The position numbers and the translations under genes were made by a program. Positions 1-64,000 of a stretch of DNA of 64,000 nucleotides are shown one piece after another. This stretch comes from Streptomyces sp. MUM 178J (lineage in GTDB: Bacteria; Actinomycetota; Actinomycetes; Streptomycetales; Streptomycetaceae). The stretch covers positions 248,001 through 312,000 of the forward strand of contig NZ_JADWYQ010000001.1 of assembly GCF_022414575.1 (NCBI RefSeq). Reading direction: 5' to 3'. The notes under the pieces are model-generated. The model had not been told where the DNA came from, made no database searches, and saw only the letters and a list, made by a program, of their open reading frames with translations. Every line of letters starts with the position of its first letter. The first letter of the stretch is position 1.

Positions 1-315
1 GCCTCCGAAGAGGTCGCCCAGGTCGAAGTTGAAGGTGCCGCCGGGCCCCCCGGCCCCCGGCGGACGGAAGCCGCCGTTGCCGAAGAGGGCGCGCGCCTCG
101 TCGTACTCCTTGCGCCGCTTGGGGTCGCCGAGCACGTCATTGGCCTCGGAGATCTCCTTGAAGCGCTCCTCGGCCTTGGCGTCGCCCTTGTTGGCGTCCG
201 GGTGGTTTTCGCGGGCGAGCTTGCGGTACGCCTTCTTGATCTCGGCGTCGGTGGCGTCCTTGGGGACGCCGAGGACCTTGTAGTAGTCCTTCTCGACAAA
301 GTCCTTCGTGCTCAT
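1..315 (-). CDS. dnaJ: DnaJ co-chaperone, N-terminal part (cut by window edge)
   Basis: Only the first 105 residues are in the window; the gene runs off the left edge. The protein opens with a J domain (roughly residues 10-75) that includes the invariant HPD tripeptide in [11 protein letters not shown] Gly/Phe/Pro-rich linker then begins ([13 protein letters not shown]). J proteins stimulate the DnaK ATPase and hand over unfolded substrates. The ATG at 313-315 follows a very strong GGGAGGAGGGA ribosome site, 30 nt after grpE. The order dnaK-grpE-dnaJ is that of the Streptomyces heat-shock operon; hspR would be expected next, outside the window. Confidence 0.95.
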
Positions 316-345
316 CGACGTCCCTCCTCCCGGACCGCCTCTGCG

Positions 346-2996
<2,651 letters not shown>

Positions 2997-3004
2997 TCAA
3001 CAGA

Positions 3005-3025
3005 GCTGAGTCTGACGGACTCAAC
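3005..3025 (-). promoter_or_regulatory. Second HAIR-like element with probable -35 region of dnaK
   Basis: GCTGAGT-N7-ACTCAAC matches 11 of 14 HAIR positions and lies 31 bp beyond the first element. On the minus strand its distal arm reads TTGAGT, a plausible -35. More than one HAIR element in front of dnaK is known from S. coelicolor. I cannot place the -10 hexamer with confidence. Confidence 0.65.
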
Positions 3026-3203
3026 TTTTATCCAGCCCTTAAGTGCAGCCCTGGAGGTCGAGGGCGTGGCGTGCCGCCGCCGCGGACGCCATTCATGCCA
3101 GAGTCATGCCTGAAAACCAACTAAACCCGACAAATGGGATCGCGACCAGGGGGTGGGCGTCAGACGGCCCGGACCGAGCAGCCCGGAGCGAGGAGCGCAC
3201 ACC

Positions 3204-3983
3204 ATGCGAGGAAGGCAAGCGAGACCGACGAGGCGGCAGAGCCGGCAGAGCCGGCGGAGTCGGGAGGACCTGGGACGACAGGGGCTGGGACCCGGCGCCG
3301 CGAGGGCGCTTAAGGCCGCCCGCACCACCGAAGCCGCCACCCGGGCCGTCGAGGCGAAGCGGGTCGTCGATCTGTCCGGCGCACTGCTGCTGCTCCTGCT
3401 TCTCTCCCCCGTCCTGCTGGCCGCCGCTGCGGCGGTCGCGCTCACCTCCCCCGGCCCGGTCCTCGTACGGCGGCAGCGGGCGGGGCTGCGGGGCCGCCCC
3501 TTCACGATGCTTGGCTTCCGCACGGCGCGGACGGAACCGCCCGGCCCGCTCGGCCGCCCCACTCCCGCCGGCCGACTGCTGCGACGCCACTGCCTCGACA
3601 CCCTCCCCCGGCTGGTCAACGTGGTGCGCGGCGAGATGTCCCTGGTCGGCCCGGCGCCGCTGCCGCCCGGCCGGCCGGCCCATCCGGCACGCCTGTGGGT
3701 GCGCCCGGGAATGACGGGCCCCTGGCAGATCAGCGGGCGCTCGGAGCTGCCGTGGGAGGAGATGTCCGTACTCGACCTCCACTACGCCGAGCAGCACTGG
3801 CTGGGCATGGACCTGGCCATCCTGGCCCGCACGGCCCGGGTCGCGGCTGCCGGCCGGCCCGAGGTCCGGACCGGCGCGCGACCCTGGTCGCGAGCTGCGG
3901 CGCACACTGCGGCCGAGGGCCCCGGGAAGGGTTGCCTGAGCGACGCAGATCACCGACTGCGCGACTACAGTGCGACTGCATAA
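3204..3983 (+). CDS. Bacterial sugar transferase (PglC/WcaJ-type phosphoglycosyl transferase)
   Basis: A 259-residue protein expected to move a sugar phosphate from a UDP-sugar to undecaprenyl phosphate at the membrane. After a basic N-terminus of about 45 residues comes VVDLSGALLLLLLLSPVLL, the re-entrant membrane helix. The catalytic family segments follow: SPGPVLVRRQRAGLRGRPF, DTLPRLVNVVRGEMSLVGP, WVRPGMTGPWQISGRS and DLHYAEQHWLGMDLAIL. The expected E in the DE catalytic pair is not obvious near HCLDTLP. The start (ATG 3204) has a GGAG six nt upstream. No other polysaccharide genes are near, so this is an orphan initiator. Confidence 0.85.
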   Translation: MRGRQARPTRRQSRQSRRSREDLGRQGLGPGAARALKAARTTEAATRAVEAKRVVDLSGALLLLLLLSPVLLAAAAAVALTSPGPVLVRRQRAGLRGRPFTMLGFRTARTEPPGPLGRPTPAGRLLRRHCLDTLPRLVNVVRGEMSLVGPAPLPPGRPAHPARLWVRPGMTGPWQISGRSELPWEEMSVLDLHYAEQHWLGMDLAILARTARVAAAGRPEVRTGARPWSRAAAHTAAEGPGKGCLSDADHRLRDYSATA

Positions 3984-4069
3984 GTGGGTACTCTCGGCAC
4001 GGACTGAATAAGTTACCGCTTAGTAGTGCTGGATCGATCCCCACCCTCGCAGGCCCGAGGAGCCCCCAA

Positions 4070-6331
4070 ATGCAACTCGCCGCGATCATTGTGTCGCTGG
4101 TCCTGACCGTGGTCGGCGTTGCGCTCATCGCCCGAGCCGTCGCGCAGATCTACCGGTTCGTCAGGCTCGGCCAGGCCGTGCCGGCGGGCAGCCGCACCGA
4201 CGCCCCCAAGGCGCGCACGATCACCCTGGTCAAGGAGTTCCTCGGCCACACCCGGATGAACCGGTGGGGGATCGTGGGCTTCGCCCACTGGTTCGTCGCG
4301 ATCGGCTTCCTCACCCTGCCGCCGACGCTGGCGCAGGCGTACGGCCAGCTCTTCCAGGCCGACTGGACTCTGCCGGTGCTCGGCGGATTCCTGCCGTTCG
4401 AGATGTACATCGAGTTCATCGGCCTGATGACGGTCGTCGGCATCGCCGTGCTGATGGCCATCCGGCTGCTGAATCTGCCCTCCCGGGCCGGCCGCAAGTC
4501 GCGCTTCGCGGGCTCCAAGGCCTGGCAGGCGTACTTCGTCGAGTACGTCATCCTCACCATCGGCCTGGCGATCCTCACGCTGCGCGGCCTCGAGGGCGCG
4601 ATCCACCACGTCGAGGGCTACGAGGCCGCGTACTTCGTCTCATACCCCCTGGTCCTCGCCTTTGACGGGCTCAGCGTGCCCGCCCTCCAGACGCTGATCT
4701 ACTTCACAGCGATGATCAAGATCGGCGTCTCGCTGATCTGGATGATCACGGTCTCGCTCAACACCAACATGGGCGTGGCCTGGCACCGCTTCCTCGGCTT
4801 CCCCAACATCTGGTTCAAGCGGAACGCGACCGGTGAGAGCGCGCTGGGCGCCCTGCAGCCGATGACCTCCGGCGGCAAGGAGATCGACTTCGAGGACCCG
4901 GGCGAGGACGACGTCTTCGGCGTCAGCCAAGTCGAGCAGTTCTCCTGGAAGGGCATCCTCGACTTCGCCACCTGCACCGAGTGCGGACGCTGCCAGTCGC
5001 AGTGCCCCGCCTGGAACACCGGCAAGCCGCTCTCCCCGAAGCTGCTGATCATGTCGCTGCGCGACCATGCGCACGCCAAGGCCCCTTATCTGCTGGCCGG
5101 CGGCGGCAAGACGATGGAGGGCGAGGAGAAGGCCTCCGAAGAGCAGCTCGCGGACGTCCCCGCGGCCGCGCTGGCGGAGGCCGAGCGCCCGCTGATCGGC
5201 ACCGTCGAGGAGAACGGCGTCATCGACCCGGATGTGCTGTGGTCCTGCACCACCTGCGGCGCCTGCGTGGAGCAGTGCCCGGTCGACATCGAGCACATCG
5301 ACCACATCGTCGACATGCGCCGCTACCAGGTGATGATCGAGTCCGCCTTCCCGAGCGAGGCGGGCACGATGCTCAAGAACCTGGAGAAGAAGGGCAACCC
5401 ATGGGGCCTGGCCAAGAAGCAGCGCGTCGAGTGGACCAAGGAGGTCGACTTCGAGGTCCCGATCGTCGGCAAGGACGTCGAGGACCTCACCGAGGTCGAC
5501 TACCTGTACTGGGTCGGCTGCGCCGGCGCCCTGGAGGACCGGGCCAAGAAGACCACCAAGGCCTTCGCCGAGCTGCTGCACATCGCGGGCGTCAAGTTCG
5601 CGATCATGGGCGGGGATGAGAAGTGCACCGGCGACTCGCCGCGCCGCCTGGGCAACGAGCCGCTGTTCCAGCAGCTCGGCCAGGAGAACGTCGCCATGCT
5701 GAACATGGCATTCGGACAGGACGAGGACGACGAATCCACTCGTAAGCCCAAGGCGTCGAAGAAGATCGTCGCCACCTGCCCGCACTGCTTCAACACGATC
5801 GCGAACGAGTACCCGCAGCTGGGCGGCGAGTTCGAGGTCATCCACCACACGCAGCTGCTCCAGCATCTGATCGACGAGGGCAAGCTGATCCCGGTGACCC
5901 CGGTCGAGGGCCTGATCACCTATCACGACCCCTGCTACCTGGGCCGCCACAACAAGGTCTACACGCCGCCGCGCGAGATCATGGACAAGGTGCCCGGCCT
6001 GCGCCAGCAGGAGATGCACCGCCACAAGGAGCGCGGCTTCTGCTGTGGCGCCGGCGGCGCGCGGATGTGGATGGAGGAGCGGATCGGCAAGCGCATCAAC
6101 ACCGAGCGGGTGGACGAGGCGCTGTCGCTGAACCCGGACATCGTCTCCACGGCCTGCCCGTTCTGTCTGGTGATGCTCACGGACTCCGTGAACGGCAAGA
6201 AGAACGAGGGCCAGGCGAAGGAGTCCCTCCAGGTCGTGGATGTCGCGCAGCTGCTGCTCGACTCGGTGAAGACGCCGGTCCCGCCGGAGGCGGAGACGCC
6301 GAACTCCCAGGAGCCGGAGCCGGTGAAGTAG
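4070..6331 (+). CDS. Membrane Fe-S oxidoreductase (EtfD/Rv0338c-like, HdrD-type)
   Basis: A 753-residue protein. The first ~240 residues hold about five membrane helices (nitrate-reductase-gamma-like). Two 4Fe-4S motifs follow: CTECGRCQSQCP near residue 303 and CTTCGACVEQCP near 393. Two cysteine-rich (CCG) domains come next: VGCAG...EKCTGDSPRR at about 480-520 with CPHCF near 570, then DPCYLGRHN near 620, FCCGAGG near 657 and CPFC near 696. Mycobacterial homologues act as membrane electron acceptors for electron-transfer flavoprotein in fatty-acid oxidation; that role is inferred here. ATG 4070 is preferred because the reading frame upstream is not conserved-looking. No etf genes adjoin it. 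Confidence 0.85.
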   Translation: MQLAAIIVSLVLTVVGVALIARAVAQIYRFVRLGQAVPAGSRTDAPKARTITLVKEFLGHTRMNRWGIVGFAHWFVAIGFLTLPPTLAQAYGQLFQADWTLPVLGGFLPFEMYIEFIGLMTVVGIAVLMAIRLLNLPSRAGRKSRFAGSKAWQAYFVEYVILTIGLAILTLRGLEGAIHHVEGYEAAYFVSYPLVLAFDGLSVPALQTLIYFTAMIKIGVSLIWMITVSLNTNMGVAWHRFLGFPNIWFKRNATGESALGALQPMTSGGKEIDFEDPGEDDVFGVSQVEQFSWKGILDFATCTECGRCQSQCPAWNTGKPLSPKLLIMSLRDHAHAKAPYLLAGGGKTMEGEEKASEEQLADVPAAALAEAERPLIGTVEENGVIDPDVLWSCTTCGACVEQCPVDIEHIDHIVDMRRYQVMIESAFPSEAGTMLKNLEKKGNPWGLAKKQRVEWTKEVDFEVPIVGKDVEDLTEVDYLYWVGCAGALEDRAKKTTKAFAELLHIAGVKFAIMGGDEKCTGDSPRRLGNEPLFQQLGQENVAMLNMAFGQDEDDESTRKPKASKKIVATCPHCFNTIANEYPQLGGEFEVIHHTQLLQHLIDEGKLIPVTPVEGLITYHDPCYLGRHNKVYTPPREIMDKVPGLRQQEMHRHKERGFCCGAGGARMWMEERIGKRINTERVDEALSLNPDIVSTACPFCLVMLTDSVNGKKNEGQAKESLQVVDVAQLLLDSVKTPVPPEAETPNSQEPEPVK

Positions 6332-6348
6332 GACCGTCGCACAGAGCC

Positions 6349-6388
6349 GGAGAGGGGTCGGACGCCCGCGGGCGTCCGACCCCTCTCC
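6349..6388. terminator. Perfect 19-bp hairpin terminator
   Basis: Arms 6349-6367 and 6370-6388 are perfectly complementary with a two-base centre (palindromic CCCGCGGG core). It lies 18 bp after the stop of the Fe-S oxidoreductase. No T-run follows, as is common in Streptomyces. The right arm's CCCTCTCCGTACCCGGA is repeated once just downstream (to about 6421). Confidence 0.8.
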
Positions 6389-6551
6389 GTACCCGGAGTC
6401 CAGCCCCTCTCCGTACCCGGACGCCGGCCCGCCCGACCCCCATCTCCACCCCGATTCCCGCCCCTTAGGGGATGTCACAGGTCCGCAGCAAAGGCTGCGG
6501 GAGGCACTCCCCGCGACTGCGGGGCGAGCGGGACCGGGTACGTTCGAAGGC

Positions 6552-7442
6552 GTGGCAGGATTCAGGATCGGACGCGGCCGGGACAACCGCACCCCGCAAC
6601 GACAACCGCAGCAGGCGCCGCAGACGCCGTACGGAGGCGCCCCGGCGGCGCCCCCGTATGCGCAGCAGCAGGCCCCGCAGTGGCCCCAGACGGGCGGCAG
6701 CGGCCCGTACGGCGAACCCGAGTACTTCGGGGACGGCGGCGATCCGCACCAGCAGCCGTATCCGCCCCAGGGCCCGCAGCCCCCGCGGGGCTCGGACCAG
6801 TACGCCAACACCCCGGGCCACACCCAGATGTTCGCCGTCGGCGAGACCCCGTACGGCGACGGCGCGGCCTACCGCGCGGGGGACGCCGCCCAGCCCGCCG
6901 GCCCGCGGCTGCACTGGAAGCAGCTGCTGAGCGGCATCGTGCTGCGCCCCGGCCCGACGTTCTGGCAGATGCGGGACTACGCGGTGTGGGGCCCGGCGCT
7001 GATCGTCACCTTCCTGTACGGGCTGCTGGCCCTCTTCGGCTTTGACCAGGCCCGCGACGAGGCGATCAACGCCACGATCTCCACCGCGATCCCGTATGTG
7101 CTGAGCACCGCGGTGGCGTTCGTCATCGGCGGCCTGATCCTCGGCGCGGTGACGCACACCCTGGCGCGCCAGCTCGGCGGCGACGGCGCCTGGCAGCCTA
7201 CGGTCGGCCTCTCCATGCTGATCATGTCCATCACGGACGCCCCGCGGCTGCTCTTCGCGCTCTTCCTCGGCGGTGAGAACTCCCTGGTCCAGGTGGTCGG
7301 CTGGATGACCTGGCTGGCGGCGGGGGCGCTGTTCACCTCGATGGTGAGCAAGTCGCACGACCTGCCGTGGCCGAAGGCGCTGGGAGCGTCGGCGATCCAG
7401 CTGATCGGCATTCTGTCGATCATCAAGCTGGGCACCATCTGA
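6552..7442 (+). CDS. Yip1-family membrane protein with Pro/Gln-rich N-terminus
   Basis: A 296-residue protein from a GTG start. Residues 1-125 are disordered and rich in Pro, Gln and Gly (QQAPQTPYGGAPAAPP). The rest is a Yip1 domain of about five helices, beginning HWKQLLSGIVLRPGPTFWQM (a typical Yip1 entry) and ending in GASAIQLIGILSIIKL. Function in bacteria is unknown; actinomycete members are often annotated as integral membrane proteins. Stands alone between two terminators. Confidence 0.85.
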   Translation: MAGFRIGRGRDNRTPQRQPQQAPQTPYGGAPAAPPYAQQQAPQWPQTGGSGPYGEPEYFGDGGDPHQQPYPPQGPQPPRGSDQYANTPGHTQMFAVGETPYGDGAAYRAGDAAQPAGPRLHWKQLLSGIVLRPGPTFWQMRDYAVWGPALIVTFLYGLLALFGFDQARDEAINATISTAIPYVLSTAVAFVIGGLILGAVTHTLARQLGGDGAWQPTVGLSMLIMSITDAPRLLFALFLGGENSLVQVVGWMTWLAAGALFTSMVSKSHDLPWPKALGASAIQLIGILSIIKLGTI

Positions 7443-7460
7443 CACAAGGAGAGCAAGAGA

Positions 7461-7502
7461 AAGGGGGCGCTCGCCGGACGGATCGCCGGCGAACGCCCCC
7501 TT
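7461..7502. terminator. Bidirectional hairpin between convergent genes
   Basis: Arms AAGGGGGCG-c-TCGCCGG and CCGGCGA-a-CGCCCCCTT (one mismatch) around an eight-base loop, with T-rich flanks on both strands. It lies between the Yip1 gene (+) and the phosphoribosyltransferase gene (-) and can serve both. Confidence 0.85.
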
Positions 7503-7520
7503 CTTCCGTGCTTCCCAGGC

Positions 7521-8018
7521 TCAGGCGTCGAGGACCTGCCCCTCCCGGCGGATGACGGGCGGTTCCACCGACCAGGGGAAGTTGATCCACTCATCGGTCC
7601 GCTTCCAGACGTACTCGCAGTCCACGAGGGAGTGCGACTTCTGGTAGACGACGGCGCTGCGGACCTCGGCGACGGTGCCGAGGCAGAAGTCGTGGACCAG
7701 CTTGAGGGTCTTCCCGGTGTCCGCGACGTCGTCGGCGATCAGCACCTTCTTGTCGGAGAAGTCGATCGCGTTGGGCATCGGCGCGAGCATGACCGGCATT
7801 TCCAGGGTCGTGCCCACGCCGGTGTAGAACTCCACATTGACGAGGTGGATGTTCTTGCAGTCCAGCGCGTAGGCGAGCCCGCCCGCGACGAAGACTCCAC
7901 CGCGCGCGATCGACAGCACGATGTCGGGCTCGTATCCGTCGTCGGCGATGGTCTGCGCAAGCTCGCGGATCGCGCGCCCGAACCCCTCGTACGTCAGGTT
8001 CTCCCGTACCTCAGCCAT
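7521..8018 (-). CDS. Phosphoribosyltransferase (purine PRTase-like)
   Basis: A 165-residue type I phosphoribosyltransferase. The PRPP loop is VLIADDVADTGKTL (about residues 91-104), with an upstream VLSIARGGVFVAGGLAYAL segment. Size and motif fit the hypoxanthine/xanthine-guanine PRTase group. The substrate base cannot be told from sequence; purine salvage is the likely role. The ATG at 8018 is four bases after the dcd stop, so both form one nucleotide-metabolism unit on the minus strand. Confidence 0.88.
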   Translation of the reverse strand: MAEVRENLTYEGFGRAIRELAQTIADDGYEPDIVLSIARGGVFVAGGLAYALDCKNIHLVNVEFYTGVGTTLEMPVMLAPMPNAIDFSDKKVLIADDVADTGKTLKLVHDFCLGTVAEVRSAVVYQKSHSLVDCEYVWKRTDEWINFPWSVEPPVIRREGQVLDA

Positions 8019-8022
8019 GTGC

Positions 8023-8598
8023 TCACACCTGCGTTCGATGGAAATTCTGGAAGGAGCGCGAGGCGGTCGGCCCCCGCTGCCCCTGATAACGCGATCCGTA
8101 CCGCTCGCTCCCGTACGGCGCCTCTGCCGGAGAGCTGAGTCGGAACATGCACAGCTGCCCGATCTTCATGCCCGGCCACAGCTTGATGGGCAGTGTGGCG
8201 AGATTGGAGAGCTCGAGGGTGACGTGCCCCGAGAAGCCGGGGTCGATGAAGCCGGCGGTCGAATGGGTCACCAGCCCCAGCCGACCGAGGGAGCTCTTTC
8301 CCTCCAGCCGGCTGGCGATGTCCTCCGGCAGTGAGATGACCTCGTAGGTCGAGGCGAGCACGAACTCGCCGGGATGCAGGATGAACGCCTCGTCGCCGTC
8401 CGGCTCGACCAGCCGCGTCAGATCCGCCTGCTCGACCGCGGGGTCGATATGCGGGTAGCGGTGGTTCTCGAACACCCGGAAATAGCGGTCCAGCCGCACA
8501 TCGATGCTCGAGGGCTGCACCATGGATTCGTCGTACGGATCGATGCGCACCCGTCCGGCGTCGATCTCGGCCCGGATGTCCTTGTCTGAGAGAAGCAC
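8023..8598 (-). CDS. dcd: dCTP deaminase
   Basis: A 191-residue Dcd that converts dCTP to dUTP, the dTMP precursor. Motifs are [11 protein letters not shown] at the N-terminus, [13 protein letters not shown], and the active-site blocks [22 protein letters not shown] and HVTLELSN with its general-base Glu. The C-terminus [12 protein letters not shown] is the nucleotide-closing segment. The start is the GTG at 8596-8598, which gives the family's standard length; the frame is open further upstream but unlike Dcd. Actinobacterial relatives are sometimes bifunctional deaminase/dUTPases, which cannot be decided here. Confidence 0.96.
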
Positions 8599-8702
8599 CC
8601 CCCGAGGATACGCAGTGCGCGCGGACCCGCCGCAATCAGACTCCGCGCCGCCCCCGCACGCACCGCCCTCGGCTTCTCCTCCCGGCCTGTGCTTCCTCCG
8701 GC

Positions 8703-8876
8703 CTACCGCTTCACCGACTCCACGGGCACGGCATGCCGCAGCCGTGCACAACGCGGACACCGGATGAGCCGCCCGGGCCCGATCCTCCCGGCGCCGAGCT
8801 GCTGCATCGGGAACGAAGCGGTAGCGAAGACATGCCCCTCGGCACAGCGGACGACGGTGCGCTCCATCAAGTCCAT
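8703..8876 (-). CDS. Small Cys-rich conserved protein (57 aa)
   Basis: A 57-residue protein beginning [20 protein letters not shown] and containing [15 protein letters not shown]. The pattern C-x2-GH ... C-x2-C suggests a small zinc ribbon. The ATG at 8874-8876 follows GGGGAAGGGA with five bases of spacing. I recall similar short proteins near dcd and tRNA-Gly in other Streptomyces but cannot verify this here. No function is known to me. Confidence 0.7.
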
Positions 8877-9104
8877 CGAGTCCCTTCCCCAGCCAATGCG
8901 GACGAAAGCCACATTAGGGGATGAGTAGGGCGTCGCTCCACGCGGCACTCCGCACACCAACGCTACGCCCCAACTCCCGCCGCCTGCACCCGCATCCACC
9001 CCCTCACCGCCCGCACACAACGCAAAGACCCCGCGGCGTATAACACCGGGGGCCAGGGATGAGGTACAGTGAGCGACGATGCGGATCGATGATCGGTTCG
9101 CCAC

Positions 9105-9178
9105 GCGGGTGTAGTTTAATGGTAGAACATGAGCTTCCCAAGCTCAGAGCGCGAGTTCGATTCTCGTCACCCGCTCCA
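9105..9178 (+). tRNA. tRNA-Gly (anticodon CCC), CCA encoded
   Basis: A full cloverleaf can be drawn. The acceptor GCGGGTG pairs with CACCCGC. The D-loop is GTTTAATGGTAGAAC. The anticodon stem TGAGC/GCTCA encloses TTCCCAA (anticodon CCC), and the T arm is GCGAG-TTCGATT-CTCGT. Mature body 9105-9175, followed by encoded CCA (9176-9178). Its 3' half is the left boundary of the island. Confidence 0.97.
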
Positions 9179-9180
9179 CG
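9135..9180. repeat. attL: 46-bp direct repeat inside tRNA-Gly
   Basis: Positions 9135-9180 (anticodon loop through the 3' end plus CG) are identical to 20767-20812. This is the classical geometry of site-specific integration into a tRNA 3' end. The left copy keeps the gene intact. Confidence 0.9.
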
Positions 9181-9183
9181 AGG

Positions 9184-9210
9184 AAGGCCCTGGTCGACGA
9201 CCAGGGCCTT
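9184..9210 (+). terminator. tRNA-Gly terminator hairpin
   Basis: AAGGCCCTGGTCG and its perfect complement around one base (real loop 3-5 nt), followed by GTTTCTT. It ends the tRNA transcript. A nearly identical hairpin follows the right repeat at 20817-20841. Confidence 0.9.
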
Positions 9211-9327
9211 GTTTCTTGTCTAGACCTGCCGTGGGCCTTCGTGCCCTCCGCGCGCCCTATCTGGCGCGCCGCGTCCACCTCGTCCGGGCCGCCGACGGCT
9301 CGCGGCGCGGGACCGCGAGCATCCACG

Positions 9328-9534
9328 ACGCTCTCCGTGCAGAGCTTCTTCGCGCTGCTGCAGAAGAACGTCCTCGACCGCCGGACCTGGGCCACCCGCC
9401 AGGAGTTGCGGACCGCGATCGTGACCTGGATCGAACGCACCTACCACCGCCGCCGACGCCAAAGACGCCTGGCCCGATTAACCCCCATCGAGTTCGAGAC
9501 CATCATGACCCCACCCGCAGCACTGGCTGCATAA
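9328..9534 (+). pseudogene. IS3-family transposase OrfB, C-terminal remnant
   Basis: About 66 codons read SFFALLQKNVLDRRTWATRQ and later IVTWIERTYHRRRRQRRL, LTPIEFETIM. This is the C-terminal end of an IS3-type DDE transposase, including the region around the last catalytic Glu. The upstream catalytic domain and OrfA are gone. Sequence before residue SFF in this frame does not look like transposase. A TTA codon is present. It marks past insertion at the island's left edge. Confidence 0.8.
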
Positions 9535-9619
9535 ACCCGCTGTCACCTGATCACGCAGCAGTCCCGCCTCCGGGTAGGTGTACCGATGCGCTGGTTGCCT
9601 GCTTACGGGCTCGTCAGCT

Positions 9620-9889
9620 TTAGCGGGCGGTTCCATCTGCCAGCCTCCTGATGCGTCGGGCCTGCGCGGACAGCAGTGCGAGCTTCGCGAAGTGCGCCTT
9701 CCGCAGGGAGGCAGCCACGGCTTCGATCTGGCTCTCGGTCGCACCAGGGTGAAGCTCTCGTGCCTGGACCAGAAATCGAGATTCGCGGGCTGCTCGGGCC
9801 GGCGCCGTCCGAGCAGATCGATCGACAGTATTTGCCCAGCTCACATGGGCAGCGACACGGCTCCGGAGCGTCCGTTCGGTAGGGTCCAC
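9620..9889 (-). CDS. Conserved hypothetical protein (89 aa)
   Basis: An 89-residue protein beginning at the GTG at 9887-9889, five bases after GGGAGG. It reads MDPTERTLRSRVAAHVSWAN, then TAPARAARESRF and a C-terminal KAHFAKLALLSAQARRIRR. The Ala/Arg-rich helical layout resembles a Streptomyces hypothetical family common in accessory regions (from memory, unverified). A longer frame starting at 9949 has an unlikely Cys/Trp-rich leader. Function unknown. Confidence 0.6.
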   Translation of the reverse strand: MDPTERTLRSRVAAHVSWANTVDRSARTAPARAARESRFLVQARELHPGATESQIEAVAASLRKAHFAKLALLSAQARRIRRLADGTAR

Positions 9890-10025
9890 CACAGCCTCCC
9901 AGGGCAGACAGCAACATCGCTCCGCATGCCACCACCCATTCACCTTCACGTGCCTGGAAAGCCAGGCAATCCCCTCATCCGAGTGAATAGAAGATGGTCG
10001 GCGTGCCCGGCCTCAAACAGGAAAT

Positions 10026-10970
10026 TCAGCCCTCCTGTCTCTCCGGTGTGTGGAGATCCCGTGCGGCGTAGTAGGCGTGGAGGGCGGCTTCGCTGCCGGA
10101 GCCGAGGGCGGTCATGACGCGCTGGTAGCGGGCGGAACGCAGGTCGCCGGCGATGACGACGCGGGGGTGCTGGGCGGCGGGTGGGCAGTAGCCGGTCGTG
10201 TCGCGGGCGAGGTCGCCGGGCGGGGTGGTGGGGGCGTTGCCGATGCTGAGGAAGGCGGCGTCCGCCATGACACTGTGCCGTTCGCCGCTTCTGTCGACGG
10301 CTTCTGCCATCGTCGTCGGCCCTTGCGGCGGGTGCAGGGTCACGTGCTCGACCGCGAGGAGCGTGACGCGTGGGTCCTCTCGGATCTCGTCGATCTTGTA
10401 GTCGTCGCCCGGTGGGTACGCCACGAGCAGGCCGGTCTCCGTCGTCGGGTGGGCACGCAGGAACGTGCCGATGGGCCGGTCGCCGCCCAGGACGAGGAGG
10501 GTGCGGCCTTCGGCGTCGGCCGCTTCGGCCTTCCACAGCGGCGGCAAGGTGAGGTCGGGCGGGGCGGTGATCCAGGGGACGTCGCGGGGCTGGAGCGGAC
10601 CGACGCCGGTGGCGACGATCGCGTACGGCGCGGACAGGCGGGTGCCAGTGTCCAGGGTGACCGTGACCTGGTCGTGCTCGGCGCGGAGGGCCGTGGCGCT
10701 GCGGCCCAGTTCCAGGCGGCACAGGTCCGTGGCCTTCAGCTCTGCGGTGATGGCGTCGGCCAGTTCCGGGCCGCTGGTGTAGCCGCCCAGCACGTTGTTC
10801 AGCGCCGGGATCCGGTAGAGGTTGCGGCACAGCGCGTCCGGCTCGACCAGGACCGAGCGCATGCCCACGCTCGCCGCCATCCGCGCCGCGGCGCAGCCGG
10901 CCGGGCCTCCGCCGATGACGATCAGGTCGGTGTCGTACGCGCCGGACGATCCCGTGGATGTGGAGGCCAT
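10026..10970 (-). CDS. FAD-dependent oxidoreductase, thioredoxin-reductase-like without CxxC
   Basis: 314 residues. The N-terminal FAD dinucleotide motif is LIVIGGGPAGCAAARMA (residues 16-32). A second Rossmann region begins TLLVLGGDRPIGTFLRA, AIVATG occurs mid-protein, and the C-terminal FAD motif is VVIAGDLRSARYQRVMTALG followed by GSEAALHAY. This order is that of thioredoxin reductases. The redox CxxC is absent, so it cannot reduce thioredoxin in the usual way; dithiol-free members often act on small molecules or quinones. The stop lies 4 bp from the isochorismatase gene, likely one operon with it. Confidence 0.85.
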   Translation of the reverse strand: MASTSTGSSGAYDTDLIVIGGGPAGCAAARMAASVGMRSVLVEPDALCRNLYRIPALNNVLGGYTSGPELADAITAELKATDLCRLELGRSATALRAEHDQVTVTLDTGTRLSAPYAIVATGVGPLQPRDVPWITAPPDLTLPPLWKAEAADAEGRTLLVLGGDRPIGTFLRAHPTTETGLLVAYPPGDDYKIDEIREDPRVTLLAVEHVTLHPPQGPTTMAEAVDRSGERHSVMADAAFLSIGNAPTTPPGDLARDTTGYCPPAAQHPRVVIAGDLRSARYQRVMTALGSGSEAALHAYYAARDLHTPERQEG

Positions 10971-10974
10971 GGGG

Positions 10975-11544
10975 CTATTCCAGCACCGTCATCCCGTCGC
11001 GCGCCGAGAGTTCCTGGATCACATGCCCCATCGTCACGAGCTGCCCTTCACCAATCAGGCGGCGGGCGACGACCAAACCGGCGTCATGAACGTCCGGCCC
11101 GGCGTCGCTCGCACACGCGTCGGTGACGATCCAGGGGGCGAATCCCTGCTCGAAGGCATCGGCAGCGGACTTCAGCACGCAGCTCTCGGTCGCCACGCCG
11201 CAGAACACCAAGTCCGTCCAACCAGCTTCACGGGCCAGCGCGTTCGCCTGCGTGGTGAGGAAGGTGTACCCGGTCTTGTCGATGACCACGCGGGCGCGAG
11301 AAGCGGCGTCGGCGAGCTCCGGGACGATCTCCGTCTCGGGAGGCTCCTGGAGGCGGCGCCAGTGGAAGAACCTCTCGTAGGGGCTGTCCGGGTAGTTGAA
11401 GTAGCGGGTGAACACCACTGGGCGGCCGACGGCGGTCCAGGTCGCAACCAGGTCGGCGACTGCGGGCACGGCGTGGTGGCTGTGGTGGTTGATGAAGCCG
11501 TTCTGCATGTCGACCACGACCAGCGCCGCCTTGCCGATGTCCAT
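10975..11544 (-). CDS. Isochorismatase-family cysteine hydrolase
   Basis: A 189-residue alpha/beta hydrolase of the nicotinamidase/isochorismatase fold. The catalytic triad is visible: D12 in VVVDMQNGF, K90 in VVIDKTGYTF and C122 in GVATESCVL, with the usual cis-peptide VAT before the Cys. Substrates in this family include nicotinamide, ureidoacrylate, N-carbamoylsarcosine and isochorismate; nothing here picks one. Pairs with the flavoprotein gene downstream and follows the XRE regulator gene on the same strand. Confidence 0.9.
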   Translation of the reverse strand: MDIGKAALVVVDMQNGFINHHSHHAVPAVADLVATWTAVGRPVVFTRYFNYPDSPYERFFHWRRLQEPPETEIVPELADAASRARVVIDKTGYTFLTTQANALAREAGWTDLVFCGVATESCVLKSAADAFEQGFAPWIVTDACASDAGPDVHDAGLVVARRLIGEGQLVTMGHVIQELSARDGMTVLE

Positions 11545-11568
11545 GCCTTGTCTCTCCTGCCCGTGTTG

Positions 11569-12720
11569 TCAGCCGACGCCTTCGCGTAGGGCGTCCTGCG
11601 CGGCGCGGAGCCGTTCGGCCAGGCCGCTGGTCTTCATGATGGCTTCTCGCATGAGCACGTGTTGCGCGGTCTCCTGGGCCCGGGCCGTCGTCAGCCGGGA
11701 GTACGCGGCGCGCAGGAAGCGCCAGCCGTAGCGTTCGGGCATGGAGGGGTCCTGGCCGTCCTCGATCATCTGCTGGACCTGGCGGGTGAAGCACCACAGG
11801 GCCTGGACCGTCAGTTCGCAGGCGACCAGCTCGTCGACCGTGAGGCTGCGTTCGCGCGCGATCGAGGCGTACGCGACGCCGGACCATCCCGCGTAGCCGG
11901 TGGAGACTCCGCGTACGCCGAAGGACACGATGTCCGGGTGGTCGAAGCCCGTGGCGAGCAGCAACGCCTCCACCGAGCCGTCCAGCGGCGCGGCACCGCC
12001 AGGTGCACCTCGGTCGACCAGCACGGACGGTGTGGACAGCAGGCGCAGGGCGGTGTCGTACTCGCTTCCGGTCCATGGGCTGGAGGTGAGCCAGTAGAGG
12101 GAGAGGACGTATTCGGGGTTCGGCGCGCGGGCGGGATCCGCGTCGAGTAACTCCCTGATCCGCTCCCTCGCCCAGGGCAGGTCGGAGGCGTAGGAGCGGT
12201 AGCGCCACACGGCGAGTTCGGTGAGGCAGGCGGGTTCGTGGGGCTGGACGATGTGGAAGACGGCGACTCCACACGCGAACACGTGGAGGGTGCAGTTCGG
12301 CGTCTCCGGGTGTGCCACGCGGGCGGCCGAGGACTCCAGCCACTCCTCCGCGGAGCCCGTGGTGACCTTGCTGCTGGTGGTCATGTGGGCGCGTAGTCGA
12401 CGGGCACGCTCGACGCCGATGAAGACGGGCAGGAACTTGTGCGAGTCGACGCCTATCCCGGCGGCGACCGGCAGGGCTTCACCGTGTACGCCAAGGGCTT
12501 CAGCGAAGCGTGCCTTGACTTCGTCCGATGCCCGCGCGAGGGCGGTGTCGAGTACGGCCTGGGACTCCGTGCTGGGGTGACAAGTCGCTCCGCCCGACTC
12601 CCAGTTCGACACCGCCCGATCGCTCATGCCGAGGTGTGCGGCGAAGCGGCGGAGACTCATCCGCATGGCTTCGCGGAGCAGCCGGGACTCGCGGCCGGAC
12701 CATCGCTGCACCGTGACCAC
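11569..12720 (-). CDS. XRE-family regulator with long C-terminal domain
   Basis: 383 residues from the GTG at 12718-12720 (AGGGGG seven bases upstream); a further 26 codons are open upstream but have no ribosome site. The N-terminal HTH is LLREAMRMSLRRFAAHLGMS followed by DRAVSNWESGG (about residues 10-40). The remaining ~330 residues are helical, with no domain I can name. It is divergent from the 12941-20121 operon and upstream of the isochorismatase gene, so it probably controls both arms of the island. Confidence 0.8.
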   Translation of the reverse strand: MVTVQRWSGRESRLLREAMRMSLRRFAAHLGMSDRAVSNWESGGATCHPSTESQAVLDTALARASDEVKARFAEALGVHGEALPVAAGIGVDSHKFLPVFIGVERARRLRAHMTTSSKVTTGSAEEWLESSAARVAHPETPNCTLHVFACGVAVFHIVQPHEPACLTELAVWRYRSYASDLPWARERIRELLDADPARAPNPEYVLSLYWLTSSPWTGSEYDTALRLLSTPSVLVDRGAPGGAAPLDGSVEALLLATGFDHPDIVSFGVRGVSTGYAGWSGVAYASIARERSLTVDELVACELTVQALWCFTRQVQQMIEDGQDPSMPERYGWRFLRAAYSRLTTARAQETAQHVLMREAIMKTSGLAERLRAAQDALREGVG

Positions 12721-12940
12721 TGCCGTACCCCCTGTCCGCTGTCCGTAGAGCACGGAAGCACACAGCGTAACGAGGCATGTTCGGCAGCGGTACGGCATGG
12801 GTGCAGCACTTGTGCGTCACACCCGGCCCGCGATGTGCACCATGCTGGGTCCGCCAGCCGGGAAGCGGCCCTTACCAGAAGCCCGGCTGGTGGCGAATGG
12901 GCCGCTCTCACGGGCACCACGACGAGAGGGAGCAATCCGC

Positions 12941-13408
12941 ATGACCGACATCGTCAAGCGCAATGCCCGCGCGATCCTCCTCGACGGCGACGAACTGGTC
13001 CTGATCAAGCGCACCAAGCCGGGCCGGGAGCCCTACTGGGTGACCGTCGGCGGCGGGGTCGAGGACGACGACGCGACCATCGAGGCGGCGCTGCACCGGG
13101 AGGTGTTCGAGGAGCTCGGCGGCAAGCTGGCCCGGGCCGAACTCGTCCACCTGATCACCGACGAGCTGGAGGGCGGCATCGGTGTCCAGCACATCTTCGC
13201 CGCGCGCCTGGAGTCCATGGACCTGAGCGTCCGTACGGGCACGGAGTTCGCCAAGCCGGAGCGAGGCGGGTACGAGGTGGTCCGGGTGCCCTTCACCGCC
13301 GAGGCCGTTTGCGATCTGAACCTGATGCCGCCGGAGCTGGCCGAGTTCATCACCGCCAACACCGATGCCATCGCCTCGGTCCTCGGCAGCCCGATCCGCG
13401 AGGCGTGA
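12941..13408 (+). CDS. Nudix-domain protein
   Basis: 155 residues, first gene of the island's large operon. The Nudix box runs from G39: GGVEDDDATIEAALHREVFE then ELGG. The REVFEELGG half is intact, but the upstream Glu of G-x5-E-x7-REUxEExGU is Ala. Nudix enzymes cleave nucleoside diphosphates linked to another group. The ATG at 12941 follows AGAGGGAG with eight bases of spacing. The next gene starts six bases after the stop. Confidence 0.9.
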   Translation: MTDIVKRNARAILLDGDELVLIKRTKPGREPYWVTVGGGVEDDDATIEAALHREVFEELGGKLARAELVHLITDELEGGIGVQHIFAARLESMDLSVRTGTEFAKPERGGYEVVRVPFTAEAVCDLNLMPPELAEFITANTDAIASVLGSPIREA

Positions 13409-13414
13409 CCGGCG

Positions 13415-14068
13415 ATGCGGGTCCCGGACTTCGTCAGCCTCAACGGACCTGACAACGCCGGCAAGACAACCCACCTGCGACTGCTCGCCGCAGCAAGCGG
13501 CCTCCAGCTTCTCGGGTCGGTCCACGAGCACGATCCTGAGCCGTGGGCACGAGTAGCAGCCGGCGACTACGCCCGGTGGTGGTTCGAGACGTCCACAACG
13601 GTGGAGCTGACCGAGATGCTGCTGGCCGGACACACCAAGCGGGGCGCCACTCGTGAGCCGGACCGCACGGGGCTGCTCGACCGGGGTCTGCCCATGCTCC
13701 TCGCGGTGGCCGCCGCGACCTGCGCGGTCAAGGACGGGCTCACCGTACGAGAGGCCGTGGCCACCGTGGCCGGTATCGCCGGTTCACGGTCGGGACCGCC
13801 CGAGACGTCGGTTCTCCTGTTGCCGTCCCTCGACGCCGAGCGCAGCTACGCGATCACCAGCGCCCGCGAGGGCCGCCCCTGGACCGGGGTCTACCCCGTC
13901 TACCAGAAGACCCTGCACGCGGTCCTGCTCCACCAGGCCGACCACGGCACGTACACCGCGGTCGTGGACTGCGAGAACCGATCCGTGGACGAGGTCCACG
14001 CCGACGTACGGCACCACATCGCTGCCTACCTTCCGGCCCCACCACTCAAGGACGGGAGCCCACGATGA
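13415..14068 (+). CDS. Thymidylate-kinase-like P-loop protein
   Basis: 217 residues with Walker A GPDNAGKTT (residues 11-19) directly after a first beta strand, as in dNMP kinases (GxDxAGKTT). LLDRGLPMLLAV resembles the DR-Y/G substrate motif, and SAREGRPWTGVYPVYQKTL could be the lid and adenine region. The substrate is probably a nucleotide or nucleoside, but the TMK-specific DRY sequence is altered, so ordinary dTMP kinase function is doubtful. Ends in an ATGA overlap with the next gene. Confidence 0.75.
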   Translation: MRVPDFVSLNGPDNAGKTTHLRLLAAASGLQLLGSVHEHDPEPWARVAAGDYARWWFETSTTVELTEMLLAGHTKRGATREPDRTGLLDRGLPMLLAVAAATCAVKDGLTVREAVATVAGIAGSRSGPPETSVLLLPSLDAERSYAITSAREGRPWTGVYPVYQKTLHAVLLHQADHGTYTAVVDCENRSVDEVHADVRHHIAAYLPAPPLKDGSPR

Positions 14069-15864
14069 CCCGGACCTTCCCACCTCTGGTCCTGCCTCCC
14101 GGGCTGGCCGGTGCCACAGCCACGCTCCAGGACAAGGACCGCCGACGCCTGGACGACACCATCACCCGGCTCCACACCGTCAACGGACGCCTGTGGGACA
14201 CCGAGGACCGAGTCCGTGGCGCGTTACTGACCGCCGCCCAGGTCGCCGACTGCAAGCGCGAGATCGACCAGCTCAACGCCGAACGCAACGCGCTCACCGA
14301 ACGCGCCGACGAGATCCTCGGAACGTTCGCGGACGCGGGCCGCGCCGATGCCCCGCTGCACACGGAGACCCTCGCCTCCGTCGTGGACCGACTGTCGGTG
14401 CTCACCTTGCGGATCTGGCACAGCGAACGCGCCTCGACACGGGACGAGCTGGCCCGGCGCCGCATCCCCGCACTGCACCGGCAGCGCGAGGAGCTGTGCG
14501 CCGCCCTGGACACCCTTGTCGCCGATGCCCTCGCCGGTAGGCGGCGCCTGCCCGTACCGGCCCGTTTCAAGCTCTACGGCCGTGACGACGCCGTGCTCGC
14601 GGAGATCGAGCCGAGCCGTCATCTGCGCCGGGTCGTCGCCTTCGGCGGACTGAGCGAGTGCGGCAAGAGCACCAGCGCCGCGTTCGTACGGCGTACGTGC
14701 GGTGCCCAGCGGCTCAAGATCGGCTTCCTGCTACGGCAGGCGGCGCACCGGGAGGGGCTCGCAGACCCGTATGCGCTGTCGGCCCGGCGGCAGGCTGAGC
14801 TGCTGCTCGGTGAACTGAACCGCTTCGCGGACGCCCACGTCGACACGGGGCTGTTCACCATCGAGTCCGTCCATGACGACGCCTCGATCGCCGAACTCAA
14901 GCAGCTGATGGGCGACACGCTCCAGATCGTCTACCTGGACGCCTCCTTCGCCGTACGGGTCGAGCGGTCCGGGATGCCCGCCCAGGCGGTAGCCGCCAAG
15001 GACGAGATCAAGATGAGCCGCGGTGCGCACCAGGTCGCCGCCCTCGCCGACCACGTGATCGACAACTCCGGCAGCATCGCCGCCCTCCGCGCCCGGCTCC
15101 GGCGCATCGCCGCCCCGCCCGCCCTTGCGAGGCTGCGCGTCACCACCCCCTACGGGCTGGGCCTGCCCGCCGAGGTCGCCTCCGCGACAGCCGACTTCAC
15201 CGACGCGGTACGGGCGTACGAGCCCGGCGTACGACTCGCAGCCCTGACCGGCAGCCCGGGCGAGGGCACCTGGATTCCGGGGTGGTCCGACCTCGACCTG
15301 CTCGTGATCGCCGAACACGAGGCCCACGGCCGACTCCACGAGGCCCTGGAGCGGTATCGCACCACCCTCGACGGAGCCGCCTCCCTCGGCCCGACCCTCG
15401 TCACCCCGGGTGAGGTCACTGCCCGGCGCCTCACTCCGCGTCTCGCCTTCGCCCTGCACCAGCTCCAGCAGGGCCGGCCCGTCCTGTACGCCGCACCTGG
15501 CACCGAACTGCCCACCATCACGCGGGACGACCTGAACCTGGCCGCCGTCCGAGAGCTGCCCCAAGTCATCCTCACCACGCGCCGCCTGCGCGCCGACACC
15601 GGCCCGCGCACGCTGCGTCAGTTGTACAAGCACCTCGTCCTGGCCTGCCGCCTCCTTCTCCGCGAGCACAACCGGTGGGAGACCGGCCCCGACCAGATCC
15701 TCGCCGCAGCTTCCCGGATGCCGGGGCTGCCTGCCTTCTCCCTGCCGTCCTTGGCCGAGATCGCCGCCGCCTGGCGCGACGGCGCCAGCGAGCAGGTGCT
15801 CAAGCAGGTCACGGCGGCCATCGACCAGCTTCTGGCCTGGTACGCCGCCGAGCTCGCGGCCTGA
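14065..15864 (+). CDS. DUF4254 - P-loop kinase - nucleotidyltransferase fusion
   Basis: 599 residues in three parts. Residues about 20-155 look like DUF4254 (LHTVNGRLWDTEDRVR at 36-51, then CKREIDQLNAERNALTERAD and RIWHSERAS). Residues about 185-345 are a P-loop kinase with Walker A GLSECGKST (about 195-203), similar to dephospho-CoA or deoxynucleoside kinases. Residues about 365-599 carry a minimal nucleotidyltransferase: GSPGEGTWIPGWSDLDLLVI (396 onward) with the GS...DxD metal site. Known DUF4254 genes often neighbour GT9 glycosyltransferases, as here (recollection). The combination implies phosphorylation then NMP transfer on a shared substrate; that is inference. No break in the frame. 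Confidence 0.8.
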   Translation: MTRTFPPLVLPPGLAGATATLQDKDRRRLDDTITRLHTVNGRLWDTEDRVRGALLTAAQVADCKREIDQLNAERNALTERADEILGTFADAGRADAPLHTETLASVVDRLSVLTLRIWHSERASTRDELARRRIPALHRQREELCAALDTLVADALAGRRRLPVPARFKLYGRDDAVLAEIEPSRHLRRVVAFGGLSECGKSTSAAFVRRTCGAQRLKIGFLLRQAAHREGLADPYALSARRQAELLLGELNRFADAHVDTGLFTIESVHDDASIAELKQLMGDTLQIVYLDASFAVRVERSGMPAQAVAAKDEIKMSRGAHQVAALADHVIDNSGSIAALRARLRRIAAPPALARLRVTTPYGLGLPAEVASATADFTDAVRAYEPGVRLAALTGSPGEGTWIPGWSDLDLLVIAEHEAHGRLHEALERYRTTLDGAASLGPTLVTPGEVTARRLTPRLAFALHQLQQGRPVLYAAPGTELPTITRDDLNLAAVRELPQVILTTRRLRADTGPRTLRQLYKHLVLACRLLLREHNRWETGPDQILAAASRMPGLPAFSLPSLAEIAAAWRDGASEQVLKQVTAAIDQLLAWYAAELAA

Positions 15865-15923
15865 CCACTGGACGCCCTCGTCCTTCCTTCTCCTTCCTTC
15901 CGCACACCCGCAGGAGCTTCGTC

Positions 15924-16499
15924 ATGCCCGAAACCCTCGCCGTGCCGCCGTTCTCCGCCCGCATCGTCGAACGCCTGAGCGTCGGCGCGACGAGCCGCCG
16001 CGAGCGCGTCATCCACTCCCTGGACGGGCTCGAAGCCCCGGTCCACCCGAACGCGCTGGCCACCACCGGCACCCGCCTGTGGCAGTGCCTCCAGGACGAG
16101 TTGCCCGACGGGCTCGGCAGCGTGGACTTCCTTCTCGGCCTGGACGCCGGTGGCATCCTCCCGACCGTGTCGCTCGCGGGTGCCGCACAACTGCCGTACA
16201 AGATTGCCTGGAAGCTGCACCTCCCGCTCGACGGCGCGGTCCGCTTCAGCGAGCCCCACGCGATGCGTACCGACGTCTTCGCGTACGGCATCGCACCGGG
16301 GCAGCGGATCATCCTGGTGGACGACGAGATCACCACCGGCCGGACGCTCGCCGACCTCACCCGCCGACTCCGCGAGGCCGGCGCCGTCCCGCTGGCGGCG
16401 GCCTGCCTGGTGGAGGACACCACGCGCGGCGCCCGTGAACTGCTCACCGCCCTCGACCTCCCGCTGGTCTCCCTCACCACCATCGAGGGAGAGGCATGA
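15924..16499 (+). CDS. Phosphoribosyltransferase-fold protein
   Basis: 191 residues. The PRPP-binding motif IILVDDEITTGRTL is at 129-142, and LLGLDAGGILPTVSLAG (70-86) is the conserved upstream strand-loop. It resembles orotate/adenine PRTase folds but is too divergent to assign a base. ATG 15924 follows GGAG with eight bases of spacing; the 59-bp gap after the fusion gene is the largest in the operon. The stop overlaps the next start as ATGA. Confidence 0.85.
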   Translation: MPETLAVPPFSARIVERLSVGATSRRERVIHSLDGLEAPVHPNALATTGTRLWQCLQDELPDGLGSVDFLLGLDAGGILPTVSLAGAAQLPYKIAWKLHLPLDGAVRFSEPHAMRTDVFAYGIAPGQRIILVDDEITTGRTLADLTRRLREAGAVPLAAACLVEDTTRGARELLTALDLPLVSLTTIEGEA

Positions 16500-17653
16500 G
16501 CACCGTCGCCTCGGCAGGGGTCCGCTTCCACTCCGGCTCGCAAATCATCCCCGCCGGGGCCGTACACACCACGCCGCTGGGCTACGACCGCGCCGACATC
16601 CCCGTCGGCGCCCCGCTCCCGGCCCCCGCGTCCGCCGAACTGGTCGACCGCCTGAGCACGTGCGACGAGATCGAAGTCGCCTTCGATGGCAGGCTCGGGG
16701 ACACCCTCCTCGCCCTGGCAGCGGTTCGCGCCGTCACGGACTGGCTCCGCCTGCGCTCCGCGAGGGTCATCGTCCGCGCCATGGGCCCCTACGCAGGGCT
16801 CATCGCCCGCGCCGGACTGATCACACAGGAGCCGGACGCCACATCCACCGGCCGGCGAGCCGTGATCGGCGACCGGATCGCGGTCGAGGCCCGCGCCCCC
16901 GGGGCGGCGGTGAGCCTGATCTGCGACCCGGCCGCCCCACCCTGCTGGGCGAGCGACGGCCGATCCCATCCGGACCTGCCCACCCGCTACTACCTGGCGC
17001 TGGAACGCCGCCTCGGTATCCGCCTTCCCGGCACCGCACCCTTCGCCCCCGTTCTCACCACCTGGCAGAGCGGGCTGGTCGAGCAGTTACGTTCCGCAGG
17101 CTGGCTGAACGACCTGACCATCGCCGCGGTCACCGCCACGAGCTGGCCGGAGCGCAAGGACTACACCGCCCAGCGCTACATCGAACTCGCGGAGCGCATC
17201 GCCGAGGCCCAGCAGACCAGGGTCCAGCTCCTGCTGATCGGCGGCCGCACTACGGGCGACGTCCACATCGCCGCAGAGAGCGCCCGACGCCGTGTTCAGG
17301 TCCTCCGCCTCGACGGTGTGGCGGCCGACCACCTCGCCGACCTGTTCCCGCACGTCCACCTGGTCGTCGGCAACGACACCGGCCTCACCCACCTCGCCGC
17401 CATGACCCGCAGCGGCAACGGCGGCGGCCCTCCGGTCATCGGCCTGTACGCGCGGCACAGCCACAGCAAGTGGCGCACCGGCCTGCCCCACCACCACGCC
17501 GCCGCCACCCGCCTGTCCGACCGCATGCACCAGGGCGACCTGTGCCCCGTACGCGATGCCATCGCCCCGGACACGGACGTCCACATGGACGCCATCCCGC
17601 CCGCCGCGCTGGCCCAGCTCTGCCTCGACATCCTCAGCGGAGTGAAGGCATGA
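16496..17653 (+). CDS. GT9-like glycosyltransferase (heptosyltransferase superfamily)
   Basis: 385 residues. The N-terminal acceptor-domain loop reads FDGRLGDTLLALAAVRAV (63-80), and the donor-site motif is VVGNDTGLTHLAA (290-302), the family hallmark (GxDTGxxHLA). GT9 enzymes transfer heptose from ADP-heptose in Gram-negative LPS; a Gram-positive host has no LPS, so donor and acceptor must differ, or the acceptor is a small molecule. Coupled on both sides by ATGA overlaps. Confidence 0.88.
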   Translation: MSTVASAGVRFHSGSQIIPAGAVHTTPLGYDRADIPVGAPLPAPASAELVDRLSTCDEIEVAFDGRLGDTLLALAAVRAVTDWLRLRSARVIVRAMGPYAGLIARAGLITQEPDATSTGRRAVIGDRIAVEARAPGAAVSLICDPAAPPCWASDGRSHPDLPTRYYLALERRLGIRLPGTAPFAPVLTTWQSGLVEQLRSAGWLNDLTIAAVTATSWPERKDYTAQRYIELAERIAEAQQTRVQLLLIGGRTTGDVHIAAESARRRVQVLRLDGVAADHLADLFPHVHLVVGNDTGLTHLAAMTRSGNGGGPPVIGLYARHSHSKWRTGLPHHHAAATRLSDRMHQGDLCPVRDAIAPDTDVHMDAIPPAALAQLCLDILSGVKA

Positions 17654-18786
17654 ACGGACAGCCCCTACTGAAGATCGGCCCGCTGCGTCGCTTCACCCGC
17701 AACCTGCTCTGCCCCGTCGACCTCCTCGGCCGCCCCGTGCTCATGAAGTACACCCGCGACCCGGTGGAGGCCCGCGAGGAGGTCCGTGGCCGCGCCCGCC
17801 TTGCCCGGCACTACCGCGTACCCGCCCTCCACGCTCGCCTGCACGTCCCCGGTGGCTACCTCATCGCGTACGAACGGCTCCCGGGCGGCACGGACCACGG
17901 ACTCCTACTCGACCTGCTCAACGCGCCCGAACCGACCGCCGAACTCCATTCCTACCTGCGCCAACTCACCACCACATACCGCGACGTGATCCTCTCCACG
18001 GCATGGCCCACGGCACCTGCCCACGTCGTCCGCAAGCTGTACTGGGACCGCGCGGCACCCGGCGGCCGACTTGACGCGTACTACGCCGGGGCGGACTTCG
18101 CTGTCGCCGACGGCCTCATCGACGTCCCGGTCTCCCGCCTCGCCACGTACACCTTGCACATCAACAACCGCCGCCACCATCTGGACTGGACCGCGACCCT
18201 CCGCTGGCTCCGCGCCCACTTCGCCAGGCCGGAACCCGTCTGGGCGGCTCTCACCCAGGGCGACCCCACCGACGTCAACCTCGCCCACCCGCTGGCCTGG
18301 TTCGACTACGACACCGCCGGCATGAACAGCATCCCGGGCGAGTTCGCGAACTTCCTCTGGTACACCTCCGCGCTCGGCGGCTGGCTCGTCCCCACCTACA
18401 ACGCCGCCGCCTTCGCCGACCACCCCGCCACCTTCGACCACATCGCGGCCAACACACCCGACGTCCGGCGCGCGGAAGTCGACGACACCACCAGCACGAT
18501 CCACATCGACTACACCCCGCGCCTCTCGGCGCCCCGCCGAACCGCCGTATCCACGTACTGGCACCAGCTCGTACAGCCGGTCGCCCAACGGCTCTGGCCG
18601 GACGCGGACCTCGCGAACCTGCTCCGGCCCTACCTGGCCATGCGCGTCCTCGGCATCTACAACCTCTCTGACCTGACCCCGAAGGACCGACTCCTCCTCC
18701 TCGCCCGGCTCGCCGAGGCCATGAGCCCGACCTTCGACCCCGCCACCTACTTCGCCCCGCAGGAGTCGCCATGCCCGACACCCTGA
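17650..18786 (+). CDS. Aminoglycoside-phosphotransferase-fold kinase
   Basis: 378 residues from the ATG at 17650, which overlaps the upstream stop. The catalytic loop is QGDPTDVNL (203-211; H of HGD replaced by Q) and the metal-binding DxD-like motif is FDYDTAG (218-224). VLMKYTRD near residue 31 may carry the ATP-binding Lys. It fits the APH/choline-kinase superfamily, which phosphorylates hydroxyls of small molecules. The aligned Asp residues are present, so it is probably active. The long C-terminal half is family-specific. Confidence 0.75.
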   Translation: MNGQPLLKIGPLRRFTRNLLCPVDLLGRPVLMKYTRDPVEAREEVRGRARLARHYRVPALHARLHVPGGYLIAYERLPGGTDHGLLLDLLNAPEPTAELHSYLRQLTTTYRDVILSTAWPTAPAHVVRKLYWDRAAPGGRLDAYYAGADFAVADGLIDVPVSRLATYTLHINNRRHHLDWTATLRWLRAHFARPEPVWAALTQGDPTDVNLAHPLAWFDYDTAGMNSIPGEFANFLWYTSALGGWLVPTYNAAAFADHPATFDHIAANTPDVRRAEVDDTTSTIHIDYTPRLSAPRRTAVSTYWHQLVQPVAQRLWPDADLANLLRPYLAMRVLGIYNLSDLTPKDRLLLLARLAEAMSPTFDPATYFAPQESPCPTP

Positions 18787-19532
18787 ACGGCCGCACCGCC
18801 CTGGTCACCGGAGCCACCGGCGGCATCGGCTCCGCCATCGCCCGACGCCTCGCAGAGAACGGCACCGCAGTCGCCCTGGCCCACCTCGGTGACCACGAGT
18901 CCGCCACCACACTCGCCGAGCACATCACCAGTACAGGCGGCCACGCCATCGCGCTGGAAGCCGACCTCCGAGAACACAACGCCGTACGAGCCCTCTGCCA
19001 CCAGGCCCACGAGGAGCTCGGCGCGATCGACATCCTGGTGAGCAACGCGGGCGCCTACCCCCGGATCCCATGGGCGGAGACGACCCCAGACCGCTGGGAC
19101 AACGTGCTCTCCACCAACCTGACCAGCCACTACCTCCTCGCCCGTGAGCTGACGCCGACCATGGTTTCCAGGAACTGGGGACGGGTGATCACGATCGGTT
19201 CCGTCCTCGCCACCGCAGGCCGCCACGACCTCACCGGCTACATCAGCGCCAAGGCCGGCCTCGAAGGACTCACCCGCGCCCTCGCCCGGGAGCTCGGCCC
19301 CAGCGGCATCACAGCCAACTGCGTCGCCCCCGGCTCCATCCGCGTACCTGCCGAGGACACGGTCGTCGACGACCCAGCCGCGATGACCCCCCGTCAGCTC
19401 GCCCGCCAGTGCGTCCAGCACCGAGGCCGCCCGGACGACGTCGCCGCGGCCGTCGCCTTCCTCGCCGCCGATGACGCCGGCTTCATCACCGGCCAGACCC
19501 TGCGCGTCGACGGAGGCTGGATCCTTGGCTGA
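18771..19532 (+). CDS. Short-chain dehydrogenase/reductase
   Basis: 253 residues, classical SDR. Cofactor motif TGATGGIG (13-20), NAG at 92-94, catalytic S144, Y157 and K161 (YISAK), and the C-terminal family end GQTLRVDGGWILG. NAD versus NADP is not clear from the sequence. Closest in look to 3-oxoacyl-ACP reductases and sugar/polyol dehydrogenases. It overlaps the kinase gene by 16 bp and the phosphatase gene by 8 bp. Confidence 0.92.
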   Translation: MPDTLNGRTALVTGATGGIGSAIARRLAENGTAVALAHLGDHESATTLAEHITSTGGHAIALEADLREHNAVRALCHQAHEELGAIDILVSNAGAYPRIPWAETTPDRWDNVLSTNLTSHYLLARELTPTMVSRNWGRVITIGSVLATAGRHDLTGYISAKAGLEGLTRALARELGPSGITANCVAPGSIRVPAEDTVVDDPAAMTPRQLARQCVQHRGRPDDVAAAVAFLAADDAGFITGQTLRVDGGWILG

Positions 19533-20121
19533 CATCTGGCTCATGCGCCACGGCGCCTACGAAGGCCACCGCCCCGGCTACCACGCGCCACACGAAGCCG
19601 CCCTCACCTTGGAAGGCCGCGACCAGGTACGCCGCTCCCTGCCCCTCCCCGACGGCATCACCGCCATCGTCACCAGCCCGATCCCCCGCGCCCGCCAGAC
19701 GGCCATGCTCATCGCACACCTCACGAACCTGCCCATCGTCGCCACCTCCGGCTTCCTCGCCGAATGGCGCGCTCCCAGCATCGTCCTCGGCCGCTCCGCC
19801 GAGACCTACCCGCCGGCCTACCGCGCCTGGCGCTCCTGCCGTCTCGCCAAGCCCTCCCTCCGCTGCGAAGACGGCGAAAGTCTCACCGACCTCCACACCC
19901 GCGCCCGCCACTGCGCCGCCTTCCTCCACCACACCGCTGGGCGCCACGGCCCCCTCCTGGCCGTCTCCCACACCCTTCTCCTCGGCGTCCTCACCCGCCT
20001 CCCAGAAGGCCCCACTGCCTTCACCACTGCAGCGAGCAACCCATGGCACTTCGCCGAACGCCGCCGGTTCACCCCCCAGCAGTCAGCGCCGACTTCACCG
20101 CCTTGCAGCTCCACAGCCTGA
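19525..20121 (+). CDS. Histidine phosphatase (phosphoglycerate-mutase superfamily)
   Basis: 198 residues. The phosphohistidine motif is LMRHG (6-10), followed by SPIPRARQTA, DGESLTDLHTRARHCAAF and the second catalytic His in AVSHTLLLG. Such enzymes dephosphorylate small phosphorylated metabolites. The start is taken as TTG 19525, eight bases after GGAGG and inside the SDR gene; an ATG at 19543 would cut into the RHG strand. Confidence 0.88.
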   Translation: MADIWLMRHGAYEGHRPGYHAPHEAALTLEGRDQVRRSLPLPDGITAIVTSPIPRARQTAMLIAHLTNLPIVATSGFLAEWRAPSIVLGRSAETYPPAYRAWRSCRLAKPSLRCEDGESLTDLHTRARHCAAFLHHTAGRHGPLLAVSHTLLLGVLTRLPEGPTAFTTAASNPWHFAERRRFTPQQSAPTSPPCSSTA

Positions 20122-20483
20122 GCGGCCCGCAAGCCATGCCTCCCGGACCGCCGTGGGCGTACTGGGTCCAGGCTCTCGCCCACGGCCCAAATGGCCGCAT
20201 TCACAACTTGGGAGAGGCCGTCAGACCTACGGCGCGCCTCGCGCTTCGCTGGCTGCGGGCTCGTGCCATCGATATCGCAGGCCAGCTCGACCCGTCGGCG
20301 AGAAATCGTCTCCGTGCTTGGTCGGACAGTACCGCCGCTCAAGACCACGCACTCGGGATCTTGTCCCAAGGCGATGCATACACGTACGTAGCCGTCGAAG
20401 ACGGCACTCGATACGTCCTACTGGCCAGCGCTCTACCCACCTCGTCGTCAATCACCGCTGGCCTCCGTTACCGAACGGGGTAG
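20043..20483 (+). CDS. Conserved hypothetical protein (up to 146 aa)
   Basis: Reads SADFTALQLHSLSGPQAMPP, GRIHNLGEAVRPTARLALRW, then AQDHALGILSQGDAYTYVAVEDGTRYVL. It looks protein-like throughout, with a helical N-terminal half and a strand-rich end. The ATG at 20043 overlaps the phosphatase gene by 79 bp; ATG 20136 would avoid that but drop the SADFTALQ segment, which looks conserved. No domain recognised. Last member of the plus-strand group. Confidence 0.55.
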   Translation: MALRRTPPVHPPAVSADFTALQLHSLSGPQAMPPGPPWAYWVQALAHGPNGRIHNLGEAVRPTARLALRWLRARAIDIAGQLDPSARNRLRAWSDSTAAQDHALGILSQGDAYTYVAVEDGTRYVLLASALPTSSSITAGLRYRTG

Positions 20484-20592
20484 GGAGGAGCTCAAGCATT
20501 CTCAGAGCGCGCCGCCGGTAGATCAGCGCAACAGCGCACAGCGCCACCGCCGCCACACCTGGCCCCATGGCGCCGTCAGGCAGGCACGCCAC
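20452..20592 (-). CDS. Possible small membrane protein (46 aa)
   Basis: From a GTG at 20590-20592, seven bases after AGGAAGGG: MACLPDGAMGPGVAAVALCA followed by VALIYRRRALRMLELLP. One membrane helix and a basic stop-transfer sequence are visible. Its 3' end overlaps the convergent hypothetical gene by 32 bp. The good ribosome site and clean topology support it; its size and lack of known relatives weaken it. The rest of the stretch to the right repeat holds nothing I recognise. Confidence 0.35.
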   Translation of the reverse strand: MACLPDGAMGPGVAAVALCAVALIYRRRALRMLELLPTPFGNGGQR

Positions 20593-20766
20593 TGAAACAC
20601 CCTTCCTGCCCCTCGGAAGCCAGCCTGTCGGCCATCCGTGCCCCATCCGTGCCCTCCAAGGCGGTGAACCACGGTCAACAGGAGCACATGCATGCACCTC
20701 CGCAGAGTACTCGCCGTGCGCGTTTTGCCTGGTCAGGTCGTCTATCGATCTAGCAGCCGCCCTTGA

Positions 20767-20812
20767 TTCCCAAGCTCAGAGCGCGAGTTCGATTCTCGTC
20801 ACCCGCTCCACG
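20767..20812. repeat. attR: orphan copy of tRNA-Gly 3' half
   Basis: 46 bp identical to 9135-9180, without the tRNA 5' half upstream. It is followed by a second tRNA-type terminator hairpin, so this end is probably the original chromosomal 3' end of the tRNA locus. Confidence 0.9.
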
Positions 20813-20816
20813 CAGC

Positions 20817-20841
20817 AGGCCCTGGTCGACGACCAGGGCCT
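20817..20841 (+). terminator. Duplicate tRNA-Gly terminator hairpin
   Basis: A 12-bp perfect stem, AGGCCCTGGTCG and its complement around one base, followed by TTGTTCG. It matches the hairpin at 9184-9210 except at the outermost base pair. Confidence 0.8.
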
Positions 20842-20961
20842 TGTTCGTTGTCCAGGAGAGGGCCGAACGGTCCCCGTGGCGGGCCGAACGCCCCTTCGCG
20901 CCGCTTCTGCCGTGGTTGGACACTGGGACACAGAAACCTCCGGGGGAGGTGGGCTCAGGTG

Positions 20962-21222
20962 ATGTACTGGGACGGCGGCGGCTGGGCATGGATGACCTTC
21001 ATGCCGCTGTTGTGGATTCTGCTGATCGGCTTGGTGGTGTGGACCGTGGTCCGCCTCACTCAGAGCTCTTCCTCGCGCGATGTCGACGCCGATCGAAGGC
21101 GGACGCCGGAGGAGACCCCGGAAGAGATCCTCGACCGGCGCTTCGCCTCCGGTGAGATCGACGCCGCCACCTACACCGAGGCGCGCAGGAAACTCGCCGA
21201 CCACCGGCCGCGGTCCCGGTGA
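20962..21222 (+). CDS. SHOCT-domain small membrane protein
   Basis: 86 residues: a Trp/Gly-rich start (MYWDGGGWAWM), one membrane helix (PLLWILLIGLVVWTVVRL) and a C-terminal SHOCT motif (TPEEILDRRFASGEIDAATY then EARRKL). SHOCT proteins are short oligomerising membrane-linked proteins of unclear function, often beside copper ATPases, as here. A GTG three bases upstream is an equally possible start after GGGGGAGG. First gene right of the island. Confidence 0.85.
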   Translation: MYWDGGGWAWMTFMPLLWILLIGLVVWTVVRLTQSSSSRDVDADRRRTPEETPEEILDRRFASGEIDAATYTEARRKLADHRPRSR

Positions 21223-21291
21223 GAACCGCCTGAAGGTGCGCACGGCTTTGACTCCGGGCCGTCCCGTCCTCCACTCGCTGGAAGGGGAGCC

Positions 21292-23850
21292 ATGTCCCGA
21301 CCGCCGGACAGGCGTGGTCAGCGCGCGCCGCGGCCCGAAGGCAAGGAGCGCAGCACGGCGGTGCTCGACGTACGAGGTCTGAACTGGGCGTCGCAGCAGA
21401 GCACCGTCACCGCTGTGCTCGGTCGTCGGCCGGGCGTACTGGGCGTCGAGGTCAACCCCGTCGCCCAGGAGGCCACGGTGGTGTTCGACCCGCGCCGCAC
21501 CTCGCTCGCCGAACTGCGCCGCTGGGTGACGGAGTGCGGCTACCACTGCGCGGGCCAGTCGGTGCCCTCGCATATCTGCGACCCCATGGTCGCGCCCGAC
21601 CCGCCCGCCGCGGCGACAGCTACGGCTACGGCTACGGCGCTCGCCGGGCCCGCGCCCGTCGAAGACCGCCGTGCCCGTCCGGCCGAGGCTCCCCCGACGC
21701 CCGCCCCGGAAGAAGAGCGGACGCCCCACGAGGCCATGGGCCACGGCGGCCACGCCACGATGTCGATGGCGGCGATGGTCGCCGACATGCGCAACCGATT
21801 CCTCGTGGCGCTGGTCTTCTCCGTCCCCATCGTGATCTGGTCGCCGATCGGCGAGGACGTGGTCGGTCTGCATGTCCCCGTGCCGTTCGGGCTCCGCCAG
21901 GACGTATGGGCGCTGCTGCTGAGCCTGCCGGTGATCTTCTACTCGTGCACGATCTTCTTCGACGGCGCCGTGCGGGCCCTGCGCGCCCGCACCCTGGACA
22001 TGATGGTGCTGGTCGCGGTCGCCGTCGGCGCCGGCTGGCTGTACTCGCTGGTCGTCACGCTCACCGGGGGCGGCGACGTCTTCTACGAGGCGGCGACCGT
22101 CCTGGCCTCGTTCGTGCTGCTCGGGCACTGGTTCGAGATGCGTGCCCGCGGCGGCGCCAACGACGCGATCCGCGCGCTCCTCGATCTGGCGCCGCCCAGG
22201 GCGCTGGTGCTGCGCGACGGCGAACCGGTGGAGGTGCCCACCGCCGAGGTCGCCGTCGGCGACCTCCTCCTCGTGCGTCCCGGTACGAAGATCGCTGCCG
22301 ACGGCGTCGTCGTGGAGGGCGAGAGCGAGGTCGACGAGTCGACCGTGACCGGCGAGAGCCTCCCCGTCCACAAGGCTCCGGGCGACCAGGTGGTCGGCGC
22401 GACGGTCAACGCCAACGGCACCCTGCGCGTACGGGCTGCCAGGATCGGCGCGGACACGGCGCTCGCCCAGATCGTCAAGCTGGTGCAGGAGGCCCAGAAC
22501 TCCAAGGCTCCCGGGCAGCGACTGGCCGACCGGGCCGCGTTCTGGCTGGTGTTCGTCGCCCTGATCGGCGGCGCGCTCACGCTGGCCGTGTGGCTGCTGG
22601 CCACCGACCGGCCGTTCAGCGCCGCCATGCTCTTCGCCATCACCGTCGTCGTCATCACCTGCCCCGACGCCCTCGGTCTGGCCACCCCGACCGCGATCAT
22701 GGTCGGTACGGGCCTGGGCGCCCGGCGGGGCGTGCTGTTCAAGAACGCAGCGGCCCTGGAGGCCTCCGCCGGCATCCAGACCGTCGTCATGGACAAGACC
22801 GGCACCCTCACCAAGGGCGAGCCCGAGGTCACCGACGTCATCACCGCCCCCGGGGCGGACCGGGACGAAGTGCTGCGGCTCGTCGCCGCCGTGGAGCGCC
22901 AGTCCGAGCACCCGCTGGCCGACGCCGTCGTACGCCATGCCGAGGCGAGGGGCGTACGGCGTGCCGAGGCTCGGCACTTCGAGAACGTGCCCGGCCACGG
23001 CGCCACCGCCGTCGTGGACGGCCACCGGGTCGCCGTCGGCAACCGACGCCTGGCGGCACGCGAGGGCGCGGGACTCGGCCCGCTCGCGGTACAGCGCGAC
23101 GAACTGGCCGCCACCGGCCGTACCGTCGTCATCGCCACCGTCGACGGCCGGGCGGCAGCGCTACTCGGCATCGCCGACGCCGCCCGCGACACCTCCGCGG
23201 CGGCCGTCGCCGAGCTCCATGCTCTCGGGGTCGAGGTCGTCATGCTCACCGGCGACAACGAGGCCACCGCCCGCCGGATCGCCGGTCGGCTGGGCATCGA
23301 CTCCGTCATCGCCGAGGTCCTCCCAGGCGAGAAGGCCGCGAAGATCGCCGAGTTGCAGCGGGGCGGCGCCGCCGGGGACGGCGCCGCGTCCGGGTCCGCG
23401 TCCGGGCCCGGGAGGCGCAGGGTCGCCATGGTCGGAGACGGCGTGAACGACGCGCCCGCCCTCGCCCAGGCCGACGTCGGCATCGCCATCGGCGCCGGCA
23501 CCGATGTCGCCATCGAGACCGCCGACCTGGTCCTGATGCGCTCCGACCCGCTCGACGTGCCCACCGCACTGCGCATCGGGCGCGGCACCCTGCGCAAGAT
23601 GCGGCAGAACCTCGGCTGGGCCGTCGGCTACAACGCCATCGCCCTCCCCATCGCCGCAGGCGTCTTCGAGCCCGCCACCGGTCTCGTTCTGCGCCCCGAG
23701 ATCGCCGCCCTGTCCATGTCCGGCTCCAGCATCATCGTCGCCGTCAACGCCCTCGCCCTCAAAGGCCTGCGCCTGCCCCGGTCCTCAGCCGACGGCCTTG
23801 CCGCGTCCGTAGAAGCGGCTCAGGGCCGGCGTCTGCCCGAGGCAGGGTGA
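21292..23850 (+). CDS. P1B-type heavy-metal ATPase with CPD motif
   Basis: 852 residues. The N-terminal HMA-like domain (about 20-90) lacks the CxxC (NWASQ in its place). A His/Met segment [16 protein letters not shown] precedes the membrane domain. P-type signatures follow: [16 protein letters not shown] (CPD at 457-459), D501[16 protein letters not shown] and [20 protein letters not shown]. Copper is the likely substrate from the overall sequence and neighbours, but metal choice by P1B pumps depends on the CPx motif, and CPD is not the usual CPC or CPH. ATG 21292 follows GGAAGGGGAG. Confidence 0.9.
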
Positions 23851-23925
23851 GGTACGGACCGTCCGTCGGACGACCGCATCACACTCGATGCGGCGCCGGT
23901 ACCAGGACCCGCTACGCTCGGCGGC

Positions 23926-24375
23926 ATGCTGCCGGCCTGGTCGCCTTCCCGGACGACGCGCTCCCGCCCTGTCGCGGGTGCGCTGCGCCTGCTGTGGCTG
24001 GCGGCCGCGCTGCTCGCCTTTCTCCTGGCGCACGGGGTGGGCGTCGCCGGCGCGACCGGCCATGCCGCACCCGCGGGCACGGCCGCGGTGAGCACCGCCC
24101 ACGCCGGCACAGACGCGTCTGCCGATGCGAACGCGGACGCCGTCCGGGGGACGCCCCTGGACGAGCACGGTGATCACGGCCCGCCACATGACGCGCCGGA
24201 CTGCGTACCCGGCCAGCCCTCGCACGCGCCGGCTCCGCACGGCCCCGGCGGTTGCGTCGCGACGCGCGTGGCAGCCCTGCCCGCGCAGCCGCCCGCCCCT
24301 GCCGGGGCCGACGCCGCGTCTGCCGTCTGGAAGCCGCCGGGCGCCGTCTTGAAGGGTGTCGTCCTGCAGGTGTAG
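23926..24375 (+). CDS. Secreted/anchored His-Cys protein (DUF6153-like)
   Basis: 149 residues with an N-terminal membrane helix (LLWLAAALLAFLLAHGVGVAG), an Ala/Asp/His-rich middle (DEHGDHGPPHDAPDC) and two conserved-looking Cys (DC, GGC). The C-terminus ends in a hydrophobic strand (GAVLKGVVLQV). Layout matches a second protein at 28551-28913. Likely a periplasmic metal-binding factor in the copper block; this is inference. No clear ribosome site precedes the ATG; TACGCT 12 bases upstream could be a -10 of a leaderless transcript. Confidence 0.6.
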   Translation: MLPAWSPSRTTRSRPVAGALRLLWLAAALLAFLLAHGVGVAGATGHAAPAGTAAVSTAHAGTDASADANADAVRGTPLDEHGDHGPPHDAPDCVPGQPSHAPAPHGPGGCVATRVAALPAQPPAPAGADAASAVWKPPGAVLKGVVLQV

Positions 24376-24724
24376 GAGACGGACGTTTCTCGTCGGCGAC
24401 ATCGGCCTCCCGTCCGGGCCACCGGTCGAGGCCGACGGCGCGGACAGCCCCGTCTCCCAGGGACCGGCCCGGCGAAGCACGACGCGTATCCCCTGTCTCC
24501 GGGCCGATGCGCGGCTGTCTCCGGGCGATGCGCGGCCGCCCCGCCGACGGCCGCGAGCGCGGCTGCGCCGACCCGGCCGCCGGTGTGCACCGGGCTCCAC
24601 CCGACTGCTCAAGGCCCCGCAGCGCTGCCGACGGCGCAGGCGAGCCCTCACCCGCCGCGGGCCGCGGCATCGGCGAAGCCGACCGCGACGCCGCCACGGG
24701 CCACCGGCCCCTGTGCCCCTTCCT

Positions 24725-24766
24725 CAGACCTCGGAACGACCACTTCAGACCTCGGAACGACCACTT
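24725..24766. repeat. Two tandem 21-bp copies before the lipoprotein gene
   Basis: CAGACCTCGGAACGACCACT plus T occurs twice, end to end, 12 bp before the next start codon. 21 bp is two helical turns, so the two copies face the same side of the DNA. It could be an operator or a recent duplication. Confidence 0.7.
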
Positions 24767-24778
24767 CAGGACGTGAAC

Positions 24779-25681
24779 ATGAACGCAGCGACCCGTACCC
24801 GGGCCATCGCCGCAGCGGCTCTCCTCGCGCTGGCGCTGACCGCCTGCACGACGGCCACCACCAGCACGGACGCCGCCCGCGCCGAGAGCGGCCACGACGC
24901 CGACGGCGAAGCGCACACCACGCCGATCAGGCATGTGCACGGCCTCGGCGTGGACCCCGCGGACCAGCGGCTCTACGTCGCCACCCACGACGGGATCTTC
25001 ACCGCGGGAAAGGACGGAGCCCCCGTCCGGGTCGGCGACAGCAAGGACGACTTCATGGGCTTCGCCGTCGCCGGGCCGAAGAGGTTCCTGGCCAGCGGGC
25101 ACCCGGCCCCCGGTTCCGGCGGGCCGGTCCACCACGGGCTGATCGAGAGCACCGACGCCGGGAAGACCTGGAAGACCCGCTCCCTCGGCGGCGAGGCCGA
25201 CTTCCACTCTCTCGAGCATGTCGACGGCGTCGTCTACGGCTATGACAGCACCAACGCCCAGCTCCGCGTCAGCAAGGACGGAGCGGCCTGGGACGACCGG
25301 GCCCGTCTGCAGGCGCTGGACATCGCCGTCGATCCCGGCGACCCGGACACCGTCCTGGCCACCACGCCCGACGGTGTCGCGAAGAGCACGGACGGCGGCC
25401 GGACCTTCGCCGCCGGAACCCTGCCGACCATGGCCTTCCTCTCCTGGGCTGCGCCCGACGCCCTGTACGGACTGGACGACTCCGGCGGGCTGCACCGCAG
25501 CACCGACGCCGGCGTCACCTGGCAGAAGACCGGAACGGCGCCCGGTGGTCAGACCCAGGCGCTGACGGCCGTCGACGCGGAACGCGTTCTCGTGGCCACC
25601 CAGGACGGCATCTACGAGTCGACGGACGGCGGCAAGTCCTTCACCAAGCGCCTCGCGGTGGACGCAGGCGACGGCCACTGA
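24779..25681 (+). CDS. F510_1955-like lipoprotein (BNR/sialidase-type repeats)
   Basis: 300 residues. Lipoprotein signal with lipobox LTAC near residue 22. The rest is a beta-propeller built from BNR-like blades: STDAGKTW, STDGGRTF, STDAGVTW, STDGGKSF. The start motif HVHGLGVDPADQRLYVATHDG is typical of the F510_1955 family (often labelled glycosylhydrolase without proof). Extracytoplasmic. ATG 24779 follows CAGGA. Members are often found near copper genes (recollection). Confidence 0.75.
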   Translation: MNAATRTRAIAAAALLALALTACTTATTSTDAARAESGHDADGEAHTTPIRHVHGLGVDPADQRLYVATHDGIFTAGKDGAPVRVGDSKDDFMGFAVAGPKRFLASGHPAPGSGGPVHHGLIESTDAGKTWKTRSLGGEADFHSLEHVDGVVYGYDSTNAQLRVSKDGAAWDDRARLQALDIAVDPGDPDTVLATTPDGVAKSTDGGRTFAAGTLPTMAFLSWAAPDALYGLDDSGGLHRSTDAGVTWQKTGTAPGGQTQALTAVDAERVLVATQDGIYESTDGGKSFTKRLAVDAGDGH

Positions 25682-25744
25682 AACCGGCTGCCGGATTCGT
25701 CTGGCGTCCTCGGCCCGGCGGCGGCCGGCCTGCGCCGCCGTCGG

Positions 25745-25769
25745 GCGGGGCCGGTTCGGCCGGCCCCGC
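25745..25769. terminator. 10-bp hairpin between convergent genes
   Basis: GCGGGGCCGG, loop TTCGG, CCGGCCCCGC. It lies seven bases from the stop of the TetR gene and 63 bases after the lipoprotein stop; it can serve both. Confidence 0.75.
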
Positions 25770-25775
25770 GGTCGT

Positions 25776-26402
25776 TCAGGGGAGGAGCTGGCGTACCAGG
25801 GCGTCTGCGGCCCACCGCTCCCAGCGTGCGGGCGACCAGCCGCGCCCGTTGACGAGAAGGACGTACGTCTCCGGGCCGAGGACGGTCAGGGCGACGTCGG
25901 CGGCCGACTCCGCGCCGTGACCGTCGCGCAGCCGGCCGCCGGCCTTGGCCGTCAGGGCCTGTGCGAAGCGCAGTTGGACCGCATGCCGCTGGTGCAGGTT
26001 GGCCCGCCAGAGTTCGGCGAGTTCGGGGTCGGAGGCCGCCGCGCCGCGTACGACCTCCAGGACGGGCGCCGCGCGTTCCAGGATGCGGCGGGCGCCGGCC
26101 GCCTGGCAGGCGAGCTGGGCGGCCGGATCGGGTTCTGCGAGGAGTTCGCGGGCCCAGGGGCGGTCGAGCGTGGCGACCGGATCGGTGTCGCCGGCGACCG
26201 TCGCGTCCAGCACCTCCTTGAGCACGGCGCGCTTGTTTCCGAAGGTGAAGTACACGGTCTGCACCCCGACTTCGGCGGTGCGGGCGATGTCCTCGACGGT
26301 CGTGCCCGTCCAGCCTCGTTCGACGAAGAGGCGGGCGGCGGCGTCGAGCATCCGACGGCGCGTGCGACGGGCCTTCTCTGCACGGGTCAGGGGCGCGGGC
26401 AC
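25776..26402 (-). CDS. TetR-family repressor
   Basis: 208 residues from a GTG after GGAGG. The N-terminal HTH reads RRRMLDAAARLFVERGWTGT then TVEDIARTAEVGVQTVYFTF GNKRAVL, which is canonical. The C-terminal ligand domain is unassigned. It is divergent from the dehydrogenase-like gene and shares a 61-bp intergenic region packed with TGTAGTC half-sites, so it should repress that gene and itself. Confidence 0.93.
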   Translation of the reverse strand: MPAPLTRAEKARRTRRRMLDAAARLFVERGWTGTTVEDIARTAEVGVQTVYFTFGNKRAVLKEVLDATVAGDTDPVATLDRPWARELLAEPDPAAQLACQAAGARRILERAAPVLEVVRGAAASDPELAELWRANLHQRHAVQLRFAQALTAKAGGRLRDGHGAESAADVALTVLGPETYVLLVNGRGWSPARWERWAADALVRQLLP

Positions 26403-26430
26403 GGTGCTGCCTCCTCGTCCGACAACTTTG

Positions 26431-26472
26431 ACTGTAGTCAGACTACAGTGTAGTCACTGGAGCATGACTACA
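26431..26472. promoter_or_regulatory. Overlapping TetR-type operators covering a start codon
   Basis: ACTGTAGTC-A-GACTACAGT (26431-26449) has perfect 9-bp arms. TGTAGTCA-N8-TGACTACA (26449-26472) has perfect 8-bp arms and includes the ATG at 26464. Together there are four copies of the half-site TGTAGTC in 42 bp. Confidence 0.85.
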
Positions 26473-27504
26473 GTGAAATCGAATGGCCGGGCGGGACGGA
26501 TTCTCGTCGCCGGGGGGTACGGCGCGGTCGGGGCAGAGGTCACCCGCACGTTGGCGGAGTGGTTTCCCGGGCGGGTGGCGCCCGGCGGGCGCGATGAGTC
26601 CCGGGCACGGGCCCACGGGGGCGTGCGGCTCGACGTCAGCGACGCGGACGGCTTCCGGAAGGCCCTGGACGACCTGGGCGACATCGCCGTGGTGGTGCTG
26701 TGCGTCGAGCCCGCGGACGCCGCGGTCGCGCGCCTGTGCCTGGAGCGCGGGATTCACCTCGTGGACGTCGGCGCGACCCGCCGTCTGCTCGACGCCGTGG
26801 GAGACCTGCACGGTCTTGCCGTCGGAACCGGCGCCACGGCCGTGCTCAGCGTCGGCGTCGCGCCCGGGCTGACCAACCTGCTCGCCCGCCGCGTCCACGA
26901 CGCCGTCGGCGGCGCCGAGCGGCTGGACATCACCGTGCTCCTCGGCTCCGGGGAGCGGCACGGCGCCGACGCACTGCGCTGGACCGTGGACGGGCTCGCC
27001 GAACCGGCCCCGGCCCGGCCCACGCGTACGGCACTGCCGGGATACGGAACACGCACCGCGCATCCGTTCCCGTTCTCCGACCAGCACACCCTGCGCCGCA
27101 CACTCGGCGTTCCGGAGGCGACCACCCGGCTGTGCCTGGACTCCCGTCCGCTGACCGCTTCGCTCTTCGCACTGCGCAGGGCCGGACTGCTGCGCGGGGC
27201 CCGGCGTCCAAGGCTGCAGCGCCTGCTGACCGGGCTCTTCAGCCGGGTGCACATCGGGGGCGACGGCTTCGCGGTGCGGGTCGACGCCCACCGCGGCGAC
27301 CGCCATGCCGCCCAGGCCCTCACCGGGCGCGAACAGAGCCGGGTGACCGGCCTGACGGCGGCGTACGTCGCCCGAGGGCTGCTCACCGAGGGTGTTCCGG
27401 CCGGGGTCCACCACATCGAGCAACTCTCCGTGTTCGCCGATCTGCCCGAGAGGCTGGGCGCCCACGGGGTCACCCTGCGGCCGGTCACCGCGACCGGGGG
27501 GTGA
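26464..27504 (+). CDS. Saccharopine-dehydrogenase-like NAD(P)-binding protein
   Basis: 346 residues. Rossmann motif ILVAGGYGAVGAEVTRTLAE near residue 13, then VVLCVEPADAAVARLCLERG and GIHLVDVGATRRLLDAV, a pattern shared with saccharopine dehydrogenase/reductase-like proteins, and SVGVAPGLTNLLARRVHDA. The C-terminal domain is unassigned. Probably a reductase of unknown substrate, induced when the TetR ligand is present. The ATG lies within an operator, and the ribosome-site region is also operator. Confidence 0.8.
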   Translation: MTTVKSNGRAGRILVAGGYGAVGAEVTRTLAEWFPGRVAPGGRDESRARAHGGVRLDVSDADGFRKALDDLGDIAVVVLCVEPADAAVARLCLERGIHLVDVGATRRLLDAVGDLHGLAVGTGATAVLSVGVAPGLTNLLARRVHDAVGGAERLDITVLLGSGERHGADALRWTVDGLAEPAPARPTRTALPGYGTRTAHPFPFSDQHTLRRTLGVPEATTRLCLDSRPLTASLFALRRAGLLRGARRPRLQRLLTGLFSRVHIGGDGFAVRVDAHRGDRHAAQALTGREQSRVTGLTAAYVARGLLTEGVPAGVHHIEQLSVFADLPERLGAHGVTLRPVTATGG

Positions 27505-27506
27505 GC

Positions 27507-27625
27507 GGGGCGCGGCGACACGGACGGGGCCGACGGGGCGAACGGGGCGCGGCGACACGGACGGGGCCGACGGGGCGAACGGGGCGCGGCGACACGGACG
27601 GGGCGGACGGGGCGCGGCGACACGG
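27507..27625. repeat. 37-bp minisatellite (three units plus a partial)
   Basis: Units start at 27507, 27544 and 27581, each opening GGGGCGCGGCGACACGG, with a fourth partial copy at 27609 after a 9-bp shortening. It sits directly after the stop of the dehydrogenase-like gene, between convergent genes. Confidence 0.9.
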
Positions 27626-27702
27626 CTCGTGCCCCGTACGAGGGGCGGGCCGCCCATCCGGTCCAGAGGGCCGGGCACCCGACCCTCCGGACCGTGATGG
27701 CG

Positions 27703-28464
27703 TCAGTGCCCGTGCGGCTCGTCGTCGTCGTGACCGTGGGCGTCTTCCGCCGGCTCCTCGGCGGGCGTGTCCGCGTCGTGCGGCGCGGGCGTCGCCGATG
27801 CAGGGGCGGTGTCCGGCGCGGAGCCCTCCTCCGGGTCGCCGCTCTTGTGGCCGTCCGGCTGCCCGGCGTCCCCGCCCTCGGGCTCGCCGTCGCCGTGCTC
27901 GCCGTCCTCGCCATGGCCGTGCGGAGTGCTTTCGTCCGCCGTGCCGTGGCCGTGGCTGTGGCTGAGGGCTCCTTGCACCGCCGGCACGGTCAGCCCCATC
28001 ACGGCCGCGCCGGAGACCCCGGCCAGGGCCACGGCCCTGATCGGGGAGGCAAAGCCCCGTCCGGTGCTCCGCCGCAGCCTCCACGCCGCCACCAGGCAGA
28101 TCACCACCTCGAAGACGACGGCTGTCACATCGGCCGCGGCGGTCTCCTCGGGCACACCGGCGCCGGGCCCGACCGGCATCCCCGCGGTCCGGCTGACCGC
28201 CCAGACCGCCGCCGCACCCGCGTTGGCGACGAGGCCGGTCCCCATCAGGACCCGGCCGGAGAAGCGCAGTGCGGCCACCGCCCATCCGGCCTGGAAGGCC
28301 CCGGTGGCATAGAAGAACAGGCCCGCCGCCCACCATTCGGCGAAGTGGTCCGGGGCGGCCGCGAAGTGGATCGCGGCGGCTCCCAGTGAGGCGAAGGCCG
28401 CGACAACGCGCCCCGCGCCCGGGTCCGCCGTGCTCCGTCTTTCCTTCCTGCTTCGTGCTCCCAT
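27703..28464 (-). CDS. Membrane protein with long His-rich C-terminal tail
   Basis: 253 residues. About four membrane helices (e.g. VVAAFASLGAAAIHFAAAP, LFFYATGAFQAGWAVAALRF, VTAVVFEVVICLVAAW). From about residue 165 the tail is rich in His, Asp, Glu and Gly (HSHGHGTADESTPHGHGEDG; ending HGHDDDEPHGH), typical of metal binding. No family name is certain. ATG 28464 is used; the nearest purine-rich site (AAAGGA) is 14 bases away. Lies next to a DUF6153-like gene. Confidence 0.75.
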   Translation of the reverse strand: MGARSRKERRSTADPGAGRVVAAFASLGAAAIHFAAAPDHFAEWWAAGLFFYATGAFQAGWAVAALRFSGRVLMGTGLVANAGAAAVWAVSRTAGMPVGPGAGVPEETAAADVTAVVFEVVICLVAAWRLRRSTGRGFASPIRAVALAGVSGAAVMGLTVPAVQGALSHSHGHGTADESTPHGHGEDGEHGDGEPEGGDAGQPDGHKSGDPEEGSAPDTAPASATPAPHDADTPAEEPAEDAHGHDDDEPHGH

Positions 28465-28550
28465 GAGTGATGTGCGTCCTTTCCGCGTGACATGAAGATC
28501 CAGACCTCTGTTCACCCGGCCCCCGCGCGAGCGGCGGCGGGCGGTCTGCT

Positions 28551-28913
28551 CTAGATGCGCAACACGGACAGGACGACCGGAGACGGTTTCGGCGGCGACC
28601 GGGAAGGAACGGATCCCCCGGGCGACAGGACCGCGGAGAGCTCCATGTCCAGCGGGCTGACCGGCACACCGGCGGCCGGGTGGCAGGAGCCGGGGGCGCT
28701 CCCGGTGACGATCTCGCAGGCGGCGCCGGCGTGCCCGTCGTGGCGATCCTCCTCGCCGCCCGCCTCCGGAGCGGAGTACGCCTCGGCTGTCGTCACCGGC
28801 ACATGGGCGGGATGGTGAGGGAGGTGAGTGACCGCTCCGGCGAAGCCATGTCCCAGGGCGACGACGCAGAGGCTGAGCAGAGCCAGCCGGCGCACTACCG
28901 CCTGACCGAGCAT
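28551..28913 (-). CDS. DUF6153-like secreted His/Cys protein
   Basis: 120 residues. Membrane helix RLALLSLCVVALGHGFAGAV, then HLPHHPAHVP, DRHDGHAGAACEIV and GSCHPAAG, and a hydrophobic C-terminus (PVVLSVLRI). Same plan as the protein at 23926-24375: N-terminal helix, His-rich middle, two Cys about 15 residues apart. ATG 28913 follows GGAGGGAGG with seven bases of spacing. Upstream of the His-rich membrane protein on the same strand. Confidence 0.7.
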   Translation of the reverse strand: MLGQAVVRRLALLSLCVVALGHGFAGAVTHLPHHPAHVPVTTAEAYSAPEAGGEEDRHDGHAGAACEIVTGSAPGSCHPAAGVPVSPLDMELSAVLSPGGSVPSRSPPKPSPVVLSVLRI

Positions 28914-29426
28914 CCCGGTGCCTCCCTCCGCCTCTCGCCGCTGGTGGGCCACCGTACAGCCCGCCGGTTACGGAGCGGCAACGCGCGAGGCGACCGCCCC
29001 GGGGCGTGATGCCGATGGGGTGCCACGGCTCCATGCGCCGGGCCTTCGGTCGCGGGCGGGCGGTGGGTCGATCGTCTCGACGGCCGGGCCGCGGGCCTGA
29101 AAGAACCGGCCGCGGGCCTGAAAAAACCTGGCCATGGGCCTGAGAGCCGGGCTGACGAAGCGGCGCGGCGAACGGCCCGGTCCGGCGGGACGCCGCGCGG
29201 CGCTCCGCCGGGCCCGGGCGATCGCCCGGTCCGGCCCGTCCCCCGAGGCCGGGCCGGGCCGATAGCCGGCGGTCAACTCGGCTACCCCCGTGAGCAAAGT
29301 TAGCTGTCAGCTATCGGCAGGGTCCACGTTGGCGGACTCGCGCTCGATTGTCAACTAACAGCTAATCTGCGAAAATGGTAGATAGCTGAGAGCTAAACCA
29401 AGGAGGTGACAGAAGGGAGATACACC
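28914..29426. other. 513-bp gene-free region with repeats and operators
   Basis: Between divergent genes. It contains two tandem 21-bp units (29087-29107, 29108-29128; GGCCGCGGGCCTGAA core) plus a degraded third to 29146, a GC-rich stretch of nested inverted repeats to about 29265, then an unusually AT-rich segment with XRE operators. No coding potential was recognised. Confidence 0.7.
29301..29395 (+). promoter_or_regulatory. Three AGCTA-type operator sites before the XRE gene
   Basis: TAGCTG-T-CAGCTA at 29301-29313 is a perfect palindrome. AACTAACAGCTAA at 29353-29365 is a degenerate inverted copy. TAGCT-GAG-AGCTA at 29383-29395 is again perfect. The low GC here is unlike the surroundings and suits a promoter. 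Autoregulation by the downstream HTH protein is the simplest reading. Confidence 0.75.
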
Positions 29427-29867
29427 ATGTCCGAGACGGAGGACCGGCCCAAGCTGGCCGTGCGCCTGGACAAGCTCTTCAAGACGGTTCGCCCCAAGGG
29501 CAAGCACTGGACCAATGCCGAGGTGGCGGAGGAGCTGAAGCGGATCAACCCCGAACTCAGGGTCGGAGGGGTGTATCTGTCGCAGTTGCGGACGGGCAAA
29601 CGCTCCAATCCCTCACCGGACCTGCTCGCCGCGCTGGCTCGCTTCTTCGGTGTGTCGGTCGCCTACTTCTTCGACGACGAGGTCGCCGAATCGGTGCTGA
29701 GCGAAGTCGCCGCCATCGAGGCGCTCCGGCAGGCGGGGGTCCGCTCCGTGGCGATGCGGGCGGCCGGGATGAAGAAGGAGAACCTCCAGGCCATCACGGC
29801 CATCATGGACCAGTACCGGCAGATGCAGGGCCTTCCGCCCGTCAACGACACCTCAGAGGCCGAGTGA
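29427..29867 (+). CDS. XRE-family HTH regulator (EspR-like layout)
   Basis: 146 residues. Residues about 10-85 form an HTH domain of the EspR type: LAVRLDKLFKTVRPKGKHWT, then NAEVAEELKR and GVYLSQLRTGKRSNPSPDLL, AALARFFGVSVAYFFDD. A helical C-terminal dimerisation region follows (ITAIMDQYRQMQGL). ATG 29427 follows GAAGGGAG. Shares its architecture with the regulator at 50952. Target genes unknown; its own promoter carries three palindromes. Confidence 0.88.
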   Translation: MSETEDRPKLAVRLDKLFKTVRPKGKHWTNAEVAEELKRINPELRVGGVYLSQLRTGKRSNPSPDLLAALARFFGVSVAYFFDDEVAESVLSEVAAIEALRQAGVRSVAMRAAGMKKENLQAITAIMDQYRQMQGLPPVNDTSEAE

Positions 29868-29884
29868 GGCGAACGATGCCTCCC

Positions 29885-30823
29885 CTACCCGGCGCCCAGC
29901 CGCTCACGCCACCAGTCCACCGTCGCTCGGATCTGCTCGTCGAGCGGGGTGGCCCGTACCGTGAACGCGGCTTCGTAGGCGCTTGAATCCACGGTGAACG
30001 GACGGTCGAACTGGTAGCGGATCTCCTTCAGTCCACGGACCAGCGGCGAGAAGACCGACGCGACCGCCAGGGCGGCCGGCGGCACCCTGCGCACGGGGAC
30101 CGGCCCCGACTCCGCCCGGGCGGCGAGGCGGTCGACCATCTCCCGAGTGGACAGCCAAGGCGCCGTCGGCACGTGCCAGGCCCGTCCCCAGGCCCGCTCC
30201 TCCCCCGCGACCTCGACCAGGGCGCCGGCCACATCAGGGAGATAGGTCCAGCTGTGCGGGGCGTCCGGGTCCCCGAGCGTGGAGACCGGCTTGCCGCGCA
30301 GCAGTCGCGGCATGACCCGCCCTGCCAGATGCCCGCCGTCGGTCACACCGGGTCCGAAGAAGTCCGAGGCGCGCACCTCGACCGCCTTGATGCGGCCCTG
30401 CTCGTGCAGTCCCCGCGCCTGCTCCCAAACGGCCGCGCGCACCCGCCCCTTGGGGCCGGTCGCCGCGAGCGGCAGCTCCTCGGTCATGGGCCCGTCCACC
30501 GGCCCGTACCCGTAGAGGTTGCCCAGCATGACCAGGACGGCCCCGGTCGCCTCGGCCGCCGCGCAGAGCGACGACGCCAGCGGCGGCCACTCGGTCGCCC
30601 ATCGGTGGTAGGGCGGTGCGGCACAGCTGAAGACCGCGGCAGCGCCCTGTGTGGCGCGGATCAGGCTCTCGCTGTCCGTCGCGTCCAGCGCGACATGCTC
30701 GATGCCGGGCTCCGGGCTGCGGCCCGACTTGGTGACGACCCGTACCGAATGGCCCTGCTCGGCCAGTTGCCGAGCGGTGGCCGCTCCGGCGGGCCCGAAT
30801 CCCACGATGACGTAAAGGCTCAC
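29885..30823 (-). CDS. NAD-dependent epimerase/dehydratase-family protein
   Basis: 312 residues. N-terminal Rossmann motif VIVGFGPAGAATARQLAEQG, atypical for extended SDRs (GFGPAG instead of GxxGxxG), then VALDATD, AAAVFSCAAPPYHRW and LVMLGNLYGYGPVDGP with the Y of the active-site region. The C-terminal RPFTVDSSAYEAAF resembles the family's substrate domain. Substrate unknown; probably a stand-alone reductase. GTG start at 30823 without a strong ribosome site. Confidence 0.8.
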   Translation of the reverse strand: MSLYVIVGFGPAGAATARQLAEQGHSVRVVTKSGRSPEPGIEHVALDATDSESLIRATQGAAAVFSCAAPPYHRWATEWPPLASSLCAAAEATGAVLVMLGNLYGYGPVDGPMTEELPLAATGPKGRVRAAVWEQARGLHEQGRIKAVEVRASDFFGPGVTDGGHLAGRVMPRLLRGKPVSTLGDPDAPHSWTYLPDVAGALVEVAGEERAWGRAWHVPTAPWLSTREMVDRLAARAESGPVPVRRVPPAALAVASVFSPLVRGLKEIRYQFDRPFTVDSSAYEAAFTVRATPLDEQIRATVDWWRERLGAG

Positions 30824-30858
30824 GGTCGCACACTAGCCCGAGGGCCTGTCGCTTCTCC

Positions 30859-31722
30859 TCATGACGTCGTGCGGCCGGCCGCCCCGGCGGGGATGCGCTC
30901 CAGCACTCCCCCGGCGAAGACGTCGTACAGCGGGAGCGTCTCCAGATGGACGTAGCCGATATGGCAGTCGCACGACGTGAGCGGGCAGGGGCGGGGGGAG
31001 AGGGCGGAGCGGTAGGAGCCGTCGTAGAGGTTGCCGAGTTCCGTGCGGACGAAGTGGCAGCGGCGGACCGTGCCGTCGCCGTCCACCGAGATGACCGACT
31101 CGCCGGTGCGGCAGGGCAGGCCGGCGGAGCGGTGGGGGCTGCGGCTGTACGGGAAGAGAGGGTCGAGCGCGGTCCACACAGCCGCTTCGTCGTCCGTGTA
31201 GGCGTGCCCCTCCGCGGCGTTGACCCAGAGGTAGACGTGGGCGGGCAGGGCAGCGCGGAGGCGGCGGGCGTGCTCCAGGTGCGCTGGCAGGCCGACGACG
31301 CCGACGCTGAAGCGGACGCCCCGGTCGGCCAGATCCCGGGTCTTGGCCAGGAAGCGGTCGTACGGGGTTTCACCGGGGTGGTACGTGCACCACAGCGCCA
31401 CGGTGTCCGGGTCGGCCTCCGCGAGCCATCCGGTGCGGCAGCTGAGGTTGGTCTGGATGGCGACGCGTTCGATGTGCGGCTGGTGGGAGAGTTCGACGAG
31501 GGCTCGCCGGTACCAGGAGCGGACCAGCCCTTCTCCCCAGGGGGTGAAGAGGACGGAGAGCCGGTCGTCGGACCGCAGCGCGGCCCAGTCGGTGAAGCGG
31601 GTGAGGGCGGCGCGGTCGGCGCGCAGCTGGGCGGCCGTGTCACGTCGCTTGGCGAACGGGCAGTAGGGGCAGTCGTAGTCGCAGGAGGCGAGCGGGCCCC
31701 GGTACAGGATCGTCAGGTCCAC
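30859..31722 (-). CDS. STM4011-family radical SAM protein
   Basis: 287 residues. Radical SAM cluster motif C14-x3-C18-x2-C21 (SCDYDCPYCPF), followed by a partial TIM barrel and later Cys residues (GLPCRTGES, RRCHFV, PLTSCDCHIGY) that could hold a second cluster or metal. Last gene of the five-gene STM4011-4015 set; starts (GTG) five bases after the STM4012 stop. Reaction unknown. The family is named only after a Salmonella locus. Confidence 0.88.
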   Translation of the reverse strand: MDLTILYRGPLASCDYDCPYCPFAKRRDTAAQLRADRAALTRFTDWAALRSDDRLSVLFTPWGEGLVRSWYRRALVELSHQPHIERVAIQTNLSCRTGWLAEADPDTVALWCTYHPGETPYDRFLAKTRDLADRGVRFSVGVVGLPAHLEHARRLRAALPAHVYLWVNAAEGHAYTDDEAAVWTALDPLFPYSRSPHRSAGLPCRTGESVISVDGDGTVRRCHFVRTELGNLYDGSYRSALSPRPCPLTSCDCHIGYVHLETLPLYDVFAGGVLERIPAGAAGRTTS

Positions 31723-31727
31723 GGCGG

Positions 31728-33065
31728 CTACTTCGCCTCGTACGCGGCCATCGCCGCGCGTACGGCCGGTGAGAACAGCATGGGGCCCAGTGCGTCGGAG
31801 TGGGCCAGGCCTTCCGGGGTGAGGCGCAGCAGTTCACCGGCGCCGTCGCCGTCCAGCCAGCCTTCGGCGGCGAACGCTGCGAGTTCGTCGGGGAAGTCGT
31901 CGTGCGGGCCGGCGTCGAAGCGGGCACGGTAGTCGGCGACGGGCATGCCCTGGGCCTGGAGCAGCGACTGCAGCAGATGGCGGCGGCGTGCCTCGTCCCC
32001 TTCCATGTGCCGGCCGTGCACGGCACGGGTGAAGTCCTCCGTCGCCGTGTAGTCGTCGATGATCGCCCGTATCTCTCCCATGTCGACGGCGTAGTCGAAG
32101 GAGTAGTGCAGCGTGGAGGTGTAGGAGCGGGCGCCGCAGCCGAGGCCGATCATGCCGTCGGTCTGGCAGGAGTGGTCGTCCGGGCCCTGCGAAGGCGCGT
32201 CGGTCCGGCGGAACATGCGCATGGAGACCTGTTCATAGCCGTGCGCGAGGAGGTGGTCGCGGCCCTGCCGGTAGAGGCCGAGCCGCTGCCGGTCCCATGC
32301 GCCGTCGGTGTGGGCGGTGCGGCGGGCCAGGCCGGTGAGGGGGCGGACGTACAGCGGGTAGAGGTAGAGCTCCTCGGGGCGCCAGGCGAGGGCGGCGTCC
32401 AGGGAGGTGCGCCAGCTGTCCGGGGTCTGGCCATCAATTCCGTAGATGAGGTCGATATTGAGGACGGGGATGCGGGCGTCGCGGATGCGGCCCAGGGCGG
32501 CCTCGACGTCGGCGCGGCGCTGCGGCCGCACGGCGGTCCTGGCTTCGGCGTCGACGAAGCTCTGTACGCCGAGGCTGAGGCGGGTCGCGCCGCGTTCGGC
32601 GAGGACGGCCAGCCGGTCGGCGGTGGCGGTGGCGGGTGACGCCTCCACGGACAGCGGAACGGCGCGCAGTTCGACGCCCATACGCTTCTCCGCGATGTCG
32701 CACAGCCGGGTCAGCTCGTCGGCGCTCAGAAAGGTGGGGGTGCCGCCGCCGAAGGCGGCGCTGGCGAACCGCACCGGTCCCCCGCCGTCGCCCAGCGCGT
32801 CGCGGACGGCCGTCGCCTGGCGGTCGAGGGCGTCGAGATAGCGGCCGGTGAGCCCGTCGGGGGCGCCGATCCGGGTGAAGAGGTTGCAGAAGCCGCAGCG
32901 GACCTCGCAGAAGGGGATGTGCAGGTAGAGGGAGAGCGCGTCCTTGCGTTCACCGCGCCACAGGTCGCTCAGGGCGGGCCCGGGCTCGGGGAGCGGACGG
33001 TACGCGGTCTTGTGGGGGTAGGCGTAGACGTAGCTCTGGTAGGGGCGGGGGGTTACGGCGTTCAT
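31728..33065 (-). CDS. STM4012-family radical SAM protein (HemN-like)
   Basis: 445 residues. Cluster motif C53-x3-C57-x2-C60 in HIPFCEVRCGFCNLF, then FGGGTPTFL, SVEASPATAT and RLSLGVQSF, all as in coproporphyrinogen dehydrogenase HemN and its relatives HutW and ChuW. The C-terminal winged segment (PEGLAHSDALGPMLFSP) is also HemN-like. Not heme synthesis, judging by neighbours. ATG 33065 overlaps the upstream stop as ATGA. Confidence 0.9.
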   Translation of the reverse strand: MNAVTPRPYQSYVYAYPHKTAYRPLPEPGPALSDLWRGERKDALSLYLHIPFCEVRCGFCNLFTRIGAPDGLTGRYLDALDRQATAVRDALGDGGGPVRFASAAFGGGTPTFLSADELTRLCDIAEKRMGVELRAVPLSVEASPATATADRLAVLAERGATRLSLGVQSFVDAEARTAVRPQRRADVEAALGRIRDARIPVLNIDLIYGIDGQTPDSWRTSLDAALAWRPEELYLYPLYVRPLTGLARRTAHTDGAWDRQRLGLYRQGRDHLLAHGYEQVSMRMFRRTDAPSQGPDDHSCQTDGMIGLGCGARSYTSTLHYSFDYAVDMGEIRAIIDDYTATEDFTRAVHGRHMEGDEARRRHLLQSLLQAQGMPVADYRARFDAGPHDDFPDELAAFAAEGWLDGDGAGELLRLTPEGLAHSDALGPMLFSPAVRAAMAAYEAK

Positions 33066-33925
33066 ACGGAGGGCTCCAGGAAGAAATGGGCGTACGGCAC
33101 GGTCCACACGGCTTCGTGGCCGAGGCGGTGGCCGGTGTAGCCGTCGTCGCCGTAGGCGGTGCCGTGGTCGGAGCAGACGACGGCGAAGCAGCGGCGGCGG
33201 GAGCTCATCGCGGCGAAGAGGCGGCCGATGTGCCGGTCGACGTACTCCAGGGCCGCGGCGTGGGTGGCGCGGGTGTCGCCGGCCTCGCGCGAGGCTCCGT
33301 GCAGATGGAACCAGTTGGGCTGGTGCAGCGCGGAGATGTTGAGGAAGAGGAAGAGCCTTCGGCCGACGGGGAGTTCGGAGACGATCCGCTCCGCGCGCGC
33401 GAGCTGCGCCTCAAAGGACGTCGGGGAGGCCACGCCGAACTCCGGCTCCCAGTGGCTCTCCTGGAACATCCCGGGGAGTACGCCGCCGAGCGCCCCCTGC
33501 TTGTTGAAGAAGCCGACGCCGCCGATGCACACCGTGCGGTATCCGGCTGCGGCGAGGCCGGAGACGAGGTCGGGGGTGTCGAAGACATAGGTGCGGCCGG
33601 CGGTCGTCTCACTGCCCGCGAAGCGGGCGGCGAACAGCCGGGGGTGCGGGCCGGGGGCGGCGGGCGTGGGCAGGAACCCGGCGAACATGGCCTGGTGGGA
33701 GGCGTAGGTGAAGCTTCCGGGAGCGTGGCGCTTCTCCCAGACGCCGCCGGGGAGGCGCCGGGCGAGGTGGGGAATGCGCCCGGCGGCGGCCAGTTCGGCG
33801 GCGACGTCGTAGCGGAGGGTGTCGAGGGTGACCAGGAGCAGATCGTCGCGGCCGACGACCTCGTTCATGTCGGGCATGTCGAGCACGTCGGGATGGGGTA
33901 CGGGGCGGGGCGTGGGCGGGGTCAT
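33062..33925 (-). CDS. STM4013/SEN3800-family sulfatase-fold protein
   Basis: 287 residues of the alkaline phosphatase/sulfatase superfamily. LLLVTLDTLRYDVA near the start carries the metal-binding Asp and the nucleophile Thr (no C-x-P-x-R formylglycine site). VVCSDHGTAYGDDGYTGHRL is the second metal site. Without formylglycine it is more likely a phosphotransferase or phosphoesterase. ATG 33925 is chosen because it overlaps the STM4014 stop (ATGA). Confidence 0.87.
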   Translation of the reverse strand: MTPPTPRPVPHPDVLDMPDMNEVVGRDDLLLVTLDTLRYDVAAELAAAGRIPHLARRLPGGVWEKRHAPGSFTYASHQAMFAGFLPTPAAPGPHPRLFAARFAGSETTAGRTYVFDTPDLVSGLAAAGYRTVCIGGVGFFNKQGALGGVLPGMFQESHWEPEFGVASPTSFEAQLARAERIVSELPVGRRLFLFLNISALHQPNWFHLHGASREAGDTRATHAAALEYVDRHIGRLFAAMSSRRRCFAVVCSDHGTAYGDDGYTGHRLGHEAVWTVPYAHFFLEPSV

Positions 33926-35031
33926 GTCCGGGAGCGGTTCCTCGGGTGGCGGGGGTGCTGTACGGCGGCGACTTGGGCGGCGTAGGCGTCCAGGCCCTCG
34001 GCGCCGCTGCCGGGCAGTCCGGTGATGCCGGGCAGCAGGTCCCCGAAGGCGTTGACCTCGCCGACGGCGAATCGCCGCCAGCCGACGGCCGGGAGCAGAT
34101 CGACGCCGACGCACAACGTGCCGGGGAAGCAGGCCGCGGCGCGTTCACAGATCTCCAGGGCGATGCTCCAGCGGTCGCCTGCCGCCGTGACGGCGGCGGT
34201 CAGATCGCCGCGCCGTCCGCCGAGGTGGAGGTTGGTCATGGGGGAGCGGCTGGTGCGGACGACGGCGTGCGTGGCCCGGCCGGCCACCACGACGACGCGG
34301 AGGTCCGCCGACCGGCTGCCGCCGAGGGAGGCCTTGGGCCACCAGCGCTCGATGTGCAGTCCGTCCGGGGCGAGGGCGTCGACCAGGGCGGCGAGCTCCG
34401 TTTCGCTTGTACTGCGCTGTATGCGCAGGGAGTTGAACAGCCGGCCGTCCGCGTCCCGCTCCACGGAGGTGGCCGCCCGCACCCGGCCGGGGCCCGCCGT
34501 TTCGACGGCGACGACTCCGGAGGCGGACGACCCGTGGGCCGGCTTGAGGAACACGCGCGGCATGCCGTGCGCGTCCATCAGGGACCGGACGTCGTCCCAG
34601 CCGCGCACCGGAACGCCGCCGCCGGTCGTGGGGGAGGCGGGGACGGGGACCCCGGCCTCGTCCAGCGCACGGTGGCAGAGCCGCTTGTCGAAGAGGACGG
34701 CCAGCTCGTCGGGGTCGTCGAGCCGTATGCCGCCGGTCAGTGTCCGCACCGCGGCGGTGAACCGCGCGTACCAGCGGGCGCCGCCCTCCACGCGGGTCGG
34801 GTCGTCCGCACCGCGCAGCGCGCGGTCCACGGCCGCGTTCTCCCCCGGCGAGTCGAGCCGCACCACCTCGTCGGCGGCGAAGGCCGCTCCGCCGTCGCGC
34901 AGCACGTCCGTCCAGGCCGTGATGCGCGGGGCGGGCAGCCCGGCGTCCGCCACGGCCCTGGTGAACATCACCACGCGGCGGTTCTCCGGGTTGCCGACGA
35001 CCGCGAACCGCGGACGGGTCTTGCTCAGCAT
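33922..35031 (-). CDS. STM4014-family ATP-grasp-like protein
   Basis: 369 residues. N-terminal VVGNPENRRVVMFTRAVADA, then ATP-grasp features: LFDKRLCHRALDEAGVPVPA, RVFLKPAHGSSASGVVAVET (ATP-binding strand with Lys) and CVGVDLL...AVGEVNAFGDLLPGI (metal ligands D and E-x-N). ATP-grasp enzymes join a carboxylate to an amine or thiol through acyl phosphate, often on peptides. Partner of two radical SAM proteins and the LRR protein. ATG 35031. Confidence 0.85.
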   Translation of the reverse strand: MLSKTRPRFAVVGNPENRRVVMFTRAVADAGLPAPRITAWTDVLRDGGAAFAADEVVRLDSPGENAAVDRALRGADDPTRVEGGARWYARFTAAVRTLTGGIRLDDPDELAVLFDKRLCHRALDEAGVPVPASPTTGGGVPVRGWDDVRSLMDAHGMPRVFLKPAHGSSASGVVAVETAGPGRVRAATSVERDADGRLFNSLRIQRSTSETELAALVDALAPDGLHIERWWPKASLGGSRSADLRVVVVAGRATHAVVRTSRSPMTNLHLGGRRGDLTAAVTAAGDRWSIALEICERAAACFPGTLCVGVDLLPAVGWRRFAVGEVNAFGDLLPGITGLPGSGAEGLDAYAAQVAAVQHPRHPRNRSRT

Positions 35032-35051
35032 GGCCGTGCGGTCCGCGTCCG

Positions 35052-36029
35052 CTACTCGCCGACCGCCACGAAGCGCCACACCTTGCCGTCCCACTCGTCC
35101 TCGTCCGCGTCGCCCCGGTCGAGGTCGAGGGTCACGCCGGCGCTCTGAAGCGCATCCCGGAAGCGCTGCCGCAGCGGCTCGCTGAGGTAGTTGTGGTGCA
35201 GGTCGAGCTTGGTGAGATGGGTCAGGGGCTGCCCGTCGAGCAGCGCGGCCGCGCCCTCGTCGGTGAGGACGCCCATGGACAGGTCCAGGGTCCGAAGCCG
35301 GGCGACGACCGGTGCAGCGGCCATGGCGGCGGCTATCCGGTCCTGCATGTCGCTGTTGCGCAGCGCCAGATGGCGCAGGTTCGGCAGCCGGGTCCCTTCG
35401 AGGAAGGGCGTCAGATCCGAGAGCTCGCTGTCCGCTCCGTACTCCTTCGTGCCGAGCCACAGGTCGAGGCGTTGCAGGCCGGGGAGATCGCTGGCGGCGA
35501 CGGCCCGCACGACGCCGGCGGACAGGCCGCCGCTCTCGACGGTGAGGGAACGCAGCCGGCGGCTGGTCAGCGCGGGGAACTCGAGACCCGCGCCGCCGCG
35601 GACGCCGAACTCCTCCAGCTCAGGGAAGCCGTTCAGCAGCGGGCCGACGTCGCCCTGGTTGATCCAGGAGATCTCGCACTCCTCCCACTCCATGTCGCCG
35701 AGGAACAGCGCCCGCAGGGCGGGCAGCCGGGGCCGGGCGGCGAGAAGCGCGTCGATCACATGCTCGGGGCCGGTCTCGTACGCGTCCGTCCAGGCGCCGA
35801 CGACGATCGACCGGACGCGGGCGGTGTCGACGGCCGCGGTGAACCGCGCGAAGGCCTCCGGCCAGGTCTCCTCCGCGTCATAGACGTCGGCGGAGATCCG
35901 CCATGCGACGGCGTCGGCCTCGGGGAGGGCGACCGGGCCCTGGCGGTCCTGGTCGCCCCGGTCGTCCGGCCCGGGAAAGTCGAAGACGGGAAGTCCGTAG
36001 GACTCCCGGAGGTGTTCCGCTGCGCTCAT
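35052..36029 (-). CDS. STM4015-family leucine-rich-repeat protein
   Basis: 325 residues. After an N-terminal ~110-residue region come irregular LRRs of about 25 residues: LRALFLGDM, LRSLTVESGGLS, LQRLDLWLGT, LRHLALRNSDM, LRTLDLSMGVLTDEGAAALL and LTKLDLHHNYLSEP. It is probably a protein- or peptide-binding scaffold. First gene of the STM4011-4015 operon, 20 bp upstream of STM4014. ATG 36029. Confidence 0.87.
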   Translation of the reverse strand: MSAAEHLRESYGLPVFDFPGPDDRGDQDRQGPVALPEADAVAWRISADVYDAEETWPEAFARFTAAVDTARVRSIVVGAWTDAYETGPEHVIDALLAARPRLPALRALFLGDMEWEECEISWINQGDVGPLLNGFPELEEFGVRGGAGLEFPALTSRRLRSLTVESGGLSAGVVRAVAASDLPGLQRLDLWLGTKEYGADSELSDLTPFLEGTRLPNLRHLALRNSDMQDRIAAAMAAAPVVARLRTLDLSMGVLTDEGAAALLDGQPLTHLTKLDLHHNYLSEPLRQRFRDALQSAGVTLDLDRGDADEDEWDGKVWRFVAVGE

Positions 36030-36255
36030 CCGTCCGCCGCTCCTTGCGTGTCGACTTCTGCCCGGGGCCTGTCCGGTCGCTGCAAGTTGTAGCAAGCGTC
36101 ACTGACAACGCCCGCGGCGGGACTGTTCCTCGCACGCGTAGGGAAGTTGCGCTGCCGCGCACTGCCCGGAACGCGATCTCGAAGCAGCGCGCTACCGCAC
36201 AGTAACGTCCCGGGCACTGAGGGAGTTCGTCGGAGCGAAGGCCAGGGAGGCCGGC

Positions 36256-37485
36256 ATGGCAGAACCGTCCCGTGTGGTGATGGACCCGACCGGACGCGAC
36301 ATCCACGAGGAGGCCGCCCGCATACGGGCCCGCGGGCCGCTCACACGCGTCGAACTCCCCGGCGGGGTCGAGGCGTGGGCGGTCAGCTCCCCCGCGCTGC
36401 TGAAGGAGCTGCTCACCGATCCGCGGGTCTCCAAGGACCCGCGCCGCCACTGGCCGGCATGGATCGACGGCGAGATCTCCCCCGAGTGGCCGCTGTTCAC
36501 CTGGGTCGCGGTGGAGAACATGTTCACCGCCTACGGCGAGGAGCACACCCGGCTGCGCACCCTGGTCGCCAAGGCGTTCACCGCGCGCCGCACCGCCGCG
36601 CTGCGGCCACGCATCGAGGAGATCACCGCCGGCCTGCTGGACCGCATCGCCGAGGAGGGGCGGGACGGCGGCGTGGTGGATCTGCGGGAGATGTACGCCT
36701 ATCCGCTGCCGATCCAGGTGATCAGCGAGCTGTTCGGGCTGCCCGAGGGCAAACGGGACGAGCTGCGCGCCGTCGTGGACAGCATCTTCCACACCTCCGC
36801 CGACCCGGAGGAGGTCACCGCGACCTACGCCCGGCTCTACGCCGTCATGGCCGAACTCGTCGCCGCCAAGCGGGAGTCGCCCGCCGACGACATGACCAGC
36901 GGGCTGATCGCCGCCCGCGACGACGGGGGCGAGTCCCGGCTCAGCGAGCAGGAGCTGCTCGGCACCCTGGTCCTGATGATCGGCGCAGGGCACGAGACGA
37001 CGGTCAATCTGATCGACAACGCCATCCACGCCCTGCTCACCCATCCCGAGCAGCTCGCACAGGTGCGCAAGGGCCTCGCCTCCTGGGACGACGTCATCGA
37101 GGAGAGCCTGCGCCATGACGCGCCGGTCGCCAGTCTGCCGCTGCGCTACGCGGTGGAGGACATCGAGGTGCCCGGCGCCGCGGTGATCCGCAAGGGGGAG
37201 GCGATCCTCGCCGCGTACGCCGCCGCCGGGCGCTGTCCCGAACGCCACGGCAAGGACGCCGACCGCTTCGACGTCACCCGCCCGGACAAGGAGCATCTGG
37301 CCTTTGGCCACGGCGTCCACTTCTGCCTGGGCGCGTCCCTCGGCCGGCTGGAGGCCCGCATCGCGCTCCCCGCGCTCTTCGAGCGGTTCCCCGGGCTGAC
37401 CCTGGCCGTCCCGCCCGAAGAGCTGCGCCCCGTGGACTCGTTCATCTCCAACGGGCACCGCGACCTGCCCGTACGGCTCGGCTGA
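36256..37485 (+). CDS. Cytochrome P450 (CYP154-like)
   Basis: 409 residues with complete P450 motifs: I-helix GAGHETT, K-helix EESLRHD (E-x-x-R), and heme loop [10 protein letters not shown] with the thiolate Cys. ATG 36256 follows GGGAGG. It faces the conservon P450 tail to tail, 6 bp apart. In S. coelicolor, conservons are accompanied by CYP154/CYP157 pairs, which this arrangement matches. Substrate unknown; needs ferredoxin and reductase from elsewhere, none is encoded here. Confidence 0.92.
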
Positions 37486-37491
37486 CCGCGC

Positions 37492-38913
37492 TCACTCACC
37501 GCCCCGCCACCAGCTCCGCAGCCCGGACCACAGGCGCCGTGCCCTGCTCGTCCCCGCGGCGGCGGGCTGGTGCGCCCAGGGCGGCACGGGGCGGGGCCGC
37601 GCGGCCGTCTGCCGCGGCTGCCGGTCCGGCTGCCCGTCGGGCTGCCGCTCGGGAGTGTCCCCGAGGACGCTCCCGGCGGGCGGGAAGCGCACGGGCAGCG
37701 CGGCGAGCGCCCGGTGGAACGGCCCGGGCCGCCACACCAGTTCTTCGGCGGCCACGGCCAGCTCCACATCGGGCAGCCGGTCCAGCAGCTTCTCGACCGC
37801 CACGGAGGCGATCAGCCGGGCCGGTCCCTGCGCGGGACAGGCGTGCGGCCCCGCGCTCCACGCCAGATGGGCGCGGTTGCCCGCGCGGCGCTCCGCGGTC
37901 AGCGCGGGGTCGGTGTTCGCCGCGGCGAAGCTGATGACCAGCGGCTCGCCTTCGCGCAGCAGCGCACCTTCGTACCGGACGTCGTGGACGGGGAAGTGCA
38001 CGGCGTAGTTGGCCATGGGCGGGTCCGTCCACAGCACCTCGTCGAGCGAGTCGTCCACCGGCAGGCTGCCGCCGGACAGGCTGCCGGCGAAGCGTTCGTC
38101 GGAGAGCAGCAGTCGCAGGCTGTTGGCTATCAGGTTCTGCTGGGGCTCGGTGCCCGCGCCCATGAGCAGGACGAGGGTGTGGACGAGTTCCTCGTCACTG
38201 AGCCCCGCGGGGTGTGCGATCAGCCAGGACGTCACATCCTGTGCGGGCCGGCCGCGTTTGAGGCCGACGAGCTCCGTCACGGTCCGGGTGAGCAGCTCGT
38301 TCGCCTTCTCCGCGTCCACGCCGTCGAAGATCCCCGACATGCCCTCGACAAGCCGGTCCCCGATGTCGGGCGGGCAGCCGAAGAGCCGGTTGAACACCAG
38401 CAGCGGCAGGGGCTGTGCGTACGCGGCAAGCAGATCCGCGCTTCCGTGCGCCGCGAACCGGTCGATGAGCGTGTCGGCGGTCTGCTCGACATGCCCGCGC
38501 AGGGCGCTGGGCTCCACTCGCCCCAGGCTGTCGGTGATGGCCTCGCGCAGCCGACGGTGCTCCTGGCCGTCCGTGAGGAGGGCGTTCGGCCGGTACGCCA
38601 TCATCGGCACCACCGGGCTGTCCGGCGGGACGGTGCCGTCGGCGAGGTCGCGCCAGCGGCGCGAGTCCTTGGAGAACGTCTCCGTGGTGCGCAGCACATG
38701 CAGGGCGGCGTCGTAGCCGGTGACGAGCGTGGCGCGGACGCCGGGGGCCAGTTCGACCGGCGCGGTCGGCCCGGCCGTGCGCAGCCTGCGGTAGACGGCG
38801 GCCGGGTCGGCCGCGAAGGCGGGGCCGTAGAGCGGCTCCTGCGGGGAACCGTCTCCGGCGTGCACGGGGCAGCCGGGTGAGGAGTGTTCGGGCGTGGGAA
38901 GGGGTGCGTTCAC
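37492..38913 (-). CDS. Cytochrome P450 lacking ExxR (CYP157-like), conservon gene
   Basis: 473 residues. The heme loop reads WSAGPHACPAQGPARL (Cys present, Gly after it replaced) and the I-helix GAGTEPQQN. The K-helix E-x-x-R is E-x-x-W (DEVLW), as described for CYP157. The last ~60 residues are Pro/Gln/Arg-rich and disordered, then a basic Trp-rich end. The GTG at 38913 overlaps the cvnD stop (GTGA), so it is the fifth gene of the conservon operon. Confidence 0.9.
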   Translation of the reverse strand: MNAPLPTPEHSSPGCPVHAGDGSPQEPLYGPAFAADPAAVYRRLRTAGPTAPVELAPGVRATLVTGYDAALHVLRTTETFSKDSRRWRDLADGTVPPDSPVVPMMAYRPNALLTDGQEHRRLREAITDSLGRVEPSALRGHVEQTADTLIDRFAAHGSADLLAAYAQPLPLLVFNRLFGCPPDIGDRLVEGMSGIFDGVDAEKANELLTRTVTELVGLKRGRPAQDVTSWLIAHPAGLSDEELVHTLVLLMGAGTEPQQNLIANSLRLLLSDERFAGSLSGGSLPVDDSLDEVLWTDPPMANYAVHFPVHDVRYEGALLREGEPLVISFAAANTDPALTAERRAGNRAHLAWSAGPHACPAQGPARLIASVAVEKLLDRLPDVELAVAAEELVWRPGPFHRALAALPVRFPPAGSVLGDTPERQPDGQPDRQPRQTAARPRPVPPWAHQPAAAGTSRARRLWSGLRSWWRGGE

Positions 38914-39560
38914 GCTTGCTCCAGAGGGCGGGCATGGCCGGTACGGGACTGCAGATACTCGACGAGCGCGATCAGCGCGCGGGCGGAGGAGGCCCGGTCG
39001 CGTGCGTCGCACCGCACGAGGGGGGTTTCGTCAAGCAGGTCGAGGGCCTCGCGGATCTCGTCGAGGGTGTGGGCGGGCGCGCCGGGGAACTCGTTGACGG
39101 CGACCGCGTAGGGGATGGCCAGTTCCTCCAGTACGCCCATGACGTCGAAGGAGCTGCTCAGCCGGCGGGTGTCGGCGAGGACGAGCGCACCGAGCGCTCC
39201 TCGGGTCATGTCCTGCCACAACCGGGTGAAGCGGTGCTGTCCGGGCGCGCCGAAGAGATACAGCACCAGGCTGTCGCTGAGGGTGAGTCGGCCGAAGTCC
39301 ATGGCGACGGTGGTGGTCGTCTTGCCGGAGACGCCTGCCAGATCGTCGACCAGCGCGCCGGCCTGTGTCATCAGCTCCTCGGTGTGCAGGGGCCGGATCT
39401 CGGACAGCGCGCCGACGAAGGTGGTCTTGCCCACCGCGAAGTGCCCGACGACCAGGAGCTTGGCCGCGGTGCGCACACCCGGCCCGACATGGACGCCGCT
39501 GTGGTGGCCGGCGGCGGCGTGACCGACGGCGCCGCGGTCAGAGGAGGGAGCGGAGCCCAT
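38910..39560 (-). CDS. cvnD: Conservon GTPase CvnD
   Basis: 216 residues. P-loop VVGHFAVGKTT (about 37-47), switch II region FGAPGQHRFTRLW, LVLADTRRL and the guanine-specificity analogue VAVNEF (NxxD altered to NEF). This is the small Ras-like ATP/GTP-binding protein of conservons, akin to MglA-type partners of roadblock proteins. N-terminal extension of ~30 residues. Overlaps cvnC by 23 bp. Confidence 0.9.
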   Translation of the reverse strand: MGSAPSSDRGAVGHAAAGHHSGVHVGPGVRTAAKLLVVGHFAVGKTTFVGALSEIRPLHTEELMTQAGALVDDLAGVSGKTTTTVAMDFGRLTLSDSLVLYLFGAPGQHRFTRLWQDMTRGALGALVLADTRRLSSSFDVMGVLEELAIPYAVAVNEFPGAPAHTLDEIREALDLLDETPLVRCDARDRASSARALIALVEYLQSRTGHARPLEQA

Positions 39561-39906
39561 CGAGCACCTCCTGGAGGATTCGGGCGTCGGACGGCTGGGC
39601 GGAGGGGATCGCAGCCCGGGTGACGATGTGGCCGCTGTCCATCAGATCGGCGATCAGCACTTTGACGACGCTGACCGGCAGCGACAGATGCCCGGCCACC
39701 TCGGCGACCGAGAGCGCTCCGGGCCGGCACAGCTCCATCAGCCTGCGTTTCTCGGGGTTCAGCCCGGTCAGGGGCAGATCGTCGGCGGCGATCAGCAGGG
39801 TGACCAGGTCCAGGGTGTTGCGGGTCGGGCAGGCGCGGCCCTCGGTGACCACGTACGGCCGCACCAGCCCTCGGTCCGGGCGGCGGCGCCGGCTGCCCGG
39901 GGTCAT
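39538..39906 (-). CDS. cvnC: Conservon DUF742 protein CvnC
   Basis: 122 residues from ATG 39906, overlapping the cvnB stop as ATGA. DUF742 hallmarks: LVRPYVVTEGRACPTRNTLD near the start and PEKRRLMELCRPGALSVAEV, AGHLSLPVSVVKVLIADLMD (a winged-helix-like segment). Thought to couple the sensor and GTPase; its molecular role is not established. Confidence 0.92.
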   Translation of the reverse strand: MTPGSRRRRPDRGLVRPYVVTEGRACPTRNTLDLVTLLIAADDLPLTGLNPEKRRLMELCRPGALSVAEVAGHLSLPVSVVKVLIADLMDSGHIVTRAAIPSAQPSDARILQEVLDGLRSLL

Positions 39907-40331
39907 GCCGGGCTGCCGGTCCGCTGTCCGCCGGCGTCCTGCCGGGCCGGACTGGTCAGTTCGCGGCCGAGCCGGTCGACCAGCTTGTGCATGCGGTAGG
40001 TGACCGCCTCCATGTCCACGCGGTCGCTGGTGGAGACGGCGAGGTACGCGCCCGTGCCGGCGGCCACCAGAAACACATAGCCGTGCGCGAACTCGATCAG
40101 CGTCTGCCGCCAAGGGGTGTCGGGGCGGTCGCAGAACTCGGCCGTGCTGCGGCTGATCGACTGCACCCCGGAGAGCCCGGCGGCCAGCCGCTCCGCGTCG
40201 TCGCGGTCGATGTCGGCGGAGTGGGCGCGCAGCATGCCGTCGGCCGAGAGCAGGATCGCGTGCCGTGCGTGCGGCACTCTGAGGACCTCGTCGAGCATCC
40301 AGCCCAGTTCGTTGGCAGTGGACTCGGTCAT
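39903..40331 (-). CDS. cvnB: Conservon roadblock/LC7 protein CvnB
   Basis: 142 residues of the roadblock/LC7 fold: LGWMLDEVLRVPHARHAILL, SADGMLRAHSADIDRDDAER, then AAGTGAYLAVSTSDRVDMEA. Such proteins regulate small GTPases, here CvnD. ATG 40331 overlaps the cvnA stop (ATGA). Confidence 0.93.
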   Translation of the reverse strand: MTESTANELGWMLDEVLRVPHARHAILLSADGMLRAHSADIDRDDAERLAAGLSGVQSISRSTAEFCDRPDTPWRQTLIEFAHGYVFLVAAGTGAYLAVSTSDRVDMEAVTYRMHKLVDRLGRELTSPARQDAGGQRTGSPA

Positions 40332-41776
40332 CCCTGTGTCTTCCCTTCGTCATGGCCGTCAAGGCGGGCGTCGCGGCCGGAGCGGGTGCCGCGCGCGAAC
40401 GCGCCCATGCGCACGGCGGTTTCCTCGGCGGTCCGGCTTGCCTCGTCGGCTGTCGGCAGCTCCGCGGGCGGCGCGGAGCGCGACTGCTGCGGGGCGCGGC
40501 GGCGGCGCTTGGGCAGCCCGCCGGCCGTGGTGTCGCCGGCGGCCGCGTCCTGCGCCGCGGGGGCGGCGTCCCGGGACGGCGGCGCGGGCTCAGTGGCGGA
40601 CGCCCCCGCGGACTCCGTGGCGGACTCCGTGGCGGACTCCGTGGCGGACTCCGTGGCGGACTCCGTGGCGGGCTGCGGCTCCGGCGGAGGTGCGGACTGC
40701 GGCGTCGCAGCATGGTCGGGCTCCGCCGGCGCGGGTTCCGGCTCCTCCGTCACATGGGTCAGCAGGGAGGACGGGAGGAACACCACGGCGCGCACGCCTC
40801 CGTACGGGGAGCGGGTGTCGGCCGTGACGCCGAAGCCGTAGCGGGCGGCGAGCGCTCCGATGACGGCGAAGCCGAACTGCGGCGGGTCGTCGAGCCGGGT
40901 GACGTCCACGCTCTGTCCGCCGGACAGCAGCACCGACGCCCGGTCGGCCGCCTGTCCGTCCATGCCGACGCCCGCGTCGTCGATGACGATGCAGGCGCCG
41001 TTGTGCACCGCGCGCAGATTGACCTCGACCTTGGTGTTGGGCTGGGAGTGGCGCGCGGCGTTGTCGAGCAGTTCGGCGACGGCGAGCACCGCGGGCTCAA
41101 CGGCCCGGCTCTCCACGGCGATGTCGACGTGCCCGTGCACCTCGACCCGCCGGTAGTCGCGGATGCGGGAGGTCGCGCCCCGTACCACGTCGGTCAGCGC
41201 GGAGGCGGCGCGCTGCCGTCCGGGCCAGGACCCGCACAGTACGGCGATGGCCTGGGCGCGCCGCCCGAACTGGGCGTTCGCATGGTCGATCTCCAGCAGG
41301 TCGCGCAGCACACCGGGGTGGTCATGGCGGTCCTGCATCTGCGAGATGGCGACCTGCTGTTCGTTCGCCAGTGCCTGGACGGCGCGCATCGACGTCTTGA
41401 GCGCGGCCTTCGCGGCGGCGTCCGCGCGGGCCTGCGCCTGCTCCACGGCCCCGGCGAACCGGTCCAGCACCTCGTCGACGCTCTTGGCGAAGCCGGTGCC
41501 CTCCAGCCGGGGGTCGAGCAGGCCGACGCCCGGGACGGCCTGCTCCGCCGCGCCCGGGGCGCCCGCGCCGCCGCCCGCGCCGCCCTCCAGGGCGGGCAGC
41601 CGGACGGACGCGAGATGCCGCACCTCCTCGTCCCTGGCCCGCAGGCCGTCCGCCAGTTCGGCGTTCCGCCGGCGCACAAGCGCGGTGATCCCGCGCTGGC
41701 GCACGAGCAGGACGGTGACGGCGAGCAGGCCCAGGGCCAGGCACCAGAACACCGCCTCCGGCATCTGTTGAGTCAT
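40328..41776 (-). CDS. cvnA: Conservon sensor kinase-like protein CvnA
   Basis: 482 residues. One N-terminal membrane helix (FWCLALGLLAVTVLLV), a helical cytoplasmic region, a DHANAQFGRRAQA segment in place of a standard H-box, and an HATPase domain with N-box LAVAELLDNAARHSQ and G-boxes DDAGVGM, PQFGFAVIG. The C-terminal ~130 residues are disordered and contain five ATES repeats encoded by 12-bp tandem DNA. ATG 41776 after GAGGA. First gene of the conservon. Confidence 0.92.
   Translation of the reverse strand: MTQQMPEAVFWCLALGLLAVTVLLVRQRGITALVRRRNAELADGLRARDEEVRHLASVRLPALEGGAGGGAGAPGAAEQAVPGVGLLDPRLEGTGFAKSVDEVLDRFAGAVEQAQARADAAAKAALKTSMRAVQALANEQQVAISQMQDRHDHPGVLRDLLEIDHANAQFGRRAQAIAVLCGSWPGRQRAASALTDVVRGATSRIRDYRRVEVHGHVDIAVESRAVEPAVLAVAELLDNAARHSQPNTKVEVNLRAVHNGACIVIDDAGVGMDGQAADRASVLLSGGQSVDVTRLDDPPQFGFAVIGALAARYGFGVTADTRSPYGGVRAVVFLPSSLLTHVTEEPEPAPAEPDHAATPQSAPPPEPQPATESATESATESATESATESAGASATEPAPPSRDAAPAAQDAAAGDTTAGGLPKRRRRAPQQSRSAPPAELPTADEASRTAEETAVRMGAFARGTRSGRDARLDGHDEGKTQG
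40611..40670. repeat. Five perfect 12-bp repeats inside cvnA
   Basis: GACTCCGTGGCG five times (plus strand), coding (ATES)5 on the minus strand in the disordered tail. The unit keeps frame, so copy-number change would be tolerated. Confidence 0.95.
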
Positions 41777-42131
41777 GGGGTCCTCGTGGCAGGCGTGCGA
41801 TGCGTGTGCTGTGCGTGTGCTGTGCGTGTGCTGTGGTGCGTGTGCTGTGGTGCGTATGAGATGTGCGTGAAGCGCGCGAGTGACTGGCCGAACACGCAGA
41901 TGAGTGGTGACGGGCGGCCGACGGTAGACCAGGGACCGCCGCCCGCACTTTCCGGCGTACGCAGGAGAGTTGCCGCCGGGCGCACACGAGCCTCCGCGAC
42001 GGCGTCACGGAATCTATGGAGAATCAGGCGGCTGTACTACGCTGCGCGCCCATAACCGCCACTACCTGCAGTTTGGTTGAAAATTGCACGGCAGTGGCAC
42101 GGGAAGCGGAACGGCGGCGGAGGGATTCTCT
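41777..42131. other. Intergenic region with 11-bp tandem repeats
   Basis: 355 bp between divergent cvnA and the AraC gene. TGCGTGTGCTG occurs three times end to end (41801-41833) and again at 41837-41847, within the presumed cvnA leader. AT-richer sequence near 42010-42085 (GGTTGAAAATTG) may hold the AraC promoter. No gene recognised. Confidence 0.75.
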
Positions 42132-43091
42132 GTGCCCGCGAGCACGTACAGCGTGGAGTCGTCGTCGACGGTCGAGGTGGCCCCGCCGCATCGTGCGGAG
42201 TTCTGGCGGGAGCACATCGCGTCGTACCAGTCCCTGATGGACTACCGGTACACGCGCCCCGGCGACTTCAGCGGCGAGACCGTCCGGCAGCGGACCGCCG
42301 CGTATCAGCTCGTCCGTTTCCGTTCGGACGAGATCGAGTACACGCGCAGCCTGAACCAGGTCCGCCAGGACCCGGACGAGGACTACCGGTTGCTGGTCCC
42401 GCTCCGCGGGCAGATCGTGCTGCGCCAGGACGGCGAGGAGGCGCGGCTGACCGCGGGGACGGGCGCGCTCGTCACCTTCGGGGCCCCGTTCACCTGCCTC
42501 CAGGACGCCGGCACTCAGGCGTTCATCCTCACCATCCCCGCCCGTGAAGTGGACGGCCCGCTCAGCCTCAAGGCGCCGCTGGCCGCCGGACTGGATCTGA
42601 CGCGGGGGCTGGGACGGATCGTCGGTTCGATGCTCAACGATCTGCACGAGGAACGGGAGCGTCTCACCGACCCCCAGTTCAACGCGGTCTCCGACCGCAT
42701 CGTCGAGCTGCTGTGCATGCTCGCGGCCGGCGACGACCGGCCGCCGTCCGGACCGGGACAGCTGGCCGAGGTGGAGGCGCTGGTCCGCCGCTACGTCCGC
42801 GAGCGGGCGGCCGACCCCGAGCTGACCGGGGCCGTGGTCGCCGAGGCGCTCGGCTGGTCGCTGCGGCAGGTGCAGCTGGCTCTCCAGCGGGCGGGCACCA
42901 CGCCACGGGAGCTGATACGCGAGGAACGCCTGCGGATGGTCCGCGACCGGCTGCGCGACGCCGCCTTCGCCCGAATGTCCATCACCGATCTCGCATACGC
43001 CTCCGGTTTCTCCTCCGCCAGCGCCCTGAGCACCGCGTTCCGGCAGCGCTTCGGCGTCAGCCCCCGCGAGATGCGCTACGGCGGCGGCTGA
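42132..43091 (+). CDS. AraC-family transcriptional regulator
   Basis: 319 residues from GTG 42132, six bases after AGGGA (a TTG at 42084 in frame is less likely). The N-terminal ligand/oligomerisation domain (about 20-190) resembles AraC_binding_2. The C-terminal double HTH reads VVAEALGWSLRQVQLALQRA, GTTPRELIREERL, then ITDLAYASGFSSASALSTAF RQRFGVSPREMR. Divergent from the conservon, so it could regulate it, but nothing proves that. Confidence 0.92.
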   Translation: MPASTYSVESSSTVEVAPPHRAEFWREHIASYQSLMDYRYTRPGDFSGETVRQRTAAYQLVRFRSDEIEYTRSLNQVRQDPDEDYRLLVPLRGQIVLRQDGEEARLTAGTGALVTFGAPFTCLQDAGTQAFILTIPAREVDGPLSLKAPLAAGLDLTRGLGRIVGSMLNDLHEERERLTDPQFNAVSDRIVELLCMLAAGDDRPPSGPGQLAEVEALVRRYVRERAADPELTGAVVAEALGWSLRQVQLALQRAGTTPRELIREERLRMVRDRLRDAAFARMSITDLAYASGFSSASALSTAFRQRFGVSPREMRYGGG

Positions 43092-43312
43092 CCCCGCGCG
43101 CCCCGACGGCCGCGGACGCCGGGCTTGACGTCCCGGTGGATGACGCCCTCGGCGTGCAGGGCGAGCAGCGCCCGCACGACGCCCGCCGCGATCGACGGCA
43201 CGGCCCACGCGGGGAGCGGCCCGGCGTCGCGGACCAGGTCGGACAGCACGAGGGCCGGTATGTACTCGACGGCCGTCCAGGGCCGCGGTGCGTCCGGGTC
43301 CGCGGGCGGCAC
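43076..43312 (-). pseudogene. Remnant of a Ser/Thr protein kinase
   Basis: In this frame: PWTAVEYIPALVLSDLVRDA, then GVVRALLALHAEGVIHRDVKP, the hinge-to-catalytic-loop part of an actinobacterial Hanks-type kinase. Nothing of the Gly-rich loop upstream or DFG downstream is visible; after HRDVKPG the sequence becomes Arg/Gly noise and runs into the AraC gene's 3' end. A decayed fragment. Confidence 0.75.
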
Positions 43313-43424
43313 ACCCCCCGGCGTACGACCGGCGCGCCGACCGGCGTGGCGGCAACCCGCCGCGCGGGCCGTCCCGTCCTAGCGTCGTACCGGACAGCAC
43401 GGGCACAGCAGAGAGGCGCGGACC

Positions 43425-44012
43425 ATGGTGTGGCGGCTGGGGCGGACGGGATGGTTGGCGGTGGTCGGGGCCGCGGTCGGCGGGGTGGCCGCAGCCGCGT
43501 ATGCGGGGCTGGTGACCGGGGCCGTGCCGCTCGACGTGGGGGCCGGGCGGCGGCTGCGGCCGCTGGGGCCCCTGAGCGTGGACATCCGCGCACCGCGCGA
43601 GGTGGTCTTCGATGTGATCGCACAGCCGTACCTGGGGCGGCCCACCCGGGCGATGCGCAAGAAGGTCGAAGTACTGGAGCGGGGCGCCGACCTGGTGCTC
43701 GCCGCGCACTTCACACCCGTCGCCGACGGGCGGCTGACGGCGCGGACCGTGGAGACCGTGCACTTCGTCCGCCCCGAGCGGGTCGGCTTCCGGCTGGTGC
43801 GCGGGCCGGTGCCGTACGTCGTGGAGTCCTTCGAGCTCAGCGAGTTCGCCGAGAACGGGGGGACGCGGCTGCTCTATACGGGGGAGCTGGGCACGGACCT
43901 GTGGGCCCTCGGCCGGTGGTGGGGCTCCGTGGTCGCCCCGCGCTGGGAGGCGACCGTCGCCGCCTCGCTGGCGACGGTCAGGGAGGAGGCCGAGCGCCGC
44001 GCTCCTCGCTGA
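43425..44012 (+). CDS. SRPBCC-fold protein with membrane anchor
   Basis: 195 residues. N-terminal helix GWLAVVGAAVGGVAAAAYAG, then an SRPBCC (START-like) domain: LSVDIRAPREVVFDVIAQPY, TVETVHFVRPERVGFRLVRG and the long C-terminal helix VVAPRWEATVAASLATVREE. Such folds bind hydrophobic ligands. ATG 43425 follows AGAGG. Located 48 bp before the radical SAM gene; possibly co-transcribed. Confidence 0.83.
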   Translation: MVWRLGRTGWLAVVGAAVGGVAAAAYAGLVTGAVPLDVGAGRRLRPLGPLSVDIRAPREVVFDVIAQPYLGRPTRAMRKKVEVLERGADLVLAAHFTPVADGRLTARTVETVHFVRPERVGFRLVRGPVPYVVESFELSEFAENGGTRLLYTGELGTDLWALGRWWGSVVAPRWEATVAASLATVREEAERRAPR

Positions 44013-44060
44013 GCGTCGTGTCGACCGCTCCCAGCCCCCCACCGGGAATAGCGTGCATTC

Positions 44061-45665
44061 ATGAATGAACCGGACACCATGAGGCCGCAGGCCCCGCGCA
44101 AGACGGACCGCGACGAGGTGTTCGCGGAGTTCACACGGTCGATCTGCCCGGTCTGCAAGACCCCCGTCGACGCCCAGGTCAACATCCGCGACAACAAGGT
44201 CTATCTGCGGAAAAGCTGCCGCGAGCACGGCGGGTTCGAGGCGCTGGTGTACGGGGACGCCGAGGAGTACCTGCACTCCGCACGGTTCAACAAGCCGGGC
44301 ACGATCCCGCTGGCCTTCCAGACCGAGGTGAAGGACGGCTGCCCCAGCGACTGCGGGCTGTGCCCGGAGCACAAGCAGCACGCCTGTCTCGGCATCATCG
44401 AGGTCAACACCGGCTGCAACCTCGACTGCCCGATCTGCTTCGCCGACTCGGGGCATCAGCAGGACGGTTACGCGATCACCCACGAGCAGTGCGAGCGGAT
44501 GCTGGACGCCTTCGTGGAGTCCGAGGGGGAGGCGGAGGTCGTGATGTTCTCCGGCGGAGAGCCCACGATCCACCCGAACATCCTCGACTTCATCGACCTC
44601 GCCCAGGCGCGCCCCATCCGCAGCGTCACGCTCAACACAAACGGCATCCGGCTGGCGGCCGACCGGAGGTTCGCCGCCGAACTGGGCGAGCGCAACCGCG
44701 CCCCCGGCCGGTCGGTGAACGTCTACCTCCAGTTCGACGGGTTCGACAAGCGGACGCATCTGGAGATCCGGGGCCGTGATCTGCGTACGCTCAAACAGCG
44801 GGCGCTGGACAACTGCGCCGAGGCCGGGCTGACCGCCACACTCGTCGCCGCCGTCGAGCGCGGCCTCAACGAGCACGAACTGGGCGCGATCGTCGAGTAC
44901 GGCATCGACCACCCCGCCGTCCGCGCGGTCGCCTTCCAGCCCGTGACCCACTCCGGCCGGCATGTCCCCTTCGACCCGCTGAACCGGCTCACCAACCCCG
45001 ACGTCATCCGCCTGATCACGGAACAACGCCCCGACTGGTTCCGCAAGGGCGACTTCTTCCCTGTGCCGTGCTGCTTCCCCACCTGCCGGTCCATCACCTA
45101 TCTGCTGGTCGACGGGGAACCGGGCGACCGGACCGTGCTGCCGGTGCCGCGGCTGCTGAACGTCGAGGACCATCTCGACTACGTCACCAACCGCGTCCTG
45201 CCCGACCCCGCCGTCCGCGAGGCCCTGGAGAAGCTGTGGTCGGCCTCGGCCTCCATGGGCACGGCGACCACCGAGGAGAAGCTGCGGACCGCCGCAGGGG
45301 CCGCGGCCGAGGCCCTCGGCTGTGCTCCGGACAGCTGCGGCATCGATCTGCCCCAGGCCGTCAGGGAACTCGACGACAAGGCGTTCATGATTGTGGTGCA
45401 GGACTTCCAGGACCCCTACACGCTCAACGTCAAGCAGCTGATGAAGTGCTGCGTCGAGGAGATCACCCCCGACGGCCGGCTGATCCCGTTCTGCGCATAC
45501 AACTCCGTCGGCTACCGGGAACAGGTCCGCTCCCGGTTGTCCGGCGTGCCCGTGGCCCCCGTCGCACCCAACGCACTGCCCCTCAAGGACCTGCTGACCT
45601 CCACCCCGTACGGCTCCAGGACGCCGAAGCCGTCGACGGCGTCCGAGGGGGACGGCTCCGCGTGA
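44061..45665 (+). CDS. Radical SAM enzyme, Tes/MJ0619-like
   Basis: 534 residues. Radical SAM motif C119-x3-C123-x2-C126 (GCNLDCPICF) with FSGGEPT. Additional metal sites: C29-x2-C32 and C53/H56 (rubredoxin-like N-terminus), C94/C98/C101/C109, and C-terminal PCCFPTCRS. This set resembles tetraether lipid synthase, which carries three 4Fe-4S clusters and one rubredoxin-like iron. The substrate here is unknown. No ribosome site precedes ATG 44061; TAGCGT seven bases upstream suggests a leaderless transcript. The stop overlaps the methyltransferase start (GTGA). Confidence 0.85.
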   Translation: MNEPDTMRPQAPRKTDRDEVFAEFTRSICPVCKTPVDAQVNIRDNKVYLRKSCREHGGFEALVYGDAEEYLHSARFNKPGTIPLAFQTEVKDGCPSDCGLCPEHKQHACLGIIEVNTGCNLDCPICFADSGHQQDGYAITHEQCERMLDAFVESEGEAEVVMFSGGEPTIHPNILDFIDLAQARPIRSVTLNTNGIRLAADRRFAAELGERNRAPGRSVNVYLQFDGFDKRTHLEIRGRDLRTLKQRALDNCAEAGLTATLVAAVERGLNEHELGAIVEYGIDHPAVRAVAFQPVTHSGRHVPFDPLNRLTNPDVIRLITEQRPDWFRKGDFFPVPCCFPTCRSITYLLVDGEPGDRTVLPVPRLLNVEDHLDYVTNRVLPDPAVREALEKLWSASASMGTATTEEKLRTAAGAAAEALGCAPDSCGIDLPQAVRELDDKAFMIVVQDFQDPYTLNVKQLMKCCVEEITPDGRLIPFCAYNSVGYREQVRSRLSGVPVAPVAPNALPLKDLLTSTPYGSRTPKPSTASEGDGSA

Positions 45666-46468
45666 ACGACGGACACAAGACCCTCAAGGCCTGCTGCGCC
45701 GCGGCCTACCACTCCTCCGACGTCGTCCCGCTGCTGCTCGGCGACGCCTACCACCCCGGCGGGGCCGCGCTGACCCGCCGGCTCGCGGACGCCCTGGCCG
45801 TCGCCCCGGGCGAGCGCGTGCTCGACGTGGCGTCGGGGCGCGGCGCCACGGCCCTGCTGCTCGCCGACGCGTACGGCGCCGAGGTGGACGGCGTCGACTA
45901 CTCCCCCGCCGCTGCCGCACTGGCACAAGAAGCGGCCCGCGCGGCCGGGATGGCCGACAGCGTCCGCTTCACGACCGGGGACGCCGAACGGCTGCCGTAC
46001 CCCGACGGGGCGTTCGACGCGGCCGTGTGCGAATGCGCGCTGTGCACCTTCCCCGACAAGGCGCGGGCCGCCGCGGAGTTCGCACGGATCCTGCGGCCCG
46101 GCGGACGGCTGGGCCTGACCGACGTCACCGCCGACGCCGACCGCCTGCCGCCGGAACTCACCGGCCTGACCGCCCGGATCGCCTGCGTCGCCGACGCCCG
46201 GCCGCTGACCGGACCCGCCGGATACAAGAGCCTTCTGGCGGGCGCGGGGCTCCGCACGACTGCCGCGGAGCGCCACGACGACGCGCTGCTGAGCATGGTC
46301 GACCGGATCGAGGCCCGGCTGACGCTGCTGCGGATGGCCGCCCCGGACCGGCTCCGCGCCACAGGCGTCGACCTCGACGCCGCCCCGGCCGTCCTCGCCG
46401 CGGCCCGCGCCGCCGTGGCCTCCGGCACGCTGGGCTATGCACTGCTCGTCGCGGTGAAGGCGGACTGA
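45662..46468 (+). CDS. Class I SAM-dependent methyltransferase (ArsM/UbiE-like)
   Basis: 268 residues from GTG 45662 after GAGGGGGA. SAM-binding motif VLDVASGRGATALLLADAYG, followed by VDGVDYSPAAAALAQEAARA, FTTGDAERLPYPDGAFDAAV and LRPGGRLGLTDV. Cys residues near the N-terminus (LKACCAAAYHS) and CECALCTFPDK recall arsenite methyltransferases, but that is only suggestive. Translationally coupled to the radical SAM gene, so they should act on the same pathway. Confidence 0.85.
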   Translation: MNDGHKTLKACCAAAYHSSDVVPLLLGDAYHPGGAALTRRLADALAVAPGERVLDVASGRGATALLLADAYGAEVDGVDYSPAAAALAQEAARAAGMADSVRFTTGDAERLPYPDGAFDAAVCECALCTFPDKARAAAEFARILRPGGRLGLTDVTADADRLPPELTGLTARIACVADARPLTGPAGYKSLLAGAGLRTTAAERHDDALLSMVDRIEARLTLLRMAAPDRLRATGVDLDAAPAVLAAARAAVASGTLGYALLVAVKAD

Positions 46469-46764
46469 AGGCGGCGGGACCGCGCCTGGCGCCGTCCCGC
46501 GGCGGCGGTGCGGCCCGCGCCGACCGGCTGCTGCAGCCGGAGCATCTGACGGATCCGGCCGCTCTCGACGAGGGCGTCGGACATCTGCGGGCCGCCGAGG
46601 CCCGACACATGGCGGTCGCCGGGATACGGGCCGACTGTCCGGCGACCTCCGGCCCGTGGGCGTGCCTGGTGCACGCCGGACCCTGAGCTCCGTGCATCGC
46701 GTCCGTATACAGTGCGCTGAATCGTGCGATGCACGACGACATCCGACACCACATGGGGGCTGAC
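46469..46764. other. 296-bp spacer
   Basis: Contains a protein-like open stretch (about 46530-46686: LLQPEHLTDPAALDEGVGHL, CPATSGPWACLVHAGP) with no start codon of its own after the methyltransferase stop. Possibly a decayed gene end. TATACAGT near 46707 may be a -10 for the PH-domain gene. Confidence 0.4.
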
Positions 46765-47130
46765 ATGGCGCTGTTCGGCAACGCGCACGCGATCGACCCG
46801 GGATCGGCGCAGCAGGAGTACGCCCGGCTGCTGGGGCAGGGGGAGCAGATCCACGCCGCCTACCTGCTGATACGGGACACCATCCTGTTCACCGACCGCC
46901 GCCTGATCCTGGTCGACAAGCAGGGGATCACCGGCAAGAAGGTGGAGTACCACTCGATTCCGTACCGCAGCATCACGCACTTCGCGGTGGAGACGGCGGG
47001 CACCTTCGACCTCGACGCCGAGCTGAAGATCTGGCTGTCGGGCAGCGCCACACCGGTCCAGAAGACGTTCACCAAGGGTGTGGACATCTACGAGGTGCAG
47101 GCGATCCTGACCCAGTTCGTGGCGGGGTGA
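46765..47130 (+). CDS. PH-domain protein (bPH type)
   Basis: 121 residues: EYARLLGQGEQIHAAYLLIR, DTILFTDRRLILVDKQGITG, KKVEYHSIPYRSITHFAVET, AGTFDLDAELKIWLSG. A complete bacterial pleckstrin-homology fold, usually cytosolic, of unknown binding partner. ATG 46765 follows GGGGG with four bases of spacing. Stand-alone gene. Confidence 0.9.
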   Translation: MALFGNAHAIDPGSAQQEYARLLGQGEQIHAAYLLIRDTILFTDRRLILVDKQGITGKKVEYHSIPYRSITHFAVETAGTFDLDAELKIWLSGSATPVQKTFTKGVDIYEVQAILTQFVAG

Positions 47131-47176
47131 CCGCGGCCGCCGCGGCCGCCTCGACGGCCGCGGCGGCGGGAGCCTC

Positions 47177-47217
47177 CGGCCGGCCGGCGCGTCTGTGAGA
47201 GACGCCGGCCGGCCGGC
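47177..47217. terminator. GC-rich hairpin between convergent genes
   Basis: CCGGCCGGCCGG...CGTCT, loop GTGAG, AGACG CCGGCCGGCC; one arm has a two-base bulge. Located between the PH gene (+) and the VOC gene (-). Confidence 0.7.
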
Positions 47218-47222
47218 AGTCG

Positions 47223-47621
47223 TCAGGAGCCCCCTTCGGCGTCCTGCGGGTACCAGCGCAACTCCACGGTGTTGCCGTCCGGGTCCCGCACATAGACGGA
47301 CTGGGCCTCGCCACGCGCCCCGAAACGCCCCACCGGGCCCTCCAGCACCGTGAACTCACCCGAGTCGATGACCTCCGCCCAGTCCAGCGGCTCGACGACC
47401 AGGCAGATGTGGTCCACATTGGACTCGCCGCGGGAGCGGTCGACCAGATCGATGATCGTCGTCGGCGTGACCCGCACCGAGGGGAACGGGGCCTCCCCGG
47501 CCCGCCACTCCTCCACCCGTACCGGCTCCAGACCCAGCAGCCCGCAGTAGAAGCCGAGGGAGCGCTCGACGTCCTGCACGTTGAGCACCAGATGGTCAAA
47601 GTCCTTGACCTTCACACGCAT
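47223..47621 (-). CDS. VOC-family (glyoxalase/dioxygenase-fold) protein
   Basis: 132 residues. Paired beta-alpha-beta-beta-beta units: FDHLVLNVQDVERSLGFYCG LLGLEP, then VDHICLVVE and DPDGNTVELRWYP, where H and E are the usual metal ligands. Substrate unknown (lactoylglutathione lyase, dioxygenase or resistance protein are possible). ATG 47621 follows GGAGG with seven bases of spacing. Confidence 0.9.
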   Translation of the reverse strand: MRVKVKDFDHLVLNVQDVERSLGFYCGLLGLEPVRVEEWRAGEAPFPSVRVTPTTIIDLVDRSRGESNVDHICLVVEPLDWAEVIDSGEFTVLEGPVGRFGARGEAQSVYVRDPDGNTVELRWYPQDAEGGS

Positions 47622-47675
47622 GAGAGAACCTCCAGTCCTGCGCAATTCAACACGCCGACGCAGCCGTCACCGGCG

Positions 47676-48539
47676 TCACTCAGCCGCGGGCGGGGCAGGC
47701 GGCCAGGGGATCTCCGCAAGCGCGGGCAGCAGGGACTCCTCCTCGTAGTCGAGATGAGCGAGCAACTCGCTGTTCATCCGGTCCAGTTCGGCCCGGAAGC
47801 GCTGCGGCTGGGCGGATCCGCTCCGACCGGCGTCGGCCAGCAGTGCGAGGAGCCCGTCCTTGAGGCGGGCGACGGTCAGATGTTCCTCGCGGAGGCGGTC
47901 GAGCGCCTCGCGCAGATGGGGGTGATGGTCCGCCATCGCCGGGAAGAGATGAGCGTCCTCGCTGCTGTGATGGAAGGCCAGCGAGTCGCAGAAGGCGAGG
48001 CAGTGCTGTCTGATCTGCATGCCGAGGCCGGGTGCGGGAGGTTCGCCCGACCCCTGGTGGTCAGCCAACGCGGCGAGGTGCGCGTCCGCCTCCGTCCGCA
48101 GGTGCCGCAGCTGGGCGCGGAGCCAGGTGTGGACCTCGAGCAACTTCGCGGCGAGCGTGTCGATCCGCTGCGGCGGAGCGCCGTCACCCTCGTTTTCCTG
48201 CGGCTCTATGCGCTTCAGGGCCACGGCGGGGTCCGGGCTCTCGCCTGCGGCGGGCTGGTCACTGCTCTCGCCTGCGGCGGACTCGACGGGCGCGGCAGGC
48301 GCGTATGGCACGGCGATCGCGGCGAACGTCTCGCCGTCGAGCTGCACCCGCACCATGGGGTGGGCGAGGACGTCGCCGTACCAGTCGGGGAGGCGGGACC
48401 GGTCCCCGTCGGAGGCGACGATCAGCGGCGCGCCGTCGTCGGGTCGGCGGCGGAAGCCGAGGGTGACGGTGTGCTCCTGTCCGGATCGCGCGCCGGTGGT
48501 GGTCAGCTGAAGCCTCGGCGTGGACATGGGCGTGGGCAT
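47676..48539 (-). CDS. Ddn-like nitroreductase domain fused to hemerythrin domain
   Basis: 287 residues. Residues 1-75 are a short deazaflavin (F420)-dependent nitroreductase-family domain (QLTTTGARSGQEHTVTLGFR, SDGDRSRLPDWYGDVLAHPM). A Pro/Ala/Ser linker of ~50 residues follows. The C-terminal part is a hemerythrin HHE domain: LEVHTWLRAQLRHL, FHHSSEDAHLFPAM and LREEHLTVARL, LDYEEESLLPAL. A redox partner for oxygen or NO chemistry is plausible; the pairing is inference. ATG 48539 after GGAGAG. Confidence 0.85.
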   Translation of the reverse strand: MPTPMSTPRLQLTTTGARSGQEHTVTLGFRRRPDDGAPLIVASDGDRSRLPDWYGDVLAHPMVRVQLDGETFAAIAVPYAPAAPVESAAGESSDQPAAGESPDPAVALKRIEPQENEGDGAPPQRIDTLAAKLLEVHTWLRAQLRHLRTEADAHLAALADHQGSGEPPAPGLGMQIRQHCLAFCDSLAFHHSSEDAHLFPAMADHHPHLREALDRLREEHLTVARLKDGLLALLADAGRSGSAQPQRFRAELDRMNSELLAHLDYEEESLLPALAEIPWPPAPPAAE

Positions 48540-48910
48540 GCGAAGAAGCTCTCCAGATGTGGGTGCGTACGGGCGCACGAAGCGCGTACGGAGGAAAAGG
48601 GAGGAAGAGAGACGTACGGGAGTACGGAAGAGGAGCCGAACGGACGACAGGACGGCGGGACCGCAGACGGCGCGGCAAACGCACACCGCGGTGGCGCGCT
48701 CGGCCCGGCCGCTGGCGCGCGGCGGCTCAGCTCGGACTGAGGTCGGAGACGCTCAGCTACTCAGATACAGGGCGCGGAGTGAGAACTCATGGCGTCAGCC
48801 CTTCTGTACAGGTGCTCGCCCAGCCGCCGACCGGCCCACTTCTCTTTGGTCGACGCCACACGGCACGCCCCTCATTACAGATGCCGGACCGTGCGGGTGT
48901 CAACGGCGAA
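48540..48910. other. Gene-free 370-bp stretch
   Basis: Leader and upstream region of the Ddn-hemerythrin gene, purine-rich on the plus strand (48590-48660). No ORF with recognisable content, no repeats and no clear promoter were found. Confidence 0.5.
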
Positions 48911-48941
48911 GGGGCTGCCCGGCCTCCGGCCGGACAGCCCC
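48911..48941 (-). terminator. Terminator of the secreted-protein gene
   Basis: GGGGCTGCCCGGCC, loop TCC, GGCCGGACAGCCCC: a 14-bp stem with one mismatch, 37 bp past the stop of the minus-strand gene. Confidence 0.82.
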
Positions 48942-48977
48942 TCCCCATCACTCACCTACGACGGGGTCGGCTGGTGA

Positions 48978-49394
48978 TCAGGAGTTCGCGCAGATGGCGA
49001 ACACGCTGATGCCCACCGACGGGTACGCGTTCTGTCGGCCGAGGCCGATCCAGCCCCTGTTGTCGTCCGTGGGGAAGCTGCCGACCAGGATCGCGTCATT
49101 GCCCCGCGCCTCGGCGCCGCCGCCGAGGACCACCTTCCCCGCCGGGCAGTAGACCGTTCGCCGCTGGAAGTTGGGGACGTTGGCGTTGGGCAGTCGCACC
49201 ACCTCGTAGCCCGGCACCCCGCCGGCGGCCGGCCCGGCCGTGTCTCGTTTCTCCTGGGACGCAGCTGCCGTACCCGTCTCCGCCTGGGCGGCCCAGCCGC
49301 CGCCCACCGCCAGGGCGAGAGCGAGGGCGGATGCGCCGATCACCCGCCTCGCATGCTGCGTCTTCATCGTCTTCATCGTCTTGATCGCCTTCAT
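48978..49394 (-). CDS. Small secreted protein
   Basis: 138 residues. Signal peptide: MKAIKTMKTMKTQHARRVIG, hydrophobic ASALALALAVGGGW, and an AQA cleavage site. The mature part has YEVVRLPNANVPNFQRRTVY, CPAGKVVLGGGAEARG and VGISVFAICANS, with two Cys probably disulfide-linked. Streptomyces secretes several such proteins of unknown role. ATG 49394 after AGGAGA. Confidence 0.85.
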   Translation of the reverse strand: MKAIKTMKTMKTQHARRVIGASALALALAVGGGWAAQAETGTAAASQEKRDTAGPAAGGVPGYEVVRLPNANVPNFQRRTVYCPAGKVVLGGGAEARGNDAILVGSFPTDDNRGWIGLGRQNAYPSVGISVFAICANS

Positions 49395-49646
49395 CGCTGC
49401 TTCTCCTTGTCGCCGTCGGCGAACCGCCACGGGCCCGCCCAGCGATGAGCCTGCCGCAGGAAGGCCATCAAAGGCCTATGAAATCGGCATAAACCTACCT
49501 TTCAGGTGCCCTGGAAGCACATGGGGCACATGCCGTCAGGACCCGCGCTCCACAAACGCCGCCGTCCTCCGGTGCGCGCGCATGCTGCGGACGGCCGCGC
49601 CGAGCGTTCCCCCCGGCGTGTGCCGCCGCGCCCCGCAGGAGCCACA

Positions 49647-50573
49647 ATGTCCGACGTGAACCTGCACCAGACCCTGCACGACGCCATGGAATCCGCCCGT
49701 CCGGTGATCGGCCGCGGCAATGTCGCCGACTACATCCCGGCCCTGACCGAAGTCGATCCGCATGCCTTCGGCATGGCGCTCGCGACCGTGGACGGCGAGG
49801 TGTACGGGGTCGGCGACTGGGAGCAGCCGTTCTCCATCCAGAGCGTGTCCAAGCTCTTCACACTCGCGCTCGCGCTCAGCCACGGCCCGCACGGCGACGA
49901 GCTGTGGAAGCGCGTGGGCCGCGAGCCCTCCGGCAACCGGTTCAACTCGCTGGTGCAGCTGGAGACCGAGCACGGCATCCCGCGCAACCCCTTCATCAAC
50001 GCGGGCGCGGTCGTCGTCACCGACCGGCTGCACACCCTGACGGGGGACGCCGCCGGGGCCGTACGGGGGTTCCTGCGCACCGAGTCGGGCAACCGGCACC
50101 TCGACACCGACGCCCGGGTCGCCGCCTCCGAGGCCCTGCACGGCCACCGCAACGCCGCGCTCGCCCACTTCCTGGCCAGCTACGGCAATCTGGAGAACCC
50201 GGTCGAGACCGTCCTCGACCACTACTACGCGCACTGCTCCATCGCCGCGAGCTGCCGCGACCTCGCCCTGGCCGGCGGCTTCCTGGCCCGTCACGGCCTG
50301 CGCTCCGACGGCGCCCGGCTGCTGCCGCGCAGCGACGCCAAGCGGATCAACGCGGTGCTGCTGACCTGCGGCATGTACGACGCGGCGGGCGAGTTCGCCT
50401 ACCGGGTCGGGCTGCCCGGCAAGAGCGGCGTGGGCGGCGGCATCCTCGCCGTCATCCCGGGCCGCGGCACCCTGTGCGCCTGGAGCCCGGCCCTCGACCC
50501 CGCGGGCAACTCCCTCGCCGCCGTCCACGCCCTGGACGCGTTCACGACCATGACGGGCTGGTCCGTCTTCTGA
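49647..50573 (+). CDS. glsA: Glutaminase A
   Basis: 308 residues of the serine-dependent beta-lactamase-fold glutaminase, which makes glutamate and ammonia from glutamine. S66-x-x-K69 in FSIQSVSKLF, GREPSGNRFNSL, NPFINAGAVVV, NLENPVETVLDHYYAHCSIA, LPGKSGVGGGILAVIPG, all as in E. coli YneH/YbaS. ATG 49647 after GCAGGA. Cytosolic, stand-alone. Confidence 0.96.
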   Translation: MSDVNLHQTLHDAMESARPVIGRGNVADYIPALTEVDPHAFGMALATVDGEVYGVGDWEQPFSIQSVSKLFTLALALSHGPHGDELWKRVGREPSGNRFNSLVQLETEHGIPRNPFINAGAVVVTDRLHTLTGDAAGAVRGFLRTESGNRHLDTDARVAASEALHGHRNAALAHFLASYGNLENPVETVLDHYYAHCSIAASCRDLALAGGFLARHGLRSDGARLLPRSDAKRINAVLLTCGMYDAAGEFAYRVGLPGKSGVGGGILAVIPGRGTLCAWSPALDPAGNSLAAVHALDAFTTMTGWSVF

Positions 50574-50621
50574 CCTGACGCCCCCGGTGCACCCGGTCAT
50601 TGACAAGGTGTCATAATGGCT

Positions 50622-50661
50622 GTGTAGCCCTTCGCGCATCCCCCGTCGCGAAGGGCTACAC
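50622..50661. terminator. Perfect 15-bp hairpin after glsA, with TTGACA and palindrome upstream
   Basis: GTGTAGCCCTTCGCG, ten-base loop, exact complement, then CTTTG. It begins 49 bp after the glsA stop. Just upstream, TTGACA (50600-50605) is part of TGACA-AGG-TGTCA (50601-50613). It may be the glsA terminator, or an attenuator or short RNA started from that TTGACA. The remaining stretch to 50951 has no recognised gene; an AT-rich segment at 50791-50825 probably holds the next promoter. Confidence 0.6.
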
Positions 50662-50951
50662 CTTTGCGCGGGTTTGCAGTCGCGTCGCATGCGGCCGGCC
50701 CCGGCCGACGGCCGTCGGCCGGGCAGCGCGCCGGCGGCGGGCAGGACGGCAGGCACGGACAAGGGACTCCCCTCGTGGCCCCCTGCCCGTGTTTTTTCGA
50801 GTTAACAGTGGCGTAGAGTGTTTACGCAAGCCCGGCCCGCCCCCCTGCAACGGGCCGACCCACTCCCTCGCGCACGCCACGGCGTCCGTGACAGGGTTGG
50901 ATACGTACACGCCCGTTGACCGCGGGCCGATGTGAACGTTGGGGGATCCGG

Positions 50952-51416
50952 ATGGACGGCAACGGAGCGTCGCGAACACCCGAACTGAAGACGCTGCAGC
51001 AGAAGGTCGAGTACATGGTGGAGAAGACCTTCCCCGGCGAGAAGGTCTCGGGGCGGGCCTTCGCCGAGCTGGTCAGACAGCGAGGCGGTTCGCTCTCGCA
51101 CAGCTACTTCTCCAACATCCTCGCCGGGAAGGTCACCCACCCCTCGGAGGACATCCTCAAGGCGCTGGGGCTGGGCTTCGGGGTGGACTGGCGGTTCTTC
51201 AAGGAGGAGTCCGAGGTCGTCGACGACGTCGTCGCCGGACTGCAGTTCCTGGCCAGGCGGCGCACGGGAGAGATCAGCGGCGTGGCCGAGCGTGGGCTCG
51301 ACGAGGACGGGATGCCGCCCGAGCTGCTGCAGTTCGCCCTGGCCCTCCTGGAGGAGACCAAGGAGAAGCAGGCGGGAGAACGGCACGGGAAGGAGCCGGC
51401 ACGCGGGGGACAGTAA
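50952..51416 (+). CDS. XRE-family regulator (EspR-like layout)
   Basis: 154 residues. HTH region: LQQKVEYMVEKTFPGEKVSG, RAFAELVRQRGGSLSHSYFS, NILAGKVTHPSEDILKALGL, GFGVDWRFFKEE. The helical C-terminus has PPELLQFALALLEETKEK. Same architecture as the protein at 29427. Streptomyces proteins of this layout are often followed by an ImmA/IrrE-like metalloprotease gene, which here is only a stump. ATG 50952 after GGGGGA. Confidence 0.88.
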   Translation: MDGNGASRTPELKTLQQKVEYMVEKTFPGEKVSGRAFAELVRQRGGSLSHSYFSNILAGKVTHPSEDILKALGLGFGVDWRFFKEESEVVDDVVAGLQFLARRRTGEISGVAERGLDEDGMPPELLQFALALLEETKEKQAGERHGKEPARGGQ

Positions 51417-51466
51417 AATCGCCGATCGCATGTCACCCGTACGCGTGACGACGATCACGAGGCCCC

Positions 51467-51664
51467 ATGTCCATGCGTGAGCTGCGGAAAGAGTGCGAGG
51501 CCGGACTCGCCGACCTGCCCGTCCCCGCCCCCTTCGGCGTCAAGGGCCCGGTGGCGAACATGGAGGCGGCGCGCGGCCGCACCATCGACGAGCGGCAGGC
51601 GCGGCACGTGCTCGCCGGGGCGCGCCGGCCGGCGGCCGCGGACTCGGCCGGGGCGACCCCATGA
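51467..51664 (+). CDS. Short protein resembling an ImmA/IrrE-like N-terminus (truncated?)
   Basis: 65 residues: MSMRELRKECEAGLADLPVP, APFGVKGPVANMEAARGRTI, then Ala/Arg-rich. The first ~40 residues look like the N-terminus of the ImmA/IrrE-type metalloproteases that follow such XRE genes (from memory), but the HExxH catalytic part is missing. It still has a GAGG ribosome site and overlaps the next gene by ATGA, so it is probably translated. Either a truncation with kept coupling or an unrelated small protein. Confidence 0.55.
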   Translation: MSMRELRKECEAGLADLPVPAPFGVKGPVANMEAARGRTIDERQARHVLAGARRPAAADSAGATP

Positions 51665-52254
51665 GCGCGACCGCAGCCGAGACGGGGGCCGCCAAAGCCG
51701 CCCGCCGCGTCACCGACGTCCTCCAGCCCCGCAACGTACTCCTCGCCGGCATGCCCGGCATCGGCCTCGCCGCCGCCGGGGACTGGACCGGCCTGGCCTG
51801 GGGCTTCCTCGGCGCACTGTGCGCAGGGCTCATCCCCGCCGGCTACATCGAGTGGGAGCGCGGCCGAGGCGCCTGGGGCGACCGGCATGTCGTCGACCGC
51901 ACCCAGCGCGCGCCGATCTTCTTCGTCATCCTCGGCTCGATCGGCGCCGGCTCCGCCGTGATGGTCGCCGGACGGGCCCCGGCGGGCATCCTCGCCTCGA
52001 TGCTCGGGCTCTGGGTGATGACCGTCGGGCTCCTCGCCGTCAACACCCTGTGGAAGATCTCGGTGGACTCGGCCGTCGCCTCGGCCGTCGTCACACTGCT
52101 GTCCGCCGTGCACTCCCCCTGGTGGCTGCTCGCCTGCCCCCTTGCCGTCGCCGTCTGCTGGTCCCGCGTCGCGCTCGCGTACCACACCGTCGGGCAGGCC
52201 GTCGCCGGAGCGTCACTCGGAGCGGCCACGGCGACGGCCCTGCTCTTCGTCTGA
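51661..52254 (+). CDS. PAP2-like integral membrane protein
   Basis: 197 residues, about six helices. The order resembles PAP2 phosphatases: K-x6 region LWKISVDSAVASAVV (PSGH replaced by DSAV) and a last motif SRVALAYHTVGQAVAGA (SR-x5-H with the terminal Asp replaced by Gln). Phosphatase activity is therefore doubtful. ATG 51661 overlaps the stop of the short upstream gene. Confidence 0.75.
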   Translation: MSATAAETGAAKAARRVTDVLQPRNVLLAGMPGIGLAAAGDWTGLAWGFLGALCAGLIPAGYIEWERGRGAWGDRHVVDRTQRAPIFFVILGSIGAGSAVMVAGRAPAGILASMLGLWVMTVGLLAVNTLWKISVDSAVASAVVTLLSAVHSPWWLLACPLAVAVCWSRVALAYHTVGQAVAGASLGAATATALLFV

Positions 52255-52365
52255 ACGGTTCGCGCGAGGGCGTGTTTTCGCCATTGGCCCGGCATCCGCC
52301 GGAGGCGGACCCCCGCGATGCGGTGCAATGACGCGGAGGGCGCAGCACGCGGGGAAGGCGGCACG

Positions 52366-53733
52366 GTGGCAGGCGAGGACACGGCGGCGAAGGCCGTACC
52401 GGACCCGGCGTCGGCGTCGGCCGATCCGCGCGGCATGCGACGGGTGGCGACGGCCGGCTTCGTCGGCACGGCGATCGAGTTCTACGACTTCTTCCTCTAC
52501 GGCACCGCCGCCGCCCTCGTGCTGAACGACGCGTTCTTTCCCAACCTCTCCCCCGTCAACGGCACCCTCGCCTCGATGTCCACCTTCGCCGTGGCCTTCC
52601 TCGCCCGCCCCCTCGGGGCCGTGCTCTTCGGCCACTTCGGCGACCGGGTGGGCCGCAAGGCCACCCTGGTCGCCTCCCTCCTCCTCATGGGCCTGTCCAC
52701 GGCCGCCGTCGGGCTGCTGCCCGGATACCGGGAGTGGGGCGTCTGGGCCCCCGCCCTGCTGGTGTTCCTGCGGCTGTGCCAGGGCATCGGCATCGGCGGC
52801 GAGTGGGGCGGCGCCGTCCTGCTGTCCGCCGAGCACGCGCCGCCCGGAAGGCGCGGCCTGTACGGCGCGTTCCCCCAGTTCGGCCCGGCCGCCGGCTTCT
52901 TCGCCTCCACCGGCGTGTTCATGCTGCTGTCGGGCGCACTCGACGACGGGCAGTTCCGCAGCTGGGGCTGGCGGCTGCCGTTCCTGCTCTCGTTCGCGCT
53001 CGTCGGAGTGGGGCTGGCGGTCCGGCTGAGGATCAGCGAGACGCCGGTGTTCGCCCGTGCCGCCGCCGCCCGCGAGACCAGCCGCGCCCCGGTGGCAGAC
53101 GTCGTACGGCTGCACTGGCGGCAGCTGCTCCTCGGCGGCGGCGCGATGGTCGTCGTCTACGGGCTCTTCTACACCGCGACTGCCTACGCCCTGTCCTACG
53201 CCACGTCCGCCGCCGTCGGCGTGGACCGCACCACCATGCTGCTGCTGTCCATGGCCTCCGTCATCCCGCTGATCGCCGGCACCTGGTGGGGCGCCCTCCG
53301 CTCGGACACCCTCGGCCGCAGGCGCGTCTGCCTCCTCGGCGCGGCGCTGTGCACCGTCTGGGGGCCGCTGCTGCTCGCGCTGCTGGACACCGCGCGGCCC
53401 GCGCTGGTCCTCCTCGGGCTCTGCGGAGCGCTCGCCTGCGTCGGCGTCATCTACGGCCCGATGGGCTCCTGGCTGCCCGAGCTGTTCTCCACGAAGGTGC
53501 GGTACTCGGGCGCGTCGCTCGCATACAACCTGGGCGGGGTGCTGGGCGGCGCGGTCGCGCCGCTCGTCGCCACCCGGCTGCAGGACGCCCACGGCTCCCA
53601 CGCCGTCGGCGGATACCTCACCGCGATGGGCGTGGTGTCGCTGGTGTGCGTGTGGCTGCTGCCGGAGACCAGGGAGCGGGACCTCGACGCGGCCCCCAGC
53701 GCCCCGGCGCGCCGACGGCCCGGCCCACGGTGA
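52366..53733 (+). CDS. MFS transporter, metabolite:H+ symporter (MHS) family
   Basis: 455 residues with 12 helices. MHS features are GFVGTAIEFYDFFLYGTAAA at helix 1, FGHFGDRVGRKATLV (loop 2-3), QGIGIGGEWGGAVLLSAEHA and AFPQFGPAAGF. Relatives carry shikimate, citrate, proline/betaine or alpha-ketoglutarate; the substrate is unknown here. GTG 52366, seven bases after GGGGAAGG, is preferred over ATG 52318. Confidence 0.9.
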   Translation: MAGEDTAAKAVPDPASASADPRGMRRVATAGFVGTAIEFYDFFLYGTAAALVLNDAFFPNLSPVNGTLASMSTFAVAFLARPLGAVLFGHFGDRVGRKATLVASLLLMGLSTAAVGLLPGYREWGVWAPALLVFLRLCQGIGIGGEWGGAVLLSAEHAPPGRRGLYGAFPQFGPAAGFFASTGVFMLLSGALDDGQFRSWGWRLPFLLSFALVGVGLAVRLRISETPVFARAAAARETSRAPVADVVRLHWRQLLLGGGAMVVVYGLFYTATAYALSYATSAAVGVDRTTMLLLSMASVIPLIAGTWWGALRSDTLGRRRVCLLGAALCTVWGPLLLALLDTARPALVLLGLCGALACVGVIYGPMGSWLPELFSTKVRYSGASLAYNLGGVLGGAVAPLVATRLQDAHGSHAVGGYLTAMGVVSLVCVWLLPETRERDLDAAPSAPARRRPGPR

Positions 53734-53741
53734 CGTCACCG
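53728..53741. promoter_or_regulatory. 14-bp perfect palindrome over the MHS stop codon
   Basis: CGGTGACGTCACCG, 80 bp upstream of the TlpA gene. Could be an operator for the thiol-redox pair; no supporting second copy was found. Confidence 0.35.
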
Positions 53742-53819
53742 AACCGTAAGAGTTGCCGGGGCCCGCGGGAAGCGCATCCGCCCTAGTCTCAGGACGTCAC
53801 CCGACCCACAGGAGCCGAC

Positions 53820-54422
53820 ATGCGCGCCCGTGCCCGTACCCTCCTCGCCGTTCTGCTGTCCGCAACCCTGCTCAGCGGATGCGGTTCGGGCGGCGGTTCC
53901 GAGGCGCCCGGGGACTCCCAGGACTCCCAGGACGCCGCGGCCGCGAGCACGCCCTCCCAGACCCCGCCCTCCGAGGCGACCGCGCCGCCGGAGGAAGCAC
54001 CCGCGACGGCCGGGGCGCCCGAGGTGCTGCGCTTCACCGGGAAGACGGTCGACGGAAAGGACTTCGACGGCGCGACGCTCGCCGGAAAGCCGACCGTGCT
54101 GTGGTTCTGGGCCCCCTGGTGCCCCAAGTGCCGCGCGCAGGCCGCCGAGACCGCGAAGGTGGCCGCCGACTTCTCCGGCAGGGCGAACGTCGTCGGCGTC
54201 GCCGGGCTCGACCGGAACGACTCCATGCGCGACTTCGTCGCACAGACCCGGTCCGGGACGTTCCCGCATGTCTCCGACGAGGCGGGCGAGGTGTGGAAGC
54301 GCTTCAAGGTGACCCAGCAGAGCGTGTACGTCATCCTCGACAAGGACGGCAAGGAGACCTACAGCGGGGTGCTGCCCGGCGGCAAGGGCCTGGCCGAGAA
54401 GGTCGGGAAGCTCGTCGGCTGA
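53820..54422 (+). CDS. TlpA/ResA-like thiol-disulfide lipoprotein
   Basis: 200 residues. Lipoprotein signal with lipobox LLSGC (Cys near 21), a Ser/Pro/Ala linker to about 65, then a thioredoxin fold with WFWAPWCPKCRAQ (redox CPKC), FPHVSDEAGEVWKRFKVTQQ and the cis-Pro region. Works outside the membrane, taking electrons from CcdA, whose gene follows 39 bp later. ATG 53820. Confidence 0.92.
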   Translation: MRARARTLLAVLLSATLLSGCGSGGGSEAPGDSQDSQDAAAASTPSQTPPSEATAPPEEAPATAGAPEVLRFTGKTVDGKDFDGATLAGKPTVLWFWAPWCPKCRAQAAETAKVAADFSGRANVVGVAGLDRNDSMRDFVAQTRSGTFPHVSDEAGEVWKRFKVTQQSVYVILDKDGKETYSGVLPGGKGLAEKVGKLVG

Positions 54423-54461
54423 GCGCCGGACAGCGCGCACAGGACCCCCGCGACCACCGCC

Positions 54462-55364
54462 ATGGCCGACCTCCCTCTCGCCCTCGCCCTCAGCGCCGGA
54501 ATGCTCGCCGCGGTCAACCCGTGCGGCTTCGCCCTGCTTCCGGCGTACCTCTCCCTCCTCGTCCTCGGTGACGACTCCCCCGGCCGTACGGCGGCCGTCG
54601 GCCGGGCGCTGACCGCCACCGCCGCGATCACCGCCGGATTCGCCGCCCTCTTCGGCGTCTTCGGGCTGGCGATCCTGCCCGTCGCCGGCCGGGTGCAGGA
54701 GCAACTCCCGTGGTTCACCATCGGCTTCGGCGCACTGATGGCGGCCGCCGGGGCGTGGCTGGCCGCCGGACGCCAACTGCCGGCCCTCGCCCCCAAGGTG
54801 CGGCGCGCTCCGTCCGTGACCCGCTCGGTTCCCTCGATGGCGCTGTTCGGGATGGCGTACGCCACCGCCTCGCTGGGCTGCACCATCGCGCCGTTCCTCG
54901 CCATCGTCGTCTCCGCCTTCCGCAGCGGCTCGACCGGCGAGGGGATCGCGCTGTTCGCCGCGTACGCCGCCGGTATGGGCATCATCGTCGGCGCGGCCTC
55001 GCTGACCGTCGCCCTCACCCGCAGCGCCGCCGTCGGCCGGCTGCGCGCCCTCGGCCGGCTCGCGCCCCGCATCGGCGGCGTACTGCTGCTGCTCATCGGC
55101 GCGTATGTGGCGTACTACGGCTGGTACGAGATCCGGGTGCAGAACGACCCGGCTGCCCAGGACCCGGTCATCGACGCGGCCGGAGCCGTCCAGCGCGCCA
55201 TCGCGGACGCCGTGGACGCCGCCGGGCCCGGAACCGCCGCCGCGGCCTTCGCGGTGCTGCTGGCCGTCGCCGGAACCGCGGCCGTACGGCGGCGCAGGCG
55301 GTCCGGTCGACGGCCCGAGGGGAGCGCGGGCGCGGGGGCGGGGGCGCACGGTAGTGCGGAGTGA
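54462..55364 (+). CDS. CcdA-type transmembrane thiol reductase
   Basis: 300 residues, six to seven helices plus a basic, Gly/Ala-rich tail. The two helix Cys of CcdA/DsbD are visible in AAVNPCGFALLPAYLSLLVL and ATASLGCTIAPFLAIVVSAF, each with the flanking Pro. Transfers reducing power from cytosolic thioredoxin to the upstream TlpA-like lipoprotein. ATG 54462. Confidence 0.92.
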   Translation: MADLPLALALSAGMLAAVNPCGFALLPAYLSLLVLGDDSPGRTAAVGRALTATAAITAGFAALFGVFGLAILPVAGRVQEQLPWFTIGFGALMAAAGAWLAAGRQLPALAPKVRRAPSVTRSVPSMALFGMAYATASLGCTIAPFLAIVVSAFRSGSTGEGIALFAAYAAGMGIIVGAASLTVALTRSAAVGRLRALGRLAPRIGGVLLLLIGAYVAYYGWYEIRVQNDPAAQDPVIDAAGAVQRAIADAVDAAGPGTAAAAFAVLLAVAGTAAVRRRRRSGRRPEGSAGAGAGAHGSAE

Positions 55365-55394
55365 GCCAGGCCCTGGCACACCCCGCCCCCCTCT

Positions 55395-55560
55395 GAGATG
55401 CTTCCTGACGACAACGCGACGGCGGACGAGGAAGCCGGTGAGATTCCGGCACGGTACCGCCACTGTGTAGGGGGAGCGACTCCGCCATGGCCACCGCCCG
55501 CTGAAGGGTGGGAAGGCCGGGGAAGCGTCGATCCCGAGTCAGGAGACTCACGCCGTCGCA
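55395..55560 (+). ncRNA. Cobalamin riboswitch
   Basis: Conserved blocks in order: GAGGAAGCCGGTGAGATTCC (55428 on), GGCACGGTACCGCCACTGTG, and the B12 box GAGTCAGGAGACTCACGCC (55536-55554). It lies 185 bp before the importer gene. A later hairpin (GCCGCT-gctg-AGCGGC, 55663-55678) may be the expression platform. Expected to switch the operon off when cobalamin is plentiful. Confidence 0.92.
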
Positions 55561-55744
55561 CCTCGACGTTCCGGGGCGGATCTCCCCGAGAGAGGACGGT
55601 GGCACCCGTGTGCCCGCGTATCTGTGACAGCTCCTCCGTGCAGCCTGCCGTGCCGACCCCGGGCCGCTGCTGAGCGGCTCCCGGCACCGGACGTCTTCTT
55701 CCCCACGCCGTCAGGCGTTTCCCTTTCGCACGCCAGGAGCCATC

Positions 55745-57019
55745 GTGCCCGTTTCCCTGCTGCGCAGGCGCATGCCCGCGCGCCGCTCGACCGCCACGAC
55801 CGCCACGACCGCCGCCGCCACCGCGTCGCTGCTCGCGCTGAGCCTCGCCCTCACCGCCTGCGGCGGCGACTCCGCACCGCCCGCCGCGGACACCAAGGCC
55901 GCCGAGAGCGGCGGCGACGGCTGCATCGCGGACTTCGACCCCGCCAAGGACTACTTCCCCGTCAAGTCCCGGGTGCAGCACGCCAAGAACTTCACCCTCC
56001 GCTATGCGAAGAGCTATCAGGTCCTCACCGTCAAGGAACCCTTCCCCAAGGGCAAGCCGGAGACCTACGTCCTGGTCAGGTGCGGAGCCCCCAAGCCGAA
56101 GCTGACCGGCGAACTGGCGGAGGCGCCACAGATCACCACACCGGTCAAGAGCCTCTACTCGGCGTCCACCACGCATCTGCCGCTGCTGACCGAGACCGGC
56201 GCACTCGATGTGCTGACCGGCGTCGGCAACAGCGCCTACATCAGCTCGCCCGAGGTGCGTGAGCGGGTGAAGTCCGGCGAGGTCGCGGTGTACGCGGCCG
56301 ACAACAGCATCGACGCGGAGAAGGTCATCGCGGCCAAGCCCGATGTGCTGATGACCGGCGGCGCCGACGACCCGCAGTACCCGAAGCTGCGCCAGGCGGG
56401 CGTCGCGGTCGTCGCCAACGCCGAGTGGCTGGAGCCCAGTCCGCTGGGCCGGGCCGAGTGGGTCAAGGCGGTGGCCGCGCTGACCGGGGCCGAGAAGCGG
56501 GCGGGCGAACTGTTCGACACCATCGAGTCGGACTACGGCAAGGTAGCCGCCAGGGCCGCCAAGGCCGCGGAGAAGGGCGAGCCGGTGAAGGTGCTGCCCG
56601 GCGCCATGTACCAGGGCCAGTGGAGCATGGCCCCCGGCGGCAGCTACCTCGGCCGGCTCATCAGGGACGCCGGCGGCACGTATCCCTGGGCGGGCGACAG
56701 AAGCACCGGCAACCTTCAGCTCGGCTTCGAGGCCGTGTACGCCAAGGGTGGCGACGCGAAGATCTGGCTGACGGGCGAGCAGTGGACGTCTTCCGCCGAC
56801 GCGGTCAAGGCGGACCGCCGCTACGGCGAGCTGGCGGCCGTCAAGGACGGGGAGATCTGGACGAACACCAAGGCCCTCGGCCCAGAGGGCGGCAACGACT
56901 ACTTCGAACGCGGGGTGCTGCGGCCCGACCTGGTGCTCGCGGACCTCTTCGCGATCCTGCACCCGGAGGAGGCGGCCGGCCACACCTTTGCCTTCCACCA
57001 GAAGGTGCCCAGGGCGTGA
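55745..57019 (+). CDS. btuF: Cobalamin-type ABC importer, substrate-binding lipoprotein
   Basis: 424 residues from GTG 55745 after AGGAG. Signal peptide with lipobox LTAC near residue 38. FepB/BtuF fold: LPLLTETGALDVLTGVGNSA, VIAAKPDVLMTGG, AVVANAEWLEPSPLGRAEWV, GEIWTNTKALGPEGGNDYFE. Binds corrinoid (judged from the riboswitch) outside the cell. Overlaps the permease start by GTGA. Could also be a siderophore-binding paralogue. Confidence 0.85.
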   Translation: MPVSLLRRRMPARRSTATTATTAAATASLLALSLALTACGGDSAPPAADTKAAESGGDGCIADFDPAKDYFPVKSRVQHAKNFTLRYAKSYQVLTVKEPFPKGKPETYVLVRCGAPKPKLTGELAEAPQITTPVKSLYSASTTHLPLLTETGALDVLTGVGNSAYISSPEVRERVKSGEVAVYAADNSIDAEKVIAAKPDVLMTGGADDPQYPKLRQAGVAVVANAEWLEPSPLGRAEWVKAVAALTGAEKRAGELFDTIESDYGKVAARAAKAAEKGEPVKVLPGAMYQGQWSMAPGGSYLGRLIRDAGGTYPWAGDRSTGNLQLGFEAVYAKGGDAKIWLTGEQWTSSADAVKADRRYGELAAVKDGEIWTNTKALGPEGGNDYFERGVLRPDLVLADLFAILHPEEAAGHTFAFHQKVPRA

Positions 57020-58122
57020 CGGCCGTCACCGACACATCGCCGACCGCCCGCGAGCCGGTCCCCGAACCGGCCCGCGGGCCCGCGCGGCGGCGGCTTCTCG
57101 CCGTCGGCGCGCTGGCCGCGGGCACGGCCGCGCTGTTCGTGCTGACGATCGCCGTCGGCTCGTACCACGTCCCGGTCGGGGAGGTGGTACGCGTGCTGTT
57201 CGGGGACGACGGGGCCGATCCGCGGTGGGCCGTCATCGTCCACGAGGTGCGGCTGCCGCGCGCGCTGACCGCCGTCGCCGTCGGCGCAGCGCTGGCCGTG
57301 GCCGGAGTGCAGATGCAGACGCTGTTCCGCAACGCCCTCGCCGACCCGTTCTCCCTCGGTGTGAGCAGCGGGGCAAGCATGGGCGTCGCGGCGGTGGTCG
57401 TCACCACCGGCGGCGTCGCCGGGAGCTTCACCGGCGATCTGGCCGGCCTCGGCCGGATCGGCGTCATCGTCGCGGCCGCCCTCGGCGCGGCCTGTGTGCT
57501 GGCGCTGGTGCTCACGCTGTCGCGCTGGGTGCGGTCGGCGGTCACTCTGCTGGTCATCGGCGTGATGATCGGCTCGGCCGCGACCGCGCTGGTGAGCGTG
57601 GCGCTGGTGTATGCCAGGCCGGAGCGCGCCCAGCAGTTCGTCATCTGGGGTCTGGGCAGCTTCTCCGCCACGACCTGGCCCGACCTCGCGGTGATGCTGC
57701 CCGTGATCGGAGCGGGTCTGCTGACCGCACTGCTGACGGCCAAGCGGCTCAACGCGCTGCTGCTCGGCGAGGACTACGCCCGCACCATGGGCCTCAACGT
57801 CCGGCGCACCAGGGACCTCGCCCTGCTCGGCACCTCGCTGCTCGCCGGGGCCGCCACCGCGTTCTGCGGTCCGGTGGCCTTCCTCGGGCTCGCGGTGCCG
57901 CATCTGACCCGGGTCGCCCTGGGCACCTCCGACCATCGGGCGCTCATCCCGGCGTCGATGCTCGCGGGCGCGTTTCTGGCGCTGGCGTGCGCGCTGCTCA
58001 GCCGGCCGCCGGGCTTGGACGCGGTGCTGCCGCTGAACGCGATCACCTCCCTGTTCGGCGCGCCCGTCGTCATCGCCTTCCTGGTGCGCAGCCGCCGCGG
58101 ACTGCAAGGAGTGACGCCATGA
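57016..58122 (+). CDS. btuC: ABC importer permease (FecCD/BtuC family)
   Basis: 368 residues, about ten helices. FecCD hallmarks: VRLPRALTAVAVGAALAVAG, NALADPFSLGVSSGASMG, GLGSFSATTW, AFCGPVAFLGLAVPHLTR (coupling to ATPase). GTG 57016 overlaps the binding-protein stop, and the stop overlaps the ATPase start (ATGA). Confidence 0.9.
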   Translation: MTAVTDTSPTAREPVPEPARGPARRRLLAVGALAAGTAALFVLTIAVGSYHVPVGEVVRVLFGDDGADPRWAVIVHEVRLPRALTAVAVGAALAVAGVQMQTLFRNALADPFSLGVSSGASMGVAAVVVTTGGVAGSFTGDLAGLGRIGVIVAAALGAACVLALVLTLSRWVRSAVTLLVIGVMIGSAATALVSVALVYARPERAQQFVIWGLGSFSATTWPDLAVMLPVIGAGLLTALLTAKRLNALLLGEDYARTMGLNVRRTRDLALLGTSLLAGAATAFCGPVAFLGLAVPHLTRVALGTSDHRALIPASMLAGAFLALACALLSRPPGLDAVLPLNAITSLFGAPVVIAFLVRSRRGLQGVTP

Positions 58123-59276
58123 CGGAACTGATGGAGACAGCGACCGAGGACGCTTCCGCCGCGACCGGCACGACCGGCGCCGCGAACAGGACCCGCACCA
58201 CGGACACAACCGGCGCCGCGAACAGGACCCGCACCATGGACACGACCCGCACCATGGACACGACGGACACGACCGGCACGGCGGGGATCAGCACCCGCGG
58301 GCTCACCGTCGGCTACCGCATGCGCCGGGCGTCCGGGCGGCGGCGGGAGCGGGCCGTGCTCCGCGAGCTCGACCTGACCGCGCGCGCCGGAGAGCTGACC
58401 GTGCTCCTCGGTCCCAACGGCGCGGGCAAGTCCACCCTGCTGCGCACCCTGTGCGGACTGCAGCCTCCGCTCGCCGGGTCCGTGCGCATCGGCGGCCTCG
58501 ACATCGCCGGCCAGTCGCCCGCGGCGCTCGCCCGGCGTCTCGCGGTCGTACTGACCGACCGGGTGGACGCGGGACTGCTGTCCGCCCGCGAACTGGTCGC
58601 CCTGGGCCGCCATCCGCACACCGGGTTCACCGGACGCCTCTCCGACGCCGATCACACGGCCGTGGAGTGGGCCCTGGACGCGGTGGCCGCCGGGCATCTC
58701 GGGGACCGGCCCGCCGCCGAACTCTCCGACGGAGAGCGCCAGCGGGTGCTCACCGCACGCGCCCTCGCCCAGGAGCCGGCGGCCGTGCTGCTGGACGAGC
58801 CGACCGCGTTCCTCGATGTGCCGTCACGGGTGGCGCTGACCGTGCTGCTGCGCGACCTGGCCCGCAGCAGGGGCCTGACGGTGGTGGTCAGCACCCACGA
58901 TCTGGAGCTGGCGCTGCGCGTCGCCGACGCCGTCTGGCTGGTCGACCGCTCCTTGAGGGTGCACGCGGGCGCACCCGAGGACCTCATCGCCCGCGGGGCG
59001 GTCGCCGCGGCCTTTGACGCCGAACATCTGGCCTTCGACGCCGCCTCTGGCAGCTTCGGGCTGCGCCGCCCCGCGCGGGCGACCGTGGCCATGGACGCCC
59101 CGCCCGCGCTGCGCCCGCTGCTGGAGCGAGCCCTGGCAAGGGAGGACCTGGCCACAGGGGACGGCGACACCCTCGTCACCGCGGGCTCCGACGGGACGCT
59201 GACGGTGCGCGGGCGCGGCAGGACCGTACGGACGCGGTCCTTCCAGGAGCTGACCCGGGAGGTACGGACATGGTGA
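58119..59276 (+). CDS. btuD: ABC importer ATPase (BtuD/FecE family)
   Basis: 385 residues. The first ~60 are a Thr/Asp-rich repeat tract (TTGAANRTRTTD, DTTRTMDTTDTT) from 36-bp and 18-bp DNA repeats and look non-functional. Then Walker A GPNGAGKST, signature LSDGERQR (LSGGQ variant), Walker B AAVLLDEPTAFLD and the H-loop STHD. The C-terminal ~100 residues are extra. ATG 58119 is coupled to the permease, but a later start near residue 60 is conceivable. Confidence 0.88.
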   Translation: MTELMETATEDASAATGTTGAANRTRTTDTTGAANRTRTMDTTRTMDTTDTTGTAGISTRGLTVGYRMRRASGRRRERAVLRELDLTARAGELTVLLGPNGAGKSTLLRTLCGLQPPLAGSVRIGGLDIAGQSPAALARRLAVVLTDRVDAGLLSARELVALGRHPHTGFTGRLSDADHTAVEWALDAVAAGHLGDRPAAELSDGERQRVLTARALAQEPAAVLLDEPTAFLDVPSRVALTVLLRDLARSRGLTVVVSTHDLELALRVADAVWLVDRSLRVHAGAPEDLIARGAVAAAFDAEHLAFDAASGSFGLRRPARATVAMDAPPALRPLLERALAREDLATGDGDTLVTAGSDGTLTVRGRGRTVRTRSFQELTREVRTW

Positions 59277-60112
59277 GGAACACCGCGCACACCGCGCACA
59301 CCGCGCACACCGCCGCCCTCGGCCTGGCCGGCCGTCTGGAGCGGATCAGCGCCGTGGGACCGTACTTCGCCGTCCACTGCGGCGATCTGCCGGACTCGGA
59401 CGCCGCGGGCTTCCGCCCGATGACGGAGCTGTACGAGGACGGCGCGCTCACCGCCTACACGGAGACGGTGCGCGGGCGCATGGGCGTCGACCAGCCGCGC
59501 GTCGCCGCCTCCACGGTGCAGTTGGGCACCGCCTCCCGGCTGTGGTCGATCGCCCTCGCGGCGGCCGCCGTCGGCGGACGCGTGCCCGATCTGCATCCCC
59601 GGACGCTGTGGTGGCGGCCGGGCGCGTCGGGACCGGTCGAGCTCTGGCTGCCCGTGCCGCGGGAGCTGCCGGACGCCGCCGCGGACGGCCCGGCCGACGC
59701 CGTGCACCGCACCGTGGCCGAGGCCAACCTCCGCCCCCTCGCCGACGCGGTCCACCGCGTGTTCGGCGTCTCCCCGCACATCCTGCGCGGCAACGCCGCC
59801 TCCGCCCTCATCGGCTCCCTGCGCGTGCTGCTCGCCCGCGTCCCGGAGGCGGACCGGGCGGCGGCCCTCTCGGTCGTACGCGACCTGCTCGGCCGGGAGC
59901 CGCTGGCCGGAGCCGGGGACTTCACCGCCGACGCGGACGGGAACATCGCCTTCCGCCGCCGCAGCTGCTGCCTTTACTACCGCGTGCCGGGCGCGGGCGT
60001 CTGCGGCGACTGCGTCCTGACCGGCCGCCCGAGCCGGGCCGACCGAACCACCCTGGACAGCGGGACCACGCGGAACAGCAGGACCGACCGGACCACCCGA
60101 AACAGCCGCTGA
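59270..60112 (+). CDS. FhuF-like (2Fe-2S) ferric/corrinoid reductase
   Basis: 280 residues. The C-terminal FhuF motif is CC-x10-C-x2-C (SCCLYYRVPGAGVCGDC), which binds 2Fe-2S. The N-terminal domain has VDQPRVAASTVQLGTASRLW and LRGNAASALIGSL, typical of FhuF-like proteins, and there is a repetitive N-terminal HTAHTAHT tract. FhuF reduces ferric siderophore; here, behind a B12 riboswitch, reduction of imported corrinoid or cobalt is an alternative. Overlaps the ATPase gene by 7 bp. Confidence 0.83.
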   Translation: MVRNTAHTAHTAHTAALGLAGRLERISAVGPYFAVHCGDLPDSDAAGFRPMTELYEDGALTAYTETVRGRMGVDQPRVAASTVQLGTASRLWSIALAAAAVGGRVPDLHPRTLWWRPGASGPVELWLPVPRELPDAAADGPADAVHRTVAEANLRPLADAVHRVFGVSPHILRGNAASALIGSLRVLLARVPEADRAAALSVVRDLLGREPLAGAGDFTADADGNIAFRRRSCCLYYRVPGAGVCGDCVLTGRPSRADRTTLDSGTTRNSRTDRTTRNSR

Positions 60113-60126
60113 GGAAGGAAACAGCC

Positions 60127-60684
60127 ATGACTGCCACGGAGTACGCCGTCGTCGAGACCCCCGGCGGCGGCGTCGAGCACGTCTGGGCGCTGCCCGCCGA
60201 CGAGTCCACCCTCCTCGACCTGATCACCGCCGTCTTCACCGACCACTGGCAGCACATCCACTTCGGCCCCATCATCGAGGGCGCGGCCTGGGAGGTCGGC
60301 GCGCCGAACGCCCCGACCGGCATCACCGTGAACGACGGCTATGCCACGGTCGACTTCGGGGCCTGGCACTTCCATCTGTGCATCGGCGAGCACACCGCGT
60401 CCGGGCCTGAGATGGGCCGTATCCGCCGCTGCTCGCGCGCCGAGCTGTACCGCACCGTCGGCACGGACGGCGCCCCGGTCAGCTGGGGCCTGCGGCTCTT
60501 CAACGGCCGGGACGAGCAGATGATGACCGTCCTGCTGCCCAATCCGTTCCTGAGCGACCGCCAGTCCATTCTGGACACACCCGACTTCGGCCGCCTCGCC
60601 GCCTGGGACGAGCTGCGTGAGAGGTTCCTGTCCCTGCCGCCCGATCCGCTGGACCGCACGGGCAAGGGCTTCGCCCACGGCTGA
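60127..60684 (+). CDS. Conserved protein of the cobalamin operon (185 aa)
   Basis: 185 residues, no signal peptide or membrane helix. HWQHIHFGPIIEGAAWEVGA, DFGAWHFHLCIGEHTASGPE and CSRAELYRTVGTDGAPVSWG are striking and His-rich (HWQHIHF, WHFHLCIGEH), perhaps a metal or corrinoid site. I believe it belongs to a DUF family found with cobalt/B12 genes but cannot name it surely. ATG 60127 after GGAAGGAA, 14 bp after the reductase. Confidence 0.8.
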   Translation: MTATEYAVVETPGGGVEHVWALPADESTLLDLITAVFTDHWQHIHFGPIIEGAAWEVGAPNAPTGITVNDGYATVDFGAWHFHLCIGEHTASGPEMGRIRRCSRAELYRTVGTDGAPVSWGLRLFNGRDEQMMTVLLPNPFLSDRQSILDTPDFGRLAAWDELRERFLSLPPDPLDRTGKGFAHG

Positions 60685-60692
60685 GGCGGCCC

Positions 60693-60845
60693 GGTCCGGC
60701 TCGGCGCGGCTCGGGTCAGCTCAGCGCGGCGCGGCGCGGCGCGGCGCGGGTCAGCGCGGCGCGGCGCGGGTCAGCGCGGCTCGGCGCGGGTCAGCGCGGC
60801 TCGGCGCGGCTCGGCTCGGCGCGGCGCGGGTCAGCTCAGCTCGGC
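60693..60845. repeat. GGCGCGG / GGTCAGCGCGG simple-repeat tract
   Basis: About 150 bp built of GGCGCGG, GGCTCGG and GGGTCAGCGCGGC words, between the convergent B12 operon and trkA, reaching the last codons of trkA. Irregular unit length; no spacers. Confidence 0.85.
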
Positions 60846-61550
60846 GAAGGTCTCCACCGCTCGTGTCCTGCCGGTCACGATGATCACATCGCCCTTCTCG
60901 ATGACCGTCTCGGCGGTCGCGTAGGTGAAGTCCTGTCCGGGCCGTTTGATGCCGACGACCGTGACGCCGTACTTGCTGCGCACGGCGCTCCGCCCGAGCG
61001 GCACCCCGGTGGCGATCTCCGGCGCGACCGTCTTGACCAGCGCGAAGTCGTCGTCGAACTCGATGAAGTCCAGCATCCGCCCGGTGACCAGATGGGCCAC
61101 CCGCTCGCCCATCTCATGCTCGGGCAGCACCACATGGTGTGCGCCGAGGCGTTCGAGGATCTGGCCGTGCTGGCGGCTGATGGCCTTGGCCCAGATGTTG
61201 GGCACGTTCTCCTCCAGCAGGTTGGAGGTGACCAGGATGCTGGCCTCTATGTCGGTGCCGATGCCGACGACCGCGCTGGTGAACTCGTGCACGCCGAGCT
61301 GCCGCAGCACCTCCGGGTCGGTGCAGTCGGCGACGGCGGAGTGGGTGAGGGCGTCACTGTGCCGCTGGACGAGCCCGGGGTCGGTGTCGATGCCCAGCAC
61401 GTCCCAGCCGCGCCGGGTCAGTTCATGGGCGAGCGAGCTGCCGAAGCGTCCCAGGCCGATCACCGCGACCCGCTGGTCGCCCAGCTCCGGACGCTGCTCG
61501 ACGAGCCGCCTGCGGCGACGGCGGCGCAGTTGGTGCAGGTAGTTACCCAA
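60831..61550 (-). CDS. trkA: TrkA-family potassium channel regulatory subunit
   Basis: 239 residues. An Arg-rich N-terminus (HQLRRRRRRRLVEQRPELG), RCK N-domain VAVIGLGRFGSSLAHELTRR (Rossmann), LGIDTDPGLVQ, ADCTDPEVLRQLGVHEF, and a TrkA-C domain (VPLGRSAVRSKYGVTVVGIK RPG). Binds NAD(H)/ATP and gates TrkH. Overlaps the trkH stop by 8 bp. The stop lies in the simple-repeat tract. Confidence 0.93.
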   Translation of the reverse strand: MGNYLHQLRRRRRRRLVEQRPELGDQRVAVIGLGRFGSSLAHELTRRGWDVLGIDTDPGLVQRHSDALTHSAVADCTDPEVLRQLGVHEFTSAVVGIGTDIEASILVTSNLLEENVPNIWAKAISRQHGQILERLGAHHVVLPEHEMGERVAHLVTGRMLDFIEFDDDFALVKTVAPEIATGVPLGRSAVRSKYGVTVVGIKRPGQDFTYATAETVIEKGDVIIVTGRTRAVETFAELS

Positions 61551-62916
61551 TGACAGGTCGCTCCTCGGGTAGCTGGTAGCGGCGTGTGCGCTCGCGCAGG
61601 GCGAGCGCCGACACCAGGGTGATGGGCCCCAGTCGGCCGACGAACATCAGCATGATCAGGATCAGCCGGCCGGAGTCCGGGAATTCGGCGGTGATGCCGG
61701 TGGACAGACCGACCGTGCCGAAGGCGGAGACGGCCTCGAACAGCACGTCCTCGAAGGGGGCCCGAATGACGGTGAGCAGCGCCAGTGTGGCGCTGATGAC
61801 CAGGCCCACGCCCAGCAGCGCCACCGTCAGCGCCTGGCGCAGCGCGTGCGGCGCGAGGCGGCGGCTCATGACCGTGGAGTTGGGCTCGCCGCGCACCTCG
61901 GCCAGCATGGCCGCGGCCAGCACCGCGAAGGTGGTGACCTTGATGCCTCCCGCGGTGCCCGCGCTGCCGCCGCCGATGAACATCAGGGTGCAGGTCATCA
62001 GCAGCGTGGAGGCTTCCATCGCGCCGATGTCGAGGGCGTTGAAGCCGGCGGTGCGGCTCATCGCGGAGTAAAAGAAGCTCTCCAGCAGCTTGTCGCCCCA
62101 GGTGAAGGGGCCGAGCGTCGCCGCGTTGCCCCACTCAAGCAGGGCGGTGAAGAGCGTGCCCGACGCCAGCAGCGCAGCCGTTGTGACCAGCGTCAGCTTG
62201 GTGTGCAGCGTCCAGCCCCGCCGTCCCGTGGTGCGCATACGACGCCGGTGCCGCAGCAGTTCCAGCAGCACCGGGAAGCCGAGACCCCCCAGAATCACCG
62301 CGGCGGCGATCGGCAGGGTCACCCAGGGGTCGGTGGCGTACCGGGTCAGGCTGTCCGGATGCAGCCCGAAGCCGGCGTTGTTGAACGCGGAGACCGCATG
62401 GAAGAACCCCAGATACACGGAGTCGGCTGTGGACTCGCCGTACCCGAGGCGGAAGCGCAGCGCGAGGGCCGTGCCGATGGCCAGTTCCACGGCGACGGTC
62501 GTGCCCGCCACCCCGAGCAGCACCCGGCGTACGTCTCCGATGCCCAGGCTCTTGGTCTCCGCCTGCGCGGTCAGCTGCATCCGCAGCCGCAGCTTCCCCG
62601 ACACCAGCAGCGCCAGCAGGGACGCCATGGCCATGATGCCGAAGCCGCCGACCTGGATGAGGGTGAGGATGACGCCTTCGCCGAAGCCGCTCCAGTAGGT
62701 TCCGGTGTCCACCACGACCAGACCGGTCACACAGACCGCCGACGTCGATGTGAACAGCGACGTCACAAGGTCCGTCGCACGGCCGTCCTGGGAGGAGACC
62801 GGGAGGGACAGTACCGCGGCGCCCGCGAGGATCACCATGGCGAAGGCCATCACGACTGTACGGGCCGGGTGGGTGGTGAACAGCTTCTGCCACACCCGCG
62901 TCACGCGTCCCGCCAC
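61543..62916 (-). CDS. trkH: TrkH/KtrB potassium channel subunit
   Basis: 457 residues, about ten membrane helices plus pore loops of TrkH type: TSTSAVCVTGLVVVDTGTYW, HAVSAFNNAGFGLHPDSL, FYSAMSRTAGFNALDIGAM and EAVSAFGTVGLSTGITAEFP, with IGGGSAGTAGGIKVTT. Four filter glycines are present. GTG 62916 follows GGAAGG with seven bases; a second GTG at 62904 is possible. Coupled to trkA. Confidence 0.92.
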   Translation of the reverse strand: MAGRVTRVWQKLFTTHPARTVVMAFAMVILAGAAVLSLPVSSQDGRATDLVTSLFTSTSAVCVTGLVVVDTGTYWSGFGEGVILTLIQVGGFGIMAMASLLALLVSGKLRLRMQLTAQAETKSLGIGDVRRVLLGVAGTTVAVELAIGTALALRFRLGYGESTADSVYLGFFHAVSAFNNAGFGLHPDSLTRYATDPWVTLPIAAAVILGGLGFPVLLELLRHRRRMRTTGRRGWTLHTKLTLVTTAALLASGTLFTALLEWGNAATLGPFTWGDKLLESFFYSAMSRTAGFNALDIGAMEASTLLMTCTLMFIGGGSAGTAGGIKVTTFAVLAAAMLAEVRGEPNSTVMSRRLAPHALRQALTVALLGVGLVISATLALLTVIRAPFEDVLFEAVSAFGTVGLSTGITAEFPDSGRLILIMLMFVGRLGPITLVSALALRERTRRYQLPEERPVIG

Positions 62917-63005
62917 CTGCCGGCCTTCCCGAAATCCCGTTATCGCGTTCCGAGGTCCTGCCGGTCGACAGGGCCGGAGAGACCCTACCTGTACGGACTT
63001 ATCCG

Positions 63006-63614
63006 TTACGCGGCGAGTCCCGGCGCGCCCCACACCGGAAACCAGCGGGACAGGTCCTTCTCGATGCGCAGATCGTCGGAGAGGAGCGACCTGATCTGGA
63101 GTTCGAGGGCATTGTCGCGCTTCTCGACGGCGCCGGGGAGCGGAGCGAAGGGGTAGAAGGCGCCGCGCTTGTAGAGGTAGACCAAGGCCAGGGGCCGCTC
63201 GGCCCGGTGCGCGTCCTCCTTCTGCTCCGTGAAGGCCATCAGTGAGCACAGCAGCTGCGGCCCAAAGCCCGCCTCCTGGAGCAGGGTGTTCACCGCGTGC
63301 AGATCGTTGACCAGAGCGGCCGTGTCCTCGGCGGGCTGGCGGGCCAGCAGCCATGTGTAGCCGTAGGCGTCCTGGCTGAACTCGACGGGGACGCCGCCGC
63401 GTGCGGTGTCGGCGTCGAGCAGCTCCCGTACGTCCTTCTGGAGCCGGCCGAAGGCCCCGCCTTCGACGCTGGCGAAGCAGACGGATCCGACGCCGGTGGG
63501 GGTGAATCCGGCGGCGGCCTGGAGTGTGATGGCCGCGCCGGGGAGGGCGAAGAGCTGGTCGAGGTCGGGGCGTACGGGCTTGCTGCGCCCCAGCAGGGCG
63601 TCGAGGAATCCCAC
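63006..63614 (-). CDS. pspAB: PspA-associated protein PspAB
   Basis: 202 residues: MGFLDALLGRSKPVRPDLDQ, LFALPGAAITLQAAAGFTPT, SQDAYGYTWLLARQP, YLYKRGAFYPFAPL. Matches the actinobacterial PspAB family found beside htpX and pspA-type genes. Implied role in envelope stress; mechanism unknown. Located 38 bp after the htpX gene on the same strand. Confidence 0.85.
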   Translation of the reverse strand: MGFLDALLGRSKPVRPDLDQLFALPGAAITLQAAAGFTPTGVGSVCFASVEGGAFGRLQKDVRELLDADTARGGVPVEFSQDAYGYTWLLARQPAEDTAALVNDLHAVNTLLQEAGFGPQLLCSLMAFTEQKEDAHRAERPLALVYLYKRGAFYPFAPLPGAVEKRDNALELQIRSLLSDDLRIEKDLSRWFPVWGAPGLAA

Positions 63615-63652
63615 GGGCTCATCACGTCTCTCGTCGTTCGCGCCTGTCGGCG

Positions 63653-64000
63653 TCAGCGGCCGAGCTGAGCGGAGATCCGGCCGAGCTGGTCCAGGCGCTG
63701 CTCCAGGGTGGGGTGGGTGGACAGCAGCCGGGCCAGGCTCTCCTTGGAGGAGAAGGCGGGGGTGAAGAAGAAGGCGTTGAACGGCTCCGCCTTGCGCAGG
63801 TCCCTGGTGGGTATCCGCGCCATCTCGCCGTCGACCTTGGTGAGGGCGGCGGCGAGCGCGGAGGGCCGGCCGGTCAGCAGCGCGGCGGCGCGGTCGGCGG
63901 ACAGCTCCCGGTAGCGGGAGAGGACGCGGGTGAGCAGGAAGCTGATGACATAGACCACCGCACTGACCAGGGGTATCAGGATCATGGCGATGGCGGTGCT
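63653..64000 (-). CDS. htpX: HtpX zinc metalloprotease, C-terminal part (cut by window edge)
   Basis: At least 115 codons of the C-terminal half: SAVVYVISFLLTRVLSRYRE LSADRAAALLTG, with the third zinc ligand Glu in RYRELSADRAA, then PFNAFFFTPAFSSKESLARL and LSTHPTLEQRLDQL. The HExxH motif is beyond the edge. Membrane quality-control protease, partner of PspAB. Confidence 0.9.
   Translation of the reverse strand, partial: STAIAMILIPLVSAVVYVISFLLTRVLSRYRELSADRAAALLTGRPSALAAALTKVDGEMARIPTRDLRKAEPFNAFFFTPAFSSKESLARLLSTHPTLEQRLDQLGRISAQLGR

Follow-up and report, generated by a model that had tools for sequence, protein, structure and literature searches.

The eight-gene operon studied here is best explained, with a probability of about 0.55 and as judged from sequence, as part of a single biosynthetic cassette that is mobile and co-inherited and makes a phosphorylated, nucleotide-activated metabolite, probably serving in antagonism towards competitors or phages. 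Within the window (the whole 64,000-nt stretch of Streptomyces sp. MUM 178J that was analysed), ORFs and Pfam matches agree with the original prediction of eight closely packed genes on one strand with the domains assigned to them (Table 1). Exact gaps and overlaps likewise bear out that six of the seven junctions overlap or lie within 6 bp; in order, they are a gap of 6 bp, an overlap of 4, a gap of 59, which is the exception, and overlaps of 4, 4, 16, and 8 bp.

Table 1. Features of the cassette and its island (positions in the window)
Feature	Position	Strand	Evidence and remarks
tRNA-Gly(CCC), integration site	9105..9178	+	ARAGORN; Rfam
Left att-like repeat, 3' part of tRNA-Gly	9135..9180	+	46 nt identical to 20767-20812
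FAD-dependent oxidoreductase (fad), thioredoxin-reductase-like	10026..10970	-	NCBIfam; 28/30 named loci
Isochorismatase-fold cysteine hydrolase (iso)	10975..11544	-	PF00857 2.8e-32; 28/30 named loci
HTH (XRE-type) regulator, large conserved C-terminal part	11569..12798	-	PF01381 at its cut-off; conservation
Nudix hydrolase (REVFEELG box)	12941..13408	+	PF00293 9e-14; core enzyme
P-loop kinase, TMK-like (GPDNAGKTT, DRG)	13415..14068	+	Weak AAA_28 and dTMP kinase matches; motifs
Fusion: DUF4254 (residues 32-164), P-loop kinase (~186-345), nucleotidyltransferase (~381-600)	14065..15864	+	PF14063 2.4e-34, PF01909 4.1e-4
Type I phosphoribosyltransferase (PRTase; PRPP loop VDDEITTG)	15924..16499	+	PF00156 1.8e-7, PF15609 7.2e-7
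GT9 (heptosyltransferase-family) glycosyltransferase	16496..17653	+	PF01075 6.8e-13
Probable APH/choline-kinase-like kinase (K33, E44, QGDPTDVN, FDYD)	17650..18786	+	Invariant positions; AF2 model
Classical SDR, FabG-like	18771..19532	+	PF13561 2.4e-58; NF009466 above its cut-off
Histidine phosphatase, branch 1	19525..20121	+	TTG start, or ATG at 19543; PF00300 1.3e-17
Right att-like repeat	20767..20812	+	93% over 89 nt vs left copy

The cassette exceeds these eight genes, as three divergently transcribed genes (fad, iso, and the HTH regulator gene) accompany it in 28 of the 30 named loci; the interval first proposed (12941-20121) holds the operon but omits them. The regulator was matched only partly in three of its 28 loci, and iso and fad were unmatched in L025, L043, L060, L061, and L110 and in loci carrying a core set of enzymes only. 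The divergent HTH protein would probably switch the operon on or off. TTA codons occur in tmk or the fusion gene in 25 of 32 copies, which suggests late-growth (bldA) control, and are infrequent in the core-only type (3/11).

The prediction of a joint pathway is well supported, and the genes are not independently scattered. Of 392 Streptomyces genomes, 13 have a kinase-nucleotidyltransferase of this type, and the GT9 of this type occurs in the same 13, at a distance of 0.8-1 kb; DUF4254 was present in all 12 of those 13 genomes that could be checked. All eight genes are intact in 26 of 33 loci. Pairwise distances among all 11 proteins correlated at r 0.84-0.98; within close relatives, the phosphatase tracks the other proteins poorly, as does, to a lesser degree, the PRTase. 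Further support comes from relatives in which the TMK-like kinase and the kinase-nucleotidyltransferase are fused, as they share one open frame in 16/16 core loci of three types.

The recurring core consists of five enzymes encoded by four genes: the TMK-like kinase fused to the kinase-nucleotidyltransferase (the latter without the DUF4254 part in core relatives), the APH-like protein, the SDR, and the Nudix hydrolase. All 11 core-only loci that were read contain these enzymes without GT9, DUF4254, PRTase, or phosphatase, and DUF4254 adjoins GT9 in four of six other contexts; GT9/DUF4254 and PRTase/phosphatase therefore look like two add-on modules. The linear route originally drawn, from phosphorylation through activation, transfer, and modification to dephosphorylation, is unsupported in that form, and a version requiring GT9, PRTase, and phosphatase was rejected because the core-only loci lack them; transfer and dephosphorylation look optional.

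Individual assignments differ in their footing. The TMK-like protein has P-loop motifs, but its family matches are weaker than the original prediction implied (AAA_28, E 0.049; dTMP kinase, E 0.023; Pfam and NCBIfam), and the best hit in a sequence search of the PDB had an E value of only 0.042. The APH-fold call stands on five residues (K33, E44, D205, N210, and D219) invariant in 30 sequences, which we take to be the conserved Lys/Glu pair, the catalytic Asp-Asn, and the metal-binding Asp of the APH/choline-kinase fold; family models do not add to it, as no Pfam (including PF01636 or related), NCBIfam, or PADLOC model matched, and neither a profile comparison with two APH proteins nor a profile search of solved structures returned a match. 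Its AF2 model (pLDDT 76.9) shows an N-lobe-like order, but residues 196-225 score below 50, and the protein is presumably a kinase. In the fusion, the PF01909 match sits at its cut-off (21.1 vs 21 bits), and the solved chain nearest to the nucleotidyltransferase part is CdnD, a relation that we did not count as the match is weak (E 0.026). The PRTase fits the type I enzymes by its PRPP-binding loop and PF00156 match, with OPRT/APRT as its nearest solved chains. GT9 carries the DTGLTHLAA motif of GT9 heptosyltransferases, and its best hit in the PDB sequence search had an E value of only 0.026. Pfam and/or NCBIfam scans of the 11 proteins gave no GmhA-, HldE-, or GmhB-type match, and the absence from the unit of ADP-heptose genes for canonical GT9 feeding counts against our preferred explanation. 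Across copies, the catalytic motifs of the cassette enzymes are conserved.

The predicted tRNA island was confirmed: an exact 46-nt direct repeat of the tRNA-Gly end, at 9135 and 20767, bounds an 11.6-kb island within which the whole operon sits. Att repeats at a tRNA, a feature of AICE/ICE, are present in the window, and no integrase or transfer genes were recognised by eye among the ORFs of 9179-20766. Among relatives, other islands bounded by att repeats were found to carry the cassette as their main cargo. In that of L026, the picked ORFs include nothing besides the cassette except a type IIG restriction enzyme, and L092 carries, along with an integrase, a cassette of the core-only type at the tRNA-Gly site used in the window. 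A tRNA-Leu called by ARAGORN in L018 was discounted as it falls inside the oxidoreductase gene. Plasmids and phages are unsupported as carriers of full copies, since the fusion protein matched seven records of the plasmid collection, each over part of its length, and none of the phage collection.

We infer each reaction and its place in the order. The core would phosphorylate, oxidise or reduce, and nucleotidyl-activate a small scaffold from primary metabolism, and the Nudix enzyme would hydrolyse an NDP intermediate or by-product. The PRTase and phosphatase module would probably ribosylate from PRPP and then remove the 5'-phosphate, and GT9 would transfer sugar from an NDP sugar, presumably in partnership with DUF4254, which in this operon forms one protein with the activating enzyme. 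No transporter family was matched in the 11-gene unit (Pfam, NCBIfam), which leaves the suggestion of a secreted product without support. Membrane-protein families were likewise unmatched, so the product probably stays in the cytosol, where it would be both made and used, or is exported by a route of the host.

The original prediction also named a phage-defence molecule, for which the evidence is circumstantial. Such a role would be compatible with our best explanation, as the chemistry would be the same and the role narrower: on infection, the cassette would produce a modified nucleotide or glyco-nucleotide, which would either poison the replication of the phage or act as a shutdown signal. 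This is possible but doubtful. Anti-phage genes neighbour the cassette in several relatives, namely GajA and GajB in L003, pPIWI-RE with DinG in L013, LmuB in L014, type II enzymes in L008 and L019, and type IIG enzymes in L001 and L026, where the enzyme shares the island described above. The missing transporter and the sporadic distribution among the 392 Streptomyces genomes also fit. Flanking ORFs of type A loci (n = 109) matched 100 PADLOC families at 1e-10 versus 10 for 109 random ORFs and 8 for 95 ORFs around relaxases, but these counts are inflated by redundant models. Counted per locus at E 1e-50, a threshold chosen afterwards, the difference is 7/27 versus 1/25 (one-sided p 0.032), the sole control hit being one to DrmD (9.6e-57) close to a relaxase, and with named systems only it is 5/27 (p 0.11). 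Twelve of the 26 flanking proteins scanned singly had no hit, and by eye no defence gene was recognised in the window's own island. Nor did the cassette proteins match PADLOC defence models strongly (nine of 11 scanned, not iso and fad; best 9.4e-6, Nudix against PDC-S07). The TTA codons fit timed metabolism, and defence systems and biosynthetic clusters are distributed in parallel in Streptomyces, as outlined in PMC10482375; both points count against the defence reading. In the flanks of core-only loci (64 ORFs, including the HTH gene adjoining the core in L096), 81 PADLOC families were matched; these were not used as evidence because they are pooled over loci and those to kinases and reverse transcriptases may be unspecific.

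Self-protection, in which the APH-like protein, nucleotidyltransferase, SDR, Nudix enzyme, and phosphatase would alter an antibiotic or nucleoside analogue that enters the cell, draws on APH- and ANT-type folds being classic antibiotic-modifying folds and on the sporadic occurrence of the cassette; it is unlikely, as detoxification would need far fewer enzymes, a PRTase and GT9 among the surplus, and the full eight-gene set is conserved. We think it quite improbable that the genes form a salvage or alternative dinucleotide cofactor pathway. The nicotinamidase-like isochorismatase-fold hydrolase, PRTase, nucleotidyltransferase, kinases, and Nudix enzyme do resemble the logic of NAD or CoA synthesis, iso and fad are co-inherited in most Streptomyces copies, and in three genomes a TMK-kinase-nucleotidyltransferase relative has a neighbouring gene that looks panD-like by eye, but the PRTase is of type I, which nicotinate PRTase is not, GT9 does not fit, and iso and fad had no match in the loci named earlier. 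Islands do collect unrelated cargo, yet a chance grouping without a joint pathway has almost no credence given the same gene order and co-divergence across genera, the recurrent core, and the gene fusion; the counts already contradict it.

These weighings leave the biosynthetic cassette as the preferred explanation. A broader proposal, which we put forward only tentatively and think rather doubtful, is that the five-enzyme core constitutes a module, not described before, for antiviral action or antagonism by way of a modified nucleotide metabolite, that type A is an elaborated form whose ribosyl and glycosyl add-ons change the product, and that both spread on small tRNA islands, partly with restriction-modification and other defence systems, as a metabolite counterpart of viperin-type nucleotide defence. 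If the defence link were true, a multi-enzyme chemical defence would be moving with restriction systems. The cassette is a compact unit in a much-studied antibiotic genus, one for which we found no described product, and the occurrence of the core alone or with add-ons, and of fused versus split enzymes, offers a natural experiment for reading its chemistry.

A literature search found no described pathway with this enzyme set and one paper that mentions DUF4254, and we know of no cluster that matches the set. Antibiotic clusters usually have a scaffold-forming enzyme, an exporter, and a self-resistance gene, none of which was recognised in the cassette. The nucleoside and pseudo-sugar antibiotic clusters of tubercidin, acarbose, and butirosin combine PRTase and phosphatase, or follow a kinase, nucleotidyltransferase, SDR, and glycosyltransferase logic, and the cassette resembles them in this while differing by its lack of scaffold-forming enzyme and exporter. 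Integrase-less att-flanked elements exist as a class (CIME-like), and the window and L026 are similar in that their cargo lies between repeats derived from a tRNA and no recombinase was recognised. Mobilisation in trans is putative for the cassette, and the core-only cassette of L092 comes with an integrase. A cluster on the Bradyrhizobium japonicum plasmid p1S06B (L046), of which we know no characterisation, has a homologous kinase (32%), the sole tblastn match to the cassette. Its other genes encode a nucleotidyltransferase, a PRTase, a PRPP synthetase, a phosphatase, an oxidoreductase, and what by eye is an APH-like protein, a combination that speaks for our preferred explanation; unlike the cassette, it includes members of the PEP-mutase family and aconitase-like genes, and none of its genes is annotated as GT9. 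Gene pairs in which DUF4254 is encoded beside GT9 are also related, as in Burkholderia (GT9-DUF4254-GT9, L047) and Streptomyces (L108). No core enzymes were recognised beside such pairs, save for an SDR in both L041 and L047 and, in L041, also an APH protein, whereas the cassette has DUF4254 fused to the kinase-nucleotidyltransferase inside an eight-gene operon, and the shared pairing points to GT9 as a concrete likely partner for DUF4254.

The cassette is a genuine, co-inherited and mobile biosynthetic unit with a recurrent core. Reading of the ORFs bore out the eight genes and the junctions of the original prediction, and all eight were near full-length and free of internal stops in 26 of the 33 loci examined (30 named loci plus L043-L045). 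The other seven comprise two at contig ends (L006, L011), four with at least one partial or interrupted gene (L020, L021, L023 and L028, the last with one stop each in the TMK and oxidoreductase genes) and the decaying L030. Across a sample of 392 Streptomyces genomes, for which only the best few candidates per genome were scored, the kinase-nucleotidyltransferase (kinase-NT) of this type occurred in 13 genomes and GT9 (at least 50% identity) in the identical 13, 0.8-1 kb apart on one contig. DUF4254 was found in 12 of the 12 of these genomes examined (G894 lay outside this check). Two more GT9 matches represent a cassette remnant (G652, locus L109) and a solitary GT9-DUF4254 pair (G763, locus L108). 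Independent scattering of the homologs, which would speak against a joint pathway, is thus not what the genomes contain, and a joint pathway of the cassette genes is supported.

The co-inherited unit is larger than eight genes and includes three divergent ones, encoding an HTH regulator, an isochorismatase-fold hydrolase and an FAD oxidoreductase. This trio adjoins the operon in 28 of the 30 named loci (Streptomyces and Actinacidiphila), counting the partial HTH matches of L002, L021 and L023; the two exceptions, L025 and the decaying L030, matched no member of the trio. The more distant copies (L025, L043, L060, L061, L110) likewise gave no match to any of the trio alongside. Pairwise protein distances for all 11 genes correlate at 0.84-0.98; among close relatives, coefficients fall to 0.27-0.59 for the phosphatase, and those of the PRTase with the remaining proteins to 0.60-0.81.

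Family searches confirmed the Nudix, DUF4254, type I PRTase, GT9, SDR and histidine phosphatase assignments; the nucleotidyltransferase domain was marginal. That part of the fusion (residues 370-463) weakly resembles the CD-NTase CdnD (E 0.026). The second protein, originally called TMK-like, stands as a P-loop protein with only weak similarity to dTMP-kinase/AAA_28. No model in Pfam, NCBIfam or PADLOC matched the sixth protein, and direct profile comparisons matched nothing. An alignment of 30 copies retains K33, E44, QGD(205)PTDVN(210) and D219, and in the AlphaFold model (pLDDT 76.9, below 50 for residues 196-225) the order of strands and helices resembles a kinase N-lobe. These motifs and this fold, which we take to be of APH/choline-kinase type, make the sixth protein a probable APH/choline-kinase-like kinase.

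A relative of the kinase-NT part from G050 gave some match in 53 of 392 Streptomyces genomes, many of them short and weak, and matched at 59% or more in 15. Eleven core-only loci were read, ten from this sample plus G050. All share one gene order: TMK-like, kinase-NT without DUF4254, APH-like, SDR (partial in L105) and Nudix; tblastn found no match to GT9, PRTase or phosphatase in any, and a single divergent HTH gene is common to seven. Two loci (L106, L107) are arranged differently, as SDR-TMK-kinase-NT-APH-Nudix; their SDR is more divergent (33-34%), and a gene that by eye resembles a SARP regulator lies close by. Three genomes carry the TMK-kinase-NT fusion alone. Since the TMK-like and kinase-NT parts share one open frame in all 16 loci of these three kinds, the two proteins are linked by fusion; in type A, the eight-gene type of the window, they are separate, the kinase-NT bearing DUF4254 instead.

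DUF4254, found in 10 of 293 genomes of the order, tracks GT9 across the type A and core sets, both being present or both absent. The two also adjoin independently in L041, L042, L047 and L108 (the L042 GT9 slightly below the Pfam cut-off), and no GT9 was visible beside DUF4254 in L040 or the Legionella locus L048.

Features of the window and of compared loci
Feature	Location	Remark
Cassette	window 12941-20121	+ strand
DUF4254-kinase-NT fusion gene	window 14065-15864	
Divergent HTH, isochorismatase-fold and FAD genes	window 10026-12798	opposite strand
Fragment like C-terminal end of IS3-type transposase (by eye)	window 9241-9534	just inside island
Reading frame of ~100 codons	window 20153-20483	3' of operon, within island
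Cobalamin riboswitch	window 55389-55564	Rfam, 78.6 bits
Core-only cassettes	L059, L092-L099, L104, L105	TMK-like/kinase-NT fusion, APH-like, SDR, Nudix
TMK-kinase-NT fusion only	L100:8081-10276; L101:8905-10740; L102:8298-10298	three genomes; panD-like neighbor; tuf and the rpsJ ribosomal operon flank the insertion (gene names by eye)
DUF4254-GT9 pair outside cassette	L108:9211-11257	
DUF4254-GT9 pair outside cassette	L041:15490-17307	in NRPS-like cluster that includes transketolase-like halves (by eye)
Recurrent P-loop/CPT-like kinase, NAD-binding, HAD and HTH gene set (by eye)	L028:17642-20358; L040:10618-14055	near DUF4254 or cassette
ARMT1-like damage-control phosphatase, second Nudix, DAO-type oxidoreductase	L001:3155-5760; L023:3141-5745	upstream of cassette
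tRNA-Ser sites with cassette	L010:5872-19360; L026:5204-21516	next to DNA polymerase III gamma/tau-like gene
GajA and GajB	L003	singly scanned
pPIWI-RE and its DinG	L013	singly scanned
LmuB	L014	singly scanned
Type II enzymes	L008, L019	singly scanned
Candidate PDC-M30	L004, L023	singly scanned
Type IIG enzymes	L001, L026	>1000 aa, a size class outside the control scans

The window island runs from a tRNA-Gly repeat to a second copy 11.6 kb apart. A 135-nt repeat (93%) flanks the tRNA-Ser island of L026, whose picked ORFs (at least 100 aa) amount to no more than the cassette plus a type IIG restriction-modification enzyme. In L010 an exact 73-nt tRNA-Ser repeat flanks a stretch with the cassette, an ORF that by eye looks transposase-like and one unassigned ORF. 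In six further loci where ARAGORN called a tRNA, the same test gave no convincing repeat. L092 carries a core-only cassette and an integrase at a tRNA-Gly(CCC) beside which the DNA is 82-83% identical to window 7514-9226, so this site is used by both cassette types. A TTA codon lies in the TMK or fusion gene of 25 of 32 copies, at about 12 codon positions, and in 3 of 11 core-only copies; single control ORFs carry one in 7/109 and 9/95, which gives a chance of roughly 13-19% for a gene pair. In these mutually related copies, the codons are suggestive of bldA control.

Several copies have defense genes nearby. A PADLOC scan of cassette flanks (109 of 140 ORFs, 230-999 aa long, at 27 of 30 loci, omitting L012, L025, L030 and eight single ORFs) gave 100 families at 1e-10, against 10 for random segments (109 of 152 ORFs, drawn from 15 of 16 segments) and 8 for relaxase sites (95 ORFs; 10 of 11 sites); among 26 flanking proteins scanned singly, 12 had no PADLOC match. 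By locus, 7/27 cassette versus 1/25 control loci had a match at E 1e-50 (p 0.032), and 5/27 when only named defense systems count (p 0.11), both at a threshold set after seeing the data. L004 passes solely via a gene 97% identical to that of L023, and the sole control locus passing is a DrmD match. Because defense systems and biosynthetic clusters of Streptomyces have common distribution patterns, as described in an actinobacterial defense study (PMC10482375), the neighborhood does not separate defense from other antagonism.

Literature searches for the enzyme combination found nothing fitting, DUF4254 came up in a single paper of the literature searched, and as far as we have seen the cassette is uncharacterized. 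Kinases phosphorylate and a nucleotidyltransferase transfers NMP, an SDR alters a hydroxyl or keto group, Nudix enzymes cleave NDP-linked species, and GT9 enzymes use NDP-sugar donors for glycosyl transfer; PRTase followed by phosphatase is a known ribosylation route, as in butirosin. From the core-only loci, we infer that the core enzymes would make a scaffold which the add-ons would decorate. A Bradyrhizobium plasmid cluster (L046) is an independent assembly of similar functions: beside a relative of the cassette kinase (32%), it encodes a nucleotidyltransferase, a PRTase, a PRPP synthetase, a ribulose-phosphate epimerase, a member of the inositol-monophosphatase family and, as judged by eye, an APH-like protein, and it includes a PEP-mutase-family gene. 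Its product is possibly a phosphonate or ribosyl metabolite not yet known.
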